DNA from: Allocoleopsis franciscana PCC 7113
GTDB lineage: Bacteria > Cyanobacteriota > Cyanobacteriia > Cyanobacteriales > Coleofasciculaceae
Assembly (NCBI RefSeq): GCF_000317515.1
Contig: NC_019738.1
Span: forward strand, 4,180,001-4,244,000
Direction of reading: 5' to 3'
Length of the DNA stretch: 64,000 nucleotides
The translations under genes and the position numbers were made by a program. Below, piece by piece: positions 1 to 64,000 of this stretch. Each line of letters starts with the position of its first letter. Position 1 is the stretch's first letter. A model generated the notes under the pieces. It was not told where the DNA came from, did not search any database, and was given only the letters and a program-made list of their open reading frames with translations.

Positions 1-494
1 AAGTCGAGTTCAACTCGATGCGATTTGGGCAAAACGTAGAATCTGCCTGCTTCTTCGTGGATGTCTTCTAAGGCGAACCATCCAGCTAGCAGATGACCGC
101 TCGGCATAGAGTCTAAATAATACCAGTCCTGATGAGCCGGTGTAGCGGCGTTCAGATCGAACAACATGGACTGCATCAAGTTATGCTCTTGACTATTGGT
201 GAGTTGAGTCAGTGCATCTCTAACTTGTGGGGAGCAAAAAATTTGTTTAATGGTTTCATCAAACTCTGGATGGTTTGGGTAATCGTGAACATTCAAAAAA
301 GATTCTTCGCAATATCCGAACTCATTGACTTGGTTTCTTTCCCAGCGATTGCTGGATTGTCTAAAAAAATAGCTGTTCGAGTTCAGAACTTGTGATTTAT
401 ATATGTCTAAAAGCTGATCAATAAGACTTTCTGGAATAAGCTTTTGAAAGATGTAATATCCATTTTCATCATAATACTCTTTCGGCTGGCTCAT
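1..494 (-). CDS. Phytanoyl-CoA dioxygenase (PhyH) family protein, C-terminus off the left edge
   Basis: The reverse strand is open from an ATG at 494 to the window edge (164 codons), so the C-terminal part is missing. The protein has the PhyH-type Fe(II)/2-oxoglutarate oxygenase HxD pair at H121-Q-D123 (TPAHQDWYYLDS), followed by AGWFALEDIHEEAGRFYV and PKSH, the usual PhyH strand order. A distal iron-ligating His would lie beyond the edge. A purine-rich stretch (AGGGTGACC) precedes the ATG. It is the last visible gene of a leftward polysaccharide cluster, so it may hydroxylate a sugar- or lipid-linked substrate; the substrate is unknown. Confidence 0.8.
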   Translation of the reverse strand, partial: MSQPKEYYDENGYYIFQKLIPESLIDQLLDIYKSQVLNSNSYFFRQSSNRWERNQVNEFGYCEESFLNVHDYPNHPEFDETIKQIFCSPQVRDALTQLTNSQEHNLMQSMLFDLNAATPAHQDWYYLDSMPSGHLLAGWFALEDIHEEAGRFYVLPKSHRVELD

Positions 495-643
495 AAGGTC
501 ACCCTGGAGATTTTTTAATGATTGATCAACAAACTGATAGCTTTGAGCATTTAAGCATTATCCTGCTGTTATCACGTCTATCTTAAGGAAGAATAAATAT
601 TAATTTCAGTTTTAGCTTATTTTTCTCTAACCTGATAGTGAAT

Positions 644-1555
644 TTAGAGCTTGAATATCTTCTTTATTTTATTTTGAGCTTTCTTGAAGATGTTTGGATC
701 GTAATCAAATAACGTTCTTTGGGTAAATCTATCAGCCTCTAAGTCTCGAAAGATAAAGGGTGGATGTTTTAAAGGAAAATCCATTGCTTCTATTGCCATT
801 TTAATATATGGATCTTTTTCATCATGGATGTGGGTTGCTTCTGCACCATACCCAATATTAGTTACCAAATTTCTATCAGAAATAATACATAATCCATTTT
901 GAAGCCAACAGGAAAACATCCATTTAAAATCCCATCCTGTTAAACGTCCATCATATAACATCTGAGCCGTTCTTTCCCAAACTTTTACAGCATAAGGGTC
1001 TTCTAATATATCTTTCATAAATTTTTTGTCTCGCACTTCAGGCCAGAGTTTAAGGTCAACATCGAAGTACTGCCATGAACGTCTCCAAGTTGCCCATCCC
1101 CAGCAAAGGGTAAAACGAGAAAAATAGTAATTGTAATCTGTTCTTTTGCGTCCAAATAGGACATTTTGTCCCGATATATTCATGACCCTTGGATCGTGGC
1201 GATAACGGTCTAGCAATTCTTCACAATAGGTAAAAAAGGTAGGATGAGGGATGCAATCATCTTCTAGGATAATGGCTTCTTCAACGGTGTCAAACACCCA
1301 ATTTAACCCATCTATAATCCGGGGATCGCAACCTAAATTAGTATCAGAGTAATTTTTGAGAACTTGGCATTCCCAGTCTACCCGATCAATAATTGCACGA
1401 GCTGAAGCGCACTTTTCTTTATCCTCAGGTCGGTTAGGACGAGGGCCATCGGCAATAACTAAAAGTTGGGAAGGTTGAGCTTTGCGAATGACCTCAAATA
1501 CTTTTTCTGTATGATGGGGACGATTGAAAATAATCAAGACAACTGGGGTTTTCAT
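644..1555 (-). CDS. GT-A fold glycosyltransferase of the polysaccharide cluster
   Basis: 303 residues. The N-terminus VVLIIFNRPHHTEKVFEVI and the later LLVIADGP form a nucleotide-sugar-binding GT-A fold. EEAIILEDDCIPHPTFF carries the acidic DxD-like metal site, and WGWATWRRSW is typical of the family often annotated as HlpA-like or sugar transferase. It is cytoplasmic and soluble, with no transmembrane segment. It lies between the GT61-type gene and the PhyH gene on the same strand and probably adds one sugar to the repeat unit handled by the flippase and ligase upstream. Donor and acceptor cannot be read from sequence. Confidence 0.8.
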   Translation of the reverse strand: MKTPVVLIIFNRPHHTEKVFEVIRKAQPSQLLVIADGPRPNRPEDKEKCASARAIIDRVDWECQVLKNYSDTNLGCDPRIIDGLNWVFDTVEEAIILEDDCIPHPTFFTYCEELLDRYRHDPRVMNISGQNVLFGRKRTDYNYYFSRFTLCWGWATWRRSWQYFDVDLKLWPEVRDKKFMKDILEDPYAVKVWERTAQMLYDGRLTGWDFKWMFSCWLQNGLCIISDRNLVTNIGYGAEATHIHDEKDPYIKMAIEAMDFPLKHPPFIFRDLEADRFTQRTLFDYDPNIFKKAQNKIKKIFKL

Positions 1556-1689
1556 CTACGAATAAGGCTTTATAGATTTTTATTAATTGGGACAATTAGC
1601 TTGGATATAAGAATAACAGTTGAGATTTTCAGTCAATATTTTTCTGAAGTTAAAACCCCCTACATATATATTAACTTTCTGCAATTCTT

Positions 1690-3051
1690 TTAAGCTATAC
1701 CCGCCAATTTTAGGATTTTTAACAACGAATCTAATTTTACCAAGATATTGTCTCCAGCCAAGTGTGGGTCAATCCCTTCTGGTGGTTTTCGTCCTTCCCC
1801 AATCAAGTAGTAATAATCTAGATTGATTTGGTTTAGCATGGCCCAATAACCAACATTGACATAATTGGGGGAAAAAATCTCGATTAACTTCGTTCCTGGC
1901 TGGCAGAATACCATATTTGTAATGCCTGAACCATGAGGCGCGATTACAACCTTGACCGAAGAAAAAAGTGCCGCTTTTTCAGTGATCGTCATTGACTCTA
2001 GGGCTATGCTTTTGAATCCCCATTGTGCTAAAAAAGCTGTAACTTCAGCTTCGTTAATAACTTTACGATATTGAGCATCAGAACGACTGATATAAAGCCG
2101 CTCTACATCTTTATAGCGTTGGGTATTAGAAGCAGAATTGGGTAAAAACTCTCTCCTTAAGAAATCACAAACCCAACGCGGAGGGTTTCCTGATAAGGCT
2201 GGCAATGAAGGAACCAATAAGCGCTCGGCTTTTATATGTGGATACTTACAACTTTCAATGATTTTATGATCTGGAATTCCTAAAGTTTTTAAGGTTTCTT
2301 GTTGAAAGGGGTAATTGTAACTATTCACAATAAATTTATCTATAGTCTTGAAAGAAATTCCTCCTTGACGCAATAGTTCAATTCTGGGCAATAAATCGGT
2401 TAACCAGTGAAAATAAATATGAGCTTTGGCTGAAGTGAGGACAGCGGCTGTTCCTTCAATATGATGTACAGGGGGTAACTTCCACTCCCCGAAAATAGAG
2501 TGATTTTTGGGTAATCGTTTAAAGTCTAGAGATACGTCGGACAAAATCCGATCATCTCCTGTAATAACAGCACTGTAATCCACGTTTCTTCCCTTGTTAA
2601 CCCAGACTCGTCCTCTGGGTACGACAACAACGAATGAAGCCGGTAGCGCTCGCCGATATTCAATTTTAAACTTCCAATGGATAGTTTCATCCAGCGTTTT
2701 TGGAATTGAGCGATTGATTAACTGAATGGGATAAATTTCTATATAACTACATTGAAGATAATTTGGAGCGGTTTGGTTAGCAATGATCCACTTTTTCGTT
2801 GATTCGTAAAAACCTTTAGGTGGACCAATAATTTCGGAGCTAAAAAGTATTTTTTGAATCGGTTTAATTAAAAGATTTTTAGAGCAGCGAATGACTTCGT
2901 TCCCTAAAATCCAGTAAGGTCTAATAAAAGCTTTTAATTTTTTCTCAAGTAAGCTCTCTAATAAGCTCAACAGCCTAGAACAAACACTAGGAAGAGAACC
3001 TACTATATATTGAATAGCTAAAATAATTGGCGCAATAAATCTATTTAGCAA
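1690..3051 (-). CDS. Glycosyltransferase family 61 (DUF563) protein
   Basis: 453 residues with the GT61/DUF563 signature in the C-terminal half: RLYISRSDAQYRKVINE, then VVIAPHGSGITNMVFCQPGT followed by KLIEIFSPNYVN. The N-terminal 150 residues are variable, and an early hydrophobic stretch could associate with the membrane. GT61 enzymes transfer xylose or GlcNAc-like sugars in eukaryotes; bacterial members are found in capsule and EPS clusters, as here. The gene is followed on the same strand by another glycosyltransferase 134 bp away and preceded by the flippase. Confidence 0.85.
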   Translation of the reverse strand: MLNRFIAPIILAIQYIVGSLPSVCSRLLSLLESLLEKKLKAFIRPYWILGNEVIRCSKNLLIKPIQKILFSSEIIGPPKGFYESTKKWIIANQTAPNYLQCSYIEIYPIQLINRSIPKTLDETIHWKFKIEYRRALPASFVVVVPRGRVWVNKGRNVDYSAVITGDDRILSDVSLDFKRLPKNHSIFGEWKLPPVHHIEGTAAVLTSAKAHIYFHWLTDLLPRIELLRQGGISFKTIDKFIVNSYNYPFQQETLKTLGIPDHKIIESCKYPHIKAERLLVPSLPALSGNPPRWVCDFLRREFLPNSASNTQRYKDVERLYISRSDAQYRKVINEAEVTAFLAQWGFKSIALESMTITEKAALFSSVKVVIAPHGSGITNMVFCQPGTKLIEIFSPNYVNVGYWAMLNQINLDYYYLIGEGRKPPEGIDPHLAGDNILVKLDSLLKILKLAGIA

Positions 3052-3104
3052 TTGTGCCCAAATTCACCACCCTGTAAAAAGAGGTTTGGATTGAGTCTCA
3101 CTGA

Positions 3105-4436
3105 TTACATCCCAAACAGCCCAAGCAGTAGAATAGCTTTGGTTTGGTGAAGAAATATCTTGCGAGTTGGGGGATAAAATGCACCAACAGCGTAAGCCGA
3201 AACGAGTTGGCTAATGACGGTTGCGATCGCGGCTCCTAATCCTCCGTAATAGGGGATGAAAAAATAGTTTAGCACGATATTCACAACAGCACCGGCGGCG
3301 GCTGTTGCAGCGGAAAACTTCATTAACCCCTCTGTGGTGATCCAGGTTTCTCTAGCCACCCCTAAAGACACAAACAAGCCAGCCCAAATATGTATGTTTA
3401 AAATTGCCCCTGCCTCTACATAATTGTTGCCATAAAGCAGCGTAACAATTTGGGTCGATAAAAACGTAACCGGAATTGCAACGACATAAGCTAAGGCTGA
3501 CACCATCGTAAAAAGTTGTTGTAGCCGCTTGTAATAAACCGCCTCACTGATTTCTTTGGATTGTACAATAATGGGAAACACTGAGTTCACGATCGCACCG
3601 GGAACGAAGTACCATAACTCTGATATTTTGACAGCTGCCGAATAAATACCAACGGATTCATCCCCTACCATCTGACCCAGCATGACTTGGTCAATCCGCA
3701 TATAAATCATAATCACGATTCCGGAGAGAATAAGGGGCCAGCTATCTTTGAGTAATGATTTAGCATACCTAAAACTAACGTGCCATGCCTTAATCAGATT
3801 CCCCGTTAATCGATAAGCAATGAGCATCCCGATGGCGCTCAAAATATACTCTACAACTATCGCGGTAGCAAAGGCGACGAGTGGCGCTTTCATCTGAATT
3901 AATACAATTTTGACCGCATTAATGAGTACATAAGCGGCATTTCTCGCCCAAACTGAATATTTTGACTGAACTTGTGATTGAAACCAGTAATCAATAATGT
4001 CAAATGATTGAACAATAGCTCCAGTTGCAACAATGCTTACCAACCAAAGAGTTTCTTGATAGTTAGGGCTACCACTAGAGGTCGAGAAAAAAACGACTCC
4101 AAAGGTAACAAAAAACGTTACGATGCTGGCAATAAATTTGAGGATAAAAGCTGTGCCAAGAGTCTCATTTTTATGAGATATATCGCGTGCTAGGTTACGA
4201 ATGACAATATTGTCTAACCCTAATTTGGCAAACGGAACAAATAGCCCAACGATGGCGATGGCGTAATTGAAGCGACCAAATCTCTCTGGGCCAAGATAAC
4301 GAGCGAGCCAAAGTCCAACCAGCAGACCCAGAAGCATCTGCACAATCTTTTCTGTAAATAGCCAAGCCGTATTCCCAATAATCTTACGCAGATTAGGGGT
4401 GAGCTTTTGCCTAACAGCAGAGAGCTTGTTTAGCAT
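3105..4436 (-). CDS. Oligosaccharide flippase (Wzx/RfbX-like, MATE superfamily)
   Basis: About 443 residues, almost entirely hydrophobic helices (12 or more predicted), starting with a short basic N-terminus and NTAWLFTEKIVQMLLGLLVG. RYLGPERFGRFNYAIAIVGL is the classic start of polysaccharide export flippases. Internal repeats of helix pairs and the late VVNIVLNYFFIPYYGGLGAA segment also fit. It would flip undecaprenyl-linked oligosaccharide across the inner membrane. ATG at 4436 is preferred over an in-frame TTG one codon upstream. It lies between the ligase gene and the GT61 gene, as expected for a Wzx/Wzy locus. Confidence 0.9.
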   Translation of the reverse strand: MLNKLSAVRQKLTPNLRKIIGNTAWLFTEKIVQMLLGLLVGLWLARYLGPERFGRFNYAIAIVGLFVPFAKLGLDNIVIRNLARDISHKNETLGTAFILKFIASIVTFFVTFGVVFFSTSSGSPNYQETLWLVSIVATGAIVQSFDIIDYWFQSQVQSKYSVWARNAAYVLINAVKIVLIQMKAPLVAFATAIVVEYILSAIGMLIAYRLTGNLIKAWHVSFRYAKSLLKDSWPLILSGIVIMIYMRIDQVMLGQMVGDESVGIYSAAVKISELWYFVPGAIVNSVFPIIVQSKEISEAVYYKRLQQLFTMVSALAYVVAIPVTFLSTQIVTLLYGNNYVEAGAILNIHIWAGLFVSLGVARETWITTEGLMKFSAATAAAGAVVNIVLNYFFIPYYGGLGAAIATVISQLVSAYAVGAFYPPTRKIFLHQTKAILLLGLFGM

Positions 4437-4538
4437 CAAACGTTTCCAATCCTGATTAAATAGTATTTAAAAACTGAATATTCTAGGGATTAACGAAATC
4501 GGTAAAAATCCTTTGCCGTCGATTTCTATAAACTTTAT

Positions 4539-5936
4539 TCAGCTCGTTAACGGTAAGATCTCAGGGTACACAGTTCGCTTAGTTGCACTATCCCCTTTTC
4601 CTGAAGTATCCAAGGTTAATCGAACAGTCGTTACCACATACCAAAACCAAATGCTGGTAATTCCTACCAAACCTGTTTCGGTCAAATTTGTCATCAAAGT
4701 ATACGTTAACAGTAAAAGCGGCAAGCCCGCTTCTGGTAAACGAGCTTTACCTAAATAAACAACTGATTTGGCTATATTATTAAAAAATGAGCAAACAAAC
4801 AGAGCCACGCCTAACCAACCCAACTCAAGCCCAAGATCTAAAAATCCATTGTGAGAATGCGCTGGTTGAAACTGTGTTTTTGCCACAATAATATCACCCC
4901 CTGGGTCTCCAGCTCCTCGCCACGGCTGCCAGAAACCCGATAATCCGTAGCCTAAAATAGGACGTTGGTTGATTTTATCTACGATAATCGGCCAAAAATC
5001 GGTTCTTCCTGTTAATGTCATATCTTTATTCAGGGTATCTACGACAATAAATTTTAAATTTTCTGTAACAATAATGCTCACGCAAATACTGACTATCATA
5101 AACAGAATGACCGAAACAAAAGCCCATTGAACTTTTAGCCTTTTGACAAAACCAAAGTATCCCCACAAACTTAATAACACTACCGTTAAAACTTTGCTGG
5201 CTCCACTGTTTCCGTTAATCAATCCAATAAATGATATAACAACGAATGCAAGAGATCGGCGACGTTGCTTAGGAGCATAAAAAGCGTGCATTAACCACAA
5301 AACGGCTGTTTGAGCCATGAAAAAAGAGAATTGGTTTTTGTGGCCTAAAACTCCATGCCAATCGCTTTGATTCTCTTTAACCGCATAAAAAATACAAATG
5401 ATGGCTAGAATGATGTTGACCCACCGCCAAAATCGATAAATTTCTGTCCAAGAATACTGTTTGCCGAAATAAATAGCAAAAATTGTAACCTCTAATAAGA
5501 CTAAAACCGTTTTTAGCGTGAGGCTTATATCATTTGACCAAAATACAGATAGCGCCGCTAATAGCAAAAATAAACTGAAAAAAGGAGCTTTAACAAAAAT
5601 GTCGGCTAAGACCCTAATGTAATTTCTTAGCGTATAACGCAGCCGGGAAACTATAATACAAAAAATAATGCTATAGAATCCAATTTGAGCCGCTATAGTG
5701 GGGATTGTGGTTGTTATCAGCATCAAAGCTCTAGGATGTAATTTATCAAACGGGCTAAGTGTGGCTCCCGTTGACCCCGCTATACTGATCAGCAACATCC
5801 CAAAAAACAACATTTCTATAGCCTCGGTCAGTTTTTTATTTCTGCCTGTATAATTAAAAATTATCAAGAAATAAACGATGGCAATTCCTACGAGAAAAAA
5901 AAGAATTATGGGGCTGCTTAAAATAATTTCTTTCAT
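4539..5936 (-). CDS. O-antigen ligase / Wzy-type polymerase
   Basis: 465 residues with roughly 12 transmembrane helices. The diagnostic Wzy_C/WaaL segment is the long periplasmic loop with RPILGYGLSGFWQPW, then AHSHNGFLDLGLELGWLGVA, whose HSHN(G)xxxxxxxxxGxxG pattern holds the conserved His. Earlier DWHGVLGHKNQFSFFM also matches the family (GxxxHKN). It polymerises or ligates lipid-linked glycans on the periplasmic side. It is the first gene of the leftward run ligase, flippase, GT61, GT, PhyH, and is divergent from the acyltransferase at 6.3 kb. Confidence 0.9.
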   Translation of the reverse strand: MKEIILSSPIILFFLVGIAIVYFLIIFNYTGRNKKLTEAIEMLFFGMLLISIAGSTGATLSPFDKLHPRALMLITTTIPTIAAQIGFYSIIFCIIVSRLRYTLRNYIRVLADIFVKAPFFSLFLLLAALSVFWSNDISLTLKTVLVLLEVTIFAIYFGKQYSWTEIYRFWRWVNIILAIICIFYAVKENQSDWHGVLGHKNQFSFFMAQTAVLWLMHAFYAPKQRRRSLAFVVISFIGLINGNSGASKVLTVVLLSLWGYFGFVKRLKVQWAFVSVILFMIVSICVSIIVTENLKFIVVDTLNKDMTLTGRTDFWPIIVDKINQRPILGYGLSGFWQPWRGAGDPGGDIIVAKTQFQPAHSHNGFLDLGLELGWLGVALFVCSFFNNIAKSVVYLGKARLPEAGLPLLLLTYTLMTNLTETGLVGITSIWFWYVVTTVRLTLDTSGKGDSATKRTVYPEILPLTS

Positions 5937-6336
5937 AACTATTGTCTAATTTGCTTCACAGTTTAACTAAAACGTTACGATTTAAGATTGAGAAAAAAAG
6001 CATTGACTAGTTCATCAAGTAATTGGGTTCTTTCGGCGACTAGAAGACCATATACCCCGATTTTAGGCTTGAGGATAAAACCCTAGGAAACTGGACAAGA
6101 TTGCCCAAGAAATGCCTCTTATCTGTTCAATAGGGGGGCATTCAGGTGAGTCAATTCTCATGTCCTCATTGGTAACAGAAGCAGCAGTATCCTTCGACAT
6201 TGAGCCATAAGTTCCTCTCGCGCTATACCGGACTTACTCAGCATGATATACTCTGTTCCCGGAAAACAGCTTGTTTATCCTTATATCCAACTCAGTTAGT
6301 GTCCACAATCTGATGAACCCTATGGGTGCAGAGAAA
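5937..6336. other. Divergent intergenic region between polysaccharide operon and acyltransferase
   Basis: About 400 bp between the divergent ligase and acyltransferase genes. It should hold both promoters. I see no RNA gene or clear operator. In-frame extension of the acyltransferase reaches a TTG at 6271, so its left limit depends on the chosen start. Confidence 0.5.
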
Positions 6337-7458
6337 ATGAGTCGTACAAATCAAACAATACAGACTAGATTACCAGAATTTGATTTACTTAGAAGTCTAG
6401 CGATAATAGGAGTCGTCATTATTCATATTACAGCCCCCCTGGACTTATATGCCCATCAGGGGGTTTTTGTGTATTATCTATTTGTCAGCATTCATTTAGC
6501 TCAACGATTTTGTGTTCCAGTATTTCTAATAATTAGCGGTTTTTTCTTAACCTATAAGATTGAAAATCAACAAAATCCAACTTTAATTTTAAAAAAGAGA
6601 CTCCTCCGAATCATTCCTCCTTATCTTTTTTGGTCTTCATTTTTTTATTTTTTAGATGTTGTTTTGGGTGAAAGAAATTTCAATCTATTTTTATTACTAA
6701 AAGATTTATTGACAGGCTCTGTTGTAGGTTCCTATTACTTTGTGGTTTTGATTATCCAATTTTATGTTTTGTGGTGGCTTCTATCCAAGTTAAAAGTTTG
6801 GAATTACACCAAATTGTTGATGATTTCCCTGGGTATTCAGATTATAATAACAAGTTATTTATATTATTATCTATTCCAAGTTCACTACTTCCCTGTAATT
6901 GATTTAATGTATCGATTCATAGCGGCTTGGTCTTTTTATTTTGTCTTGGGTTTATGTTTAGGCAATAATTATGAAAAAATTAAAAGGATTATTCAAAAGC
7001 TAAAATTTCCTTTAGTTTTAATGAATTTAGTTTTTCTCGTGCTAAGCATCATTGAATTTTACATCATTGATGGTTTAAATCTAGTGAATACCATTAATCC
7101 TCAAACAGAGATAACAGGTGCAAAGCTTGAAACGGCTATTTCCTATTGGCGGATATCTTCGCAACTTTATTCTGTCGCTTTTTTTCTTCTGATTATATCC
7201 TTCCATAGCACGAATTTTTTGCCATCTGGAGTCACTCAGATTGTAAAAAAAATCTCTGAATATTCTTTCGCTATTTATCTCATTCATCAACCTATTCTTT
7301 GGAAATTATTTTTTAGAGTATTTAACTTATTAGGAACGGGAAGCTTAGCTTCTTTTTTGGTTATTTTAGTACTCGATTTGGGGATATGTTACGGCTTGAT
7401 TTATTTAGGTTGTAAATTTTTGCCCAAAAAGTACAGCCGATATGTATTTGGGTTGTAA
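6337..7458 (+). CDS. Acyltransferase family 3 (OafA/YrhL-like) membrane protein
   Basis: About 373 residues with ten transmembrane segments. The N-terminal LPEFDLLRSLAIIGVVIIHI contains the family's RxLAxxxVVxxH catalytic-type motif (His in helix 1), and FCVPVFLIISGFFL follows, also family-typical. SFAIYLIHQPILW near the C-terminus is the conserved final motif. Such proteins transfer acyl groups, often acetyl, to periplasmic glycans, which fits a gene beside a Wzx/Wzy cluster. Start ATG 6337 gives the conserved N-terminus. ATGs at 6313 and 6322 and a TTG at 6271 are in frame, and none has a strong ribosome-binding site. Confidence 0.85.
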   Translation: MSRTNQTIQTRLPEFDLLRSLAIIGVVIIHITAPLDLYAHQGVFVYYLFVSIHLAQRFCVPVFLIISGFFLTYKIENQQNPTLILKKRLLRIIPPYLFWSSFFYFLDVVLGERNFNLFLLLKDLLTGSVVGSYYFVVLIIQFYVLWWLLSKLKVWNYTKLLMISLGIQIIITSYLYYYLFQVHYFPVIDLMYRFIAAWSFYFVLGLCLGNNYEKIKRIIQKLKFPLVLMNLVFLVLSIIEFYIIDGLNLVNTINPQTEITGAKLETAISYWRISSQLYSVAFFLLIISFHSTNFLPSGVTQIVKKISEYSFAIYLIHQPILWKLFFRVFNLLGTGSLASFLVILVLDLGICYGLIYLGCKFLPKKYSRYVFGL

Positions 7459-7562
7459 CCCCATACATTGAAAAATTCCTGAAATTGAACCAAAGGGTTG
7501 TATTAAGGATAAAGCGATACGATGCTGGAAGCGCGTTTCTGAGGGAAGGGAAAGTCAGCGAT

Positions 7563-8402
7563 ATGAACTGGGTATTTTCAGGCCCTTTAAGGGTGGAAAC
7601 AGTGGAAATTGCGATCGCCGATTTACCGGCGTCATTGAAAGGCACAAAACTCGTACAGCTTTCGGATTTACACTACGATGGCGTGCGGCTATCGGAAAAC
7701 TTACTGGCTCAAGCCATTGAAGCCTGTAACCAAGCTGAAGCCGATTTAATCTTGTTAACCGGCGACTACGTAACGGATGACCCGAACCCAATCGACCAAC
7801 TGGTGCAGCGGCTAAAGCACCTACAAAGTCGCGCAGGTATCTATGCCGTACTCGGTAACCATGACCTTCACCATCGTCGTTCAAAAGTCCAAGTGACAAA
7901 CGCACTCACGAGTATTGGAGTGCGAGTGTTGTGGAATGAGGTCGCCTATCCTTTAGGGTCAGAATTACCCTTTGTGGGATTTGCCGATCTCTGGTCGCGT
8001 GAGTTCAATCCCGCACCCATCATGAATGAGCTTGACCCCAAGACGCCCCGCATCGTTTTGTCTCATAATCCTGACACGGCTGAGTTATTGCAGCAATGGC
8101 GAGTGGATTTGCAGTTGTCGGGTCATACTCATGGGGGTCAGGTTGTGATTCCAGGATTTGGCCCTGGCCCCATCTTGCTGAACAAGCTCCAGCCCCATAT
8201 TCCCAAACCGATGCAGCGCTGGATTCCGTTCATGAGAGCCTGTACCAGGGTCGTCAAGCATTGGGAATGGGCTGAAGGACTGCATCAAGTTGGGAACAAT
8301 CAGCTCTATATCAATCGGGGTTTGGGCAGTTACGCGCCAGGACGCCTATTTTGTCCGCCAGAGGTGACAGTCATTACTCTGGTGAGAGAGGTGAGGAACT
8401 GA
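7563..8402 (+). CDS. Calcineurin-like metallophosphoesterase (YkuE-type)
   Basis: 280 residues with all metallophosphoesterase blocks in order: QLSDLHYDG (DxH), LLTGDYVTDD (GD), VLGNHDLHH (GNHD), LSHNPD and LSGHTHGGQ (GHTH). These bind a dinuclear metal centre. The order and length match the YkuE/LpxG-like group acting on membrane-linked phosphates, although no signal anchor is evident from this start. ATG 7563 is preferred because GGAAGGGAAAG lies just upstream; an in-frame TTG at 7485 exists. It is transcribed in the same direction as the acyltransferase. The substrate is unknown. Confidence 0.9.
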   Translation: MNWVFSGPLRVETVEIAIADLPASLKGTKLVQLSDLHYDGVRLSENLLAQAIEACNQAEADLILLTGDYVTDDPNPIDQLVQRLKHLQSRAGIYAVLGNHDLHHRRSKVQVTNALTSIGVRVLWNEVAYPLGSELPFVGFADLWSREFNPAPIMNELDPKTPRIVLSHNPDTAELLQQWRVDLQLSGHTHGGQVVIPGFGPGPILLNKLQPHIPKPMQRWIPFMRACTRVVKHWEWAEGLHQVGNNQLYINRGLGSYAPGRLFCPPEVTVITLVREVRN

Positions 8403-8690
8403 CGCCTCATCCTCCCCAATCAATAACCACAGGGGCAATTCCCCTCCAAAGTAGTGCTTGGACACTAGCAAATCCCACAAGGCTTTAGCTATCGCAAAAC
8501 TCTGAGTTTCGTTATAGTACTTCTGAGCGTGATGCTAACGCGCTCAAGTCATCCGTCAGATGATTACGCCATCTGCGTGCAGCAGCGCAAGGTGCTATCG
8601 TAAGCCAACCTTTTTCACTCCCTGGGACATTGAAAATTCCCTTTCCTGAGTGCAAGATGTGGCTTTGGCTATCAAACTCAGGTTTCATCC

Positions 8691-10316
8691 ATGAGAAGTA
8701 AATTGCTCCAGAACTGGGTGCTCCCTCCAAGTTGGTTACGGTTTTTAATCATCATCATCTTAGTCTTGGGTCTATTTTTTCGGTTTGTTAATCTTGACCG
8801 AAAAATCTACTGGATGGATGAAACGTATACCTCACTACGAATTTCTGGATACACAGAAGCAGAAGTCGCACAGCAACTTCTAGAAAGTCAAATCTTGAGC
8901 CTTCAAAACTTACACCAATATCAACGTATTAACTCAGAAAAAAGCATCGTTGATACTGTTAAAGGCTTAGCCACCGAAGAACCCCAACTAGCCCCCCTCT
9001 ATTTCATATTGGTGCGTTTTTGGGCGCAAATGTTTGGCGATTCAGTCGCGGCAATCCGAAGTTTTTCTGCCTTCCTGAGTGTGCTGGCTTTACCTTGCAT
9101 CTATTGGCTGTGTTTAGAATTATTTGAATCGTCGCTAGTCGGATGGTTAGCGTGTGCCTTGCTTGTCATTTCCCCCTTTCAATTGGTATACGCCCAAGAA
9201 GCACGACAATATAGTTTGTGGACTGTGGCGATTTTATTGTCTAGTGCTTCACTTTTACGAGCCATACGCATCAATACTTGGCGCAGTTGGGGACTTTACG
9301 CAGTAACAGTAGCAGTGGGTGTTTATTCTCACTTATTTTTCGTCTTAGTTGCCATTGCCCAGGCTATCTATGTCTTCTTTATTAATAACTACCGTTGGAA
9401 TAAAGCATTAAAAGGTTATTTACTCAGTTCGATCGTAGGAATCATCGCTTTTTCTCCTTGGATTGTCGTGATTCTAACCAACTACAAGCAAGCCTTAACC
9501 ATGACGGCGGCTCAAGACACCAAAACCTCCTTATTATATTTTCTGAAAAGTTGGTTAGGTAATCTCAGTCGTAATTTTATCGATACGGGCTTTTCTTCCG
9601 GTTCGCCTTTTGCAGTACCCTGGTACCATTTAGTATTACCCAGCCTGAGTATCTTAGTTATCACGGCCTTAGTTATCTATTCTCTTTACTTCCTAGCTCG
9701 TGATTCTCCCAAGAGAGCTTGGTTATTTATCTTCCTATTAATTGGCTTTACTTCATTAGTTATCATCATACCGGATTTGATTTTAGGCAGGCGTACCTCG
9801 GTTACAGGGAGATATATGATTCCTTCTTACCTAGGAATTCAGCTATCGGTTTCTTATTTGTTGGGATCGAAAATTAACCCCACTCTTCTCTCCAACAGAT
9901 TCCATCAATTCTGGAAGCTGATTCTGCTTGCACTACTCACGAGTGGTGTGATCTCCTGTGTGATTATTTCCCAATCCCAAACTTGGTGGAACAATCTCAC
10001 GGATACCCATAATCGACAACTCGCTCAAATCATCAACCAAACCAGTAATCCGTTGGTTATTCAAGAAATTGACTCTGCCCCACCTCGTTATAATGTTTTT
10101 AATCTAATTTCTTTAAGTTATCTGTTAAATCCAGAAGTAAAATTTAAGTTTATTCCTAAAAATACGACAACTAAAATTCCCCCAAAGTTTAGCAATATAT
10201 TTTTTATGGCTCCCTCTCATGTTTTGCAATCAGGAATTGAGATAGATTATCAAACTAAAATAGAGCCGATTGATGGAAACCCAGAAACCAGGTTATGGAA
10301 ATTAATAAAGCCGTAA
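8691..10316 (+). CDS. GT39/ArnT-like membrane glycosyltransferase, copy 1
   Basis: 541 residues and about 11-12 transmembrane helices. After the first helix comes FRFVNLDRKIYWMDETYTSL, with the acidic D-E pair of PMT/ArnT-type enzymes in the first periplasmic loop. EEPQLAPLYFILVRFWAQMF follows, the second conserved acidic/EPQxxPLYF loop, and QEARQYSLWT is typical of family PMT_2. These enzymes use polyprenyl-phosphate sugars on the periplasmic face. The C-terminal 150 residues form a soluble tail. The next gene is a clear paralogue starting 72 bp downstream. Confidence 0.87.
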   Translation: MRSKLLQNWVLPPSWLRFLIIIILVLGLFFRFVNLDRKIYWMDETYTSLRISGYTEAEVAQQLLESQILSLQNLHQYQRINSEKSIVDTVKGLATEEPQLAPLYFILVRFWAQMFGDSVAAIRSFSAFLSVLALPCIYWLCLELFESSLVGWLACALLVISPFQLVYAQEARQYSLWTVAILLSSASLLRAIRINTWRSWGLYAVTVAVGVYSHLFFVLVAIAQAIYVFFINNYRWNKALKGYLLSSIVGIIAFSPWIVVILTNYKQALTMTAAQDTKTSLLYFLKSWLGNLSRNFIDTGFSSGSPFAVPWYHLVLPSLSILVITALVIYSLYFLARDSPKRAWLFIFLLIGFTSLVIIIPDLILGRRTSVTGRYMIPSYLGIQLSVSYLLGSKINPTLLSNRFHQFWKLILLALLTSGVISCVIISQSQTWWNNLTDTHNRQLAQIINQTSNPLVIQEIDSAPPRYNVFNLISLSYLLNPEVKFKFIPKNTTTKIPPKFSNIFFMAPSHVLQSGIEIDYQTKIEPIDGNPETRLWKLIKP

Positions 10317-10387
10317 AGCCTTTGTCTTGGCATTAGAAATATTAGAATATATCGCTCAGAGTCAGATTTTGCACTACCAAGTAAACC

Positions 10388-11977
10388 ATGAAAATCAGAT
10401 TAACACCACACTGGGCGCTTCCTCCGACTGGATTACGAGTTTTAATCATTGTCTTGTTAGTACTGGCTATATTTTTCCGCTTCACCAATCTGGGTCTTAA
10501 AGTTTACTGGCATGATGAAACAATTACCTCATTACATTTGGCTGGTTACATTGGAGAAGATGTGCGACAACGCATTTTTAATGGGGGCATCGTTAGTGTT
10601 CAAGATTTACTGAAGTATCAGTATCCAACACCTGAAATAAGCTTAAACGATACCCTTCGCACTTTGATTATAGAAGACCCTCAACATCCGCCCGTCTACT
10701 ATCTATTGGCGCGACTTTGGATGCATTGGTTTGGTAATTCTGTGGCAGTTATAAGGAGTGTATCTGCCCTGATTAGCTTGCTCGTATTTCCATGTATCTA
10801 TTGGCTATGTATTGAATTATTTGAATCGTCCCTAGTGGGATGGGTTGCGATCGCACTCAGTTCAATCTCACCCGTGTACCTCGTCTTTGCTCAGGAAGCA
10901 CGAGGGTATAGCCTATTGATGGTAACTATCCTCCTATCGAGTGCCTCCCTTCTAAGAGCCATGCGATTGAACACAATAGGAAGTTGGCTAATTTATGCCA
11001 TAACTTTGGCATTGGGGCTTTATAGTCTTCCCTTAATTCTACTCACCGCCATTGGACATGGGATCTATGTGGTCATAGTCACAGGCTTACGGTGGAACAA
11101 GACGATTACCTCTTATCTTCTAGCTTCATTCGCAGGAGTTTTAGCCTTCACTCCTTGGCTGGCATTAACATTTAATAGTTTAACAAAAGCCCAGGCATCA
11201 ACAGCTTGGTCTGGCACTAAAGTCCCTCTATCCCGTTTAGTTAAAAGTTGGATTGGCAACATTAGCAGAGTTTTCTTTGATATCAACCTTGACGCCAGTG
11301 CTCCGGCAATTTACCTCATTCCTCCCGTCTTAATTCTTTTAGTTTTAGTCATCTATTCGTTCTATTTTCTGTATCGTCAAACTCCTCCAAAGATCTACCT
11401 ATTTATTTCAACCATGATTGGGGTTCCGTTCCTAGCCTTACTAATTCCCGATCTGATTTCAGGTGGGCTGAGATCCAGTGTTCCTCGATATCTTGTCCCT
11501 GGTTTTTTAGGAATTCTGCTAACCGTCACTTATCTTCTGAGTCAGAAAATTGTCTCGGCTAATTCGCTACAACGAAAACTCTGGCAATCTGTGATGCTGC
11601 TGCTAATTTCGGCGGGCATTATATCCTGTGTCGTCTATTCCCAGTCTCAGGTATGGTGGAACAAAAAACCTAGCGATACTCATGTCCAAGCCGCGACGAT
11701 TATTAATCAAGCCAATCGTCCTTTACTGATTACCAGTTACTATCACGCTAATTTTGGTGAACTTTTATCGATGAGCTATCTCCTCAATCCCAAAGTGCAG
11801 CTTCAATTAGTATCAGAACCGAATATACCCAACATTCCTCAGGGGTTCAGCGATATTTTTGTTTTCAACCCTTCTCCTGCCTTAAAATCTGGACTCGAAA
11901 GAGACTACAACAGCAAAGTGGAGCCAATCGAACCCAGTGATCTCCAGCTTTGGCAACTCAAAAAAATAGTTAAATAG
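10388..11977 (+). CDS. GT39/ArnT-like membrane glycosyltransferase, copy 2
   Basis: 529 residues, colinear with the preceding gene: both begin with a short basic N-terminus, W-LPP/PPT and a helix, then FRFTNLGLKVYWHDETITSL with the DE pair. EDPQHPPVYYLLARLWMHWF, the identical CIYWLC-ELFESSLVGW block and QEARGYSLL follow. This is a tandem duplication that has diverged, most strongly in the soluble C-terminal tail. The two products may act on different acceptors in the same glycan or protein glycosylation route. No upstream promoter is obvious, and the 72-bp gap suggests cotranscription. Confidence 0.87.
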   Translation: MKIRLTPHWALPPTGLRVLIIVLLVLAIFFRFTNLGLKVYWHDETITSLHLAGYIGEDVRQRIFNGGIVSVQDLLKYQYPTPEISLNDTLRTLIIEDPQHPPVYYLLARLWMHWFGNSVAVIRSVSALISLLVFPCIYWLCIELFESSLVGWVAIALSSISPVYLVFAQEARGYSLLMVTILLSSASLLRAMRLNTIGSWLIYAITLALGLYSLPLILLTAIGHGIYVVIVTGLRWNKTITSYLLASFAGVLAFTPWLALTFNSLTKAQASTAWSGTKVPLSRLVKSWIGNISRVFFDINLDASAPAIYLIPPVLILLVLVIYSFYFLYRQTPPKIYLFISTMIGVPFLALLIPDLISGGLRSSVPRYLVPGFLGILLTVTYLLSQKIVSANSLQRKLWQSVMLLLISAGIISCVVYSQSQVWWNKKPSDTHVQAATIINQANRPLLITSYYHANFGELLSMSYLLNPKVQLQLVSEPNIPNIPQGFSDIFVFNPSPALKSGLERDYNSKVEPIEPSDLQLWQLKKIVK

Positions 11978-11986
11978 ATTTCACCT

Positions 11987-12538
11987 TCAGAATTCCCGAT
12001 CCGCAATATTCCGCACATTGCGAATGGTATGGGGCAAAACGCCTACTAAGCGAGCAAAGGCTTCATCCGGCAACTTCGCAAGAGTCTCCGAATCAAAGTA
12101 TTGCTCAAACTGATTGAGAATCATCTGAGCGCGTTGTGCAGGCACGGGATTGTCGGTAATTTGTCGAGTGAGTCGAATCCACTGTCGTCGAAGCGCATAA
12201 GCCCGTTGCCGCTCATCAGCCGTTTCTGGATAAACCAACGAAAAATTACCCACTAGCAGTACTCGCTGGCAATCCAAATCGAATAGCCCACCGACTGCCG
12301 ATCCGGGGCCAGCAAATTCGGCGTGATAGCGCTTATAGAGAATTAAGCCATTCCGACGCCGACTATTGATGATTAGCAGTTGCTTATCGTGCAACTGCTT
12401 GAGGACTGCCAATGCCTGTGAGTCTTGAAACTGATCCATGCCACTATAGCCTTGAGAGTCGGCGAAACCTATCCGGCGGGCAAGCACCTCCTCTTCGTAA
12501 AGAGCTGTCTGGCAACGCTGTTTGTTATCGCTCTCCAT
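11987..12538 (-). CDS. Conserved hypothetical protein
   Basis: 183 residues, soluble, Arg/Gln-rich. I do not recognise a named domain. Visible blocks are LLIINSRRRNGLILYKRYHA, a G-rich turn (GPGSAVGG), FDLDCQRVLLVGNFSLVYPE and a helical C-terminus with LPDEAFARLVGVLPHTIRN. It is convergent with the second GT39 gene, with stop codons about 10 bp apart, and begins with an ATG at 12538. It looks like a real gene from composition and from the absence of a better frame; function unknown. Confidence 0.65.
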   Translation of the reverse strand: MESDNKQRCQTALYEEEVLARRIGFADSQGYSGMDQFQDSQALAVLKQLHDKQLLIINSRRRNGLILYKRYHAEFAGPGSAVGGLFDLDCQRVLLVGNFSLVYPETADERQRAYALRRQWIRLTRQITDNPVPAQRAQMILNQFEQYFDSETLAKLPDEAFARLVGVLPHTIRNVRNIADREF

Positions 12539-12919
12539 CTCAACTTGTATTGCTTAACTTCTCTGAGCAGGGAGGCACCCAGACCGAAAGCACGACCGAC
12601 AAACTCAATTGGTATAAGTTCTTGAGGATACACTAGCAGAAAAATTCAGTTTACCATCTGTTTTTAATTACCCTATCAAACAAACTCAGATTCAGGATTG
12701 TTTGTTGCTCGTTAACTTTGTAACTCCATTTTATGGCATACCGCTTGGGTACAGGAAAGATTGCCGTGGGGAGATTATGGATGAGAGCAGAGCGGATGAA
12801 TTGCTAAAACAACCTTAAATTTTACCAATTATTATCAAAAAAGGGTTATGGAAGCAGGGTAAACCGACCTAACATCCTTTGACAGATGCCATCCACAGGA
12901 GTCTTCTCATCGATAGCCT
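12539..12919. other. Intergenic region, nothing recognised
   Basis: 381 bp between two leftward genes. It is AT-rich with no RNA gene, strong hairpin or long open frame that I could support. It presumably contains the promoter of the hypothetical gene ending at 11987. Confidence 0.5.
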
Positions 12920-13561
12920 TCAGCTCGTTCCACCCAGATCAAGGTGTTTATGTAAGAACAGGCGTTTAGGTTGCCCAAACAGCCATGCACTGTAACTCGG
13001 CTCAACCTGGTGCAGTTGATATCCAGCCTTGAGATAAAGCTGCCGTGCCTGGTGATTGTTTTCTAGCACATGGAGGTACAGGTCTGGGAACCCCCATTCT
13101 AGAGACGTTCGTTCACAGGCGAGGAGTAATTGTCGAGCAACTCCCAGTCGCCGATACGATTTTCTGACAGCGAGATTAGAAATATAAGGATATTGAGAAC
13201 CATGGGGTTGCCAAGAGGGTGGAGAACGCAGCGCAATCTCCACAGTTCCTGCTAAAACTTCACCCGAATCCGTAACCTTAGAGCCGTCGGCAACCGCAAC
13301 CAAACAAACATAATGGGGTGAGTTAGCTCGCAACCGATTTCGCAAATCTTCGTAAATCCCCAATCTGAGCATAGGGTAAGCCCAACGGATGACCCCAGTC
13401 CGAGGATGAAAGCTGTCAGTTAGAATTTCTGCCAGAGTGGTCAGATCCAGCACTTGAGCGGTACGGATCGTAAAGTTGGATACACCAGTCGTAACAACAT
13501 CCTGACTGGTAGGGGCTGGCTCATAGGGCGTCAAGAAAGAGAAGCAGGGGTTCACATCCAC
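12920..13561 (-). CDS. GNAT-family N-acetyltransferase
   Basis: 213 residues. The acetyl-CoA-binding motif A is visible as ISNLAVRKSYRRLGVARQLL (R-R-L-G-V-A), preceded by a beta-strand with AGTVEIALR and followed by LYLHVLENNHQARQLYLKAG and Y, the motif B pattern of RimI-like acetyltransferases. The N-terminal 25 residues are proline-rich and not part of the fold. The substrate cannot be inferred. Monocistronic by position. Confidence 0.85.
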   Translation of the reverse strand: MDVNPCFSFLTPYEPAPTSQDVVTTGVSNFTIRTAQVLDLTTLAEILTDSFHPRTGVIRWAYPMLRLGIYEDLRNRLRANSPHYVCLVAVADGSKVTDSGEVLAGTVEIALRSPPSWQPHGSQYPYISNLAVRKSYRRLGVARQLLLACERTSLEWGFPDLYLHVLENNHQARQLYLKAGYQLHQVEPSYSAWLFGQPKRLFLHKHLDLGGTS

Positions 13562-14190
13562 AAAAATAGTTTGGGAAAAGAATAGCTAAAAAGGTTCAAT
13601 ACGAACAAAGTATCAAAAATTTACATGTGTTAGATAAAACAGGTGTCTGTCAGGCGATTGTACAACAACTGTTGTAGTTTTCGGGTGCCAATTTATGGGG
13701 TCGGGGGGAGCGGGGTCAGGGGGAGCGGGAGATAGGGGCTGGTCAGTTTATTTTGGCCTGGGGAAACTAGAGATTTCCACAGAGGAACACAGACAAGAGC
13801 GTTTCTAGTTTAGGGAAGGATAGTATTGTACAAGTAGTGCATCGATCAATGGCAGTCAAGGAAAAGCCCATAGCTGTGCTCCGACCGAATTAACAGAACC
13901 CTATCCGGATGAGCCTTGCATCATCAAGGTATGTTTCTAACCGCCGATTTCCAGGACTAGCTTAACTAAAGCCAGGTTTGTCAGCGTGACCTCAGGGGAT
14001 CGGCAGAGGATGAAACCGCCAAGCGTTAGAAACAAATTTTTTAGTGGATAACCTCTGTTCTTCTTTTCAAAGGATACAACCATACTAGAAAACAAAAATT
14101 AAAATCGATTGGGGTGCACCACAACCATAACGTTAGCTCTGGAGGGTCTCTTTCCTTGTCGGCAGACAACAAGTCGCCTCAGGATTTAGG
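13562..14190. other. 629-bp intergenic region with G-rich repeat, upstream of the hybrid kinase
   Basis: It holds the promoters of the divergent GNAT and hybrid-kinase genes, plus a G-rich tract at 13697-13730 with repeated GGGGAGCGGG-like units. The same kind of tract, also followed by CTGGTCAGTT, occurs near 18973-19020. No open frame of interest. Confidence 0.6.
13697..13730. repeat. G-rich minisatellite-like tract
   Basis: Short units of the type GGGGGAGCGGGG and GGTCAGGGGGAGCGGG occur in a row, followed by GGGGCTGGTCAGTT. A related tract lies at 18973-19008 with the same downstream CTGGTCAGTT. The strongly strand-biased G-runs could form quadruplexes on the plus strand. Confidence 0.6.
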
Positions 14191-17100
14191 ATGGATCACT
14201 TTAGCCCCGATCGCCCAACGAACGAGCCACCCCTCTCAAGAGAAGAATCTGTGAACAGTGTCCAGACTTTTTTTACCCGACAAGCCTTGGCAACAGGAGA
14301 GCGGTGCATGAGATCCCAAGAAACAATTAGGCCCAAACTTCTGGTTGTTGACGACGAGCCAGACAATCTTGACCTGCTTTACCGGACTTTCCATCGAGAA
14401 TACAAAGTCTTGAGGGCAGACAATGGGCCTGCGGCATTAGAAATTTTGGCGAAGGAAGGGGATATCGCGGTGATCATCTCCGATCAGCGTATGCCCTTAA
14501 TGAGCGGCACAGAGTTTCTCAGCCTCACGGCGACCCGATACCCGGATATCATCCGGATTATCTTGACTGGCTACACGGATGTGGAAGACCTTGTAGAGGC
14601 GATCAATGCGGGTAAAGTCTTTAAATTTGTCACAAAACCTTGGAATTCCGATGACCTCAAAGCCGTTGTGCGGCAGGCAATGGATACCCACAATGTCTTG
14701 AAGGTTCGCACCAGAGAACTGTGTCGGGCGCTACGCCGGGAATCTCTCCTGAATACCGTTACCAATACGATTCGCAACGCCCAGTTTGGGCAGGAGGGGG
14801 ATTCTCCTCTCCAGCAAATCCTGCAAAGGATTGTCGAATCCGTAGGGCATCTGCTGGAGGTCGATATTTGCCTTCTACGTCCCTTTCAGGATGGGCGGTT
14901 GGTCGATGAATGGTTTGTGTATCAAAAAGATCAAGGGTCGCTACGCTCCTCAACAGAGGCAGGGCTTAATGGCTCTGCTAGCCCCACAGAAATCGCGGCG
15001 AACAGTCCCGAACCCGTAACCACAGATTCAGAAATCGGGGCCAGAGAGAAAGCAATGGGTGATTCTGCCTTATTGGCGTCACCACATCTCCCTGTTTCCT
15101 CCTCATCCTCTTCTTACCCCTCCCTCTTGGAACAAACCGTGTGGGAAACCCGCGAGGTTGAAGTGATTAATGATGTGTTAACAGATGAGCGCTTCCTCAG
15201 TGAGGGTGAAGAAATTCGACAACGAGCGATCGCCTATCAACAAACCAACATTCGATCAACCTTGGTGGTGCCGCTGATTAGTCAACAAGAGCTAGTCGCC
15301 GTTCTGGCTCTGCATCAGTGTGAGCAGCCTTACTATTGGCAGGATGACGAAATTCAGTTGGTGGTAATGGTTGCCGATCAAGCCGCGTTGGCGCTTTCCC
15401 AGGCACGGGCTTACGAACAAGTGCGGGCGTTGGCAACCCAGCAAGCTCTAGTGAATACCATCACCAACGCCATCCGTTCCACCTTAGACCCCCAAGAGAT
15501 TTTTACCGCCATTACTCAACAATTAGGACAAGCGATCAAAGTGGATGGCTGTACTTTATCGCTTTGGAGAGAAGAGGACGAATTTGTCCAATGTGTGGGC
15601 TTGTATGATGGCAAATCGGCTCAAGTAGTGGAATCTGAAGACACAGAAAATTTCAATACAGCCTTTATTAATCAATTCTCCAACTCTAGCTCTGTGACTC
15701 ATCAGTTACCCCAATCCCTTGTCCCCATTTCAGGGAATCCGGTGCTGCAACAGCTCGTGAGAACCCAACAGCCAGTCGCGATCGATGATTTGGCAGCGAA
15801 CCCAGAAATGAAAGGGTTTGACCTTCCCTTTCGCAAACCCGCACGAGCACTTTTGGTGGTACCTTTATTGGCGGATAGTGCCAGCAGTAATGCTAGCGTG
15901 AGCGACGCCCGCACAACCCCAAGATTGCCAGGACAACCATCGGGCAAAATTATTGGCAGTATTACCTTGCGCCACACTTACCGCCCTCGCCATTGGCTAC
16001 CCTCAGAAATTAATTTAGCTCAGGCTGTGGCTGCACAAGCCGCGATCGCCGTTCAGCAGTCACGACTCTATCAGAAAACACGGCAACAAGCTGAGCGGTT
16101 AATGGAATTAGACCGGCAGAAGACCGAGTTTTTCCAAAATATTTCCCATGAATTCCGCACGCCCCTGACCCTAATGATTGGGCCACTAGAATCGGTGATT
16201 GAGCGGAAACAGGATTTACCTTACGAACAATGTGCGATCGCCCTACGGAATTCTCGACGATTATTGCGCTTAGTCAATCAACTCCTCGATTTACATCGAC
16301 TGGATGCCGGTCGGATGCAAGCCAGTTTCCGTCCCTGTAACTTAGTCCAGTTTGTCAGTCAAATTGTCGAAGCGTTTCGGCCTTACTGTGACAAAAAGAA
16401 CATCCGTCTTTCAACGCAGCTCACACGTTGTACCTCGGTTTATGTCGATTTAGAAAAATTTGATAAGGTGCTTTATAACCTCCTGTCTAATGCCATGAAG
16501 TTTACCGAAGCTGGGGGGAATATTACCATCAAGGTAGAATCGGCAGGAGACCATGTCCGGTTGCAGATTAGCGACACGGGCATTGGCATTAAGAAGGAGC
16601 AAGTACCCCATTTATTTGAGCGGTTCCGGCAGGCAGAAGGGTCGGTTAATCGCAGTTATGAGGGCAGCGGTTTGGGGCTGGCTTTGGTGAAAGAATTGGT
16701 GGAACTGCATGGAGGTCAAATTTCGGTCGAGTCGGTTTATTCAGAAGGCACGACCTTTACCGTGTGGCTACAAACGGGGACTTCTCACCTACCCGTTGAG
16801 CAAGTACTGGAAGTGCCCACAGAAATGCAGGTAAGTCGGGCATCGGTGGAATTAGCCGACTTAGAAATCGAATTACCCGTAGAGGAAGAAGAACAGGGAA
16901 CTGGAGAACCTCAGATCAAGGTGGCGGGAGTGCCTGCTTCTCCCCCATCCCAAATCTTGGTCGTAGACGATAATTCAGATTTACGCGCCTATGTGTCCCG
17001 CATTCTGCGGCAGGAGGGCTATCAAATTCGGATAGCTCGAAACGGAGCAGAAGGGTTCGAGGTCGCTCAGGAGTATCGTCCCCAGCTCATTGTGGCGGAT

Positions 17101-18033
17101 TTGATGATGCCGGAGGTATCGGGTTTAGATATGATTCGGATGATTCGCGACACCGAAGAGTTGAAAGGGACACCGATTATTCTGCTCACGGCAAAAGCCG
17201 ATGAAGCGACGCGAATTGAAGGCACTGAACAAGGGGCCGATGCTTATCTGTCGAAGCCGTTTAACGACCGGGAATTATTAGCAGAAGTACGGAATTTGTT
17301 GGCACTCAAGGCGAATGAGCAACGGGTGCTTGAATTGAATACCTATCTGACAGAGTCGGTACTGCGGCGCTTTTTGCCTCCGGCAATGGTTCAAAGGGCA
17401 GCCAAGGGCGAACTGGAACTGGATTTAAGTCCAGAACAGACTCTGATTACAACCTTGTTCAGTGATATTGTAGGCTTTACTCAGCTATCCAATACCTTGC
17501 GATCGCGTCGCGTAGCCGAGTTACTCAACGAGTACCTCGCCGCGATGACTCAGGCCGTTTTTGATAATGGTGGTACGGTTGATAAGTTTATGGGTGATGG
17601 AATTTTGGCCATTTTTGGTGCTCCGGAGGTTCTATCACCAAAAGAGCAAGTACGAAGAGCTGTCGCAACAGCACGGCAAATGTTGCGTTCCCTAGAGCAG
17701 CTCAACCAGCGCTGGGAAGAACAGGGGATTGTCGGGAAAGATGGACCCCCGCCTGTGAGATTCCGTTGTGGCATTCACCAAGGAACAGCGGTTGTGGGAA
17801 TGTTTGGAGGCAAGGAACGCTCAGACTATACAGCCATTGGGCCTTCGGTTAACATTGCTTCGCGACTACAAGAAGCGGCTGAACCCAATTCAATTCTCGT
17901 CTCAGCCCAGGTCGCTGACTGGTTGGATGATCATGAAATTACCAAGTTCCGTCCCCTGATGCTCAAAGGTGTGGATGAGACGGTACTCACATTTTCAGTC
18001 AAGCCAATGACCAACGATTCTGACAAAATGTGA
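14191..18033 (+). CDS. Hybrid sensor kinase: REC-GAF-GAF-HisKA-HATPase-REC-adenylate cyclase
   Basis: 1280 residues. An N-terminal receiver has acidic pocket D54/D55, phosphoacceptor D98 (SDQRMP) and K149. Two GAF domains span about 185-405 and 415-630. HisKA has H653 (FFQNISHEFRTPL), and HATPase_c has N box LLSNAMKFT, SDTGIGI and GSGLGLAL. A second receiver at about 935-1055 has D970 (VADLMMP). A class III cyclase begins near 1080, with metal Asp D1092 (LFSDIVGF) and D1136 (KFMGDG), K1132 for adenine choice, and NIASR. All catalytic residues seen are intact, so it should be both a histidine kinase and a cAMP synthase. No transmembrane segment, so cytoplasmic. ATG 14191 has GGATTTAGG upstream. 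Confidence 0.93.
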   Translation: MDHFSPDRPTNEPPLSREESVNSVQTFFTRQALATGERCMRSQETIRPKLLVVDDEPDNLDLLYRTFHREYKVLRADNGPAALEILAKEGDIAVIISDQRMPLMSGTEFLSLTATRYPDIIRIILTGYTDVEDLVEAINAGKVFKFVTKPWNSDDLKAVVRQAMDTHNVLKVRTRELCRALRRESLLNTVTNTIRNAQFGQEGDSPLQQILQRIVESVGHLLEVDICLLRPFQDGRLVDEWFVYQKDQGSLRSSTEAGLNGSASPTEIAANSPEPVTTDSEIGAREKAMGDSALLASPHLPVSSSSSSYPSLLEQTVWETREVEVINDVLTDERFLSEGEEIRQRAIAYQQTNIRSTLVVPLISQQELVAVLALHQCEQPYYWQDDEIQLVVMVADQAALALSQARAYEQVRALATQQALVNTITNAIRSTLDPQEIFTAITQQLGQAIKVDGCTLSLWREEDEFVQCVGLYDGKSAQVVESEDTENFNTAFINQFSNSSSVTHQLPQSLVPISGNPVLQQLVRTQQPVAIDDLAANPEMKGFDLPFRKPARALLVVPLLADSASSNASVSDARTTPRLPGQPSGKIIGSITLRHTYRPRHWLPSEINLAQAVAAQAAIAVQQSRLYQKTRQQAERLMELDRQKTEFFQNISHEFRTPLTLMIGPLESVIERKQDLPYEQCAIALRNSRRLLRLVNQLLDLHRLDAGRMQASFRPCNLVQFVSQIVEAFRPYCDKKNIRLSTQLTRCTSVYVDLEKFDKVLYNLLSNAMKFTEAGGNITIKVESAGDHVRLQISDTGIGIKKEQVPHLFERFRQAEGSVNRSYEGSGLGLALVKELVELHGGQISVESVYSEGTTFTVWLQTGTSHLPVEQVLEVPTEMQVSRASVELADLEIELPVEEEEQGTGEPQIKVAGVPASPPSQILVVDDNSDLRAYVSRILRQEGYQIRIARNGAEGFEVAQEYRPQLIVADLMMPEVSGLDMIRMIRDTEELKGTPIILLTAKADEATRIEGTEQGADAYLSKPFNDRELLAEVRNLLALKANEQRVLELNTYLTESVLRRFLPPAMVQRAAKGELELDLSPEQTLITTLFSDIVGFTQLSNTLRSRRVAELLNEYLAAMTQAVFDNGGTVDKFMGDGILAIFGAPEVLSPKEQVRRAVATARQMLRSLEQLNQRWEEQGIVGKDGPPPVRFRCGIHQGTAVVGMFGGKERSDYTAIGPSVNIASRLQEAAEPNSILVSAQVADWLDDHEITKFRPLMLKGVDETVLTFSVKPMTNDSDKM

Positions 18034-18155
18034 CCTCAGCTCAGTGATATATAAATGTCTATGCTCAACCGTCAATTAACCTGACTCAAAAGGAATCTAA
18101 TTTTGAGTCATGAGCGTCTACTTACAATGCACAAATTAGCGAATGCGTGTTAATC

Positions 18156-18932
18156 ATGAACATTTCACAATGCCTGCAAGTCGCTGGGCTAGCTGTTGCT
18201 TCCTTGCTTACCATCGGTACATTGAGTCCGACAACCGCCGCTACTTTTGACGATGCAGAAGTGAACGGCAATAATTTTATTGCTGTCGCAGCTCCCTACG
18301 GCGACAACAAGCATCAACTCCTGATTATCGAACAACTTTCCAATCGGCGACCCTGCTGGAGCGAAACGGGCAGCAACCCAGTTACGGTCGAGCCTCTACT
18401 CCTAAAGTTTGACTTTACAGGGATTTGTGGACGTAGCACCGATAGTAATGGCTATTCGCTCCGCATGAGTGGTGAAGACCTCGGTTTAGACTATCTTCTC
18501 AGAATCGTTGAGCGTAATGGGGAATTGGTGCTGGTTGGGACACCTCGCGTCAATCGCAGTGCAGGAGAGGTTGAAATTGGCAGCACGCAGGGCATGACGA
18601 ATGGTTTTGCCAAGATTATTCTCAACCCAGGTTGGCGGTTTACAAGAAGAACCTATCAAGGAAAGTCTTTAGGCCATATCTACCTGACGACTGATTCATC
18701 AGCTCCCGTAGCCTCCCAGTCGAATACGCCACCTCGAAATCTACCGAGTTCTCAACCTTCATTTTCTAGTCCTCCGCCTGTACCATCATCTCCTCCTGAG
18801 CGGGAGTTGATTTTTACCAAGCCTGGAGATGACTCAACGGCTCCATCAATCGGGGTTCCAAGCACTCCAGTTCCGTCGTCTCCTTCTACGCCAGAGCGTC
18901 AGATTCCTGTGTTTGTGGTGCCAACCAACTAG
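18156..18932 (+). CDS. Secreted DUF3747 protein with proline/serine-rich tail
   Basis: About 258 residues. The signal peptide runs to about residue 30 (hydrophobic GLAVASLLTIGTLSPTTAA). A compact domain follows with FIAVAAPYGDNKHQLLIIEQ, CWSE, LLLKFDFTGICGRSTDSNGY and GWRFTRRTY, the pattern of cyanobacterial DUF3747 proteins; the Cys residues may pair. The last 80 residues are Pro/Ser/Thr-rich linker. Probably periplasmic or cell-surface; function unknown. ATG 18156 is chosen; a GTG at 18147 is in frame. It lies 120 bp after the hybrid kinase. Confidence 0.8.
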   Translation: MNISQCLQVAGLAVASLLTIGTLSPTTAATFDDAEVNGNNFIAVAAPYGDNKHQLLIIEQLSNRRPCWSETGSNPVTVEPLLLKFDFTGICGRSTDSNGYSLRMSGEDLGLDYLLRIVERNGELVLVGTPRVNRSAGEVEIGSTQGMTNGFAKIILNPGWRFTRRTYQGKSLGHIYLTTDSSAPVASQSNTPPRNLPSSQPSFSSPPPVPSSPPERELIFTKPGDDSTAPSIGVPSTPVPSSPSTPERQIPVFVVPTN

Positions 18933-18972
18933 TGCAAGACAGCAAAAGTTTCTGACCACCTCTGTGCAAGCA

Positions 18973-19008
18973 GGGGAGCGGGGGAGCGGGGGAGCGGGGG
19001 AGCAGGGA
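18973..19008. repeat. GGGGGAGC tandem tract
   Basis: Four or so copies of the 8-mer GGGGGAGC in tandem, plus a final variant GGGGGAGCAGGG. Similar to the tract at 13697-13730 and followed by the same CTGGTCAGTT sequence. Confidence 0.75.
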
Positions 19009-19098
19009 AGATTTTAGCTGGTCAGTTATTTCTGCCATGCTGCAATAGTGCAAGACGGCAAAAATTTCCCACCAGTCCGGTGAAAGCAGCGATGTATT

Positions 19099-19167
19099 AG
19101 ACATCTCCGAAAAAAAATCTGAAAACCTTATCCTGTCTTGGTGAAAACCTAATTTCTGGAGATGTCT
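19099..19167. mobile_element. MITE-like 69-bp palindromic element
   Basis: Terminal inverted repeats AGACATCTCC (19099-19108) and GGAGATGTCT (19158-19167) bound a 69-bp segment with no coding capacity. The flanks also pair in part (GATGTATT at 19091 and AATACATC at 19179). Size and structure suggest a non-autonomous element derived from an insertion sequence. The parent family is not identifiable without a search. Confidence 0.5.
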
Positions 19168-19216
19168 ATACTTTATACAATACATCAGCGCTACTTTGCC
19201 GTAGCGATGGGAAAAT

Positions 19217-19411
19217 TTACTGATTAAAACTAAAACGACCGTCTACTTTTTCTCCATCAATATCAGAAATAATTTTCACCTGATATTGACCCGTTGCTGT
19301 TGCTGGCAATAGAGCAGCGTAATGTTTACCTGCCGCATCATAGGGAAGGTAGTGGATACAATGCGATCCCTCTTTGATGGTACAACCAGCTAATTTCTGG
19401 GAACACTAAAA
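19217..19411 (-). pseudogene. 3' remnant of an unidentified gene
   Basis: A minus-strand frame of about 63 codons, bounded upstream by TAG, has no plausible start. It ends in DIDGEKVDGRFSFNQ and a stop at 19217. It includes KLAGCTIKEGSHCIHYLPYD, YAALLPATATGQYQVKII and good codon bias, so it looks like the C-terminal end of a small secreted domain whose 5' part was lost. No family recognised. Confidence 0.35.
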
Positions 19412-19432
19412 TTGGTTTAGTTCTCAGGAGTT

Positions 19433-20434
19433 ATGAGCAACATTATTGGGATGATAACCGTCCTAGTCGGTGCAGTAGGGGCAGGAGTTTCAGTGTGGTT
19501 TGTATCGAGGCAGCAGCGACAACAGGAGCAAGAGCATCATCAGGAAACAGAGCGTCGCCTCCTCGCTCAACTAGAACAAGAAAGACACCAGCATGAAGAA
19601 GTAGAGCGTCAGCAACAACAGGAGCAAAAACATTATCAGGAAACAGAGCGTCGCCTCCTCGCTCAACTAGAGCAAGAAAGACGCCAGCGTCAAGAGATTG
19701 AACGTCAGCGTCAACAGGAGCAAGAACGTCATCAGGAAACAGAGCGCCGCCTCCTCGCTCAACTAGAACAAGAAAGACGCCAGCACCAAGAAGTAAGTCC
19801 AAAAGACTTGAATCAGGAGCCAAATCAAGAAGCAACCCCGCCAGAGCCTCATTTTCCTTCATGGGATAGTTTTAATCATGTCATTCAAACTGGTATTGGT
19901 GATTTGGAAAAGTCTCTAACTAACTCGTTTGAAGAGGTGGCTACTCCAACTCCAGAAAGAACGCCAAACTTTGTTTTGAAACTGCGCGATCTACTAGCCT
20001 CAGGAAAATGGGAGGAAGCGGACAAGGAAACACTTAAGATTATGCTCCAGGTGGCGGGTCGAGAGAAAAAAGGTTGGCTCGATGTGGCATCCATCCAAAA
20101 CTTTCCATGCGAAGATTTCCGCGTTATAGACCAACTTTGGTTGCAATCCTCTAACGGGCGCTTCGGATTTAGTGTTCAAAAGCACATTTGGAAAAGTGTA
20201 GGAGGAAATCTCAAAGCTGACGACAAAATATATAAAGCCTTTGGCGATCTCGTAGAATGGCGAGTGAATGAAAACTGGCTACAAATCAATGATCTTACCT
20301 TTGAACCATCAGCTCCCGTTGGACATCTGCCTGCTACTGCTGTCAGGTTGGGTGGATTAAGTTGGGGTGTAGATGGGTTTTGGTGGGAAAAAAGAGAAGC
20401 TTACGTGTTTCTTCTTTCCGAGAAAGATTGGTAA
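19433..20434 (+). CDS. Membrane-anchored coiled-coil protein with C-terminal GUN4 domain
   Basis: 333 residues in three parts. Residues 2-24 are a transmembrane anchor (IIGMITVLVGAVGAGVSVWF). Residues about 27-122 are a highly charged coiled coil of three near-identical 32-residue repeats (HQETERRLLAQLEQER core). Residues about 180-333 are a GUN4 domain: LRDLLASGKWEEADKETLKI, IDQLWLQSSNGRFGFSVQK, GDLVEWRVNENW and GLSWGVDGFW. GUN4 domains bind porphyrins; canonical Gun4 activates Mg-chelatase. Here the domain is tethered to a membrane by a rod, so it may be a porphyrin sensor rather than the chelatase cofactor. Start ATG 19433 follows CAGGAGTT. Confidence 0.9.
   Translation: MSNIIGMITVLVGAVGAGVSVWFVSRQQRQQEQEHHQETERRLLAQLEQERHQHEEVERQQQQEQKHYQETERRLLAQLEQERRQRQEIERQRQQEQERHQETERRLLAQLEQERRQHQEVSPKDLNQEPNQEATPPEPHFPSWDSFNHVIQTGIGDLEKSLTNSFEEVATPTPERTPNFVLKLRDLLASGKWEEADKETLKIMLQVAGREKKGWLDVASIQNFPCEDFRVIDQLWLQSSNGRFGFSVQKHIWKSVGGNLKADDKIYKAFGDLVEWRVNENWLQINDLTFEPSAPVGHLPATAVRLGGLSWGVDGFWWEKREAYVFLLSEKDW
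19521..19796 (+). repeat. 96-bp tandem repeat encoding the coiled coil
   Basis: Three copies with a 96-bp period start at 19521, 19617 and 19713, each beginning AACAGGAGCAA and containing CAGGAAACAGAGCG. The copies are nearly identical at the DNA level, implying recent expansion or homogenisation; copy number may vary between strains. Confidence 0.85.
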
Positions 20435-20486
20435 CTTCTAACATCTTCACACAATAGGCCAAAGCGATCATTTTTTTTAAGCCTAT

Positions 20487-21686
20487 TCAAAAGGTCTCGT
20501 TTCCCGTTGGCTCATTGTGGACAAGACCTTGCTTCTGATAGCGATAGGAGGCTACAACGGGGTAAACAATACCGCGTAGCCGATTGATGCAACCAACGGG
20601 ACGATGGACTGCTAGACCGTTCCAGGGAGAAAATCGCAGGTTTTCACAGAAATCGTATTGTTTTTCAAAATTAATGATCTGATGCTTAACGGTAAGACGA
20701 CCGACAGTGAAGAAGGGTGATTCGCTTTCCTTCCAGGTAATCGTGGTATCGTCGATGGACATGTTTGGGCTGGTTTGGAACTGAATACCAAAGTCCCAGC
20801 AGTATTCAGCATCAGGTTTCGCCAGAGATTGAATTAGGTCATCTCGGTAGTAATTATCAGGTTGATTGGGAGCTAAACCGAGTGCTTTGGCGCGATCAAA
20901 GAAGGGAAGTTTAGGAATTCCTGGTCGAGACTGGAATGGAATCCTGTCATGCGGGGGTTGGCTTGAAACTGGAGTAAACGCATATTTAATTACAGCAGGA
21001 TATTCGACAGGAACTAAACTCGTCTTCGAGGCATCAAAATTGGGTTTAAGACCCAAAGCAGAGGCTGAACTACTCCAATACTTTTGTGTTAGTAAACTTT
21101 TCGGAAACTGGCTCGTACCCTTGATGAGTGCTAAGAACTGCCTAGGATGTTTAAAGAGCCACTTCTTTGTTGCCTCGTCTGACTCGACGACAGCAGAAAA
21201 AAAGCCGTAGTAGTCTCTGATGCTTTTAACAAAGAAAAACTCCGAATTGTGAACAATAATGTCCTGGGTTTTCGACTCATAGCTTTGCTCAAGCCGTTCC
21301 CCTTCAACGCCCATCACTTTCACTGCCATTGAGCGGGTGTCTGACACGTAATCATTTTCTACTTGAAAGCGCCCGTTGGCAAATCGCAGCCAAACAGGAT
21401 ATTGTTTGGGTAAAGAAAGTAAGCCTTGCTTAATGGAAATGGCATTGAGTTGCGAAGAAGTCAATGAGGCATGTTTGTTCAATTCGCGTTTAATCACTTC
21501 TTCATCAATGTCAAAGATTTCAAGAGTTCCTTTAACAGCAGCATGACTTTTGGTATGGGTATCTCGCAGCGCCCGCTCTTTGTCTTTATATAGATTATCC
21601 ATGCGGGTCTTGACTTGCTCGACCAGGAGATCGTAGTATTTGCGTTCATCCTGTTCGGGATACTCTGTAAATAATTTCTGGATCAT
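20487..21686 (-). CDS. Catalase-related haemoprotein, probable fatty acid hydroperoxide lyase
   Basis: 399 residues, shorter than a catalase. Candidate distal His is H48 (KSHAAVKG). The catalase-like strand WLRFANGR, then DTRSMAVKVMGVEGE, leads to distal Asn N147 (IIVHNSEFFF). The proximal haem ligand motif RxxxY is R371-GIV-Y375. This is the catalase-related family that converts fatty acid hydroperoxides (allene oxide synthase or hydroperoxide lyase) rather than H2O2. In Nostoc punctiforme such a protein, paired with a cyclooxygenase-like 10S-dioxygenase, is a 10S-hydroperoxide lyase (Brash and colleagues, from memory). The same gene pair stands here, 42 bp apart. AAGGT precedes the ATG. Confidence 0.87.
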   Translation of the reverse strand: MIQKLFTEYPEQDERKYYDLLVEQVKTRMDNLYKDKERALRDTHTKSHAAVKGTLEIFDIDEEVIKRELNKHASLTSSQLNAISIKQGLLSLPKQYPVWLRFANGRFQVENDYVSDTRSMAVKVMGVEGERLEQSYESKTQDIIVHNSEFFFVKSIRDYYGFFSAVVESDEATKKWLFKHPRQFLALIKGTSQFPKSLLTQKYWSSSASALGLKPNFDASKTSLVPVEYPAVIKYAFTPVSSQPPHDRIPFQSRPGIPKLPFFDRAKALGLAPNQPDNYYRDDLIQSLAKPDAEYCWDFGIQFQTSPNMSIDDTTITWKESESPFFTVGRLTVKHQIINFEKQYDFCENLRFSPWNGLAVHRPVGCINRLRGIVYPVVASYRYQKQGLVHNEPTGNETF

Positions 21687-21728
21687 ATTTACCTTCTTTC
21701 GCCGCTGTACAGCTTGTTCATCGACAAC

Positions 21729-23375
21729 TTAAAGATTGAAACTGACTTTGTACTTGCGATCGCTTGGAGGAACATTGCGATTCACTAAATCGGAAACCGT
21801 TTTGGTATTTTGAATAATTTCCCAACCAACGGGAGAAAAGGTATCCTTGTTGAAGATTTTAGGTGATAACAAAGGATTAGTTAAGGCTTGGGAGAAAGCA
21901 TCAATGCCAATTAACCGTGCTACTAGAGGCGGTATAGCGGAATTTTCCCGCACATCTTCAGCGTACAATCCGACAAAAAATTCAATCTTATCAACATGAC
22001 CATATAACTCTTTTAATTTCTGTTGTGCATATTCATCACCGGTAATTTGATTGAAATCAGTCACCCTGGGAAAACCACACATTTCGCGGTAATCATTGTA
22101 GCTGGCTAATTGCGCCTGTCGTCCTAGTTTAATACTGGCTAGTTCAGTAGCATCAATAAAGGTGTAGGGTGTGCCTGAGATTGGGAAATCAGGCGTATTA
22201 AATAAACCTATTCTGGTACCCGGTTGGGAACAAGTCTCTTCCATCAAGGCACCCAACCCTTTATCAATTAACATTTGATTATTCCAAAGGGAATCGTACA
22301 TGGGTGTTTCTTTGCCGTCATATATAAATTTTTCGGGCAGTGCACTATGCCAGCGATAGACCAGACTAAATTCAAGAGCCATCCAATTTTCTCGATACCA
22401 GCTTTCCTTGGCAAAAGCTTCAGGGTCGGCAAAGAATTTAAATTTATAGGGCGTAATGTGGAAAATATACTCTTCCATAATGATATTTAAAACAATCACC
22501 ATGAGAATATTTCTCGCGGTTTGGAATAGCCTTTCATCGTCCCATTCCGGGTAATTTTTTGACAAAATATCACAAATTCGATTATGTTCCCTGATGCATA
22601 AAGTGTTGAGCATGACATAGCCAATTTGGACGTTTGCTCGTTCAACTCCCATTGCAAAGAGCTTGGCTTTCTTTTCGGGGGGTTGTCTTTTCTCATCATT
22701 CAGGGGTGCATGAAGACCCTCAAATTGAGGATCGATAATACTATTCTCAGGATCGGCATAATAAAAGAGTGGATATTCTTCTTCTACCCCATCGTGGCGC
22801 TTGAGTTTCTGGGTTTTAAATTTCCCATCTTTGAAAGCTCTGATAAGATTTGTCTGTTTACGGGTTAACCCGTAAACATTACACATATCAATTTGATGAT
22901 TGGAGGTATTTTTGAAGCGGTTTTGCTGATCGATCCGTAGAAAACTATCAGTAAACCACTGCACCCAATAGGGAAAAAGCAGAGTCGATTTTGGTGAATA
23001 AATCGTTTTTCCATCTCTTTTTTGGAATAAAACCTTTAAGTCTTTGATTTCCGGTAAATTTCCATCTTTGTTAAATTCCGGGTCGGGAGGTAAATGTCGC
23101 CCAGTATAAGTCCGGTCTGTAAGTGAATCCCAAGAGGTATAGGCATCAGTTTTCTTGGGAATGTTTGTCCCTGGAATGCAGGGATCTAGGGTCATTAAGC
23201 TATAGGGAAGGGGGCGAGTCGGAATTTTATAAATGATACTATTCAGAAAAAATTTGTTGATTTTACGTTTCAAAGGTTCATAACTTTGAACTAAATTCCA
23301 CAAGGGTTTGAAATTGCTCAAAGCATAGACTAAAGCTTTGTTGCTTAATCCGTCTCTAGATGTATCTCTTGCCAT
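21729..23375 (-). CDS. Cyclooxygenase-like haem fatty acid dioxygenase (probable linoleate 10S-dioxygenase)
   Basis: 548 residues closely following the animal haem peroxidase/COX plan. VYGLTRKQTNLIRAFKDGKF aligns with COX IYG...LRLFKDGKLKYQ, NTLCIREHNRICDIL matches the REHNRVCD block, and EFSLVYRWHSALPEKF supplies the catalytic Tyr (Y340) and proximal haem His (H343). At the COX distal His position (AQHFTHQFF) this protein reads VQWFTDSFL, so Q139 is kept but Asp143 replaces His. It should oxygenate oleate or linoleate to a 10-hydroperoxide for the adjacent lyase. AAGGA precedes the ATG. Middle gene of a three-gene operon. Confidence 0.87.
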   Translation of the reverse strand: MARDTSRDGLSNKALVYALSNFKPLWNLVQSYEPLKRKINKFFLNSIIYKIPTRPLPYSLMTLDPCIPGTNIPKKTDAYTSWDSLTDRTYTGRHLPPDPEFNKDGNLPEIKDLKVLFQKRDGKTIYSPKSTLLFPYWVQWFTDSFLRIDQQNRFKNTSNHQIDMCNVYGLTRKQTNLIRAFKDGKFKTQKLKRHDGVEEEYPLFYYADPENSIIDPQFEGLHAPLNDEKRQPPEKKAKLFAMGVERANVQIGYVMLNTLCIREHNRICDILSKNYPEWDDERLFQTARNILMVIVLNIIMEEYIFHITPYKFKFFADPEAFAKESWYRENWMALEFSLVYRWHSALPEKFIYDGKETPMYDSLWNNQMLIDKGLGALMEETCSQPGTRIGLFNTPDFPISGTPYTFIDATELASIKLGRQAQLASYNDYREMCGFPRVTDFNQITGDEYAQQKLKELYGHVDKIEFFVGLYAEDVRENSAIPPLVARLIGIDAFSQALTNPLLSPKIFNKDTFSPVGWEIIQNTKTVSDLVNRNVPPSDRKYKVSFNL

Positions 23376-23450
23376 GATTGCTTTTCCTTTTATTTTTTAT
23401 AGATGAAAACGCTTGCTTAGGTTCAATTTTGAGGTCTTGATGAAGTCTTC

Positions 23451-24473
23451 TTACTTCTCCAAATTTTGAATAAGTTTGGGGAGAACTTTTTCTAGATTCT
23501 TGGGACGATAGTCCTTTCGGACTTGCAAACGCTTGATAGTGCTTTCATGAAGATCTTCAATGACATCGCCCACTTCGCGGAACTTGATTCCTGCCAACTT
23601 GAAGAACCCAGGATCGTTCTTAAAATCGCACTCATAATTAGGATTGATGCCTGTGGGAATGACACTTGGATCGAACTCAAGCCCTAATCCAAGCTCACCG
23701 GTTGCATCCATCATCCACTGTAAGGCGGCATCTGATAACCCGCTGTGTTCTTCCGTTCCACCACCAACGCAACCATGTCCGCCCGGAAACCAAACTTGAA
23801 TTACCCGTTGGTTCTCAACTTCAGGATGCTTCTTCATCGGGGTGACGTCGAAAACTTCGCGGATTTCATCGATCGCAACGGCGTGCAACGCATTCTGGAT
23901 CGACTTATTTAACGTGGTGTCGTGGAATCGATACCGCTTATTGAGTTGTTGGTGAAACTTCTTGAAGGCGGGGAGTCCAGGAATCCCAAGAGAGCCGACA
24001 GTGTCGAAACAACCGAGTAAAGTGATCGGGACGCGCTCGCCGTATTGCTCACGGTAATCCGCTGCTATTCGATCCTTTGGTTTAATGTCTCGGTTGCGGT
24101 AAAGCTCGTAAGCTTCGTGTGCTCGGGTAACATGAGGGCGATCTAGGAGACCGGAGCAATAGATCATCCCCGCTAGGCTTCTGACAGTATAAGCACCGCG
24201 ACTGAACCCGAATAGATAAATTTCGTCACCAGCTATATAGTTGAGACTCAGGAACCGATAAGCATCTTCGATGTTTCGATCAATTCCCAGTCCAGTGGCT
24301 CCGCCCAAAAGCTTGTTACTATCCGTTCCAACGCCTTCGTCATAAAACACAATCTGTGGAACTTCATCACTAGCAATGGGCTTCACGGATTGAGCTAGTT
24401 TAACTATATTACTTGGGTAAGGATTCGCTAGCTGTTGCCAAGTTCCATCACAGCAAACAATAAGACGTTTCAT
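23451..24473 (-). CDS. DUF2235 alpha/beta hydrolase, probable lipase (Tle1-like fold)
   Basis: 340 residues. The N-terminus RLIVCCDGTWQQLANPYPSN is the DUF2235 start (CDGTWN type). Nucleophile elbow GFSRGAYTVRSLAGMI gives Ser91, LLGCFDTVGSLGIP offers the acid, and WFPGGHGCVGGG the His. DUF2235 includes phospholipases such as type VI effectors of the Tle1 group, but no secretion context is seen here. Its place as first gene of the dioxygenase-lyase operon suggests it releases free fatty acids from membrane lipids as their substrate; that is inference. A strong GGAGGT lies before the ATG. Confidence 0.85.
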   Translation of the reverse strand: MKRLIVCCDGTWQQLANPYPSNIVKLAQSVKPIASDEVPQIVFYDEGVGTDSNKLLGGATGLGIDRNIEDAYRFLSLNYIAGDEIYLFGFSRGAYTVRSLAGMIYCSGLLDRPHVTRAHEAYELYRNRDIKPKDRIAADYREQYGERVPITLLGCFDTVGSLGIPGLPAFKKFHQQLNKRYRFHDTTLNKSIQNALHAVAIDEIREVFDVTPMKKHPEVENQRVIQVWFPGGHGCVGGGTEEHSGLSDAALQWMMDATGELGLGLEFDPSVIPTGINPNYECDFKNDPGFFKLAGIKFREVGDVIEDLHESTIKRLQVRKDYRPKNLEKVLPKLIQNLEK

Positions 24474-24495
24474 GTTCTACCTCCAATATTTTCAG

Positions 24496-24624
24496 TCAAT
24501 GAAGTGAAGCAATAGCATTAGTCGCAGCATTACTCAGAACCTGTACTTTGTCTTTCATTGAAGGACTAGTATCGATGACGATAATTAAATCAACAGGAGG
24601 TATAGCTCTTCCTTTTTTATTCAT
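24496..24624 (-). pseudogene. N-terminal fragment of a von Willebrand factor A domain protein
   Basis: A 42-codon frame begins at ATG 24624 and stops at TGA 24496, 22 bp before the DUF2235 gene. It reads VDLIIVIDTSPSMKDKVQVL with the MIDAS motif DxSxS (D18, S20, S22), the opening strand and first helix of a vWA domain, then ends. A complete vWA needs about 150 more residues and none is found in another frame. It is a truncated gene, or the surviving leader of the operon. Confidence 0.6.
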
Positions 24625-25083
24625 ATTTATTCGCTTTTTTCAGAGGATTTTAATTAAATAAAATTATTCATGGATAAAGATTTTCATGAGATTCATTCTG
24701 CTAAGTAAGAAACTGTTTTAAGAAAAACTCTAAAACCTAAAACCTGATTTATTCTCCTGAGTTATTCGTTTCATTAATGTTGCCTTTATATACTACTTCC
24801 AAAGATATAAATATTATTCAGCTATTTGGCTAATTTTCTTGGGTATAGATGATATTTTGTAAAATACAATAATATTAATAAACAAAAAGCAACATTATTT
24901 AATGCAGTAACTTGCTGAAAACCTCACGTTTTTAACAAATTAAGCTCAAGCATTTGTCAATATACCTGCGTTTATTTGTGCCTACCTACTTAATAACACT
25001 CCTAGAAGGAGCAGTGCGGAATCTACACTCTCTCATCAATCTTCCATAGAGAAATGAAATCAAGATGAAATTGCTCGATCCAA
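24625..25083. other. AT-rich intergenic region
   Basis: 459 bp, very AT-rich, probably holding the promoter of the leftward lipase-dioxygenase-lyase operon. At 24962-24990 it carries a 29-bp sequence starting ATACCTGCGTTTAT that recurs in similar form at 63539. No other gene seen. Confidence 0.5.
24962..24990. repeat. Dispersed 29-bp repeat, copy 1
   Basis: Shares ATACCTGCGTTTAT and then CCTA-CTACT with 63539-63567; most positions agree. Both copies lie just outside the 3' end of a leftward gene (the DUF305 fragment here, ABC-F there). Confidence 0.5.
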
Positions 25084-25275
25084 TTACTGCTTGTACCAAG
25101 CTTTGCGCCACTGCTTCATCTGGTCAATTTCTTTTTCTTGTGAAGTTAGAATTTCTTGAGCCAATTTCTTCATTTCGGGGCGCTTCGACTTACTCAGTAC
25201 ATCTTGAGCCATAACCAGCGCACCTTCATGATGCGGAATCATGGCTCTGAAGGGAACGTCATTGTTCCCTATCAA
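25084..25275 (-). pseudogene. DUF305 C-terminal fragment
   Basis: 63 residues. MIPHHEGALVMAQDVLSKSK, EMKKLAQEILTSQEKEIDQM and KQWRKAWY is the C-terminal half of a DUF305 protein, a ferritin-like four-helix fold whose MIPHH His pair binds metal. The usual signal peptide and first helical repeat are missing. The only start is a TTG at 25275, 5 bp after the stop of the upstream gene. It is either a 5'-truncated pseudogene fused into this operon or a translationally coupled mini-protein. Confidence 0.6.
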
Positions 25276-25280
25276 TTCAA

Positions 25281-26264
25281 TTAATCTAACGCAGCTTTAA
25301 CCTTTCCATCTGGGCTAAAAGCTACGTAAATGTTGGTATTCCCTCCGCCTTCTCTGGGAGAAACAAACGCACTACCAGGCAGAGGTAAATTTGTTTGATC
25401 GATGTACTCTCCTGAGGCATTACTTAGAGGTCTAATTCGTTGAACTGTCCCATCAGAATTAATGGACACACTATACTCTAGAGTTTGCTTTAAACCAGCA
25501 GGCGATTGCCAACCTTTTTTGAAGTAATTTTTGACCTCTACCACTGGAGAATTATCGTCAGGATTGACCTTGTTATTTGCCGCCACTGGAGAGGCTTCTT
25601 GATGCGTACCCTGTCCAGCACAGGGGGATTCTAATGAAGGTAAATTTGGCGGCAGGGTTGGCGGTACAACGGGATCGCGTCCAGAAAGGGACGGTTCATT
25701 GCTCAATTCAGGTTTCGGACTGGGTATTTGATCTGTCGAAGGGTTAACGGCGACAGGCTGGTCTAAGCTCGTTTGTGAGGGAGTGAGAGTCTGTTTGGCG
25801 AGTCCCTGTTGTGGAGATAACTGGGATGTGGTGGTATCGGGGAGTGGCAGCGCTTCTGGTGATGCAGAAATCGGCACCTCAAGCGGAGGTATCGGCAGCG
25901 TTTGGGAGGGATTGTTCGTACTCTCTGATTGCTGCTCTTTTTGAGAGGGTGAAGGTTCGTACAACGCCATAATTGTTATAGCGATCGCAACCACAGAAAA
26001 TACAGTCCATTTAGCTCCTTGAGCAATAAATTTCCCAAGAAGCAGACGAGGGGCTGGACTAGAAGGCTGAGGTAAACGCTGAGACTTTTTTGTCCCTATA
26101 TTTTGAGTTGATTGCCCTGCTTTTGTCTCTCGAATATCAGGTTTTTCGTTAATCAGAGATTGGGAAAGGCGAGTACGATTTAACTCAATCGCATCATCGG
26201 GTTTTTTCTCGGATTCAAGTGAATTGTTTGGGGCAGAAGGTCGGTTAGCCAATAAGTGTTTCAT
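25281..26264 (-). CDS. Proline-rich membrane protein with conserved C-terminal domain, paralogue 2
   Basis: About 327 residues from ATG 26264 (longer in-frame reading to 26408 overlaps the neighbour and is rejected). Layout: a soluble basic N-terminal 80 residues, one transmembrane helix (AKWTVFSVVAIAITIMALYE), a long Pro/Ser/Gln linker, and a C-terminal domain with VKNYFKKGWQSPAGLKQTLE, YSVSINSDGTVQRIRPLSN and LPLPGSAFVSP. The domain has a TonB-C-like feel (strand-DGTV/Q-strand), but I cannot name it. It is clearly paralogous to the next gene upstream in the C-terminal domain. Confidence 0.75.
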   Translation of the reverse strand: MKHLLANRPSAPNNSLESEKKPDDAIELNRTRLSQSLINEKPDIRETKAGQSTQNIGTKKSQRLPQPSSPAPRLLLGKFIAQGAKWTVFSVVAIAITIMALYEPSPSQKEQQSESTNNPSQTLPIPPLEVPISASPEALPLPDTTTSQLSPQQGLAKQTLTPSQTSLDQPVAVNPSTDQIPSPKPELSNEPSLSGRDPVVPPTLPPNLPSLESPCAGQGTHQEASPVAANNKVNPDDNSPVVEVKNYFKKGWQSPAGLKQTLEYSVSINSDGTVQRIRPLSNASGEYIDQTNLPLPGSAFVSPREGGGNTNIYVAFSPDGKVKAALD

Positions 26265-26301
26265 GGTTGACCTAACGAGTGGATTAACAGTGTTGACGGA
26301 T

Positions 26302-27210
26302 TTAAGGACGCACCTGATTAGAGAGAGAATTCGGTGAGCCTCCACGGCGAGAATTAGATGAGGGACTGGGTTCCCTAACCTCTTCCAAAGAGGCTTCGAC
26401 CTTCCCATCGGGGCGTAATTTTAGGTTAATGCCTGTTTTTCCTCCATCTTCAACTGGAGTCACAAGCGAACTCCCCGGCAAGGGCATATTAGTGCGCTCA
26501 ATGTACTGGGTAGCAGCATTATTTAAAGGCAGAATTTGTTGAATGGTACCATCTGCATTGAGTACAAGACTGTACTGTAAAGGCTCCTCCAAACCAGAAG
26601 GAGGTTTCCAGCCTTTTTTAAAGTAGTTTCTGACTTCTGCAATGATCGTGTTTTGATTCGTGCGGCTATTCTTCTGTGTCGTTCCCGTCGAAGCTACTTT
26701 TTGATCTGGAACCGAATCCAAAGAGGACGGGATTGGCACCGGTGAGGGAGATAGCAACTCAGGCGGAATAACGGGAAGACTGCCGGTAGAATCAGTTCCT
26801 TTCGGGACGTTCCGATTGGGTATCCCTCTAGGGGAGGGGATAACGGGGAGAGTTGGATCTAGACCTTTTGCTGGGGGAGTGGGAAGTACAGTGCCTGGGA
26901 GCGGTACCGTAGGCAGAGGCGAAGGATTCGTCGCGAGAGGGTTTTTTCCCAGCCCGTCTAGGGGCGGGGATAAATCAGGTAAGGGATATAGAGGGGATGG
27001 CAACAGCTCATCCGGTAATGGAGTGTTCGGCAAATCTAGAGGAGGCGTCGGCACGGTTGAGAGGGGATTTTCCGCCAGCGGTGAAGGTGGCTTGTCGGTT
27101 TCGGTTAACAGTGAAGGCTCTCTCATCAACGCCAAGGCTACGCCTACCACCACCACAACAAATGCCGCGAATTTAGCTTCTTGAGGAATTTTCGTCCAAA
27201 ACGATTTCAT
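26302..27210 (-). CDS. Proline-rich membrane protein with conserved C-terminal domain, paralogue 1
   Basis: 302 residues. It opens with a short cytoplasmic segment and one transmembrane helix (AKFAAFVVVVVGVALALM), then about 150 residues of Pro/Leu/Ser linker. The domain shared with the downstream gene follows: VRNYFKKGWKPPSGLEEPLQ, YSLVLNADGTIQQILPLNN and MPLPGSSLVTPVEDGG. The terminal 25 residues are Ser/Arg-rich. GAGGTTTAACC precedes the ATG and AGGTCAACC the paralogue's ATG, so even the leaders are alike. A tandem duplication; likely envelope-spanning, role unknown. Confidence 0.78.
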   Translation of the reverse strand: MKSFWTKIPQEAKFAAFVVVVVGVALALMREPSLLTETDKPPSPLAENPLSTVPTPPLDLPNTPLPDELLPSPLYPLPDLSPPLDGLGKNPLATNPSPLPTVPLPGTVLPTPPAKGLDPTLPVIPSPRGIPNRNVPKGTDSTGSLPVIPPELLSPSPVPIPSSLDSVPDQKVASTGTTQKNSRTNQNTIIAEVRNYFKKGWKPPSGLEEPLQYSLVLNADGTIQQILPLNNAATQYIERTNMPLPGSSLVTPVEDGGKTGINLKLRPDGKVEASLEEVREPSPSSNSRRGGSPNSLSNQVRP

Positions 27211-27363
27211 GGTTAAACCTCAGGATGATCACGATGGAGCTGACGGCTGTTTCCAGATTAACCGTTACCTATCCCCTCTGGTAGAGGCACGGCAGAATCA
27301 ATATTGTGCCTAAGCCGAGATATTAGGGTTGTTCTGACAATGGGAGATGATTTTGGACAACTT

Positions 27364-28242
27364 CTAAGTTCCCAAATAACGCCTCAAGAAACTTTCCAAA
27401 GATTCCAGTTTGAAGTTGTAAACAGACTCCAGTTTAGCAATCTCTTCTGATGTGCAGAAAAATTCATTCGCTAGCAATGTCCGCAGTGTACCCAAGCCTT
27501 TTCGGGTTTGAGGATTAACGAAACCGAAAGCATTTCTAATGCCATCAAACACGAACAAAGGTGGATTAATAATAATTGGATCTCGGTTAAAAATGCGGCT
27601 GAAAATGCGTGGGATATCCTCTCGTTTCAGCACATCTGGCCCACCGACGGCAAAGCTCTGATTGCGTGCCCCTTCCACCGTAATAGAATCAACAGCCATC
27701 TGTGCCAAATCGTCCGTACTCACAATTGAAGTTCGGTTTTTGCCATCACCATTGAGTAAATAAATCCCACTTTGCCGAAATTGTTCTGCTAGGGGAATTA
27801 AGTTTGACGCCAACCCGGAAGGACGCAAGATGGTATAATTTATCCCACTTGCTTCTAAGTACTTTTCCACAGCTCGCTTGGCTTTGAAGACTGGGGCATC
27901 TTCATAACCGCGATCGCTTCCCATTACCGAGATAAACACAAAGTGCTGAACCCCATGCTCTTTGGCTTGATCAATCAGCTCAATATTGGCTCGGTAGTCT
28001 AAGGTTTGTGCATTGCCCCTGCCAGAACCATGAGTACTAATGATGTACTGAACGCCCTTGCAGGCTTTCTGGATATCTCTTTCCTCTTGCAAATCACCGA
28101 TAAACAGTTCAGCCCCCCGGCTTTCTAGCTCTCCATAGCGAGAACTCAGGCGGACAAAGGCTCGTACTGGTAGCTCTCGCTCCCGCAAGAGGCGCACGAC
28201 GCGGCGTCCGATTTGTCCTGTGGCTCCAGTGACTAAGTACAT
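27364..28242 (-). CDS. NmrA/atypical SDR-family NAD(P)-binding protein
   Basis: 292 residues from ATG 28242, which has GAGGTG upstream; the longer in-frame reading adds 17 atypical residues. The Rossmann motif MYLVTGATGQIGRRVVRLLR (GxxGxxG) opens the protein. RGAELFIGDLQEERDIQKAC follows, the atypical SDR pattern with no Tyr-x-x-x-Lys catalytic pair in the usual place, then YTILRPSGL. Related proteins include the Ycf39/HCF244-like and NmrA-like groups. It may bind NADP(H) as a sensor or assembly factor; substrate unknown. Confidence 0.83.
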   Translation of the reverse strand: MYLVTGATGQIGRRVVRLLRERELPVRAFVRLSSRYGELESRGAELFIGDLQEERDIQKACKGVQYIISTHGSGRGNAQTLDYRANIELIDQAKEHGVQHFVFISVMGSDRGYEDAPVFKAKRAVEKYLEASGINYTILRPSGLASNLIPLAEQFRQSGIYLLNGDGKNRTSIVSTDDLAQMAVDSITVEGARNQSFAVGGPDVLKREDIPRIFSRIFNRDPIIINPPLFVFDGIRNAFGFVNPQTRKGLGTLRTLLANEFFCTSEEIAKLESVYNFKLESLESFLRRYLGT

Positions 28243-28310
28243 GAAAAAACACCTCGTTGGTAGCGAACGGCTATCTCTTAGTGTATTTTTCAAACCTAAG
28301 TATTTCTACT

Positions 28311-29099
28311 TTAAAATTCAACAATGACTGGAGTATGGTCACTGGGTTGTTCAAGTTGCCTGGGCGCTTTATCAATGGTGCAACTGATAGCCTGATTATA
28401 GAGGTTGGGGGTAAGGTAATGATGGTCAATCCGCCAACCGCGATCGCGACTGAAGGCACGAGTCCGATAGTCCCACCAAGTAAAATGACCTGCCTCTGCG
28501 GTAAATTTGCGAAAGGCATCGGCTAACCCCACTGTTAAAACATCCTGTAAAGCTTGGCGTTCTGCCGGGGAAGCCATAATATGCTCGTCTCTGCCTTTGG
28601 GGTCGTGGATATCCCGATGATCTGGGGCAATGTTAAAATCGCCACAGACACAGAGTTCATGAGGCTGTTTTTCTAACAAAGTTTTCAGGTATTCCCGCAA
28701 TACCTTGAGCCAACGAAGTTTGTAGTGGTATTTATCGCTTCCCACCGCCGAACCATTTGGCACATAGAGATTCACAATCCGCACATTTCCGACGATACCG
28801 GTAATCACTCGTTTTTGTTCGTCTAAATCTCCGACGACATCGGCACCCAACACGGGGGCAAACCCGATACTAATGTCTTCTACAGGTGTCCGACTGAGGA
28901 TGGCAACGCCATTGTAGGATTTTTGCCCAGAAACGTAGAGGTGGTAGCCGAGGTTTTCCAAGGGCGATCGCGGAAAATCAGCATCCACAACCTTGGTTTC
29001 TTGCAGGCAAAGCACATCGACAGGGTTAGCTTGTAACCAATCCACCACCTGCATGAGGCGAGTGCGGATTGAGTTGACGTTCCAAGTAGCAATTTTCAT
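28311..29099 (-). CDS. xth: Exodeoxyribonuclease III / AP endonuclease
   Basis: 262 residues from ATG 29099 (MKIATWNVNSIRTRL is the standard family start; a longer frame to 29138 is not needed). Metal and catalytic motifs are present in order: NVNSIR, LCLQETK (Glu), VCGDFNIAPDHRDIHDP (D-x-N) and RGWRIDHHYLTP, with PSDHTPVIVEF (D-H) at the C-terminus. It acts in base excision repair on abasic sites and 3' blocks. It stands alone, separated from the 2-OG decarboxylase gene by a palindrome. Confidence 0.95.
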   Translation of the reverse strand: MKIATWNVNSIRTRLMQVVDWLQANPVDVLCLQETKVVDADFPRSPLENLGYHLYVSGQKSYNGVAILSRTPVEDISIGFAPVLGADVVGDLDEQKRVITGIVGNVRIVNLYVPNGSAVGSDKYHYKLRWLKVLREYLKTLLEKQPHELCVCGDFNIAPDHRDIHDPKGRDEHIMASPAERQALQDVLTVGLADAFRKFTAEAGHFTWWDYRTRAFSRDRGWRIDHHYLTPNLYNQAISCTIDKAPRQLEQPSDHTPVIVEF

Positions 29100-29121
29100 G
29101 AGGCTGGCAAACCGAAATTCT

Positions 29122-29164
29122 GTAGGGGCGTTTGCCAAGCATGGTGCGAAGTAAACACCCCTAC
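29122..29164. terminator. GTAGGGGCG-type inverted repeat, possible terminator
   Basis: Arms GTAGGGGCGTTT (29122-29133) and AAACACCCCTAC (29153-29164) form a hairpin with a 19-nt loop between the 2-OG decarboxylase stop and xth start. There is no long T-run, so it may be a repeated palindrome rather than a classical terminator. A GGGGCG-type palindrome also lies at 53013-53079. Confidence 0.5.
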
Positions 29165-29216
29165 AAGAGCATATCTAATCCTGTTCCTCCAACAACGGCT
29201 TTAGTGTCTGGGGAAG

Positions 29217-30863
29217 CTAAATCTTGCAGCTTAAATCCCCAGCTTTTTGGGTAAAGCGGAGATTTTCGCCGTAGTCAACAGGGCAATCAATCACCGTTGG
29301 GACATCTTGAGCCAGCGCTTCTTTGAGTGTAGGAATCAACTCTGCTGCCGAATTCACCCGATATCCTTTTAACCCCATACTTTCCGCAAATTTAACAAAA
29401 TCCGGATTGCCAAAGCGGATGAACGCGGAGTCACCAAAGTGATTTTGTTGCTTCCACTCAATCAAGCCATAACCACCATCATTGAAAATCAAAGTAACGA
29501 AGGGAGTACCGACTCGGAGTGCCGTCTCTAATTCCTGACAGTTCATCATAAATCCGCCATCACCCGTAACCGCAACGACGTTCCGTTCTGGATATACCAG
29601 TTTTGCGCCGATAGCTCCTGGCAGGGCAATTCCCATGGCGGCAAAGCCATTAGAGATGATACAAGTGTTGGGGCGATCGCAATGATACTGACGCGCCATC
29701 CACATCTTATGAGCACCGACATCAGAAATGACGATATCATCCGGCCCCATCACCTGCCGCAGGTCATAAATTAGCTTTTGCGGCTTGATGGGGAAACCTT
29801 CATCGTTCGCATACAGCTCATAGTCGGCTCGAATATCCGCCCGTAATTCTACGGCATAGGGTATGGTTTTGCCCTCCCGATCCGCCTGTTTCATAATTTC
29901 AGCGAGCGAATCAGAAATATCTCCTACCACTTCCACTAAGGGAATATAGCTGCTATCAATTTCTGCGGGAGACATGCCAATATGAATAATCGGAATCTTG
30001 CCTTCTGGATTCCACTTTTTCGGTGAATATTCCACCAAATCGTAACCCACAGCAATGATTAAATCGGCTTGATCAAAAGCACAACTTACATGGTCGCGTT
30101 GTTGTAATCCAACCGTCCATAACGCTAAGGGATGAGTGTAAGGAATCACACCTTTGCCCATAAAACTGTTCACAACGGGAATATTCATCCGAGTTGCAAA
30201 TTCCGTTAGCGCTTCACTCGCACCCGCACGAATGGCTCCATTCCCCACGAGAATTAGAGGATTTTTAGCCTTAGAAATAGCGACAGCCGCTTTACCGATA
30301 CTGCGAAAAGAGGCATAGGTTTTTTCTCGCTCATCTTTAGCCAGGGGTTGACCTAGTACTGGCATAGCAGCAATATTTTCCGGCAAGTCAATGTGAACCG
30401 CTCCCGGTTTTTCGCTCTGAGCAATTTTAAACGCCTTGCGGACAATTTCGGCTGTATTACTAGGGCGAACAATCTGGGCATTCCATTTGGTTACAGGCGC
30501 GAACATCGCCACCAAATCTAAATATTGGTGAGATTCAATGTGCATCCGATCGGTTCCCACCTGACCGGTGATAGCGACCAACGGTGCTCCATCTAAGTTG
30601 GCATCTGCAACACCGGTCATTAAATTAGTTGCGCCTGGACCGAGGGTAGACAGGCAAACGCCAGCCTTTCCGGTCAAGCGTCCATAAAGGTCTGCCATAA
30701 AAGCGGCACCCTGTTCATGACGGGTTGTAATGAACTTAATTGAAGAATGTCTGAGCGCCTCTAGAACGTGGAGATTCTCTTCGCCCGGAAGTCCAAAAAC
30801 ATACTCGACTCCTTCATTTTCCAGGCAACGTACCAACAGTTCAGCGGTGTTTATTTCGCCCAT
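29217..30863 (-). CDS. ThDP-dependent 2-oxoglutarate decarboxylase (annotated often as acetolactate synthase large subunit)
   Basis: 548 residues of the acetolactate-synthase-like ThDP family. Catalytic Glu50 lies in FITTRHEQGAAFMADLYGR. The ThDP/Mg motif is VTGDGGFMMNCQELETALRV through IFNDGGYGLIEWKQ, with G-D-G and N-D-G. The fold order is PYR domain, central domain, PP domain. In Synechococcus sp. PCC 7002 a protein of this type, next to an aldehyde dehydrogenase, is 2-oxoglutarate decarboxylase (Zhang and Bryant). The same adjacency here supports that assignment over a catabolic acetolactate synthase. It yields succinic semialdehyde, closing the cyanobacterial TCA cycle. Confidence 0.85.
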   Translation of the reverse strand: MGEINTAELLVRCLENEGVEYVFGLPGEENLHVLEALRHSSIKFITTRHEQGAAFMADLYGRLTGKAGVCLSTLGPGATNLMTGVADANLDGAPLVAITGQVGTDRMHIESHQYLDLVAMFAPVTKWNAQIVRPSNTAEIVRKAFKIAQSEKPGAVHIDLPENIAAMPVLGQPLAKDEREKTYASFRSIGKAAVAISKAKNPLILVGNGAIRAGASEALTEFATRMNIPVVNSFMGKGVIPYTHPLALWTVGLQQRDHVSCAFDQADLIIAVGYDLVEYSPKKWNPEGKIPIIHIGMSPAEIDSSYIPLVEVVGDISDSLAEIMKQADREGKTIPYAVELRADIRADYELYANDEGFPIKPQKLIYDLRQVMGPDDIVISDVGAHKMWMARQYHCDRPNTCIISNGFAAMGIALPGAIGAKLVYPERNVVAVTGDGGFMMNCQELETALRVGTPFVTLIFNDGGYGLIEWKQQNHFGDSAFIRFGNPDFVKFAESMGLKGYRVNSAAELIPTLKEALAQDVPTVIDCPVDYGENLRFTQKAGDLSCKI

Positions 30864-31015
30864 TTCACTTTTCCTAGTATTTAGTTGAGTTTTTGCTAAG
30901 ATTTGGCATTTATGGAAGCTCTTAGCATTGAGGGACTAAACTTTGATGCCTTATAGGAGCGTAATGTAATACACTCGTAAAATTCAAGGTATTCTTAAGA
31001 ATTAAGAACCCCTGT

Positions 31016-32383
31016 TTACTTAATCCAAACTGTTTTAATGTTGACAAATTCATGGATACCTTGAATTCCCAGTTCCCGTCCATAACCGGAACGTTTGATG
31101 CCACCAAACGGTAAACGGGGATCGGATTTGACTAAGCCATTGATAAACACCGCACCCGCTTCAACTTCGTCAATCAGGCGTTGGGCTTCTTGTTCATCGG
31201 TTGTCCAGGCACTGGCTCCCAGTCCAAAGGGGGATGCATTGGCTCTGGCGATCGCTGTATCAATATCCGGCACTCGGAAGAGTAACGCCACGGGACCAAA
31301 AAATTCCTCTTCGTCTGCTGGCGTGCCCGGCGGGAAGTCACTCAAAATCGTGGGTGGATAAAAGTTGCCGGGGCGATCAGATAGGGGCTGTCCGCCGGTT
31401 AGAACTTTTGATCCTTTTTTAATGCAAACTTGCACGAGCTCGTCTAAATCTTTGAGAATCCCAGGCGTCGCTAAGGGGCCAACATCTGTATTCTCATCCA
31501 TGGGGTCACCGATTTTTAACGCCTGAAATTTCTCCACCAAGCGTCGCTCAAATTCATCGGCAACGGCATCCACGACAATAAACCGTTTCGCCGCAATGCA
31601 AGATTGACCGGTATTGAGCATCCGCGCCGTGACAGCGGTTGTCACTGCTGCTTCTAGATCGGCACTTTCCAGGACGATAAAGGGGTCACTTCCACCGAGT
31701 TCCAATACTGTTTTCTTAATTTGCTTACCTGCTGTTGCGGCTAGACTCGCTCCTGCCGCCTCACTGCCGGTTAAGGTTGCGGCTTTGACTCGCGCATCAT
31801 TAATAATTGATGCTACTTGGTCTGCACCAATTAATAAGGTTTGAAATGCGCCTTCGGGAAATCCGGCTTCTCGGAAGATTTGTGCGATCGCTAAAGCACA
31901 TTGCGGTACATTAGAAGCGTGTTTGAGTAACCCGACGTTGCCTGCCATCAGGGCGGGTGCTGCAAATCGAAAGACTTGCCAAAACGGGAAATTCCAAGGC
32001 ATAACGGCTAGAATCAGCCCCAAGGGTTGATAACGCACAAAGCTCTTGCTGGCATCCGTTGATACGGCAACGTCAGCGAGGAAGTCAGCGGCGTGTTCGG
32101 CGTAGTAGCGGCAAACTAAGGCGCATTTTTCGGTTTCTGCGATCGCACTTTTCAGGGTTTTCCCCATTTCCGTGGTCATGATCTTACCGAAGCTGACCTT
32201 GTCACGCTCCAGAATTTCGGCGGCTTGATTCAGCCATTCGGCTCGTTGTTGCATTGGCGTTTGGCGATATTGCTCAAATGTCTGTTGCGCCAGTGCTAGC
32301 TTTTGTGCTATTGACCCAGAACTCTCGGCCTCAAATGTTTTGATGGTTTCCCCGGTTGCTGGGTTAATCGTAGCGATACCCAT
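31016..32383 (-). CDS. Succinic semialdehyde dehydrogenase (NAD(P)-dependent aldehyde dehydrogenase)
   Basis: About 455 residues from ATG 32383, chosen because GGAG lies about 10 nt upstream and [12 protein letters not shown] is the family start; a TTG at 32404 is in frame. The general-base Glu is E228 ([10 protein letters not shown]) and the catalytic Cys C262 ([12 protein letters not shown]). [11 protein letters not shown] and the C-terminal [16 protein letters not shown] also fit SSADH/GabD-type enzymes. It oxidises succinic semialdehyde made by the downstream gene 152 bp away, forming the 2-OG to succinate bypass. Cytoplasmic. Confidence 0.88.
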
Positions 32384-32811
32384 AAGCACGTTCTCCAACC
32401 CCAAAATAGATGGGTATATGTTTTGTTTTCCTTGTTTTCCTAGTCTAATGCCACCCTAACTTTCCATCCGTCAATGATGTAGATTGCTTTACAGTTTCTT
32501 TCACTGGTTAAGAATCGGATCGCGGGTGATAGTGTAAATTTTTTCGACAAAAATATAATCAATCACTTCATTAAACGTGGCAAATCTTAAATAATTATTT
32601 ATTTTGTTTGAGATCTACACTAGAATGAAGAAGCAATTCTCAGGCTAGCTTGACAAGATTTTTCCTGAAAAATTTAGAGCAAAGACTTAACAACCTAGCG
32701 GTTTCCCCGAATCAGTCCATCAAAAGCGCCACAATGCCGCTTGAAGAGTGCGCCTTACCACTCTGATGGTTAGCAGTAACACGACCGTCGTAGATCTTCC
32801 CTAAGGACAAC
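32384..32811. other. Divergent intergenic region, AT-rich
   Basis: 428 bp between the leftward SSADH operon and the rightward response regulator. It must carry both promoters. No RNA gene or operator recognised. Confidence 0.5.
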
Positions 32812-33270
32812 ATGGATGACTTGGACTTTTGCCCTTGTTGTGAACTCACGTATGGCGGTGCTAGTGATAATCCACGCTCTATCACTAGCAAGCCGATCAT
32901 TTTAGCCGTCGATGATGATGAAGACAACTTATTGCTGTTGGCTTACGCCCTAGAACCTTTTGGCTGCAATTTGCTCACCGCGTCTGATGGTCTAACGGCT
33001 CTACGCAAAGCCCAAGCTTATCAACCGAATTTAATTTTGCTGGATATTCTCATGCCTTACATGAATGGTATGGAGGTAGTCATTCAACTCAAGAAAGACG
33101 TAAAGATGAGGACGGTTCCGGTCATTGCTGTCACCGCCTTAGCCAGAATTGAAGACCGAGAACGCCTTCTGGTTGCAGGGTTCAATGACTACATCAGCAA
33201 GCCCTATATGATCGAAGAGATTGAAGCATTAGTCCGGCATTATCTCCCGTTGCCCGTGTCTATTTCTTGA
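32812..33270 (+). CDS. Single-domain response regulator (receiver only)
   Basis: 152 residues: about 27 leading residues with a CPCC motif, then one complete receiver. Acidic pocket is D34-D36 (AVDDDEDN), phosphoacceptor D78 (LLDILMP), switch Thr108 (AVTALA) and Lys130 (YISKPY). No output domain, so it acts as a CheY/Spo0F-like protein partner or phosphorelay step. A paralogue lies at 34086. Its 3' end overlaps the convergent DUF2294 gene by 11 bp. Confidence 0.92.
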   Translation: MDDLDFCPCCELTYGGASDNPRSITSKPIILAVDDDEDNLLLLAYALEPFGCNLLTASDGLTALRKAQAYQPNLILLDILMPYMNGMEVVIQLKKDVKMRTVPVIAVTALARIEDRERLLVAGFNDYISKPYMIEEIEALVRHYLPLPVSIS

Positions 33271-33700
33271 TCTTGGGGACAGCTTCCGGATTGCGAACTT
33301 CGGGTGTAACCTCTAAAACAGCAATGATGCCAGTGCGACCAGTTTCTAAGGTAGCATCGCTGAGAAGGTCAAGGACACAGACACTGAGTACTTCCTCAAT
33401 CAAGGCTTTTAGTCCGGGTTTGATGGCCTCATCCAATTCTGAACGAACTTTTTGAGCTAAGTCAGATTGACCCCTATCCGCTAGGAGTTGTTCAGGTGGA
33501 GTAATCGAGTCTTCAATAACCAAGGCCACCTTTTCATCAAAGATTTGACAAGTCACTTTCCCGGGCTGATGCCCTAACTGGTCGCGATACAAAGCCTGGA
33601 GTCGCTGTGAAAGCAGACGTTCTAACTGCCCTCGGGTAGGCTTGGAGGACTCCTGTGTCATAAGGGGATTTTGGTGAAGAATAAAAGGATCTAAAGGCAT
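33260..33700 (-). CDS. DUF2294 family protein
   Basis: 146 residues. RGQLERLLSQRLQALYRDQL, GHQPGKVTCQIFDEKVALVI and the E-P-L/P-E-Q-LL turn with RSELDEAIKPGLKALIEEVL match DUF2294 in order. The family is small, cytoplasmic and of unproven function. Two in-frame ATGs (33700, 33661) exist and neither has a strong ribosome-binding site; the conserved part starts after the second. It lies between two paralogous response regulators, tail-to-tail with one, which hints at involvement in the same signalling but does not prove it. Confidence 0.82.
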   Translation of the reverse strand: MPLDPFILHQNPLMTQESSKPTRGQLERLLSQRLQALYRDQLGHQPGKVTCQIFDEKVALVIEDSITPPEQLLADRGQSDLAQKVRSELDEAIKPGLKALIEEVLSVCVLDLLSDATLETGRTGIIAVLEVTPEVRNPEAVPKIKK

Positions 33701-33958
33701 ATTTTAAAGATTATTCAACAATTTTGGTGATCTTGTCTTAGCCAGTCTAAAATCTTGACATTTTCCTGGATTTATGAGATTAAGACGACCACTGCCTTTA
33801 TAGTACACACCAGCGGAGCAAGGGCGTTGATGGATGGACTAAAAAAGCGAAATATTTCGGAAAATTGAGTTTTAATTTTTATATAGGGGGATTTACTCCT
33901 AGAATAGGGCTACAGAATAGGTGTTATATTGACAAACCTCAATAAAGCATCTCTTATC

Positions 33959-34102
33959 ATGAAAAATCAGCACCGATTTAATCCAAGCCAGTCTGTACTA
34001 AGCGCTATCAATCCGCTAGCGATTGCCTTGTCCACTTTGCTGCTGAGAGTTGTATCAGGAAGAGTCAACTTCCTAAGAGCAGAACATGATTATGAAAGTT
34101 GA
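33959..34102 (+). CDS. Possible 47-residue small ORF overlapping the response regulator start
   Basis: It begins ATG at 33959 and ends at 34102, overlapping the first 17 bases of the response regulator in another frame. It has a mid-length hydrophobic stretch (INPLAIALSTLLLRVV) and basic ends. It could be a short leader or coupled membrane peptide, or chance. No family recognised. Confidence 0.25.
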   Translation: MKNQHRFNPSQSVLSAINPLAIALSTLLLRVVSGRVNFLRAEHDYES

Positions 34103-34511
34103 TATGGAATGTTCTCTTGGCAGCGATAATCAGGCCGTTGCCCCACAGCCATTAGTGTTAGTGGTCGATGATAATGAAGATAATTTATCGTTGCTCGCGT
34201 TCTTGGTCGAGCAACTCGATTGCCAAATTATTACTGCGATAGATGGTAAGACGGCGTTGGATTTAATGGAAAATCATCAACCTGCCCTGATCTTACTGGA
34301 TATGATGCTACCGGATTTAGACGGATTGGAAGTGTTATCTCGCATCAGGCAGAATCCTGTGAATGCTAAAATTCCGGTGATTGCTGTGACAGCGATGGCA
34401 CGAGCACAAGACCGAGAGCGGATTTTATCAGCTGGCTGCGATGAATACGTGACCAAGCCTTACAATGTTGATGAAATAGAGGCGTTGATGCGACGTTATT
34501 TGAGCCAATAG
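34086..34511 (+). CDS. Single-domain response regulator, paralogue
   Basis: 141 residues, one receiver domain: acidic pocket at D28-D29 (VVDDNEDN), phosphoacceptor D72 (LLDMMLP), Thr102 (AVTAMA) and Lys124 (YVTKPY). The sequence follows the 32812 gene closely (EDNLSLLAF, RAQDRERILSAG against RIEDRERLLVAG), so the two arose by duplication around the DUF2294 gene. No output domain. Confidence 0.92.
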   Translation: MIMKVDMECSLGSDNQAVAPQPLVLVVDDNEDNLSLLAFLVEQLDCQIITAIDGKTALDLMENHQPALILLDMMLPDLDGLEVLSRIRQNPVNAKIPVIAVTAMARAQDRERILSAGCDEYVTKPYNVDEIEALMRRYLSQ

Positions 34512-34574
34512 GGTGAAAGGTTTATAGGATGCGTTAGCTTTCTTCGTAACGCATCAAGGATAACTGAATCGGCG

Positions 34575-35630
34575 CTACTTGAACTGGGGATAAATCAGGA
34601 TTTTGTAAGTATCCGGTGTTGGGGCGATCGCACGTTCTACCGCATCGGCTAAATGTTGCAGGGGGTAGCGATCGCTAATCAGGGCATCCACATCAATGCG
34701 TCGATTGAAGACAATATCTGTTGCTAAAGACTGAATGCGATAAGAAGAACTATAACTCCCCATCAGATCGATTTCCCGACGGTAGAGGATATTAGGATTA
34801 ATCGGAATTTCCACCTCGTCGGGAAATTCAGCAAAAAATACAATTTTGCCGCCTTTGCGAGTACAGTCTAAGGCTTGGAAAAAGGCTTTCTCACTGGGAA
34901 CGGCAAGTAGGGTTGTATCCACACCCATCCCCTCGGTGAGAGCAAAAATTTTAGCTTGTAAGTCGGGATCACGGGCATCAAAAGCCGCCTCAGCCCCCAC
35001 CTGCTTAGCTTTCTCAATTCGGGCAGGGATCAAATCAGTGGCGATCGCTTTTGCCCCAAAGTACTTCACCAGCATAATAAACATTAGCCCAATTGGACCC
35101 GCCCCGGTGACCAAAATGGTTTGACCGGGAGTTACTTGGGCTTTTTTCACCGCCTTGAGGCAGCAATTCGTAGGTTCGACAAAACTCGCTTGTTCAAAAC
35201 TAACCCCCTCTGGGATTGGAATTAACCCCCCATTGCGGACAATATGCCCCGGAACTTTGACATAGTCAGCAAAGCCACCCCCGCTAGGCACAAAGCCTGC
35301 TGTTGTGGAGATATTTTTATAAACGTCGCACATCGAGAAATTGTCATTGAGGCAGTAGCCGCAGCGCATACAAGGGATATGGTGCATAACCACAACCCGT
35401 TGCCCCACCTGCCAACCTGTCACCTCTTTTCCAACGGCAGCAATCACACCCGCTGTTTCATGTCCGTAGATGCGCGGAGGATCATACAAGGGATAACGAA
35501 TTTTTTTGATATCTGACTGGCAAAGCCCCACCACTCGCACCTGCACCAACACCTCATCGGCGTGAAGTTCGGGAACGGGCACCTCTTCGTAACTTAGTTG
35601 ATTAACGCCTCGGAATACTTGCGCCTTCAT
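34575..35630 (-). CDS. Zinc-dependent medium-chain alcohol/sorbitol dehydrogenase
   Basis: 351 residues from ATG 35630, which has a perfect GGAGGAG 6 nt upstream. Catalytic zinc ligands are Cys in GLCQSD and His-Glu in YGHETAGVI. The structural zinc loop CMRCGYCLNDNFSMC has four Cys. NAD(P) is bound by VTGAGPIGLMFIMLV. The closest general relatives are threonine/sorbitol dehydrogenases of the MDR superfamily. The substrate is not readable. Monocistronic, leftward. Confidence 0.9.
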   Translation of the reverse strand: MKAQVFRGVNQLSYEEVPVPELHADEVLVQVRVVGLCQSDIKKIRYPLYDPPRIYGHETAGVIAAVGKEVTGWQVGQRVVVMHHIPCMRCGYCLNDNFSMCDVYKNISTTAGFVPSGGGFADYVKVPGHIVRNGGLIPIPEGVSFEQASFVEPTNCCLKAVKKAQVTPGQTILVTGAGPIGLMFIMLVKYFGAKAIATDLIPARIEKAKQVGAEAAFDARDPDLQAKIFALTEGMGVDTTLLAVPSEKAFFQALDCTRKGGKIVFFAEFPDEVEIPINPNILYRREIDLMGSYSSSYRIQSLATDIVFNRRIDVDALISDRYPLQHLADAVERAIAPTPDTYKILIYPQFK

Positions 35631-35874
35631 GCACTCCTCCTCTTTGCCTAGCAATTTTAGCTTTTTTCGCCAGAAGCCCCGCATCCTAATTGTTATACTC
35701 ACATCTTGCGTTCAAAGATAGCAGACTTTTTCCCTCGCTCCTCGCTCCTTTAAAGCCTGAAAATCTATCGAATAGAAGATAGTAAATTGTTTATTATATC
35801 TTCCTTAGATAGAGGTAAATCTTACCTAATTTTACAACCATACAAGGTAAAGAAGTCTACTTAGGAGAAAATCC

Positions 35875-36279
35875 ATGAAGCACAGATTTTTTACAGTCTT
35901 AGGAATTTTGGCAGTGAGTACAGGGTTAGCTAACTCAGTTCATGCACAGTCAGCCTTTGTCTCAAATCCAGATCCCGCCGAAGTTACCGTATCCAGCGAG
36001 TCCCTGGACGGGATTAGAAGCAGAACATTAGGTGATGACTTCAACAACTTTTTTTTAGATAGTTCTTCAACTACTCCATTGAGTCCTGTGGGAAATAATA
36101 ACAACTTTATTGTTCGCAATGGAACTGTATGGCAAATCACTGAAGACGTTCAATTAGTTGGCAATAGACCAATTTACCCCTCCGTTAGTCCTGTTCCTTG
36201 GCAACAAAATCAACCGCTTACTAATCAGCCATTAAATGGCCCGGAAAGAGTGGAATTGCAGTTTGACTTGGGGCAATAA
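35875..36279 (+). CDS. Small secreted protein of unknown function
   Basis: 134 residues with a clear signal peptide (KHRFFTVLGILAVSTGLANS, then VHAQ with cleavage after about residue 24). The mature part is Asn/Ser/Pro-rich with no known domain: a DDFNNFF segment, then NNNNFIVRNGTVWQITEDVQ and a Q/P-rich tail. GGAG sits before the ATG. Probably periplasmic or exported; function unknown. Confidence 0.75.
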   Translation: MKHRFFTVLGILAVSTGLANSVHAQSAFVSNPDPAEVTVSSESLDGIRSRTLGDDFNNFFLDSSSTTPLSPVGNNNNFIVRNGTVWQITEDVQLVGNRPIYPSVSPVPWQQNQPLTNQPLNGPERVELQFDLGQ

Positions 36280-36384
36280 TCTCTGTAAGATTTGTTGAAG
36301 GTAAAGGTATTGATGGTTGAGCGAGAGCTGTAACTTTGGCATACTGTTCAGCTTAATAAATACTCTCTGCGCTATTTTTCTATC

Positions 36385-37182
36385 TTAAGGAATTGTAAAG
36401 TTAATTCCATTACCATTAAATATAGCGAGAGAAATCAAAAAATCAAACATAAAAATCGAAATCCACGATGTAACCACAGCAGATGTTGCAGCTTGTCCCA
36501 CACCTTTAGCGCCTCCCTTCGTCGTTAATCCCCAACTACAGCCAATAATGGCAATGAGTACTCCAAAAATCAAAGATTTCAACACTACATTCAGTAAATC
36601 TCGCACTTCTAGAAGCTCATGAACTGAATTTAAAAATACATCAGGCGGCACATTATAAAAATTCATTCCCACAAATACCCCCCCAGCAATTCCCATGATC
36701 AGTGCCAGAATGGTTAAGATAGGTAACATTAAAAAGCAGGCAACCACACGAGGAATTACTAAATAATTAATCGGGTCAGTTTTCAACATATATAGAGCAT
36801 CAATTTGTTCTGATATTTGCATCGCACCAATCTCTGCCGCATAAGCCGAACCCACCTGTCCCGCCACAATACTCGCCGTTAAAATAGGAGCTAACTCACG
36901 GCAGAAGGCTAATGAAAAAGCTCCACCCACAAAATTGACGGCTCCAAATCGACTTAATTCTCTTGCGGTTTGAATAGTAAAAATCATTCCAGCAAAAACG
37001 GCGACTAGTATAACCGGATTCAGGGAACCGACACCAACCGTTGCCATCTGTTCTAGCAAGTTTCGAGAGGAAAATTTTCCTTGAAGCAAACGCAATACAA
37101 CTTGACCACTTAAGAAAATGGCGGCTATATATCGATAAATCCAGGGGTATTCGATGTGGTCTTCAGATAGATGTTTGGGCAT
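36385..37182 (-). CDS. MlaE-family lipid ABC transporter permease
   Basis: 265 residues with five to six membrane helices. SLNPVILVAVFAGMIFTIQT, then FCRELAPILTASIVAGQVGS, is the signature MlaE block (RELxPVLTxLxxAGRxG). ISEQIDALYMLKTDP and PRVVACFLMLPILT continue it. It is the membrane subunit of an Mla/TGD-type ABC importer of phospholipids. No ATPase or MCE substrate-binding gene is adjacent in this window, as often in cyanobacteria. Inner (plasma) membrane. Confidence 0.93.
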   Translation of the reverse strand: MPKHLSEDHIEYPWIYRYIAAIFLSGQVVLRLLQGKFSSRNLLEQMATVGVGSLNPVILVAVFAGMIFTIQTARELSRFGAVNFVGGAFSLAFCRELAPILTASIVAGQVGSAYAAEIGAMQISEQIDALYMLKTDPINYLVIPRVVACFLMLPILTILALIMGIAGGVFVGMNFYNVPPDVFLNSVHELLEVRDLLNVVLKSLIFGVLIAIIGCSWGLTTKGGAKGVGQAATSAVVTSWISIFMFDFLISLAIFNGNGINFTIP

Positions 37183-37415
37183 ATTTCAATTGTCTATGGC
37201 ACGTATATCCATATTGCCCTTGCTTGAATGTCGTTGGTTAAAAATCAGCGGAGGAGCAAGCTATTAAAACGACCTCAGACATTGATACAGATGCCCCGTA
37301 GGCTTGAAAAATTTACCCTTTTACAAGTGTTTTCGTGATAAATGGAGACTTGGCGAATAGAAAAAATCAGTTGGGTAGCTCCGCAATGGGTATGATAGAG
37401 GCTTATTCGCTCCAG

Positions 37416-38417
37416 CTAACCCCCAAGAATGATTGCCTCCCCCATTTCTGCGGATTGACGCGCAGCATCTGCAACTTTGAGGGCATAACAACTCGCGGAT
37501 GGAGACACGTATAAAGGTTTTCCTTCGAGCAAGTAATCTAATACCATACTGGTGTCTTTGGCAAATAAACCGCGACGCCCAGCCACTTCAATGGGTGTCT
37601 TTTCTTCCCCCCGAATCAGCATTCCCCGATCGCCCTCAAACAGTAGCGTTCCTTGGTCTCCATGAACTTCAAAGTTACGTTGTGTATGCCAGAAAGTTTC
37701 TCCTTTTCCATAGGTCACTTCGGCAATTAATTCGCTGGCAAAGCACAGTTGGGCTGTACATAAACAAGCTGTGAAATATTCATCTGTGTACCAAAACCGC
37801 GATTGACAACTAACAGACGCTACCTTGCCAAATAAGTCTGTGAAGCGATGAATCCGGGAGAGTGCAGCACTGAGGGGAAAGCCAAAGAGTTCTGGATGGT
37901 ATGTCCAGCGCTGGGGTGCAGGATGAGCCGGGGAGAGGGTGACATAACGAGCATAAAAGGGATTACCAATTTGGGGCAAGAACTGCCGCAGCGCTTCATG
38001 CATACCGCCTAGGATTTCAATATGTTCGACATGCAGGAGTTTGTCTTTGGCTTGTGCAAGGGCAATCAGCGATTCTGCTTCTTTGGGGTCGAGGGAGAGG
38101 GGATATTCGACAAGAACATGCTTTCCGGCGTTGAGGGCAGCCCGGACAATCATCCCATGATCGAGATTAATCGTACAAATCACGATTAAGTCCACCTCAG
38201 GATGCTGCACTAAGTCTGTCCAGGCATCGACCACTGAGATGTTGTAGTTTTTCGCAAATTCTTGGGTTTTTTCGGGGGTATGACCACTGACAGCCACTAA
38301 ATGCGATCGCTTATCAGCCTGCAAAGCTTCAGCCCGTCGCTGCGCCGCATATCCAGTACCAACAATACCAGTTCGGATGGGGAGGGAAGGAGGATTAATC
38401 TGTGTCAACAATGGCAT
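37416..38417 (-). CDS. bvdR: Biliverdin reductase (BvdR), Gfo/Idh/MocA fold
   Basis: 333 residues. The N-terminal Rossmann motif is TGIVGTGYAAQRRAEALQ (G-x-G-x-x-A). LVEYPLSLD follows, with the family's E-Y-P in place of E-K-P, then LLHVEHIEILGGMHEALRQF, PAPQRWTYHPELFGFPLSAA, SRIHRFTDLFG and RRGLFAKDTSMVLDYLLEGK. These blocks match my memory of Synechocystis BvdR (slr1784) rather than generic sugar oxidoreductases. It reduces biliverdin IX-alpha to bilirubin with NADPH, in phycobilin-related tetrapyrrole metabolism. The promoter side borders a cluster of CATAAGTTGAGCA repeats. Confidence 0.9.
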   Translation of the reverse strand: MPLLTQINPPSLPIRTGIVGTGYAAQRRAEALQADKRSHLVAVSGHTPEKTQEFAKNYNISVVDAWTDLVQHPEVDLIVICTINLDHGMIVRAALNAGKHVLVEYPLSLDPKEAESLIALAQAKDKLLHVEHIEILGGMHEALRQFLPQIGNPFYARYVTLSPAHPAPQRWTYHPELFGFPLSAALSRIHRFTDLFGKVASVSCQSRFWYTDEYFTACLCTAQLCFASELIAEVTYGKGETFWHTQRNFEVHGDQGTLLFEGDRGMLIRGEEKTPIEVAGRRGLFAKDTSMVLDYLLEGKPLYVSPSASCYALKVADAARQSAEMGEAIILGG

Positions 38418-39285
38418 TAAAAAATTTAGAGGTTATTTACTAGGATTTCACCATTTACTTCTTCAAGGCAAGTTAGGGCATGTTGGTAAAGTTGTCACTA
38501 CAATCATAAGTTGAGCATAATTAAAACCATAAGTTGAGCAAAAGAGCCGCTGTAATAGACATTTTCTTGTTCAGGAAAACATAGCCGATCTCCATTTAAC
38601 AACCATAAGTTGAGCAAAAGGATAAATCCTAGGCATAAGTTGGCACAAAATTGCAAACCGTCTCCCCTATAAAAACCATAGGTCATTAACCAAGTCTCAC
38701 CTCAGCCCGATCAGCGAGTGAGGAGCTAGCTTGCTAATCTTCAACTGATCATAGTTATCTCGATTTGTAAAAGTAATTGTAATATTCCTTAATAAAAGGT
38801 GTTCTAGGTAGAGGAAACTTATTTTAAGTTATGAAAGTTTTTGCCTATATACTCCCCATCTTTCGTGCAGGTCAAGAGTTCAAGAAAAAGTCTTGTCAAT
38901 TTGACAAAATTGTTGGCAAAACACGGATAAATTATCCTTGTTGTCTGTTTGAGTGCCTACAGGCATTTGTTGGTGCAGGTCGGATACAGCCACAACGACA
39001 AGCAACAGGAATCTGTCTGTTACTTTTGCTGAGCGCTTACGATCGCACCAATCACTCACAACCCGCTTCACCCTATCCCAGAACCGAACAGGGAGAAGCC
39101 CCGGCACGGTTGACAAAACAAGCAATCTGTGCAGTCAAAGCAGGGCAAAGGCGATCGCTTGCTCCCATCGCGGCTGCACCGACGATGAACCGAGTCAATA
39201 CCCCTTTTCTCAAGGTTTTGAATAGCATTAGGTTCTGACGCAGTGTTTGTTCTGACTGATGACGGCTTTGACGCGAGCTACAGGG
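38418..39285. other. 868-bp region upstream of bvdR, left part of the R-M island
   Basis: It contains the CATAAGTT repeat cluster (38505-38647), then about 640 bp with three overlapping frames of poor quality. These are plus 38831-39238, plus 38953-39225 and minus 38880-39125; none matches a family. I regard it as non-coding or decayed sequence. Confidence 0.5.
38505..38647 (+). repeat. CATAAGTTGAGCA direct repeat cluster
   Basis: Exact copies of CATAAGTTGAGCA at 38505-38517, 38528-38540 and 38604-38616, a variant CATAAGTTGGCACA at 38634-38647, and a weaker CCATAGGT at 38675. All are in the same orientation, spaced 23, 76 and 30 bp. This spacing resembles transposase-binding sites at a Tn7-like end, or sites for a regulator of bvdR. 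Confidence 0.65.
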
Positions 39286-40926
39286 TTACTCGAATCCCGG
39301 TAAGCTCAATTGTTCCGGTTCTGCGGCTTCAGGTTTTGCCTTGCGGCTTTTCTTTTCACTTTTACCCTTTGCCTTTTTCTTTGTATCCAGCTTCTCCCGT
39401 TCGGCGCGGATGCGTTCTAGAAGGACAGAGGCGGGTTCGTCGTTGGGGTCTTGGGGAACCAGTTCGCCTCGGAAGGCTTTGGCAAGGATGGATTGATCTA
39501 GAAGTTGGAGATTCTTAGCACTTTCGTCTGCCATAGCTGCTAAGCTTTGTGTTGCCGAGAACTGTTGATTAACTGCTTGTACAATCTTGTATTGTTCAGC
39601 AACAGGAGGTAAAGGAATAGGTGTAGATTTTAAGTCGCTTCCCGCAATTCCTTGCTGCCCCGCCGAAGTTTTGATGTGGCTGTCAATGTGTGAACGTGAG
39701 ACTCCGAAATTACACGCTAATTCTAAATACTTAGAGAGACAAAGCAGCTTATCTACTACCTGTCCACGAATTAACTTATCAGGGTATAGCAAATCATCAG
39801 TTAGATTAGGCAGGAGACCACAGACACCAACAAAAGAACGGCTACCGTTATATCGTGTAAAAAGTAAATCGCCTGATTCTAGCAAGTAAGAGCTAATATC
39901 TTCGGCGGCATCTATGGGGTAAAACCGAATATCACTCGTGTTTACCTCCATTGAGCGAACGGCTGAAATCCGAAGGATTGGAATACCAGGAGGTTGGTCT
40001 TCAGGTCGCTTCGATAGACCATTGCGGAGAGAAAATAAAAGTTGGTCAAGGGTTGCCCAACACCATTTATCTGGTAATTCTGGCAAGTGAGAATCATCAA
40101 CTGATTCAGGTTCCTTATACTTCTCCTTCCACTTATCATCCTTCGGCGTTTTCCCCTGAGCCTTTATCTTCTCCAGTTCCGCTTCTTCCCAACGGCGGCG
40201 GCGTTCAGCACGAATGTGTTCTAACAGAACTGAAGCAGGTTCAACATCAGGGTTTTTCTCTCGCCAATCAGCGGTGAGGTCGCCACGGAAAGCAGCGGCG
40301 AGGACTGATTGACGGAACTGGTCTAAGAGGGGGGCGATCGCCTCAAGTTCCTCCTTCACCCGCTGGCTCCGAGCCTTCAACGCCTCAATCTTGGCAACTA
40401 TGCGGCGTTGTTCGTTGAGGGGTGGGAGAGGAATTGGTAGAGTTTTTAAGATAGATAGGTTTAATATGTCCATTGTCCCGCCGTGGGACAGCATAGAAAA
40501 ATAGTGACGTACAATAGAAGATTCAAGATATTTTTTAGAGTACTCAACTATGATTAGTCTTTTTTCTAAGCTTAGTTTGACGAGACGCGGATTTATAATT
40601 CCTGGTTCAATTCCTTCTGGAAGAACTAAAACTTTCCCAATAGTACCAACCAAACTTATAAGAATATCACCCGATTTTACAGCACATGACTTAAGACTTT
40701 CGTATCGTTCTTTATCTATGTAATAATTTCCATAAAATGGGTTTTCAGCAATAACTTGTTCTTGTCCATAAATTTTATATCCATGCGGCACATAGAACTC
40801 TTTTTTAAGAGCAGAGCCAAATGGCCCAGCCTTGAGAGCGTGTGGCTGTGCCTCTGCTAATTCTGGAAAAGTTACCCATATCCATCCTTCTGGTAGTTTA
40901 GGTAAGCTGTTGGTATCTTCTATCAA
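39286..40926 (-). CDS. hsdS: Type I restriction-modification specificity subunit HsdS
   Basis: 546 residues with the two-half design. TRD1 is about residues 10-165 (LPEGWIWVTFPELAE opening). The first conserved coiled coil follows at IPLPPLNEQRRIVAKIEALK with LDQFRQSVLAAAFRGDL. TRD2 opens at LPDKWCWATLDQLL and the second conserved region is IPLPPVAEQYKIVQAVNQQF, with LDQSILAKAFRGEL. The C-terminus is Lys/Glu-rich. It sets the bipartite DNA site and binds HsdM and HsdR. The start is a TTG at 40926 overlapping the stop of the preceding mini-ORF, suggesting coupled translation. Confidence 0.93.
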   Translation of the reverse strand: MIEDTNSLPKLPEGWIWVTFPELAEAQPHALKAGPFGSALKKEFYVPHGYKIYGQEQVIAENPFYGNYYIDKERYESLKSCAVKSGDILISLVGTIGKVLVLPEGIEPGIINPRLVKLSLEKRLIIVEYSKKYLESSIVRHYFSMLSHGGTMDILNLSILKTLPIPLPPLNEQRRIVAKIEALKARSQRVKEELEAIAPLLDQFRQSVLAAAFRGDLTADWREKNPDVEPASVLLEHIRAERRRRWEEAELEKIKAQGKTPKDDKWKEKYKEPESVDDSHLPELPDKWCWATLDQLLFSLRNGLSKRPEDQPPGIPILRISAVRSMEVNTSDIRFYPIDAAEDISSYLLESGDLLFTRYNGSRSFVGVCGLLPNLTDDLLYPDKLIRGQVVDKLLCLSKYLELACNFGVSRSHIDSHIKTSAGQQGIAGSDLKSTPIPLPPVAEQYKIVQAVNQQFSATQSLAAMADESAKNLQLLDQSILAKAFRGELVPQDPNDEPASVLLERIRAEREKLDTKKKAKGKSEKKSRKAKPEAAEPEQLSLPGFE

Positions 40927-40994
40927 GCTGCTTCCTCACTCTCTACCTGACTTTGAATAAACTGTTCAATTTCTGGAGTTAATGACACATTCAT
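40923..40994 (-). pseudogene. ParD-antitoxin-like mini-ORF between hsdM and hsdS
   Basis: A 23-codon frame at ATG 40994 starts MNVSLTPEIEQFIQSQVES, the hallmark N-terminal strand and first helix of ParD/CopG-type antitoxins, then ends in EEAA and a TGA that overlaps the TTG start of hsdS. The DNA-binding dimer half is partly present, but the toxin-binding tail and ParE are absent. Either a toxin-antitoxin relic or a leader driving hsdS translation. Confidence 0.6.
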
Positions 40995-41028
40995 TGATGC
41001 TTACTCTTTAGTCTTGTTAATCGTCTTC

Positions 41029-42480
41029 CTATTCTAGAAGCGCGGTTTCAGTCTCTTCCTCATCGTCCAGCAGTGCCGTCAGCGCTTCCATCTCCTCCAT
41101 CGCCGTCTGCAACCGCACCATAATCTGTGCCGCAATTTCCTCCGGTTCCGGTAAATCCTCCCCAGATTGCAAACTCTCATCCCTTAACCAAGAAATATCG
41201 AGATTATTCCCCCGCTTCGTAATCTCCTCACGGGTAAAACAGCGCCAGCGTCCCGTTTCCCCTTCATCTGTACGCGGACTCTTCCCATTCGGATCATCCC
41301 CATACGCCAATTCAAACTCTTTAAAATGCCCCCGCATCAGGGGTATCCGCTTCCCGAAACTGGGCATATTCGTCCGCAGGTCATACACCCACACTTCCTT
41401 AGTATTCCCCTTCTCCGTCGTCCCCCGCTGGAAAAACAGCACATTCGTCTTGACCCCTTGGGCGTAGAAAATCCCGGTAGGTAGCCGCAAAATCGTATGC
41501 AGGTTGCACTTATCCATCAAGTCAGCGCGGATATTGCGCCCCTGCCCATCTTCAAACAACACATTATCCGGTAACACCACCGCCGCCCGTCCTTCCGGTA
41601 GCAGACTGCGATAAACGTGCTGCAAAAACACCAACTGCTTGTTCGAGGTGGGAAACGTAAAATCATCCCGCGTCGGACTCCCACCCCCTTTCTTCGTACC
41701 AAAAGGCGGATTGGTCAAAATCACCTTTGCCTTCGCCAACCGCTGCCCATCCGGAGAGAGAGTATCCCCCAACGTCACCTCCCCCTCAATCCCGTGCAGC
41801 ATCATATTCATCAACAACAATCGGTGGGCATCCTGCACCAACTCCATCCCATAAAACGCCTGCTGCCGTTGAAACACCTGGTCAGCTTCCGAGAGGGTAA
41901 ACAAGTCATCGGTGCGCTGTTTAATATAGCGGTCAGCGGCAATCAAAAACCCTCCCGTTCCCGCTGCTGGGTCTTGAATGAGTTCCCCTGCTTGCGGTTT
42001 AATCAAGGACACCATGCAGTCAATCAGCGGACGCGGCGTAAAATACTGCCCTGCCCCGGACTTCTTCTCACTGGCATTCTTTTCTAATAGCCCCTCATAG
42101 AGGTCGCCTAACCCTTCCTCCTTGGCAGAGTACCAGTCCAACTTATCAATACTTTCGACCAGCTTACTTAAAATGCGCGGTTGTTTCAACGCCGTTTGAG
42201 CATTGGCAAAAATTGCCTGCACCCGTAGCGATGAAGCTTTTGACCCCAATTCCAGCAGCAAAGAGCGGTAGAATGTCAATTGTTCTATCCCCTCTTTCGC
42301 CGTCAAATCTGCCCAGCGCATCCCTTGGGGCAATTGGTCTTCCACCCCCGTCTCCTGCGCCATCTTGAGAAACAGCAGGTAAGTCAGTTCGGTAACGTAT
42401 TGCAGGTAAGTAATGCCATCATCCCGCAGGACGTGGCACAGGTTCCAGAGTTTTTGAACAATATCAGTCGTTGCGGTCAT
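41029..42480 (-). CDS. hsdM: Type I restriction-modification DNA methyltransferase HsdM
   Basis: 483 residues, class I N6-adenine methyltransferase. The N-terminal helical HsdM_N domain is followed by GAGQYFTPRPLIDCMVSLI. AdoMet motif I is D170-PAAGTGGFLIAADRY and catalytic motif IV N257-PPFGTKKGG. LHTILRLPTGIFYAQGVKTN with NVLFFQRG is also typical of type I M subunits. It modifies the site chosen by HsdS. Second-last gene of a leftward operon hsdR, cyclase-like, hsdM, ParD-like ORF, hsdS. Confidence 0.95.
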   Translation of the reverse strand: MTATTDIVQKLWNLCHVLRDDGITYLQYVTELTYLLFLKMAQETGVEDQLPQGMRWADLTAKEGIEQLTFYRSLLLELGSKASSLRVQAIFANAQTALKQPRILSKLVESIDKLDWYSAKEEGLGDLYEGLLEKNASEKKSGAGQYFTPRPLIDCMVSLIKPQAGELIQDPAAGTGGFLIAADRYIKQRTDDLFTLSEADQVFQRQQAFYGMELVQDAHRLLLMNMMLHGIEGEVTLGDTLSPDGQRLAKAKVILTNPPFGTKKGGGSPTRDDFTFPTSNKQLVFLQHVYRSLLPEGRAAVVLPDNVLFEDGQGRNIRADLMDKCNLHTILRLPTGIFYAQGVKTNVLFFQRGTTEKGNTKEVWVYDLRTNMPSFGKRIPLMRGHFKEFELAYGDDPNGKSPRTDEGETGRWRCFTREEITKRGNNLDISWLRDESLQSGEDLPEPEEIAAQIMVRLQTAMEEMEALTALLDDEEETETALLE

Positions 42481-42506
42481 AAAGCAAGATTTTGGCTCGA
42501 CAAAAA

Positions 42507-43226
42507 TTAAGCATTCAATCCAATCAACTCATAAACCTTGAATGGATTTCCTTCAGGTTTCAGTTGGGTCGAGTCTCTTTCTCTGACCTGAACATACTCC
42601 GCACAACTTTCATACGTCTTTTGACCGATCAAAATGTCGCAGCCATATTGCTGCCCTTGTTGACTCAAGTGATTCGCCACATTCACCCCATGCCCCACCG
42701 CAGTGAACTCCATTCCTTGAGGGGAACCAACATTACCACAGAAAACACGATCTGTATTGATGCCGATTCCTATCCTCAGCGGATGGTGTTCTTCTGGGAA
42801 CCAGGAACTGTTGATTTCTGGTAGTCGATCTCGCATTGCCAATGCCGCTTTAATTGCCATCAGCGCATGGTTTTCTAAGGGCAGTGGTGAATTAAAAACT
42901 GCCATAATCGTCGAGTCAATGTATTTGTCTAATGTGCCTCGATGATTGAAAATGGGTTCCACCATCACTCCACAATAGTGGTTGAACAGCTCGACGCGAG
43001 TTTCTACTTCCATTTGCACAGTTAAGCGCTCAACTCCGTAAAGATTTACAAACAAGATGGAAACTTCCTTCTCTCCACCGTTTGGGTAGGGATCGCTTGA
43101 ATCTACCAACTGTTCTTTAAGTGGCTTTAAACACCTAAAATTGGGGCGGAGATTTTCCAGTAATTCATCAAACTCATCAGATTCATTGGGCATATTGACA
43201 AAGGGTTCGTTTTGTAGATGGAACAC
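42507..43226 (-). CDS. Degenerate class III nucleotide cyclase-like protein inside the R-M operon
   Basis: 239 residues: a 50-residue N-terminus, then a class III cyclase homology domain. Compared with the intact cyclase at 14191, metal Asp-1 is Asn61 (LFVNLYGVERL). The second metal Asp is Ser105, with Asp104 in the usual Gly slot (DKYIDSTIMAVF). The catalytic Arg is His186 (VNVANHL), while the Asn182 and Lys101 positions are kept. Catalysis by the usual two-metal mechanism looks lost, so it may bind a nucleotide or act as a scaffold. It sits 68 bp after hsdR and 26 bp before hsdM, so is almost surely cotranscribed. No Pycsar-type effector is nearby. Confidence 0.85.
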   Translation of the reverse strand: MFHLQNEPFVNMPNESDEFDELLENLRPNFRCLKPLKEQLVDSSDPYPNGGEKEVSILFVNLYGVERLTVQMEVETRVELFNHYCGVMVEPIFNHRGTLDKYIDSTIMAVFNSPLPLENHALMAIKAALAMRDRLPEINSSWFPEEHHPLRIGIGINTDRVFCGNVGSPQGMEFTAVGHGVNVANHLSQQGQQYGCDILIGQKTYESCAEYVQVRERDSTQLKPEGNPFKVYELIGLNA

Positions 43227-43294
43227 TAACTGATATTGTGTCAGAGCGATCGCGAATGTGCGTTAACAGCCAAACTTTTAATCTTGTATCAGGA

Positions 43295-46200
43295 TTAACT
43301 CGCTTCCTGCCAAAGGGCTTCGTTAATATCGACCAGAATCTCTTCCAATCGCCCCTCAAACGTTCGATTAAGACGCTCAAATCCGCCACCTTGCGCCTTA
43401 AACGCTCCCCGCTCGAAAGCCTCCCGGTCTACAATAACCTCTGTTTTCAACTGCTGACCAATTCGCTCCAACCACTTGCGCTGCGGTGCTGTCCAATTAC
43501 GACTCGCCAGGATTTTCTTCATCGCCTTATCCACGCGATCGCCATAAGGCACCAACGCATCCCCCAACGCCGCCTGCCGGATAAACCCGATAATCGACGC
43601 GGCAATATCCTCATTCGTCATCTCCCGCCACGCCACTTGCAGGTTAGTTTCCGAGAACCCCGCCGCATCCAACAACAGACGCAGTTCCTTGAGTTGCGCC
43701 CTCGTCAAGTCACGCGGACGCTGAGTTACCACTAACAGCGCCGGGATTTTATTCAAATTCTCCTGCAAAAAGGCACTAAAGCTGTCCAAATAGTCCTGTG
43801 GTCGTTCGGCATCCCCATACCCTCGTTCCACCCTTCTCAACACATCCTGATGGCGAGAAATGAGAACCGCTTGCATCCCGCCATCTCGTCGGTCTAACAT
43901 TTGGGCAATTTCTTTCCTCTCCCGCAACCACTGCGCCGCCTCACTGGGGCTAGATTCGCGCAAATGACTTACCATGCCCTCAACAGGCATTCCCGCCAGC
44001 GTTTCAATCGCCTCCTTGCTGTCGTCAGAGAGCGATCGCTTTTTCCGCTGCAACTTCGCCAATAGCTCATCAATAATACTTGCGATCGCCGCCGAATCTT
44101 GCACCGTCCCCAGTTCATCCACCAACTGCGTCAACGAAAAATCAGGCTTATTGACCACAGGCTTCATCTCGGACACCTTAGAGATGGCGGTATAGATATC
44201 TACCGCATCAAACACCCGAAACGCCTGTTTCCCAATCTCATCACACAGTCGAGTCGCCCGTCCCAACATCTGTTCATAAAGTATCCGAGAATTCACCCGC
44301 CGAATAAACACCAGATTGCAAATTTCCGGAACATCAATCCCCGTCGTCAACAAATCTACCGTCACCGCAATCTTAGGATTGACCTCATTTTTAAAGCGGC
44401 GAATCAACTGCAACGGTTTATCAGCATTCCCCGTAATCTTCAGCACCGCGTCATCCTCGACGCTGCCATACTCGTTTTCCAGAGCAATTTTCAGTTGGTC
44501 AACTACAATATCGGCATGATCGGTATTAACGCAGAAAATTAGGGTTTTTCCCGGTAACGCTGGGTCAATGTCTTTGGCTAATGCCTCGCAAACCACCCGA
44601 TTAAACTCTTGCGTTACCACCCGTCGATTAAACTGCTCAACATCAATGCGAACCGTATCTGGCGCGTGAACCAAATCCAACTGCCCTGTTTTGGGGTCAA
44701 AAAACTCCATCTGGTCGCCTGGGTTCCAGACGATACCATCTTCAGAAAGGGCAGTGCGAATCCGATATGGCGGTTCGTGGTCAATCAACCAACCATCAAT
44801 CACCGCTTCCCGATAACTGTAGGTATAAACAGGTTCCCCAAAGATTTGCGTTGTGTGCAGCGCTGGAGTTGCCGTCAGCCCAATTTTCACCGCATCGAAG
44901 TAATCCAATACCCGCCGATACTTAGAGATGTAGTCATTGAAGTCCCGGAACGTTAATTCCGTCTCACTCAACTCCTGGTCAAGCAAATACCCGCGATGGC
45001 ACTCATCCACCACAATGCAGTCATACTGGTCAACGGTAGGAATAGTCGTTTCATCCGAGGGGTAAAGCAGGCGTTTGACAAAGCTTTGCACGGTAGCGAT
45101 ATGAACTTTAGTATCGCTGTCAATGTCCCGCTCTCCCAATTCCTTAATCTCAAAAATATCGGAAAACGTCTGAAGACTCTCCATGCGTGTATCTTTAAAC
45201 GCATTCGCCGCCTGTTCCCCCAGTGCCGTGCGGTCTACCAAAAACAGTACCCGACGAAACCGCTTAGTCTTCAACAGCCGATAAACTAGGGCAATACAGG
45301 TTTTAGTCTTCCCCGTCCCCGTCGCCATCGCTACCAGGAGTTGCCGCCTATCCTCGCCAAGTGCTGTCTCAACCTTCTGAATTGCCTTTTTCTGATACTC
45401 CCTCAGCGTGAAGTTATAGTTAAACTCTTCTTGAGCCAACTTCCGATGTGCTTCCTCCACATCCTGACTCAACCTATCGACTAAACCTTGAGGAGAGTAC
45501 CAACTGACTAGGGGACGGCGCAAATTCTCCCGACGGCGCAAGTCACAAAACCAAATCCCGCTTTTCGTCCGCAGTTGGTCTAAAAACTCTCTGCCATTCG
45601 TCGCAAAGACAAACGGCACTTTGAATTCACCCCAAGGACTGCCACTCGGTAAAGTTTCATCTCCCTTAATTTGATAGCCCCGACTGTAGCGCTTCGCCTG
45701 GTCAATTGCCCCCGACACATCGGTACTCCTGCGCTTGGCTTCCACCACCGCCACAACTTGCAACCCCACAAACAACGCATAATCAGCGCGTCCATCGGCT
45801 GTGGGATATTCTGCGATCGCCAAATTCCTCCCTTTGCCGGGACGAGTCCCGTTAGCATAGGTAAGCTGCTCCGAGTCTACCTCCCAACCTGCCGCCCTCA
45901 ACTGAGCATCAATCAAGCGGCGCGTCTCCGCCTCATCTAAAACGACTTCTTTCTCCGCCTGCTGTGCTTGACGAATGGTTTGTTGCAGAACATCCGTTGA
46001 CTGTTCTATTGCACGTTTTTGCAGATTTGTCAAGCGCTTTAACGCGGCTTTCGCTTCCGCCTCGGCTTCTTGGAGCAACTGTTCGGCTAACTGCCTGAGT
46101 TCCGCTTCCTCCGCTGCTTTCGCCAAAGCCATTTCTACTGCTGAACGGCTTTCATTGGCTTCCTGTCGCAGCCGTTCCAACTCCTGCCTAAGTGCCTGAG

Positions 46201-46657
46201 TTTCCCTCACCGGGTCAGGTGGTGGAATAAACGCTCCCGCTTTAAACTGACTATCCCGACCAAAACTCTTGTGAAACCAGATACCTAGTTCACGGGCAAA
46301 CTTCAGGTTACTCAAGGCTGCACGATGGTCGCCAGAGAGGGAGTGACTCGCCTGATTTCCGGCAAGGCGCAATTCGTGAAAGAGTTGATTAATCCGACCT
46401 GGTAAGTAGCCCCTATCCCGCAAGCGGTTGAGTAACTTTAGCTGTGATTCCTCGGCATCGACATCGTAAAGACCAACATTTGCGGCGACCAACTGCGCCA
46501 ACAGTTCGCCAAACTGACGCAGTTTCATCAAACAGGTTACTGGGTCAGGAGCAAAATACTGCTCTGCCAACGTCCCCAAGCGCACTAACTGCGGTTCGTG
46601 AATGGCTAAAAATGCGAAGTTGGGTGACTTGAGGGTATTGTTCTCGCCTGCACTCAT
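43295..46657 (-). CDS. hsdR: Type I restriction enzyme motor/nuclease subunit HsdR
   Basis: 1120 residues. The N-terminal 130 residues resemble a DUF4145-like helical domain, and about 150-255 are a Glu/Ala-rich coiled coil. The HSDR_N nuclease (PD-(D/E)xK) has D292 and E306-A-K308 in DYALFVGLQVVAVVEAKR. The SF2 motor has Walker A GTGKT (K450), D551-E-C-H554 and GLTATP, with motif VI QMLGRATR. The C-terminus is EcoEI-type. The nuclease and motor residues are intact. ATG 46657 has AGGAGAG upstream. First gene of the R-M operon. Confidence 0.95.
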   Translation of the reverse strand: MSAGENNTLKSPNFAFLAIHEPQLVRLGTLAEQYFAPDPVTCLMKLRQFGELLAQLVAANVGLYDVDAEESQLKLLNRLRDRGYLPGRINQLFHELRLAGNQASHSLSGDHRAALSNLKFARELGIWFHKSFGRDSQFKAGAFIPPPDPVRETQALRQELERLRQEANESRSAVEMALAKAAEEAELRQLAEQLLQEAEAEAKAALKRLTNLQKRAIEQSTDVLQQTIRQAQQAEKEVVLDEAETRRLIDAQLRAAGWEVDSEQLTYANGTRPGKGRNLAIAEYPTADGRADYALFVGLQVVAVVEAKRRSTDVSGAIDQAKRYSRGYQIKGDETLPSGSPWGEFKVPFVFATNGREFLDQLRTKSGIWFCDLRRRENLRRPLVSWYSPQGLVDRLSQDVEEAHRKLAQEEFNYNFTLREYQKKAIQKVETALGEDRRQLLVAMATGTGKTKTCIALVYRLLKTKRFRRVLFLVDRTALGEQAANAFKDTRMESLQTFSDIFEIKELGERDIDSDTKVHIATVQSFVKRLLYPSDETTIPTVDQYDCIVVDECHRGYLLDQELSETELTFRDFNDYISKYRRVLDYFDAVKIGLTATPALHTTQIFGEPVYTYSYREAVIDGWLIDHEPPYRIRTALSEDGIVWNPGDQMEFFDPKTGQLDLVHAPDTVRIDVEQFNRRVVTQEFNRVVCEALAKDIDPALPGKTLIFCVNTDHADIVVDQLKIALENEYGSVEDDAVLKITGNADKPLQLIRRFKNEVNPKIAVTVDLLTTGIDVPEICNLVFIRRVNSRILYEQMLGRATRLCDEIGKQAFRVFDAVDIYTAISKVSEMKPVVNKPDFSLTQLVDELGTVQDSAAIASIIDELLAKLQRKKRSLSDDSKEAIETLAGMPVEGMVSHLRESSPSEAAQWLRERKEIAQMLDRRDGGMQAVLISRHQDVLRRVERGYGDAERPQDYLDSFSAFLQENLNKIPALLVVTQRPRDLTRAQLKELRLLLDAAGFSETNLQVAWREMTNEDIAASIIGFIRQAALGDALVPYGDRVDKAMKKILASRNWTAPQRKWLERIGQQLKTEVIVDREAFERGAFKAQGGGFERLNRTFEGRLEEILVDINEALWQEAS

Positions 46658-46660
46658 GCG

Positions 46661-46783
46661 TCACTCTCCTCGCTGTGCTTGTCGAACGCCCAAACCTTGG
46701 GCAAACTGTACCTGTGTCAACCCCAAGCGCTTCCAGGTTTCACGCACCAGCAAAGCAGTTTCCAATCGGTCAGCGACAGCCAT
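46661..46783 (-). CDS. 40-residue HTH-like small ORF just upstream of hsdR
   Basis: ATG 46783 to TGA 46661, three bases before the hsdR ATG. It reads MAVADRLETALLVRETWKRL, then GLTQVQFAQGLGVRQAQRGE, resembling the first helices of an Xre-type HTH (LTQxxFAQxLGV) that then stops. The hsdR ribosome-binding site lies inside its last codons. Candidate regulator relic or coupling leader. Confidence 0.4.
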   Translation of the reverse strand: MAVADRLETALLVRETWKRLGLTQVQFAQGLGVRQAQRGE

Positions 46784-46866
46784 AGCAAGACGTTCTGGAG
46801 GTTTTCTCCATTGAGCTTAACCAAACCAGAGGTATATCGCACATCGTAGAAGGAAAGGGCTGCAAT

Positions 46867-47358
46867 TTGGATTGGAATAATACTAGATGCCAGCATTTTC
46901 AGTTGCCAGAACGTAGCCATCTTTACCATTTACCACCAGTAGGAATAGGAACTCTTGTTGTAGAAAGCTTAACTAGCTACATTGCTCGACTGGCAGAGTC
47001 TCATAGCGTATTTCCAGGAGTGTTGATGTCCCGTGAACTGGTACCAGTAGTGGAAAAGCCATATCTTAGCAGTAGTGCCAGCATGGGTTTACGTGCATTA
47101 TTCAACCGCGCCCATGCTTTCAATGGTACGGGAGACATGGCCAGGGACTGGGTTGAAGCGCTTGAAAAGGTGACGCTGTTGAATGACTTACGATTATTGA
47201 CTCTGCTGAGTTGCGCTGAAATTCTCCCATCGCATGGTTTATTGCGTAATCGTAAAGCTTGGTGTCCTACTTGCTACCAAGAGTGGCTCACATCAGAGCA
47301 AATTGTGTATGACCCTCTTGTGTGGACAATGCGGAATGTGACAGTGGGCGAATCCTAG
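46867..47358 (+). pseudogene. Truncated TniQ-family gene (Tn7-like transposition targeting)
   Basis: 163 codons. SHLYHLPPVGIGTLVVESLT and SYIARLAESHSV are the start of a long-form TniQ domain, and LRNRKAWCPTCYQEWLTSEQ through VYDPLVWTMRNVTV carries the first CxxC zinc pair. The usual C-P-x-H second half is absent: the frame ends GES-stop, directly before transposon-end repeats. TniQ proteins select targets for Tn7-like elements, including CRISPR-associated ones. Probably a deletion remnant. Expressed in the opposite direction to the R-M operon. Confidence 0.7.
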
Positions 47359-47391
47359 CTCACTTGGAGTTAAATTTCAACCCCAGGTTTT

Positions 47392-47485
47392 AAAGCATGA
47401 CTTTGCCGGAGACATTTTAAAGCATAAGTTTGCCGCAGCGGCAAAAACAAACTTTAAATCACAACAAATAATTAGTCATTGTACA
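47392..47485 (-). mobile_element. Right end of a Tn7-like transposon relic
   Basis: Direct repeats AAAGCATGACTTTGCC (47392-47407) and AAAGCATAAGTTTGCC (47419-47434), 27 bp apart, are followed by a palindrome TTTGCCGC-A-GCGGCAAA (47429-47445). Read inward on the minus strand the extreme end is TGTACAATGACTAATTATT (from 47485), a TGT...ACA terminus as in Tn7-like elements. From memory it also resembles the termini of cyanobacterial type V-K CAST elements. It ends 10 bp from the 3' end of tRNA-Val. Confidence 0.55.
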
Positions 47486-47494
47486 TTTATCCAA

Positions 47495-47566
<72 letters not shown>

Positions 47567-47905
47567 GCAGGCAATTAATATAGCACAAGGAAGCGGCTTT
47601 TGTCATTGCGATAGCGAAGCGAGAAGAGCGTTTGCGTAAGCATGGTGCGTTAGCGAAGCGGCACGAAGTGCAGCAGCAAAGCGCAGTTCGGGTGCAGTTG
47701 CTTTGCCTAAACTGCCCTTTTATACGCAAAAACCCTCACTTTGAATACAAAACAGAAGCCTCAAACCATTGCAAGCAAAAACGGGTGCTTTGGTTTGCAC
47801 CCGCTGGCGTTTGGTGTGTGTGAGGAACTGTGGTCTATGTGAACTTTGGAATTTGATGTCTTCATCATAAGAATTCACACCCATTAGCCACATGAGGAGA
47901 AAGTC
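47567..47905. repeat. Iterated GCGAAGCG-type palindromic repeats and unannotated sequence
   Basis: Between 47600 and 47700 several short inverted and direct units such as GCGATAGCGAAGCG, GCGTTAGCGAAGCG and CACGAAGTGCAGCAGC occur, like the highly iterated palindromic repeats of cyanobacterial genomes. The rest of the gap shows no gene. Confidence 0.55.
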
Positions 47906-48013
47906 ATGAGTTTAACCGTGACTTTTGTCATGGGCGTTTGCTGGCGTTTACTGGCGGATTTACCTAAATGGAGAGATGAGCCAGACATCAAGAGAAATCT
48001 AAGATGCTATTGA
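47906..48013 (+). CDS. Possible 35-residue small protein
   Basis: ATG 47906, stop 48013, with a good GAGGAGAAAG ribosome-binding site 4 bp upstream. The sequence begins MSLTVTFVMGVCWRLLADLP and ends KWRDEPDIKRNLRCY. A short hydrophobic start is followed by a charged tail. No family recognised; the well-placed ribosome-binding site is the main evidence. Confidence 0.35.
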   Translation: MSLTVTFVMGVCWRLLADLPKWRDEPDIKRNLRCY

Positions 48014-48052
48014 TTTCCAAGCCCCTCAGTGTTTTCTTCTATTGGTGATACC

Positions 48053-48130
48053 ATGTTAAAACTAATTTGGTGTTTGACAAAGCCACTGCGCGTTCTTGCA
48101 GGATTGGTATTTATATTACTCGGTAGCTAA
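48053..48130 (+). CDS. Possible 25-residue membrane peptide
   Basis: ATG 48053 to TAA 48130. The peptide starts MLKLIWCLTKPLRVL and continues AGLVFILLGS, a basic N-terminus plus one hydrophobic helix. The ribosome-binding site is weak (GGTGAT). Such short single-helix peptides are plausible in cyanobacteria, but this is unproven. Confidence 0.25.
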   Translation: MLKLIWCLTKPLRVLAGLVFILLGS

Positions 48131-48202
48131 ACCCTGTTGTTTGTGCAAAAAGTTATTAGCACAACATAGCTCCAAGCAACAGCAAAGGAAAGGCAAACTT
48201 TG

Positions 48203-48934
48203 TTAATCCCCCTGCGGATATTTATTCCATAAGCCTGTCGTGATCCGCAAACTTTGATGATTCCCATTCCCTAAAATCAGGTGATCGAGAATGGGAATGC
48301 AAAGTAATTGTGCTCCCTGCAAGAGCTGTTCTGTTAGCGCAATATCTTCCGAACTCGGTTCCACACTTCCGGTCGGATGATTATGAGCAATAATCACCCG
48401 CGTTGCTCCCTGTCGCAGCACCTCTCGGAAAATATCGCGGGGATTTGCCAATGTCTCTGTTGCCGTACCAATCGTAATCACTTTAGTACCCAGTAACTGA
48501 TTCTTCGCATCTAGTAGCAACACCGCAAATCGTTCCTGAGTTTGCCACATCAATTCGTGACTGAGAGCCGCCGCCGCCGCCACGGGACTATCGATTACTG
48601 TACGATCCGAAGGGCGAGACTGAAATGCCCGTTTTCCCAACTCAACAGCCGCTAGAATCGTTGTTGCCTTAGCCGGCCCCACACCATGAAATTCCATCAA
48701 CTCCTGAGGGTGAATGTCTCGCAACACCTCCATCGGATCGCGCTGATTATCGCCTAACTGCTGCAAAATGTATTGTCCCAAACCGATCGCAGAAAGCTTG
48801 CCTTTTCCTTGACCTGTACCTAACAAAATCGCTATTAGTTCCGCTGTTGTCAGATTTTTAGCTCCCTGCACCATTAATCGCTCACGAGGGCGCTCACTGG
48901 TTGGAATATCGGCAATTCTCAGGCTATACGTCAT
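48203..48934 (-). CDS. radC: RadC/JAB (MPN) domain protein
   Basis: About 243 residues from ATG 48934 ([20 protein letters not shown] is the usual start; the longer in-frame version begins at 49021). An N-terminal UPF0758 helix-hairpin-helix ([20 protein letters not shown]) precedes the JAMM zinc metalloprotease motif in [20 protein letters not shown] (H-x-H-x7-S-x2-D). It is called a DNA repair protein by name, but its in vivo role is uncertain. Cytoplasmic. Confidence 0.9.
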
Positions 48935-49093
48935 AGATGCAGGCTCATGAAGACTCAAGGGTATTAATTTTAGTAATCCCTTTTCGAGACTTGAAACTGA
49001 CATCGGCCTCAAAAAATCCACAGCCGTTAACGGTATGTTAAGGCTTACAGCCAGCTAATCCTGATCTGAATCAATGACCTCAAACCCAATGAA

Positions 49094-50062
49094 CTAAACC
49101 CTAAGGCTGGGTTCGGCTGAGTCAAAGATATTGGCCGCTTTGAGCATGTGATAGGTAATGAGTAGCTGTGTTAGGGCAAGAGGATAGCTTTGGAGCGTTT
49201 CTCCAGTTGTTCCTGTAACTTTACCAATATCTTGATTCCCTTCCAGACTACAGAATTGGCCTAGATAGGGAATTTCATTACACAGTAACCGTTCTAACTC
49301 TTTGACCTGTTCGTCAGTCGCATGACCATCAATTTCGAGAACATCAACCGGCTTACCCATATCGCGATCGAGTTCTAAGCGAATCGCTGAACTGAGATGA
49401 GATTTGCTGGGATTGAGAATTCCAGTAAAGTCGGGGTGGGGGATAGTGGGTCTGAGTACTAGATGTACATTTAGCAATAAATCGCTCTGCTCCGATGTCT
49501 CATCGTCAGGTGGGTAAAAGCTGACGACAATATCAGACCACTTGCGCTGAGGACGGATAAATTCTTCTGAGTCGGATTCACGCTTCCTCAATTGCTCGAT
49601 AACCTGTTCTTCGGTATACCCCCGCTTACGAGTATCGCGCTTAATTTTCCACTGTGCCCGTAAAGATTCTGGAGGTGCCAAATAAACTTTGACATCAAAG
49701 CAATCCCGCGCTCCACGAGCCGCATAACCCAGCAATCCCTCAACAATCACATACTTGCTCGGCTTAATGTACTCCGGTGCGTCAAACGAGCCGGTGCTGT
49801 GGTTGTAAATGGGCTTAAGGATGGGTTGTCCCTGGCGGAGCAAACTCAAGTGTTGCTCAATAATATCTAGGTAGTTGCAGTCGGGGTGCAAGGCTGAAAT
49901 TCCCATTTCAGCTCGTTGCTTGCGATCATAGCGGTGGTAATCGTCCGTACAAATAACCGTGACTTGATCGGTGCCTAAGACTTGAGCAATTCCCCTCGTC
50001 AGAGTTGTTTTTCCGGCAGCGCTATCACCGACGATTCCAAGAAGAATAGGACGACTAGTCAT
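49094..50062 (-). CDS. Phosphoribulokinase/uridine kinase-family protein lacking the P-loop cysteine
   Basis: 323 residues from ATG 50062 (a longer frame reaches 50119). P-loop is GIVGDSAAGKTTL. ICTDDYHRYDRKQRAEMGIS and PIYNHSTGSF follow, the PRK substrate-binding pattern, then IVEGLLGYAARGARDCFDVK and RDTRKRGYTEEQV. It is related to photosynthetic Prk, but the usual P-loop reads GDSGCGKS with a redox Cys; here Cys is replaced by Ala, while the ICxDDYH Cys remains. So light-dependent disulfide control by CP12/thioredoxin should not work as in Prk. It may be a second, constitutive kinase on an unknown substrate. Confidence 0.83.
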   Translation of the reverse strand: MTSRPILLGIVGDSAAGKTTLTRGIAQVLGTDQVTVICTDDYHRYDRKQRAEMGISALHPDCNYLDIIEQHLSLLRQGQPILKPIYNHSTGSFDAPEYIKPSKYVIVEGLLGYAARGARDCFDVKVYLAPPESLRAQWKIKRDTRKRGYTEEQVIEQLRKRESDSEEFIRPQRKWSDIVVSFYPPDDETSEQSDLLLNVHLVLRPTIPHPDFTGILNPSKSHLSSAIRLELDRDMGKPVDVLEIDGHATDEQVKELERLLCNEIPYLGQFCSLEGNQDIGKVTGTTGETLQSYPLALTQLLITYHMLKAANIFDSAEPSLRV

Positions 50063-50314
50063 GGTTATTTTTACTGCTGGACTGGTTAGTGTAGTGGACT
50101 TTGTAAAATGATCCCACACTTACGATAAATTTTTGTAAGTTTCGGATTCAAAACAATGTATCCAAAAACAGCTACGCACTTCAGCCATCAGCCCAACATA
50201 ACGATTGAGACTGTAACCGACAATCTGTCAAGTGGCATCATCTATAGGCATACTGAGAGAAGGAGAGCAGTTGCAACTACTCCCCCCCATACTCTTAAGA
50301 TTGACTGAGCAACA

Positions 50315-50866
50315 ATGAAACGTAAATCCAGGTTCACTCCCCCCAGAGATAGGGATGCCTTCTCCACTTCTAAGCCTGCGAGTGCCGGTTCCATATTCAC
50401 GCCGATAGTCCTTTTTGCTTTCGCGGCTATCTTCATACTAGGAGTTGGGGTTGGCATTGCTTTTAGCTCAACAGCGACGTTCAATCCAGAAAATGTAGCA
50501 TCCCGCGAAGTTATTGACCGCAGTGTACCGAACGCTGAACTCTGTGTTCAATACGGTGCCAGCTCGATCGTTACAGATATGCGTGTGTTTGTGACACTCA
50601 ATCCCTTTAACGTCTTTGTGACCCAGCCGACCATGCGACCTGGGTGTGTACTACGTCAGAATAACTGGTCAATCCTGGAGCAGAAGAACTTGGTAACCTC
50701 TGATCAGGTGCGTGACTGTAAACGACGGATGAATACCTTTGGCTTTACTGGCGACTTGAATAGCAAACCAGAAATCGAATGTATCTATCAAAATGAGGCA
50801 GCCGGTAACCTCTTCCTGAACCAGCCAGGGAGTGTTGGGCCAAAATCAGAAACAAATAATTTCTAA
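50315..50866 (+). CDS. DUF3172 membrane protein
   Basis: 183 residues. A short basic N-terminus (MKRKSRFTPPRDRDAF), one transmembrane helix (SIFTPIVLFAFAAIFILGVG, then VGIAFS), and a soluble domain with ELCVQYGASSIVTDMRVFVT, LNPFNVFVTQPTMRPGCVLR and NWSILEQKNLVTSDQVRDCK. The order matches DUF3172, a family conserved in cyanobacteria, of unknown function. The soluble part is likely exposed on one side of the membrane. Confidence 0.85.
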   Translation: MKRKSRFTPPRDRDAFSTSKPASAGSIFTPIVLFAFAAIFILGVGVGIAFSSTATFNPENVASREVIDRSVPNAELCVQYGASSIVTDMRVFVTLNPFNVFVTQPTMRPGCVLRQNNWSILEQKNLVTSDQVRDCKRRMNTFGFTGDLNSKPEIECIYQNEAAGNLFLNQPGSVGPKSETNNF

Positions 50867-50985
50867 CCAATCCCTAAAATTCAATCAATGGCGTGTATCG
50901 CCCTATCACCCAAGTGGATAATCCGATCAGGGGAAGCCTTATGCTTTCGGCCAACTTAGGATAATGGGAGATTTCATCAGAAGGC

Positions 50986-51018
50986 AACCCCACAGGCTTG
51001 ACCCCAGTGGGGTTTTTT
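50986..51018 (+). terminator. Intrinsic terminator / attenuator ahead of rsmA
   Basis: Stem AACCCCAC (50986-50993) pairs with GTGGGGTT (51007-51014), loop of 13 nt, followed by a T-run. It is placed 120 bp after the DUF3172 stop and only 40 bp before the rsmA start, so it could end DUF3172 transcripts or attenuate rsmA-ispE. Confidence 0.8.
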
Positions 51019-51057
51019 ATAGTGCAAACGCTCCTGGCTCCTCGGTACAATGAGCAA

Positions 51058-51900
51058 ATGACTCCAAAAGCCCGTAAACAATTTGCTCAACATTGGCTAC
51101 GCAGTGAAGCGGCGCTCAACCAAATTGTTGCAGCCGCTCAGTTGCAAAAAAGCGAGCGTATCCTGGAAATTGGCCCCGGTACGGGCATTCTGACTCGCCG
51201 CTTATTACCGCAAGCCGAATCCGTAGTCGCCGTAGAAATTGACCGAGACTTGTGCAAGTTATTAGTCCAAAAGTTGAGGTCGTTTGATAACTTCTTGCTG
51301 TTGCAAGGCGACTTCCTTACCCTCGACATAGACGCGCAGCTAGCCTCCTTCCCCGCCTTTCAGAACCCCAATAAAGTTGTCGCCAATATTCCCTACAACA
51401 TTACTGGCCCCATTTTAGAGAAGCTACTGGGTACCATTTCTCAACCCGCTGCTGATCCCTTTGATTTAATCGTACTCTTGGTGCAAAAAGAGGTTGCAGA
51501 ACGGTTGTATGCAAAGCCCAGTTCGAGAGCATTCGGTGCTTTATCCGTGCGGGTGCAGTATTTAGCCGAGTGTGAATTAATCTGTGAAGTGCCCGCCAAA
51601 GCCTTCTCCCCTCCCCCCAAAGTTGATTCTGCCGTAGTGCGGTTGCGTCCGCGCCGGGTGGAACCACAAGCCACTGAACCCAAATGGTTAGAGACATTGC
51701 TGAAACTGGGATTTTCTAGCAAGCGGAAAATGTTGCGAAATAATTTGAAATCGGTGGTGGAATGCGATCGCCTTACCCAGTTGCTGGAACAATTAGATGT
51801 TAACCCCCAAGCTCGCGCAGAAGACCTGAGCGTGCAACAGTGGGTTGCGTTGAGTAACTTGTTAACCGATTGTAGACCGGGAATTTCCGCTCCCATCTAA
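51058..51900 (+). CDS. rsmA: 16S rRNA (adenine1518/1519-N6)-dimethyltransferase
   Basis: About 280 residues from ATG 51058 (MTPKARKQFAQHWLRSE is the usual start). AdoMet motif ILEIGPGTGILTRRLL, acidic VVAVEIDRDL, and catalytic VVANIPYNITGPIL (NIPY) are in order. KAFSPPPKVDSAVVRLRPR matches the RNA-binding C-terminal region. It dimethylates two adenines in the 3' helix of 16S rRNA. ispE follows 33 bp downstream, a common bacterial pairing. Confidence 0.96.
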   Translation: MTPKARKQFAQHWLRSEAALNQIVAAAQLQKSERILEIGPGTGILTRRLLPQAESVVAVEIDRDLCKLLVQKLRSFDNFLLLQGDFLTLDIDAQLASFPAFQNPNKVVANIPYNITGPILEKLLGTISQPAADPFDLIVLLVQKEVAERLYAKPSSRAFGALSVRVQYLAECELICEVPAKAFSPPPKVDSAVVRLRPRRVEPQATEPKWLETLLKLGFSSKRKMLRNNLKSVVECDRLTQLLEQLDVNPQARAEDLSVQQWVALSNLLTDCRPGISAPI

Positions 51901-51933
51901 ATAATCCACAATCCTTGCATCCCTAATCGAGTA

Positions 51934-52887
51934 ATGCGCTCCTACTCCCTAATTGCCCCAGCCAAAATCAATCTGTATTTGGAAATTCTAGGTGATCGCC
52001 CAGATGGATATCACGAGTTGGCGATGATTCTTCAGAGCATCGAGTTAGCCGACCAAATTGAAGTTCGTGCGATCGGTACCGATACTATCCTCATTCACTG
52101 CGACCATCCCCAAGTGCCGAGTGACTCAAGCAACCTTGCCTACCGAGCCGTAGAATTGATGGCGAAGGTCTTTCCCGATGCCTTCGCAAAATTTGGTGGT
52201 GTGGAAATTACCATCAAAAAACATATTCCTGTAGCGGCTGGACTGGCGGGAGGTTCGACCAATGCTGCCGCTGTTTTAGTGGCAGTAGATATGATGTGGC
52301 AGTTGGGACTCACCCAGCCGGAATTACAAGACTTAGCCGCACAACTTGGCTCTGATGTTCCGTTTTGTTTGGCAGGTGGCACGGCGCTGGCGACGGGTCG
52401 AGGTGAGCAACTGAATTCTCTATCAGCTTTCAATTCGCTTTATGTTGTTTTAGCGAAAGACCGAAATCTGATGATTTCGACCCCGTGGGCTTATCAGGCT
52501 TATCGCTCTGAGTTTGGTCATACTTATGTGCGCGATACACAGAGTTTGGAATCCCGCGCCCATCGAGTTCATTCGGGGCCGATAGTTAACGCGATTCGCC
52601 ACAAGGATGGCTCACAAATTGGTCGGTTGCTGCACAATGATTTAGAAAAAGTGGTGCTGCCCACCACTCCCCAAGTGGCACAACTGAGGGAAGCGTTTCA
52701 AAGTAGCGGTGTTTTGGGAACGATGATGTCTGGATCGGGGCCAACTGTATTTGCTCTGTGCGAGTCGGAGGCTCACGCGCAGGAGGTTCGGCAAAGAGTC
52801 AGGGGCATGATTGCCAACCCAGATGTGGATTTCTGGGTGACACGGTTCTCAACACGGGGCATTCAGATTGTCTCGTCGGTTACTTGA
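51934..52887 (+). CDS. ispE: 4-diphosphocytidyl-2-C-methyl-D-erythritol kinase
   Basis: 317 residues. GHMP kinase motifs: SLIAPAKINLYLEILGDRPD opens, the phosphate-binding loop is PVAAGLAGGSTNAAAVLVA, and the last motif GTMMSGSGPTVFALCES closes the fold. SDVPFCLAGGTALATGRGEQ lies between. It phosphorylates CDP-ME in the MEP isoprenoid pathway, which feeds chlorophyll and carotenoid synthesis. Likely cotranscribed with rsmA. Confidence 0.96.
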   Translation: MRSYSLIAPAKINLYLEILGDRPDGYHELAMILQSIELADQIEVRAIGTDTILIHCDHPQVPSDSSNLAYRAVELMAKVFPDAFAKFGGVEITIKKHIPVAAGLAGGSTNAAAVLVAVDMMWQLGLTQPELQDLAAQLGSDVPFCLAGGTALATGRGEQLNSLSAFNSLYVVLAKDRNLMISTPWAYQAYRSEFGHTYVRDTQSLESRAHRVHSGPIVNAIRHKDGSQIGRLLHNDLEKVVLPTTPQVAQLREAFQSSGVLGTMMSGSGPTVFALCESEAHAQEVRQRVRGMIANPDVDFWVTRFSTRGIQIVSSVT

Positions 52888-53012
52888 TGGATTGAAGGTT
52901 AACAAGGTGGCAGGTTAAAGGCTGTCTGCCCAAGCGTGTGGCGATACCTAATTAGGGGAAGTTCCAACGTTCCAGCGCTAGTCGATCAATCTAGAAACCA
53001 AAATTATGGGTA

Positions 53013-53079
53013 GGGGCGAAGCATTCGGAGGACAATTTATCGTTCAAACCTTAGGTTTTTCGCCCGAATGCTTCGCCCC
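53013..53079. repeat. Long GGGGCGAAGCATTCGG inverted repeat
   Basis: Arms GGGGCGAAGCATTCGG (53013-53028) and CCGAATGCTTCGCCCC (53064-53079) are perfectly complementary with a 35-nt loop. There is no T-run typical of a terminator. Looks like a genome-wide palindromic repeat; a GGGGCG-type palindrome also lies at 29122-29164. Confidence 0.8.
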
Positions 53080-53117
53080 TCCAGAGGTAATAAATGCTGT
53101 TGGAATTCTACAATCGA

Positions 53118-53171
53118 TTGACATTTAAGCAAATGCTTATGTATTCTAATAACAGTTAAGCATTTGCTTAA
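53118..53171 (+). promoter_or_regulatory. arsR promoter with two palindromic ArsR operators
   Basis: -35-like TTGACA (53118-53123) and a TATTCT-type -10 (53142-53147). Palindrome TTAAGCAAATGCTTAT (53125-53140) lies between them, and its reverse-complementary partner TTAAGCATTTGCTTAA (53156-53171) lies just downstream of the -10. Both would be occupied by the ArsR dimer made from the next gene, giving autorepression. Confidence 0.75.
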
Positions 53172-53188
53172 GTATTGAGTTTCTCTGT

Positions 53189-53524
53189 ATGAGTAGACCT
53201 GCCGCTAGTGCTGATATTTTTCAGGCGATCGCAGATCCAACCCGACGCGCTCTCCTGGATCGGCTATGCAATGGCGAACAATCAGTGAAGCAGCTTGCTG
53301 AACCCTTTGAGATGTCCATGCCAGCCATTTCTCAGCACCTGCATATCCTGTGTGAGGCGGGTTTAGTCAGCCAGCGCAAAGTAGGACGGCAGCGTCTGTA
53401 TCGGCTGAATCCGGAACCTCTCAAGGAAGTATCTGACTGGGTGAATCCTTATGAGCAGTTCTGGCAAGAGAAACTCGATGCCCTTGGCAAGTATTTGGAG
53501 GAAAATCCATGCTCCGAGACTTAA
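53189..53524 (+). CDS. ArsR-family transcriptional repressor
   Basis: 111 residues. The N-terminus ADIFQAIADPTRRALLDRLC and a winged HTH with KQLAEPFEMSMPAISQHLHI as recognition helix, then LCEAGLVSQRKVGRQRLYRL wing. No metal-binding ELCVC-type Cys is present, so it belongs to the SRPBCC-linked ArsR group rather than arsenic sensors. It overlaps the next gene by 16 bp (translational coupling) and has paired operators in its promoter. Confidence 0.92.
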   Translation: MSRPAASADIFQAIADPTRRALLDRLCNGEQSVKQLAEPFEMSMPAISQHLHILCEAGLVSQRKVGRQRLYRLNPEPLKEVSDWVNPYEQFWQEKLDALGKYLEENPCSET

Positions 53525-54126
53525 AGCTAGATGTCTTTTACCCCTACTCTCCAGAAAGGGTTTGGCAGGCAATTACCAATCGCCGTGTGTTGGCACAATG
53601 GTTGATGGAGAACGACTTTGAGCCACGAATTGGGCATAAATTCCGGTTTGAGCCTCAGCCGCACCAAGGAGTGAATGAAGCCATCCACTGTGAGGTGATC
53701 GAACTCGATGAACCCAGAAGTCTCTCCTATACTTGGCGGGGTGGGTTGATGGGGAAGCCAACAATTGTGACGTGGAGACTGGTACCGATGGAGGGGGGTA
53801 CACAGCTTCAGCTTGAACATAAGGGCTTTGAGAGCCGTGCAATTGCCTCTGTCACGGCTGAGCGATCGCTCACACGGAGTCTGCTAACGCATCATGAGCA
53901 GACAGGGCTAGAAAACTCTATGCCTAGAGCATTTCTGGAGACTCGAATGCCAGAACGAATTGAGCCAAAAATGCCATTTTCTAGAGGATATGGCAGAGCC
54001 GAGAGCATTGATACTGTTACTCTCAACTTTTATCTCAATGGAGGTTGGCACGCTGTCCTGAACAGCAAACTCCAGAATCTATTGAGCGATCATACTCAAC
54101 AAATAGGTGTTCGTAGCCGCTCTTAA
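53509..54126 (+). CDS. SRPBCC/AHSA1-type domain protein with an internal insertion
   Basis: 205 residues. DVFYPYSPERVWQAITNRRV and LAQWLMENDFEPRIGHKFRF open an AHSA1-type (START-like) fold, and the domain closes at FYLNGGWHAVLNSKLQNLL. Between LEHKGFESRAIA and that last helix lie about 55 extra residues (TAERSLTRSLLTHHEQTGLE onward) where the family normally passes straight to a G-W helix. They may be an inserted repeat. Such proteins bind small hydrophobic ligands; with ArsR they form a two-gene operon. Some doubt remains whether the insert is tolerated. Confidence 0.75.
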   Translation: MLRDLKLDVFYPYSPERVWQAITNRRVLAQWLMENDFEPRIGHKFRFEPQPHQGVNEAIHCEVIELDEPRSLSYTWRGGLMGKPTIVTWRLVPMEGGTQLQLEHKGFESRAIASVTAERSLTRSLLTHHEQTGLENSMPRAFLETRMPERIEPKMPFSRGYGRAESIDTVTLNFYLNGGWHAVLNSKLQNLLSDHTQQIGVRSRS

Positions 54127-54223
54127 GGGTAAGCTAGCACTAAAGTGCTGCTACGAATTTAAAATTTTTCTTTGTTTGAGAATACTCTTCACTACCAAAA
54201 ACATGGATATGGAGAACCAGACC

Positions 54224-54493
54224 ATGAGCGCCGAGCTATCTAATGTTGAAGAAAAGGATATTGAGCCAACAGTTGAGAGACTGACAAAACGTGAATATTT
54301 CACCGCCTTAGCTCTTCAGTCAATTCTCAAAAATTGCAGTTGGATCGAATTCTCGCAAAGCTCTAAAGAGCGAGGGATTATCACTGAGAACACGATCAAA
54401 GTCGCACATGAAAACAGCAAAATAATTGCTGATATCTGTGTCAAATACGCCGATGCTCTTCTCGCTCGGCTGGGCGAAACGGCAATTGAATGA
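54224..54493 (+). CDS. Small phage-type hypothetical protein
   Basis: 89 residues from ATG 54224, preceded by GGAGAACCAG. Blocks LTKREYFTALALQSILKN and IIADICVKYADALLARLGE resemble short phage-related hypothetical proteins (EYFA-ALQG-L...ADALL) found in prophages and cyanobacterial genomes. An upstream ATG at 54203 and a longer frame to 54107 exist but lack a better ribosome-binding site. Function unknown. Confidence 0.6.
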   Translation: MSAELSNVEEKDIEPTVERLTKREYFTALALQSILKNCSWIEFSQSSKERGIITENTIKVAHENSKIIADICVKYADALLARLGETAIE

Positions 54494-54790
54494 AGACAGC
54501 GCGAATCAAGACTTAGTTTCAATAGCACTGAAATAAGCCCTGAACTAAAGTACCCTTCGGGAACGCTTCGCGAACGGGCTAACAGCTAAAACCCGTTAAA
54601 ACGGGTTGAAAAGCTTATGCGATAAGCTTTAGCTTACTTGAGATTTGAGCCTGAAATTTAATTGCAAGGCTCTTAAGCCAGTGCCATTCAACTTAGTTTA
54701 ACGTGGAAGATTGCGATCGCTTTGCGCTGCCCCTTTGGGGCAATCGCCTACATTGCCAATCCGAAAGTCTAAAGCACAAGGAAGTCAGTG
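54494..54790. repeat. Intergenic region with two palindromes
   Basis: AACCCGTTAAAACGGGTT (54590-54607) and AAAGCTTAT..ATAAGCTTT (54610-54630) stand back to back after a GGGAACGCTTCGCGAA-like unit. These look like cyanobacterial iterated repeats rather than a gene. Confidence 0.6.
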
Positions 54791-55678
54791 ATGTCTAGCC
54801 TAAAATCACTAGAATTAGCGGGCGTACCCGTTTTAGTTCGTCCACCTGCCAATCCTAGCTTAAGTGCCCCACTCATTGTTCTGTGGCACGGTGCCGGGAT
54901 ACCGGGCAGCGAGGAAATGCTGGCAGAACTATTGCCGCTTGAAGAGGTACAAGCTTGGAAAGCCTATCTCGGATTGCCACTGTTTGGAAAGCGTTTGCCA
55001 GTTGGTGGTACTGATGAGATGACACGGCGGCAGCTAGAAGACTACGTGTTACAGGCGCTGCTTCCTACTATCGAACAAGCCATGCAGGAGTTACCCCATG
55101 TTGTTCGTGCATTGCAAGCGCGATTTAGCATTGATGACAGGGCAGGGATTGGTTTGTTTGGCTTCTCGGTTGGCGGTATCGCCGCATTACTCACCTTGCT
55201 GGAAAGTTCTTTGCCAATTACGACAGCCGTGTTAGCGGGTGTTACTAAAGATTTGGTTTCTGTTGTTAATAACTATGAACGTATCGTTCAAGGGGCTTAT
55301 TCTACACTTAAAGAAAAATATCCTTGGGTAGAGAAGCGCTATTGCTGGAGTGCGGAGTCAGAAGTGGCTAAACAACGATTAGACTTTATGGCTCGTGCTT
55401 CAAATTTGCAAAAGCGCCAACCCATGCCTGCTGTTTTGTTCGTACAGGGTACACAGGACGAGATATTTCCGGTGAGCGAAGTAAAGGATTTGTATGCCAC
55501 TGTTGCAGCATATTATGAGCAAGCTGCTCAGTCACATCGTTTGTCTATACGAACTTTTGAGCATCTAAAGCATAACATCGACCTGGAAGCCGCCCAGAAT
55601 GCTCCGGACATGCAGCAGAATATATCTGAAATTCAAAGAATCGTAGCAGCATGGTTCAGCCAACATCTGAGTTCCTGA
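54791..55678 (+). CDS. Alpha/beta hydrolase (esterase/prolyl oligopeptidase-like)
   Basis: 295 residues from ATG 54791, preceded by AAGGAAG. Oxyanion HGAG (LWHGAGIPGSEEML), nucleophile elbow GLFGFSVGGIAALL (G-F-S-V-G), Asp in QGTQDEIFPVSE and His in FEHLKHNIDLE are all in order. Cytoplasmic, with no signal peptide. The substrate is unknown; the family includes dienelactone hydrolase-like esterases. Confidence 0.85.
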   Translation: MSSLKSLELAGVPVLVRPPANPSLSAPLIVLWHGAGIPGSEEMLAELLPLEEVQAWKAYLGLPLFGKRLPVGGTDEMTRRQLEDYVLQALLPTIEQAMQELPHVVRALQARFSIDDRAGIGLFGFSVGGIAALLTLLESSLPITTAVLAGVTKDLVSVVNNYERIVQGAYSTLKEKYPWVEKRYCWSAESEVAKQRLDFMARASNLQKRQPMPAVLFVQGTQDEIFPVSEVKDLYATVAAYYEQAAQSHRLSIRTFEHLKHNIDLEAAQNAPDMQQNISEIQRIVAAWFSQHLSS

Positions 55679-55742
55679 ACTATTGAAACTTTAGAAGATA
55701 ATCTTTAATCTTTAATCTTTGAAAATACTTACAGGCGTTAAT

Positions 55743-56405
55743 ATGCTAAAGCTTTATCATATCCCTCTGTCTGCAAACTCTCGCCGTGTGTGGATTACAC
55801 TCCTAGAAAAAGGACTGCCTTTTGAGGAGATTGTACTCAAATTAGATGGTGATCAATATCAATCCGAGTTTCTTGAAATTAGCCCATTTCACCATATTCC
55901 TGTTTTAGTCGATGATGGCTTTAGGGTAGTAGAATCTTTGGCGATTCTTGACTACCTGGAAGCCAAGTACCCTACACCCTCACTTATGCCTACTGATACC
56001 AAAGCAATCGCAACTGTACGCATGGTGGAACTCGTCACGATTAATGAACTCTTACCTCCCACGATTCGATTGACGAGTCAGGCGCTAGGTGTATTGGAAA
56101 ATGCACCCCAAAAGGTGGAGAAGGCTCATCAGCAAGTCCTCACGGTACTGGATTTCTTTGAAAGCTTACTCGGTGATTCTCCCTATTTTGCTAGCGAATT
56201 CCTAACCCTGGGTGATATTGCCGCTGGAACAGTAGTGCCTCAGCTTCCCAGTATAGGTGTCTCGCTGGATGACTATCCAAAACTCAAGGCTTGGTGTGAT
56301 CGTTTAATGGCGCGTGATTCGTGGCAAAAAACTCAGCCGAGTCCGGAAGCGATCGCAACGTCTCTGCCTCAGATCAAAGCACTCATGAAAGCTTATTTGA
56401 TGTAA
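55743..56405 (+). CDS. Glutathione S-transferase
   Basis: 220 residues from ATG 55743. The N-terminal thioredoxin-like domain has MLKLYHIPLSANSRRVWITL with an early Ser/Arg and the conserved cis-Pro block HHIPVLVDDGFRVVESLAIL with E-S (GSH gamma-Glu site). The C-terminal helical domain has EFLTLGDIAAGTVVP (D-I-A) and PKLKAWCDRLMARDSW. General detoxification or thiol exchange. A TTG at 55719 is in frame but not preferred. Confidence 0.9.
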   Translation: MLKLYHIPLSANSRRVWITLLEKGLPFEEIVLKLDGDQYQSEFLEISPFHHIPVLVDDGFRVVESLAILDYLEAKYPTPSLMPTDTKAIATVRMVELVTINELLPPTIRLTSQALGVLENAPQKVEKAHQQVLTVLDFFESLLGDSPYFASEFLTLGDIAAGTVVPQLPSIGVSLDDYPKLKAWCDRLMARDSWQKTQPSPEAIATSLPQIKALMKAYLM

Positions 56406-56802
56406 ACTCACATCTTGCACTACCCCCCTAAACCCCCTTTTAAAGGGGAAAACACTTGATATTTTAAGTTTAAAAAAATTATTTGAATTAATGACTCACT
56501 TCTTCACAAAAATTAAAAAACTAATTAGTGCCCAAAACCTCTGATTGTTGACGATTATTCCGATTTGGTCATAAATAATTTCTATTAAGAGGAAAATATT
56601 GAGACAAGCCATTGCGGAAAAGGATTGTTTGCTAGTGTTGTAGTCTTTACATCTATCCGGTTTTTTGAAGATTCACTTGAATAAGATCTGCATCAGATTG
56701 GTTGTGCTTAATTGATAAAGATTAATTAAGTCTTGTTTGTTTTTGAGAGGGGACATTTGCCATAAAAATATAATCTCTTTACAGGATAATCCAGGTATTC
56801 CT
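56406..56802. other. Intergenic region with hairpin before the giant gene
   Basis: At 56434-56448 CCCCTTT-T-AAAGGGG forms a short perfect hairpin within a C-rich repeat (ACCCCCCTAAACCCCC), probably a terminator or repeated element for the GST gene. The remainder, about 300 bp and AT-rich, presumably holds the promoter of the GT2-TPS-CHAT gene. Confidence 0.55.
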
Positions 56803-59800
56803 ATGGCAGCACTAATTTCCATTGTCATAACTGTTTATAACCGAGAGCGTTACCTACAGGCTGCAATTGAGAGTGTTCTCTCACAAACCCTAGAAGATTT
56901 TGAGCTATTGGTGTGGGATGACGGCTCTAGCGATCGCTCCCTCACGATTGCCCAGGAATATGCCTGTAAAGACAGTCGTGTGCGAGTGGTAACGGCAGAA
57001 CATCAAGGGCATACTCGCGCTTTGAAACAAGCGATCGCTCAAACGAAGGGTAAATACATCGGTTTCGTAGACAGTGATGACCTGCTTGCCCCAACTGCCC
57101 TAAAGGAAACAACCCTGGTACTTGAGCGCGAACCCTCAGTGGGCATGGTTTACAGCAGTTACCTGGATATCGACGAACAGGACAGAATCGTCAGCTACGG
57201 ATATCGCTGTATCGTTCCCTATTCAAAAGAAGGATTACTCCACCAATTTATGACATTCCATTTCCGGCTAATGCGTCGGAGTGTCTATGAGCAAGTCGGC
57301 GGCTTGAACGATTTATTGAAATATGCCCAAGATTACGACTTGTGCCTGCGTCTTTCTGAAAAGACGGAAATTAAGCACGTTAATAAGCCCCTTTATTATT
57401 ACCGCACTCACCCAAAAAGTATCTCCCACCAGAAGCGACACGAGCAAATACGTGACGCACGACTAGCCGTAGAACTAGCTTACCAACGCCGGGGAATCAA
57501 AAGATGGGGAGCGGGCTCTCAAACGAGCAGAGAGATAGAGACAAGAGTCAGTCAAACTTCAAAAGGTAAAGCTCAAAGCAACTCTTCAACTAATGCTTTA
57601 CGTTTTACCTTTAACGCTATTGCTTCATCCCTTTTACCTTTTTCCCTAGCCCTTTTCCCTTCTCTTGTTGCAGCCCAACCCATCACCGATAACACAACAG
57701 GTACAAATGTCATCCAAAATGGAAATAGCTATGATATTACCGGTGGACAGCGTTCTCAGGATGGCACAAATTTATTCCATAGCTTTAGTCAATTTGGCCT
57801 GAATCAAAACCAAATTGCTAATTTTTTATCTGATCCATCAATCGCGAATATTCTAGGGCGTGTCACGGGTGGGAACGCTTCGATTATTAATGGTTTGATT
57901 CAAGTCAGTGGCGGCAATTCCAACTTGTTCTTAATGAACCCAGCGGGAATTGTATTTGGTGCAAATGCGAGTTTAAACGTTCCTGCTTCGTTCACCGCAA
58001 CGACTGCCAATGCCATTGGCTTGAATGGGAGTTGGTTTGAGGCATTTAGTAACAATAACTACAGTAATTTAGCGGGTACTCCCAGCGGTTTTCGCTTTGA
58101 TGCAGCTCAACCCGGAGCGATTATTAATGCAGGGAATTTAGCCGTTAATTCAGGGCAGAATTTGTCACTGATTGGGGGGACAGTTGTTAGTACGGGAACC
58201 GTGCAAGCATCCGGAGGTAATCTTACCGTCGCGGCTGTAGCCGGAACGAGTTTGGTACGGGTGAACCAAGCGGGACAACTCCTAAGCTTGGAGCTTGCAC
58301 CGCCGACTAATGGACAGGGTAATTCCTTGCCAATCACACCACAAATGTTACCCCAATTGCTCACAGGTGGTGCATCAAATCTGACTACAGGTATGACTGT
58401 TAATACCTCCGGACAGGCACAACTTGCGAATTCTGGAACTGAGGTAAAAACAGGTGATGTCGTTGTCAATCAGCTTAGTGGTGGGACAGTAACTTTATCA
58501 GCCAACCGCAATCTTACCCTAATTGAAAGCCAGTTACAGACAACAGGTAATATGAATTTGCTGGCAAAAGATACAGTGGTGGTGCGTGATAGTGTCGCCA
58601 AACCCTTTTCAGCTCAAGCGGGAGGTAATCTCTACATTCGTGGCGATGCAGGAATTGATGTTCTAGCGCTAAATCACTTGTATCAAACGCCATTTGTCAG
58701 CGGTGGCAACCTAACTTTGGTCAGTGATGGCAAGATTTCTCTGGATGCCCATTTTGCCAATCAGGGTAGTTTTTCTATTCTGAATTCTAGTGGAAATGGT
58801 GGCGATTTTAGTAGCCTTTATGACCCAATTATCAGTTCCGTTGGCGATGTTGTGATCGGCAGTTATACAGGGCCATCTCTCAAAATTGAAACCCTTGGTA
58901 GTATCACCGTAAATGGAACTATCACCATCACTGATGCGGATTTTGTTATGGCTGGAATTTGTGGTGGATTTGGGCCTGTTGGCTCTATTCAGCCCAGAGT
59001 TTTAGTTGCCAGTCGAACCAATATTCCTATTTCCCGATTGCTGCCGAGAAGTCAGGTTCATTCAAAGTCCGGTTACTTGCTGGCGCAAACGGTTAATTGC
59101 TCACCGGATGCTATTCTTTTGGGAGATCAGCCTGCTTTAATTTTAAGAGCGGGTGTGACCGCTTTGGAAGAGCCTGCTTTTGGTTACCCAAATACCGTTT
59201 TTGGTACTCCTCCAGTTACATTTTCAGGAACAACATTTAATACAACAGGAACAACGAGTACGCCGGGAAATGTTACGGTTACTGGTGATATCACGGTTGG
59301 TGCTGGTGATTTATATGGTGGCCCTGTAGGTGGCCCTGCAATTATTAGCGCGACAGGCAACATTCAAACAGCGAACATTAATACATTTGCTACAGATACG
59401 ACTAATGAGGTGACGATTCAGGGAGGTGAGGTTTCCTTAATAGCTGGTGGCAATATCACAACCGGTGCGATTAATTCCTCTGGTACGAGTAACTTTGGAT
59501 TTGTTTCTGGTGTTGGTGGTCAAGTCAGCTTACAAGCGGGAGGTAATATTACCTTCGACAGCATTAACACCCAAGGACTTCATAACACTACCGCTGTTAC
59601 TCCAAACGGCACGGGTGGCAATGTCAGTATCACAACCAACAGTGGAGTCATCCGGGGAACGGACGTTATCACTGGCACGACTACCACGATTAATACTGGA
59701 GGAACAACTCAAGGTGGCGCGGTTACCCTTCAACATGGCGGGGGGCCACAAAATTTCCGCTTTGTTGTGGGTGATGCGACGAATAATGGCGTTGTGGGAG

Positions 59801-61716
59801 CAATTGATACTCGGAATGCGGCTGGTGTCGGTCAATTTATTCAGTTTTCACCCGCTATTCCCACTGCTGATACCCAGATTCCCAATAACAATACGTTTGT
59901 GCTGGGCGATCCAACGGTTAATGGGATTAGTATCACGTTTATTAACCAAGCACCGACTCTGGCATCCAACACACAGCTAACCGGTGCCACGCAAAACCAG
60001 ACGTTTTCGTTTACCTTGGCGCAGTTAAATCCCCAGTTGGGCGATGTGAATAGTGATATCACTACGATTATTATTGATGCGATCGCACAGGGAACACTAA
60101 CGCGACAAGATGGAACACCCATACAACCAGGAGCCACTGTGTCGGTAAATGAGGTTTTGTTCTACACTCCACCGGTGGATGCTACGGGTTCCATTGCAGC
60201 TTTTAGCATCAGGGCGAGTGATAATGTTTCCGTCTCAGCCCCACAACCAATTGCGATCGCAATTACACCAACCCCACCTCCAACCCCAACACCAACCCCA
60301 ACCCCAACCCCAACCCCAACACCAACCCCAACCCCAACACCAACGCCAACACCAACGCCAACGCCAACACCAATACTAGGAAATCCACTTCCAGAGCAGA
60401 GTTACCCACCACAACCGTTGCTAACGGTTACCCTACCTCCTGTTGAAATTGACCCCGTGGTTGCCCAAATCGAAAAATCCTTAACCAATCAATACAAACA
60501 GTATTTAGGATTACCGGGTGAGATACCAATTAGAACTCTGGATCAAGAACGTGAGATTCTCAACCAAATCGAGAGGGCAACGGGGATTAAGCCAGCGATG
60601 GTTTATGTCACATTTGTACCCCCAACTCTTGGCGCGACTTCAGCCGGTACCCCACGCCCAGAAAATCCGCTCCCCCAAGATAGCGATGAACTGGAACTAG
60701 TTGTTGTGACAGCGAAAAAGCCACCCATTCGCAAACGGGTAATCGGTGCAACCAGGGCGCAAGTCTTGAAAATGGCTGGAGAATTCCGCAGCAAAGTAAC
60801 CGATTCCAGAAATCGTCGTGGCTACCTAGCCCCAAGTCAACAACTGTACCAGTGGTTAATTGCCCCCTTAGAGGCGAATTTACAAGAACGACAAATTAAT
60901 AATCTGGTTTTCCTAATGGATGCTGGCTTACGTTCCTTGCCGGTTGCCGCCCTCCATGACGGGAAAGGATTTTTGATTGAGCGCTATAGTGTCGGCTTGA
61001 TGCCCAGTCTCAGCCTCACTGATACCCTGTACAAAGACATCAAAAATGCCCAAGTTCTGGCGATGGGAGCCAAGACATTTACCGACCAAAACCCCTTACC
61101 CGCTGTACCGACAGAAGTGTCAGCAATTGCCGGGAGGTTATGGCAAGGCAAGTCTTACCTAGACAGTGGCTTTACGCTGGGTAATTTAAAGGCAGCACGA
61201 GAGCAACAACCCTTTGGCATTATCCACTTAGCGACTCATGGTGATTTTAAACCGGGCGCTCCGAGTAACTCTTATATTCAGTTATGGGGTGACCAAAAAC
61301 TGCGCCTCGACCAAATGCGAACTCTCGGTTGGAATAACCCACCTGTAGAGCTTTTAGTGCTAAGTGCCTGTCGCACAGCTTTGGGGGATAAGGATGCAGA
61401 GTTGGGCTTTGCGGGGTTCGCGGTATTGGCAGGGGTTAAGTCAGCGATGGCAAGTCTGTGGTATGTTAGCGACCAAGGAACCTTGGGGTTGATGACGGAC
61501 TTTTACCAGCAGTTGAACACTGCCCCCATTAAGGCAGAAGCATTAAGGCAAACTCAATTAGCGATGATCCGAGGAGAGGTACGTTTGGAGGATGGTCAAC
61601 TCCATACTCCTAATGTGGATATTCCCTTGCCGCCAGAGTTGGTGGAACTCGGAAATCAAACGCTGGAGCATCCTTATTATTGGTCTGCCTTTACGATGAT
61701 TGGTAATCCTTGGTAA
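56803..61716 (+). CDS. Giant fusion: GT2 glycosyltransferase - signal peptide - TPS/haemagglutinin - CHAT protease
   Basis: About 1638 residues from ATG 56803 (GT2 start SIVITVYNRERYLQAAIESV). GT2 domain: 1 to about 245, with WDDGSSDRSLT and DxD D90-S-D92. An internal signal peptide lies at about 266-291, ending SLVAAQ. The TPS secretion domain follows (GLNQNQIANFLSDPSIAN, LMNPAGIVFGANASLNVPAS). Beta-helical repeats continue to about 1150, then a (TP)n linker. The C-terminal CHAT protease has H1479 (IHLATHGD) and C1523 (LSACRTALG). Cyanobacterial TPS-CHAT proteins are known; the GT2 head is the odd part, since the two ends belong in different compartments. A TTG at 56737 is in frame. Confidence 0.85.
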   Translation: MAALISIVITVYNRERYLQAAIESVLSQTLEDFELLVWDDGSSDRSLTIAQEYACKDSRVRVVTAEHQGHTRALKQAIAQTKGKYIGFVDSDDLLAPTALKETTLVLEREPSVGMVYSSYLDIDEQDRIVSYGYRCIVPYSKEGLLHQFMTFHFRLMRRSVYEQVGGLNDLLKYAQDYDLCLRLSEKTEIKHVNKPLYYYRTHPKSISHQKRHEQIRDARLAVELAYQRRGIKRWGAGSQTSREIETRVSQTSKGKAQSNSSTNALRFTFNAIASSLLPFSLALFPSLVAAQPITDNTTGTNVIQNGNSYDITGGQRSQDGTNLFHSFSQFGLNQNQIANFLSDPSIANILGRVTGGNASIINGLIQVSGGNSNLFLMNPAGIVFGANASLNVPASFTATTANAIGLNGSWFEAFSNNNYSNLAGTPSGFRFDAAQPGAIINAGNLAVNSGQNLSLIGGTVVSTGTVQASGGNLTVAAVAGTSLVRVNQAGQLLSLELAPPTNGQGNSLPITPQMLPQLLTGGASNLTTGMTVNTSGQAQLANSGTEVKTGDVVVNQLSGGTVTLSANRNLTLIESQLQTTGNMNLLAKDTVVVRDSVAKPFSAQAGGNLYIRGDAGIDVLALNHLYQTPFVSGGNLTLVSDGKISLDAHFANQGSFSILNSSGNGGDFSSLYDPIISSVGDVVIGSYTGPSLKIETLGSITVNGTITITDADFVMAGICGGFGPVGSIQPRVLVASRTNIPISRLLPRSQVHSKSGYLLAQTVNCSPDAILLGDQPALILRAGVTALEEPAFGYPNTVFGTPPVTFSGTTFNTTGTTSTPGNVTVTGDITVGAGDLYGGPVGGPAIISATGNIQTANINTFATDTTNEVTIQGGEVSLIAGGNITTGAINSSGTSNFGFVSGVGGQVSLQAGGNITFDSINTQGLHNTTAVTPNGTGGNVSITTNSGVIRGTDVITGTTTTINTGGTTQGGAVTLQHGGGPQNFRFVVGDATNNGVVGAIDTRNAAGVGQFIQFSPAIPTADTQIPNNNTFVLGDPTVNGISITFINQAPTLASNTQLTGATQNQTFSFTLAQLNPQLGDVNSDITTIIIDAIAQGTLTRQDGTPIQPGATVSVNEVLFYTPPVDATGSIAAFSIRASDNVSVSAPQPIAIAITPTPPPTPTPTPTPTPTPTPTPTPTPTPTPTPTPTPILGNPLPEQSYPPQPLLTVTLPPVEIDPVVAQIEKSLTNQYKQYLGLPGEIPIRTLDQEREILNQIERATGIKPAMVYVTFVPPTLGATSAGTPRPENPLPQDSDELELVVVTAKKPPIRKRVIGATRAQVLKMAGEFRSKVTDSRNRRGYLAPSQQLYQWLIAPLEANLQERQINNLVFLMDAGLRSLPVAALHDGKGFLIERYSVGLMPSLSLTDTLYKDIKNAQVLAMGAKTFTDQNPLPAVPTEVSAIAGRLWQGKSYLDSGFTLGNLKAAREQQPFGIIHLATHGDFKPGAPSNSYIQLWGDQKLRLDQMRTLGWNNPPVELLVLSACRTALGDKDAELGFAGFAVLAGVKSAMASLWYVSDQGTLGLMTDFYQQLNTAPIKAEALRQTQLAMIRGEVRLEDGQLHTPNVDIPLPPELVELGNQTLEHPYYWSAFTMIGNPW
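60264..60373 (+). repeat. CCAACCCCAACA microsatellite (Thr-Pro linker)
   Basis: About 110 bp of CCAAC(C/A/G) hexamers encode a Thr-Pro run between the beta-helix and CHAT parts of the giant protein. It is a likely length-variable, extended linker; slippage here would keep frame only in multiples of three. Confidence 0.85.
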
Positions 61717-61744
61717 TAGACATCTCTGATCGGATGGCTAAGTA

Positions 61745-63418
61745 GGGCTTGCTGAATAAGTCAGAGAAAAACCACCGATGGATTAATTAGTTATGTAAGG
61801 TTGAAGGAATGATGAGGTATTGTTGTTGACAATGCCTCCAAATATCAGCTTTAATAATAGTTTGTCTTCCCCAAAGGTGTGGTGAGAGCTGAAAGCACAA
61901 AAAAAGACAAAAAACCTGCCGTAGCAGGACGGACTTGCTTCATGACCAAAAAAGCAATAGCAATAGCTGTTTGAGAGGTGTTAGGCAGTTTAGCCATAAC
62001 TCTATTCAAGCTAAATCTTCGTTTGGATACTCCAAATTTCCCTTCAATCGCATTACGAACTGTTTCATCTTCTTTGGCTTGCTTCTTCTTTTCATCACTG
62101 ACATTAGCTGGCGGTCTTCCCAAAGGGGGTCCACTGATTCTAATCCCTCTTTCTTTACAAAAGGCTCGATTGGAGCGGGTTCGATAAATTCGATCAACGT
62201 GTACTGATTCTGGATACACTCCTGTAGCTTCTTTAAAGGCTTCTACTTGGGTTTTTAAATCTCCCGATTCATTAAAGTTATTCCAGTCTATCCGGTCTAA
62301 AAATACATATCCATCTCTTAAACTTACCGAGAGTTTGGCTCCAAATTCCACAGGACTTCCGGCTTTCCCTCTCACTATTGGACGGATATGCGGTTGACTT
62401 AAACTGACTATCCTGTCCTCAATTCTTGATGTTTTATTGTCATACATCCATTGCTGTTGACGATAAACTTCTGCGACCACCAGTAAGCTTTTGTATTGAG
62501 GGGAGCTTAAAGCCTCTAAGCCATCGCCTGCTTGGGTTAGCTGGTCTATGTGAGCTAAGTTTCTTTTGACATATTGCAATTGCTTTCTGATTGCTTTTCT
62601 GATTTGTTTTCTTGACGGTTTCCGTTTTTTTGCGACTTGCAAGTAATTTTTTCGAGCCAGGTTTCTATAAGTCTTTGGCTTTTTCCCTAGTTTCCCTTTC
62701 AGCGGTTTATACAGGCTATCTATTATCTTTTCTGTTTTGACTCTGGCTTGATTTAACAGTCCCAAATCATTGGGATAGCTGATATCTCCTGGCGCACAGG
62801 TTGCATCCAGTATTAATTTCCCTTGATTGGAGCGCTCTCTTGCTTCTTCCCTTTCTGAGAGTGAGCTTTTTTTTTAGCTTTCTCCTCGCTCTCTTCTTGA
62901 CTCTTGTGTACCATTCTTTGATTTATTTGATTCACTAAATTCGCATTTATTCTTTCTCTAAATCTCACTAATAGGGAGGCGTCAAACGGAGCCTCGTTGC
63001 TGTAATACTTTTGTCCTATAAAGTATTGTAAATACGGATTCTCTTTTATCTGTTCTACTGTTTCTCTATCACTTATTCCTAATTTCTCTTTGATTATTAA
63101 TGAACCCAATGCCATCCTAAACGGTAGGGCGGGTGCACCTATATCTTCGGCAAAGTTTCTGGCGTATTCCTCTTCAAATTCTTCCCAGGGTATGAGATTA
63201 GCGATGATTACCCAACGGTTATCTTGTGATAACTTTCCCTCAAAGGGTAACTCAAACTTTTCCGGTGGGGTGGGGGGTGAGTCAACTTTCCGGTACATTT
63301 TCCCTAGTTCAGGTGCAAGGGTTTTGTCGGATTTTACCTGATTGCCTTGCAGCTGAGCAACTATCAATGCCGCTTAAACTATTGATGGCTAAGGGTTTCG
63401 GATTTGTGCAGTAAGCCC
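61745..63418. mobile_element. IS5-superfamily insertion sequence
   Basis: Length 1674 bp. Terminal inverted repeats are GGGCTTGCTGAATAAGTC (left) and GGGCTTACTGCACAAATC (read inward from 63418), with matching core GGGCTT-CTG. It is flanked by identical TAAGTA at 61739-61744 and 63419-63424, a probable 6-bp target duplication. It carries one transposase gene in two frames on the minus strand. Confidence 0.8.
61851..63298 (-). CDS. IS transposase (DDE), two overlapping frames joined by probable -1 frameshift
   Basis: Frame 1 starts MYRKVDSPPTPPEKFELPFE (63298) and continues WVIIANLIPWEEFEEEYARN, then stops at 62813. Frame 2 (-1) contains NQGKLILDATCAPGDISYPN, DLGLLNQARVKTEKIIDSLY and HVDRIYRTRSNRAFC and ends at 61851. 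The two join in the -1 frame at a run of nine A (T9 on plus at 62867-62875), a classic slippery site. Total about 490 residues, as expected for this IS group. It could be programmed frameshifting or a single-base inactivating change. Confidence 0.85.
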
Positions 63419-63454
63419 TAAGTAGGTTAACATTAATATTTGTCGTTGAGGTAA

Positions 63455-63504
63455 GGCAGAAGGTAGAAGGTAGAAGGCAGAAGGCAGAAGGCACAGGGCA
63501 AAAG
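63455..63504. repeat. Heptanucleotide tandem repeat (STRR type)
   Basis: About seven units of GGCAGAA/GGTAGAA in a row, then degenerate GGCACAG and GGCAAAA. Short tandemly repeated repetitive sequences of this kind are known in filamentous cyanobacteria. Confidence 0.8.
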
Positions 63505-63538
63505 GAAAGAGAGTTTTATGCTCTTAACAAATGTTAAG

Positions 63539-63567
63539 ATACCTGCGTTTATGGGTTCCTATCTACT
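63539..63567. repeat. Dispersed 29-bp repeat, copy 2
   Basis: Begins ATACCTGCGTTTAT and ends CCTATCTACT, close to the copy at 24962-24990. It lies immediately outside the stop codon of the ABC-F gene. Confidence 0.5.
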
Positions 63568-63569
63568 GC

Positions 63570-64000
63570 TCAAACCTGATGCAGGTGATTCACTAATTCC
63601 TCGTAATATTCTGCCGTTTCATCCGGTAAATAATTTGTTCTTTGCAGCATTTGATCGCGCAAGCAATATGACTCCGTAATCTGAATACGGCTGAGAAAAT
63701 CTAAATCGTGGGAAATTACCCAAAGTCCACCGTGATATTCATTCACCGCTTGCACCATCTGCTCCACGGTGGGAATATCCAGATTGTTCGTCGGTTCATC
63801 CAGAATCAGTAAATCAATTTTGGAAATTCCCAGCATTGCTAGCGCCAATCTCGCTAATTCTCCTCCACTCAACACCGATGCCGATTTATAAACATCATCA
63901 TTGAAGAAGAGAAAATGTCCGAGTTGCTGTCGGATCAGTTGATACTCTAGCCCCAGATTCGCGGCTTGCATATTCTCCAAAATTGTAGAATTCCGATTCA
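63570..64000 (-). CDS. ABC-F family ATPase, N-terminus off the right edge
   Basis: The C-terminal 143 residues are present; the frame is open through the window edge. NRNSTILENMQAANLGLEYQ leads into the signature SVLSGGELARLALAML (LSGGE), Walker B LLILDEPTNNLDI and the H-loop LWVISHDLDFL. These are the second nucleotide-binding domain of ABC-F proteins, which work at the ribosome rather than as transporters. A start cannot be seen. Confidence 0.9.
   Translation of the reverse strand, partial: NRNSTILENMQAANLGLEYQLIRQQLGHFLFFNDDVYKSASVLSGGELARLALAMLGISKIDLLILDEPTNNLDIPTVEQMVQAVNEYHGGLWVISHDLDFLSRIQITESYCLRDQMLQRTNYLPDETAEYYEELVNHLHQV

Follow-up and report, generated by a model that had tools for sequence, protein, structure and literature searches.

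A GT2 glycosyltransferase domain ahead of a predicted internal signal peptide in TPS-CHAT exoproteins of cyanobacteria

In the window analysed here, a 64,000-nt stretch of the Allocoleopsis franciscana PCC 7113 genome, one gene encodes in a single frame a GT2 glycosyltransferase domain followed by a predicted internal signal peptide; a TPS secretion domain comes next, then a passenger that contains a Thr-Pro stretch and, at the C-terminus, a CHAT domain. This GT2-TPS-CHAT arrangement is an ancient, conserved design. The same GT2-TPS architecture was found in one frame at 55 loci in approximately 50 cyanobacterial genomes with at least seven family codes, which is far beyond chance. The fusion and its intact active sites are well supported; for topology, cleavage and acceptor we infer, with a probability of about one half, a TpsA protein whose oversized signal-peptide n-region is the GT2 domain, which would be inserted N-in/C-out, cleaved and exported through TpsB, its passenger probably being glycosylated by the GT2 of its own chain. 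No description of this architecture was found in a literature search that covered few subscription journals.

Gene layout and domain structures

The open frame extends from a TTG at 56737 to 61716, and the gene itself was taken from the ATG at 56803, the family start, at which the GT2 domain begins (MAALISIVI...). The initial annotation had described a continuous frame leading from a complete GT2 domain with D90-S-D92 through an internal signal peptide, a TPS domain and a Thr-Pro linker to a CHAT protease with intact His1479 and Cys1523. The frame and the Pfam matches bear this out; the DxD residues, His1479 and Cys1523 lie at those numbers, the linker corresponds to a hexamer array, and the signal peptide holds as a prediction, based on a hydrophobic stretch ending in VAA/Q (Table 1). 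Immediately downstream of the gene, split transposase-like ORFs were seen by eye on the minus strand (61851-63367 of the window).

Table 1. Features of the GT2-TPS-CHAT gene, in window positions
Feature	Position	Strand	Basis
Whole gene, GT2-signal peptide-TPS-passenger-CHAT, 1637 aa + stop	56803..61716	+	Open frame; Pfam; family start
GT2 glycosyltransferase domain, residues 1-230	56803..57492	+	PF00535 (Glycos_transf_2, residues 6-165, E 2.5e-32); phmmer; AlphaFold model
DxD motif D90-S-D92 (DSDD)	57070..57078	+	D90 and D92 in 55/55 fused proteins
D177 of DYDLC motif, candidate catalytic base	57331..57333	+	54/55 fused proteins (Glu in the other); role suggested by the GT2 fold
Flexible linker, residues 231-263	57493..57591	+	No in-frame ATG/GTG/TTG; low pLDDT at 253-275
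Predicted internal signal peptide, residues ~264-291, predicted cleavage VAA/Q at 291/292	57592..57675	+	Hydrophobic stretch; AxA-type site
TPS secretion domain, residues 291-496	57673..58290	+	PF05860 (E 5e-41); beta-helix model
Passenger region, residues 497-1342	58291..60828	+	No Pfam family found; fastest-evolving part
Thr-Pro stretch, CCAACC hexamer x 17.7	60268..60373	+	Repeat array within passenger
CHAT protease domain, residues 1343-1635	60829..61707	+	PF12770 (E 2e-75); model like SAVED-CHAT 8tl0
CHAT His1479 (in LATHGDF)	61237..61239	+	TH invariant in 55 CHAT domains
CHAT Cys1523 (in SACRT)	61369..61371	+	SAC invariant in 55 CHAT domains

An AlphaFold2 model of GT2 plus TPS, built with 49 homologues, gave pLDDT values mostly above 90 for both domains and low confidence for the linker that joins them. 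The fold nearest to the GT2 domain was the A2 domain of the E. coli K4 chondroitin polymerase (K4CP; Foldseek E 5e-18). The model matched 2z86 with a VIA Z of 29.1 (rmsd 2.2, 242 residues), and phmmer aligned the domain with 2z87 at 31% identity (E 2e-41). K4CP (2z86/2z87) shares the GT2 fold, the DxD and the acidic motif, but it is a soluble bifunctional polysaccharide synthase with two GT2 domains and no export part. The closest solved GT2 enzymes are polysaccharide synthases (chondroitin, heparosan), not makers of glycoproteins. Based on sequence and model, the domain is assigned to the GT-A fold with a DxD and an acidic base motif and is predicted to be a working sugar transferase. Membership of the HMW1C-like (GT41-related) enzymes was considered and rejected: the domain is a GT2, though it may work like HMW1C.

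The TPS model is a beta-helix resembling truncated hemolysin A (Z 20), and this fold, together with the PF05860 match, indicates a TpsA protein. The CHAT sequence had no match among solved structures at E 0.01, and its assignment was settled by fold comparison: the model, of medium confidence (77), was nearest to SAVED-CHAT 8tl0 (Z 16.4), followed by other clan-CD proteases. The CHAT domains compared for the catalytic residues included seven unfused ones, and the predicted His-Cys dyad in a caspase-like fold points to clan CD. The role in defence and cell death that the initial annotation had attached to CHAT found no support here.

Recurrence, selection and origin of the fusion

At all 55 fused loci, GT2, a hydrophobic segment and TPS share one frame, and CHAT is present wherever the frame extends far enough, except in L132, where it stops soon after TPS. 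The window genome holds a second GT2-TPS-CHAT gene (2453 aa, C1 ~1210993-1218354; GT2 58% identity). In addition, a scan of GTDB species genomes found the same domain order in Calothrix brevissima NIES-22 and in a Xenococcaceae MAG. Profile searches for the GT2 family had matches in 23 of 386 genomes at phylum level, 82 of 389 at order level and 66 of 388 at class level, roughly half of the matches lying in frames longer than 1000 aa. The GT2-TPS junction, which the initial annotation had proposed to look for in other cyanobacterial genomes, was thus read at 55 loci, and the homologues are fused there instead of always being separate genes.

The frame was kept in 55 of the 56 neighbouring GT2/TPS pairs; because the fused loci were partly chosen for long frames, this fraction is best judged from the stand-alone side, which has one neighbouring pair. 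A chance probability of all linkers being open was set aside, since the loci are related and were partly picked by frame length. In L183, the sole out-of-frame pair, the linker contains an intergenic-type repeat and CHAT has a second break. No clean two-gene version with separate GT2 and TPS genes was found among the short-frame and stand-alone members examined, and only L183 among the stand-alone members adjoins a TPS gene; therefore, separate genes for the two parts are not the normal state. The broken copies L183:522-5226 (linker and CHAT breaks) and L124:3048-7449 (CHAT break) reflect decay or assembly error.

The domains are under purifying selection. Across 14 close pairs, dN/dS was 0.07-0.28 for GT2, 0.04-0.15 for CHAT and, where unsaturated, 0.05-0.18 for TPS. 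The linker plus signal peptide was looser (0.09-0.66, with two pairs unusable by saturation).

In the TPS tree, CHAT-type TPS domains formed one clade in which fused proteins intermingled with unfused ones, the unfused sample coming from one genome only. The backbone of the GT2 tree was unresolved when left free, and a tree holding all 55 fused copies together scored better by 31.6 log units and was not rejected (AU p 0.85). Polyphyly of the fusion found no support, one origin being compatible with this constrained tree, though not proven. The simplest reading is that a single old fusion was followed by losses, duplications and spread.

A missed frameshift or assembly join near 57480-57600 had been raised as a possible flaw. 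Neither a frameshift nor a stop was found in the linker of the window gene, and the stretch 57480-57690 occurs only once in the window genome, so a repeat-mediated join is ruled out. The linker of L093, the copy from the same genus, is strongly divergent, which would favour an assembly error or a recent accidental in-frame fusion in the window genome; the second copy in that genome, the 55 loci in approximately 50 genomes, the unique linker and the purifying selection make either event next to impossible, and the recent fusion offered by the initial annotation was rejected on the number of genomes that carry it.

Compared with L093:3799-8973, the window gene has 86% DNA identity over the last 1.7 kb and 94% protein identity in CHAT, with 71% in GT2 and 65% in TPS. 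This uneven identity reflects recombination or very uneven rates. L093 likewise has a GST gene upstream.

Translation start, signal peptide and export

In ten genes, namely that of the window and those of nine relatives, the stretch from the end of GT2 to the hydrophobic segment is free of in-frame ATG, GTG and TTG codons. In the window gene, a conventional internal start therefore cannot yield a TPS preprotein with its signal peptide, and translation begins at GT2, another usable start being absent. The second internal start considered by the initial annotation is thereby rejected for this gene as far as ordinary codons are concerned. Most other relatives carry some in-frame ATG, GTG or TTG within the linker, and the linkers accept in-frame insertions and evolve faster than the domains. 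These properties would suit two products, namely a normal TPS-CHAT preprotein from an internal start or promoter and a separate GT2, with the frame shared by accident. However, the linker length varies widely, even between close relatives, and some linkers hold intergenic-looking repeats, yet the frame is still kept at the frequency given above. Moreover, promoter-like sites in the region were below the shuffle mean, with no excess, which leaves an internal promoter unsupported. Together with the ten genes that lack such codons, these observations make two separate products improbable.

A hydrophobic stretch with an AxA-type site lies ahead of TPS in nearly all relatives, Q292 is nearly invariant, and positive charge precedes the stretch (n-region) in 52 of 55. 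A Sec signal peptide is predicted to precede TPS directly, but to be internal rather than N-terminal. The initial annotation had argued that a cytoplasmic glycosyltransferase and an exported TPS protein should not stay linked. This topological puzzle is real, but the wording is too strong, because Sec export is compatible with a signal peptide oriented N-in/C-out behind a large N-terminal domain that remains in the cytoplasm. In the single-chain TpsA arrangement proposed above, GT2 would fold in the cytoplasm, Sec would take the internal signal peptide N-in/C-out, and signal peptidase I would cleave at A291/Q292; among the options put forward earlier, cleavage would give the best topology, and a signal-peptidase site is predicted for it. 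The TPS-passenger-CHAT part would cross the outer membrane via a TpsB/Omp85 pore, as sequence, structure models and TpsB neighbours suggest, and the exported product would end in the clan-CD CHAT protease domain. Meanwhile, GT2 would be left on the cytoplasmic side of the inner membrane, with the signal peptide as its tether at the translocon.

At 11 loci, a divergent TpsB gene precedes GT2, with 121-425 bp between the two starts, an arrangement that puts the control region ahead of GT2. In the window genome, candidates for the TpsB partner, which the initial annotation had suggested looking for, lie elsewhere: four TpsB relatives were found with the Calothrix TpsB, none adjoining the gene, and the best of them (C1 4396136-4397863) is 57% identical to the Calothrix protein. 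The same genome has about 32 TPS-domain proteins against only these four relatives.

Type V proteins with an ESPR (PF13018) likewise have an N-terminal extension before the signal peptide, and in FHA-like proteins such extensions make export slower and signal-peptide cleavage later (PMC5422565, PMC8151025). By analogy, GT2 might be a bulky targeting or anti-folding extension whose catalysis is irrelevant. The ESPR, however, is a non-enzymatic peptide of 25 residues, compared with approximately 260 residues holding an enzyme domain here. PF13018 was absent from the Pfam hits of the window protein, in which the extension is the GT2 domain. The conservation of the DxD and acidic motif and the low dN/dS across GT2 also speak against such a role, which we regard as very improbable.

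Acceptor of the glycosyltransferase

Type V passengers are glycosylated in the cytoplasm ahead of export in the HMW1A/HMW1C, EtpA/EtpC and BAHT systems (PMC8151025, PMC5422565). The HMW1A/HMW1B/HMW1C and EtpA/EtpB/EtpC systems resemble the present one in that a TPS exoprotein, a TpsB-type pore and a cytoplasmic glycosyltransferase are genetically tied (PMC8151025, PMC5422565); they differ from it in that the window enzyme is a GT2, lies in the same polypeptide and N-terminal to the signal peptide, and has a putative substrate. The BAHT heptosyltransferases (Aah/TibC) acting with AIDA-I/TibA likewise serve cytoplasmic glycosylation of a beta-helical passenger before export, but with a separate gene, another enzyme family and an autotransporter instead of a TPS protein (PMC8151025). 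TPS-CHAT proteins without GT2 (for example L159, L161, L163-L166 and L030, window genome) share the TPS clade, the C-terminal CHAT and the passenger type, but have an ordinary short signal peptide and no N-terminal enzyme.

Stand-alone GT2 relatives often have as neighbours genes for giant exported proteins that carry RTX, Calx-beta, PKD, CARDB, PA14 or Ig domains. In three plasmids and in L149, type I secretion genes are found there as well. Within 2.5 kb, 12 of 21 stand-alone GT2 genes had an ORF of 800 aa or longer, compared with 6 of 37 fused-locus flanks (Fisher p 0.0025; p 0.021 without the three plasmid loci) and with 4 of 20 other GT2 genes in the window genome (p 0.025; p 0.087 without plasmids). 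There is thus moderate evidence that the GT2 family serves exported giant proteins.

L196, L197 and L198 are plasmids of Calothrix brevissima NIES-22, Aulosira laxa NIES-50 and Calothrix sp. NIES-4105, in which GT2 (~9001-9759) adjoins giant exported-protein genes of 31-35 kb, with a toxin-secretion ABC transporter in two of the three. Their GT2-only genes are labelled 'filamentous hemagglutinin outer membrane protein', a database name that is corrected here. The same GT2 family also occurs, along with an O-GlcNAc-transferase-like domain, in DUF4915-GNAT-GT2-TPR-GT41 giants (L109:5707-10392 and L111:1085-5794). Other members are fused to sulfotransferase domains (L080:10862-12562, L082:5137-6882, L087:10173-11876 and L138:2716-4236) or to a second GT2. 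Additionally, some members (L081:6221-7414, L086:6048-7253, L089:5891-7087 and L090:10759-11967) have an internal hydrophobic stretch behind GT2 and then a short Pro-rich tail, which appears to be a second GT2-plus-export-signal arrangement, without TPS.

Based on the neighbours of the stand-alone GT2 genes and on the cytoplasmic glycosylation known for HMW1A/HMW1C, EtpA/EtpC and BAHT, we tentatively propose a self-glycosylating exoprotein, a model that we consider quite possible. The GT2 n-region would sit at the Sec translocon, one copy per chain, and modify in cis the passenger emerging from the ribosome. Cleavage would then leave GT2 in the inner membrane, and a single gene would do the work of the HMW1A-HMW1C pair. 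The most likely action of GT2 would be to glycosylate its own chain's passenger, still unfolded, either ahead of export or in the course of it, in the manner of HMW1C acting on HMW1A. Of the functions suggested by the initial annotation, a polyprotein glycosylating its own passenger is likewise the one that the evidence appears to favour. Against glycosylation in cis, the other TPS-CHAT proteins of the window genome manage without GT2, and the nearest solved enzymes and the passenger composition, described next, also speak against it.

The chain might also be cut by signal peptidase with the tethered GT2 acting on another acceptor, such as a lipid-linked glycan or a surface polysaccharide, in which case the fusion would only couple enzyme and exoprotein in amount and place. 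The closest solved GT2 relatives make polysaccharides, and sulfotransferase and second-GT2 fusion partners would suit glycan making, although sulfotransferase and GT41 partners suit protein modification equally. The passengers themselves carry no glycosylation signature, with an NXS/T sequon ratio of 1.22 in fused versus 1.30 in unfused TPS-CHAT proteins and equal Ser/Thr content, which fits an acceptor other than the passenger. However, no polysaccharide operon was found beside the fused genes at eleven loci, where neighbours were judged by eye, and the stand-alone members adjoin giant exported proteins. Considering both sides, we regard another acceptor as possible, though less likely than the passenger.

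A review counts among the unsettled points of type V secretion whether cytoplasmic glycosyltransferases encounter the substrate co-translationally and whether they contribute to membrane targeting (PMC8151025). With enzyme, signal peptide and putative substrate on one chain in dozens of cyanobacteria, the question of co-translational glycosylation becomes directly testable. If true, self-glycosylation would account for how a cell can reserve a modification for one particular exoprotein.
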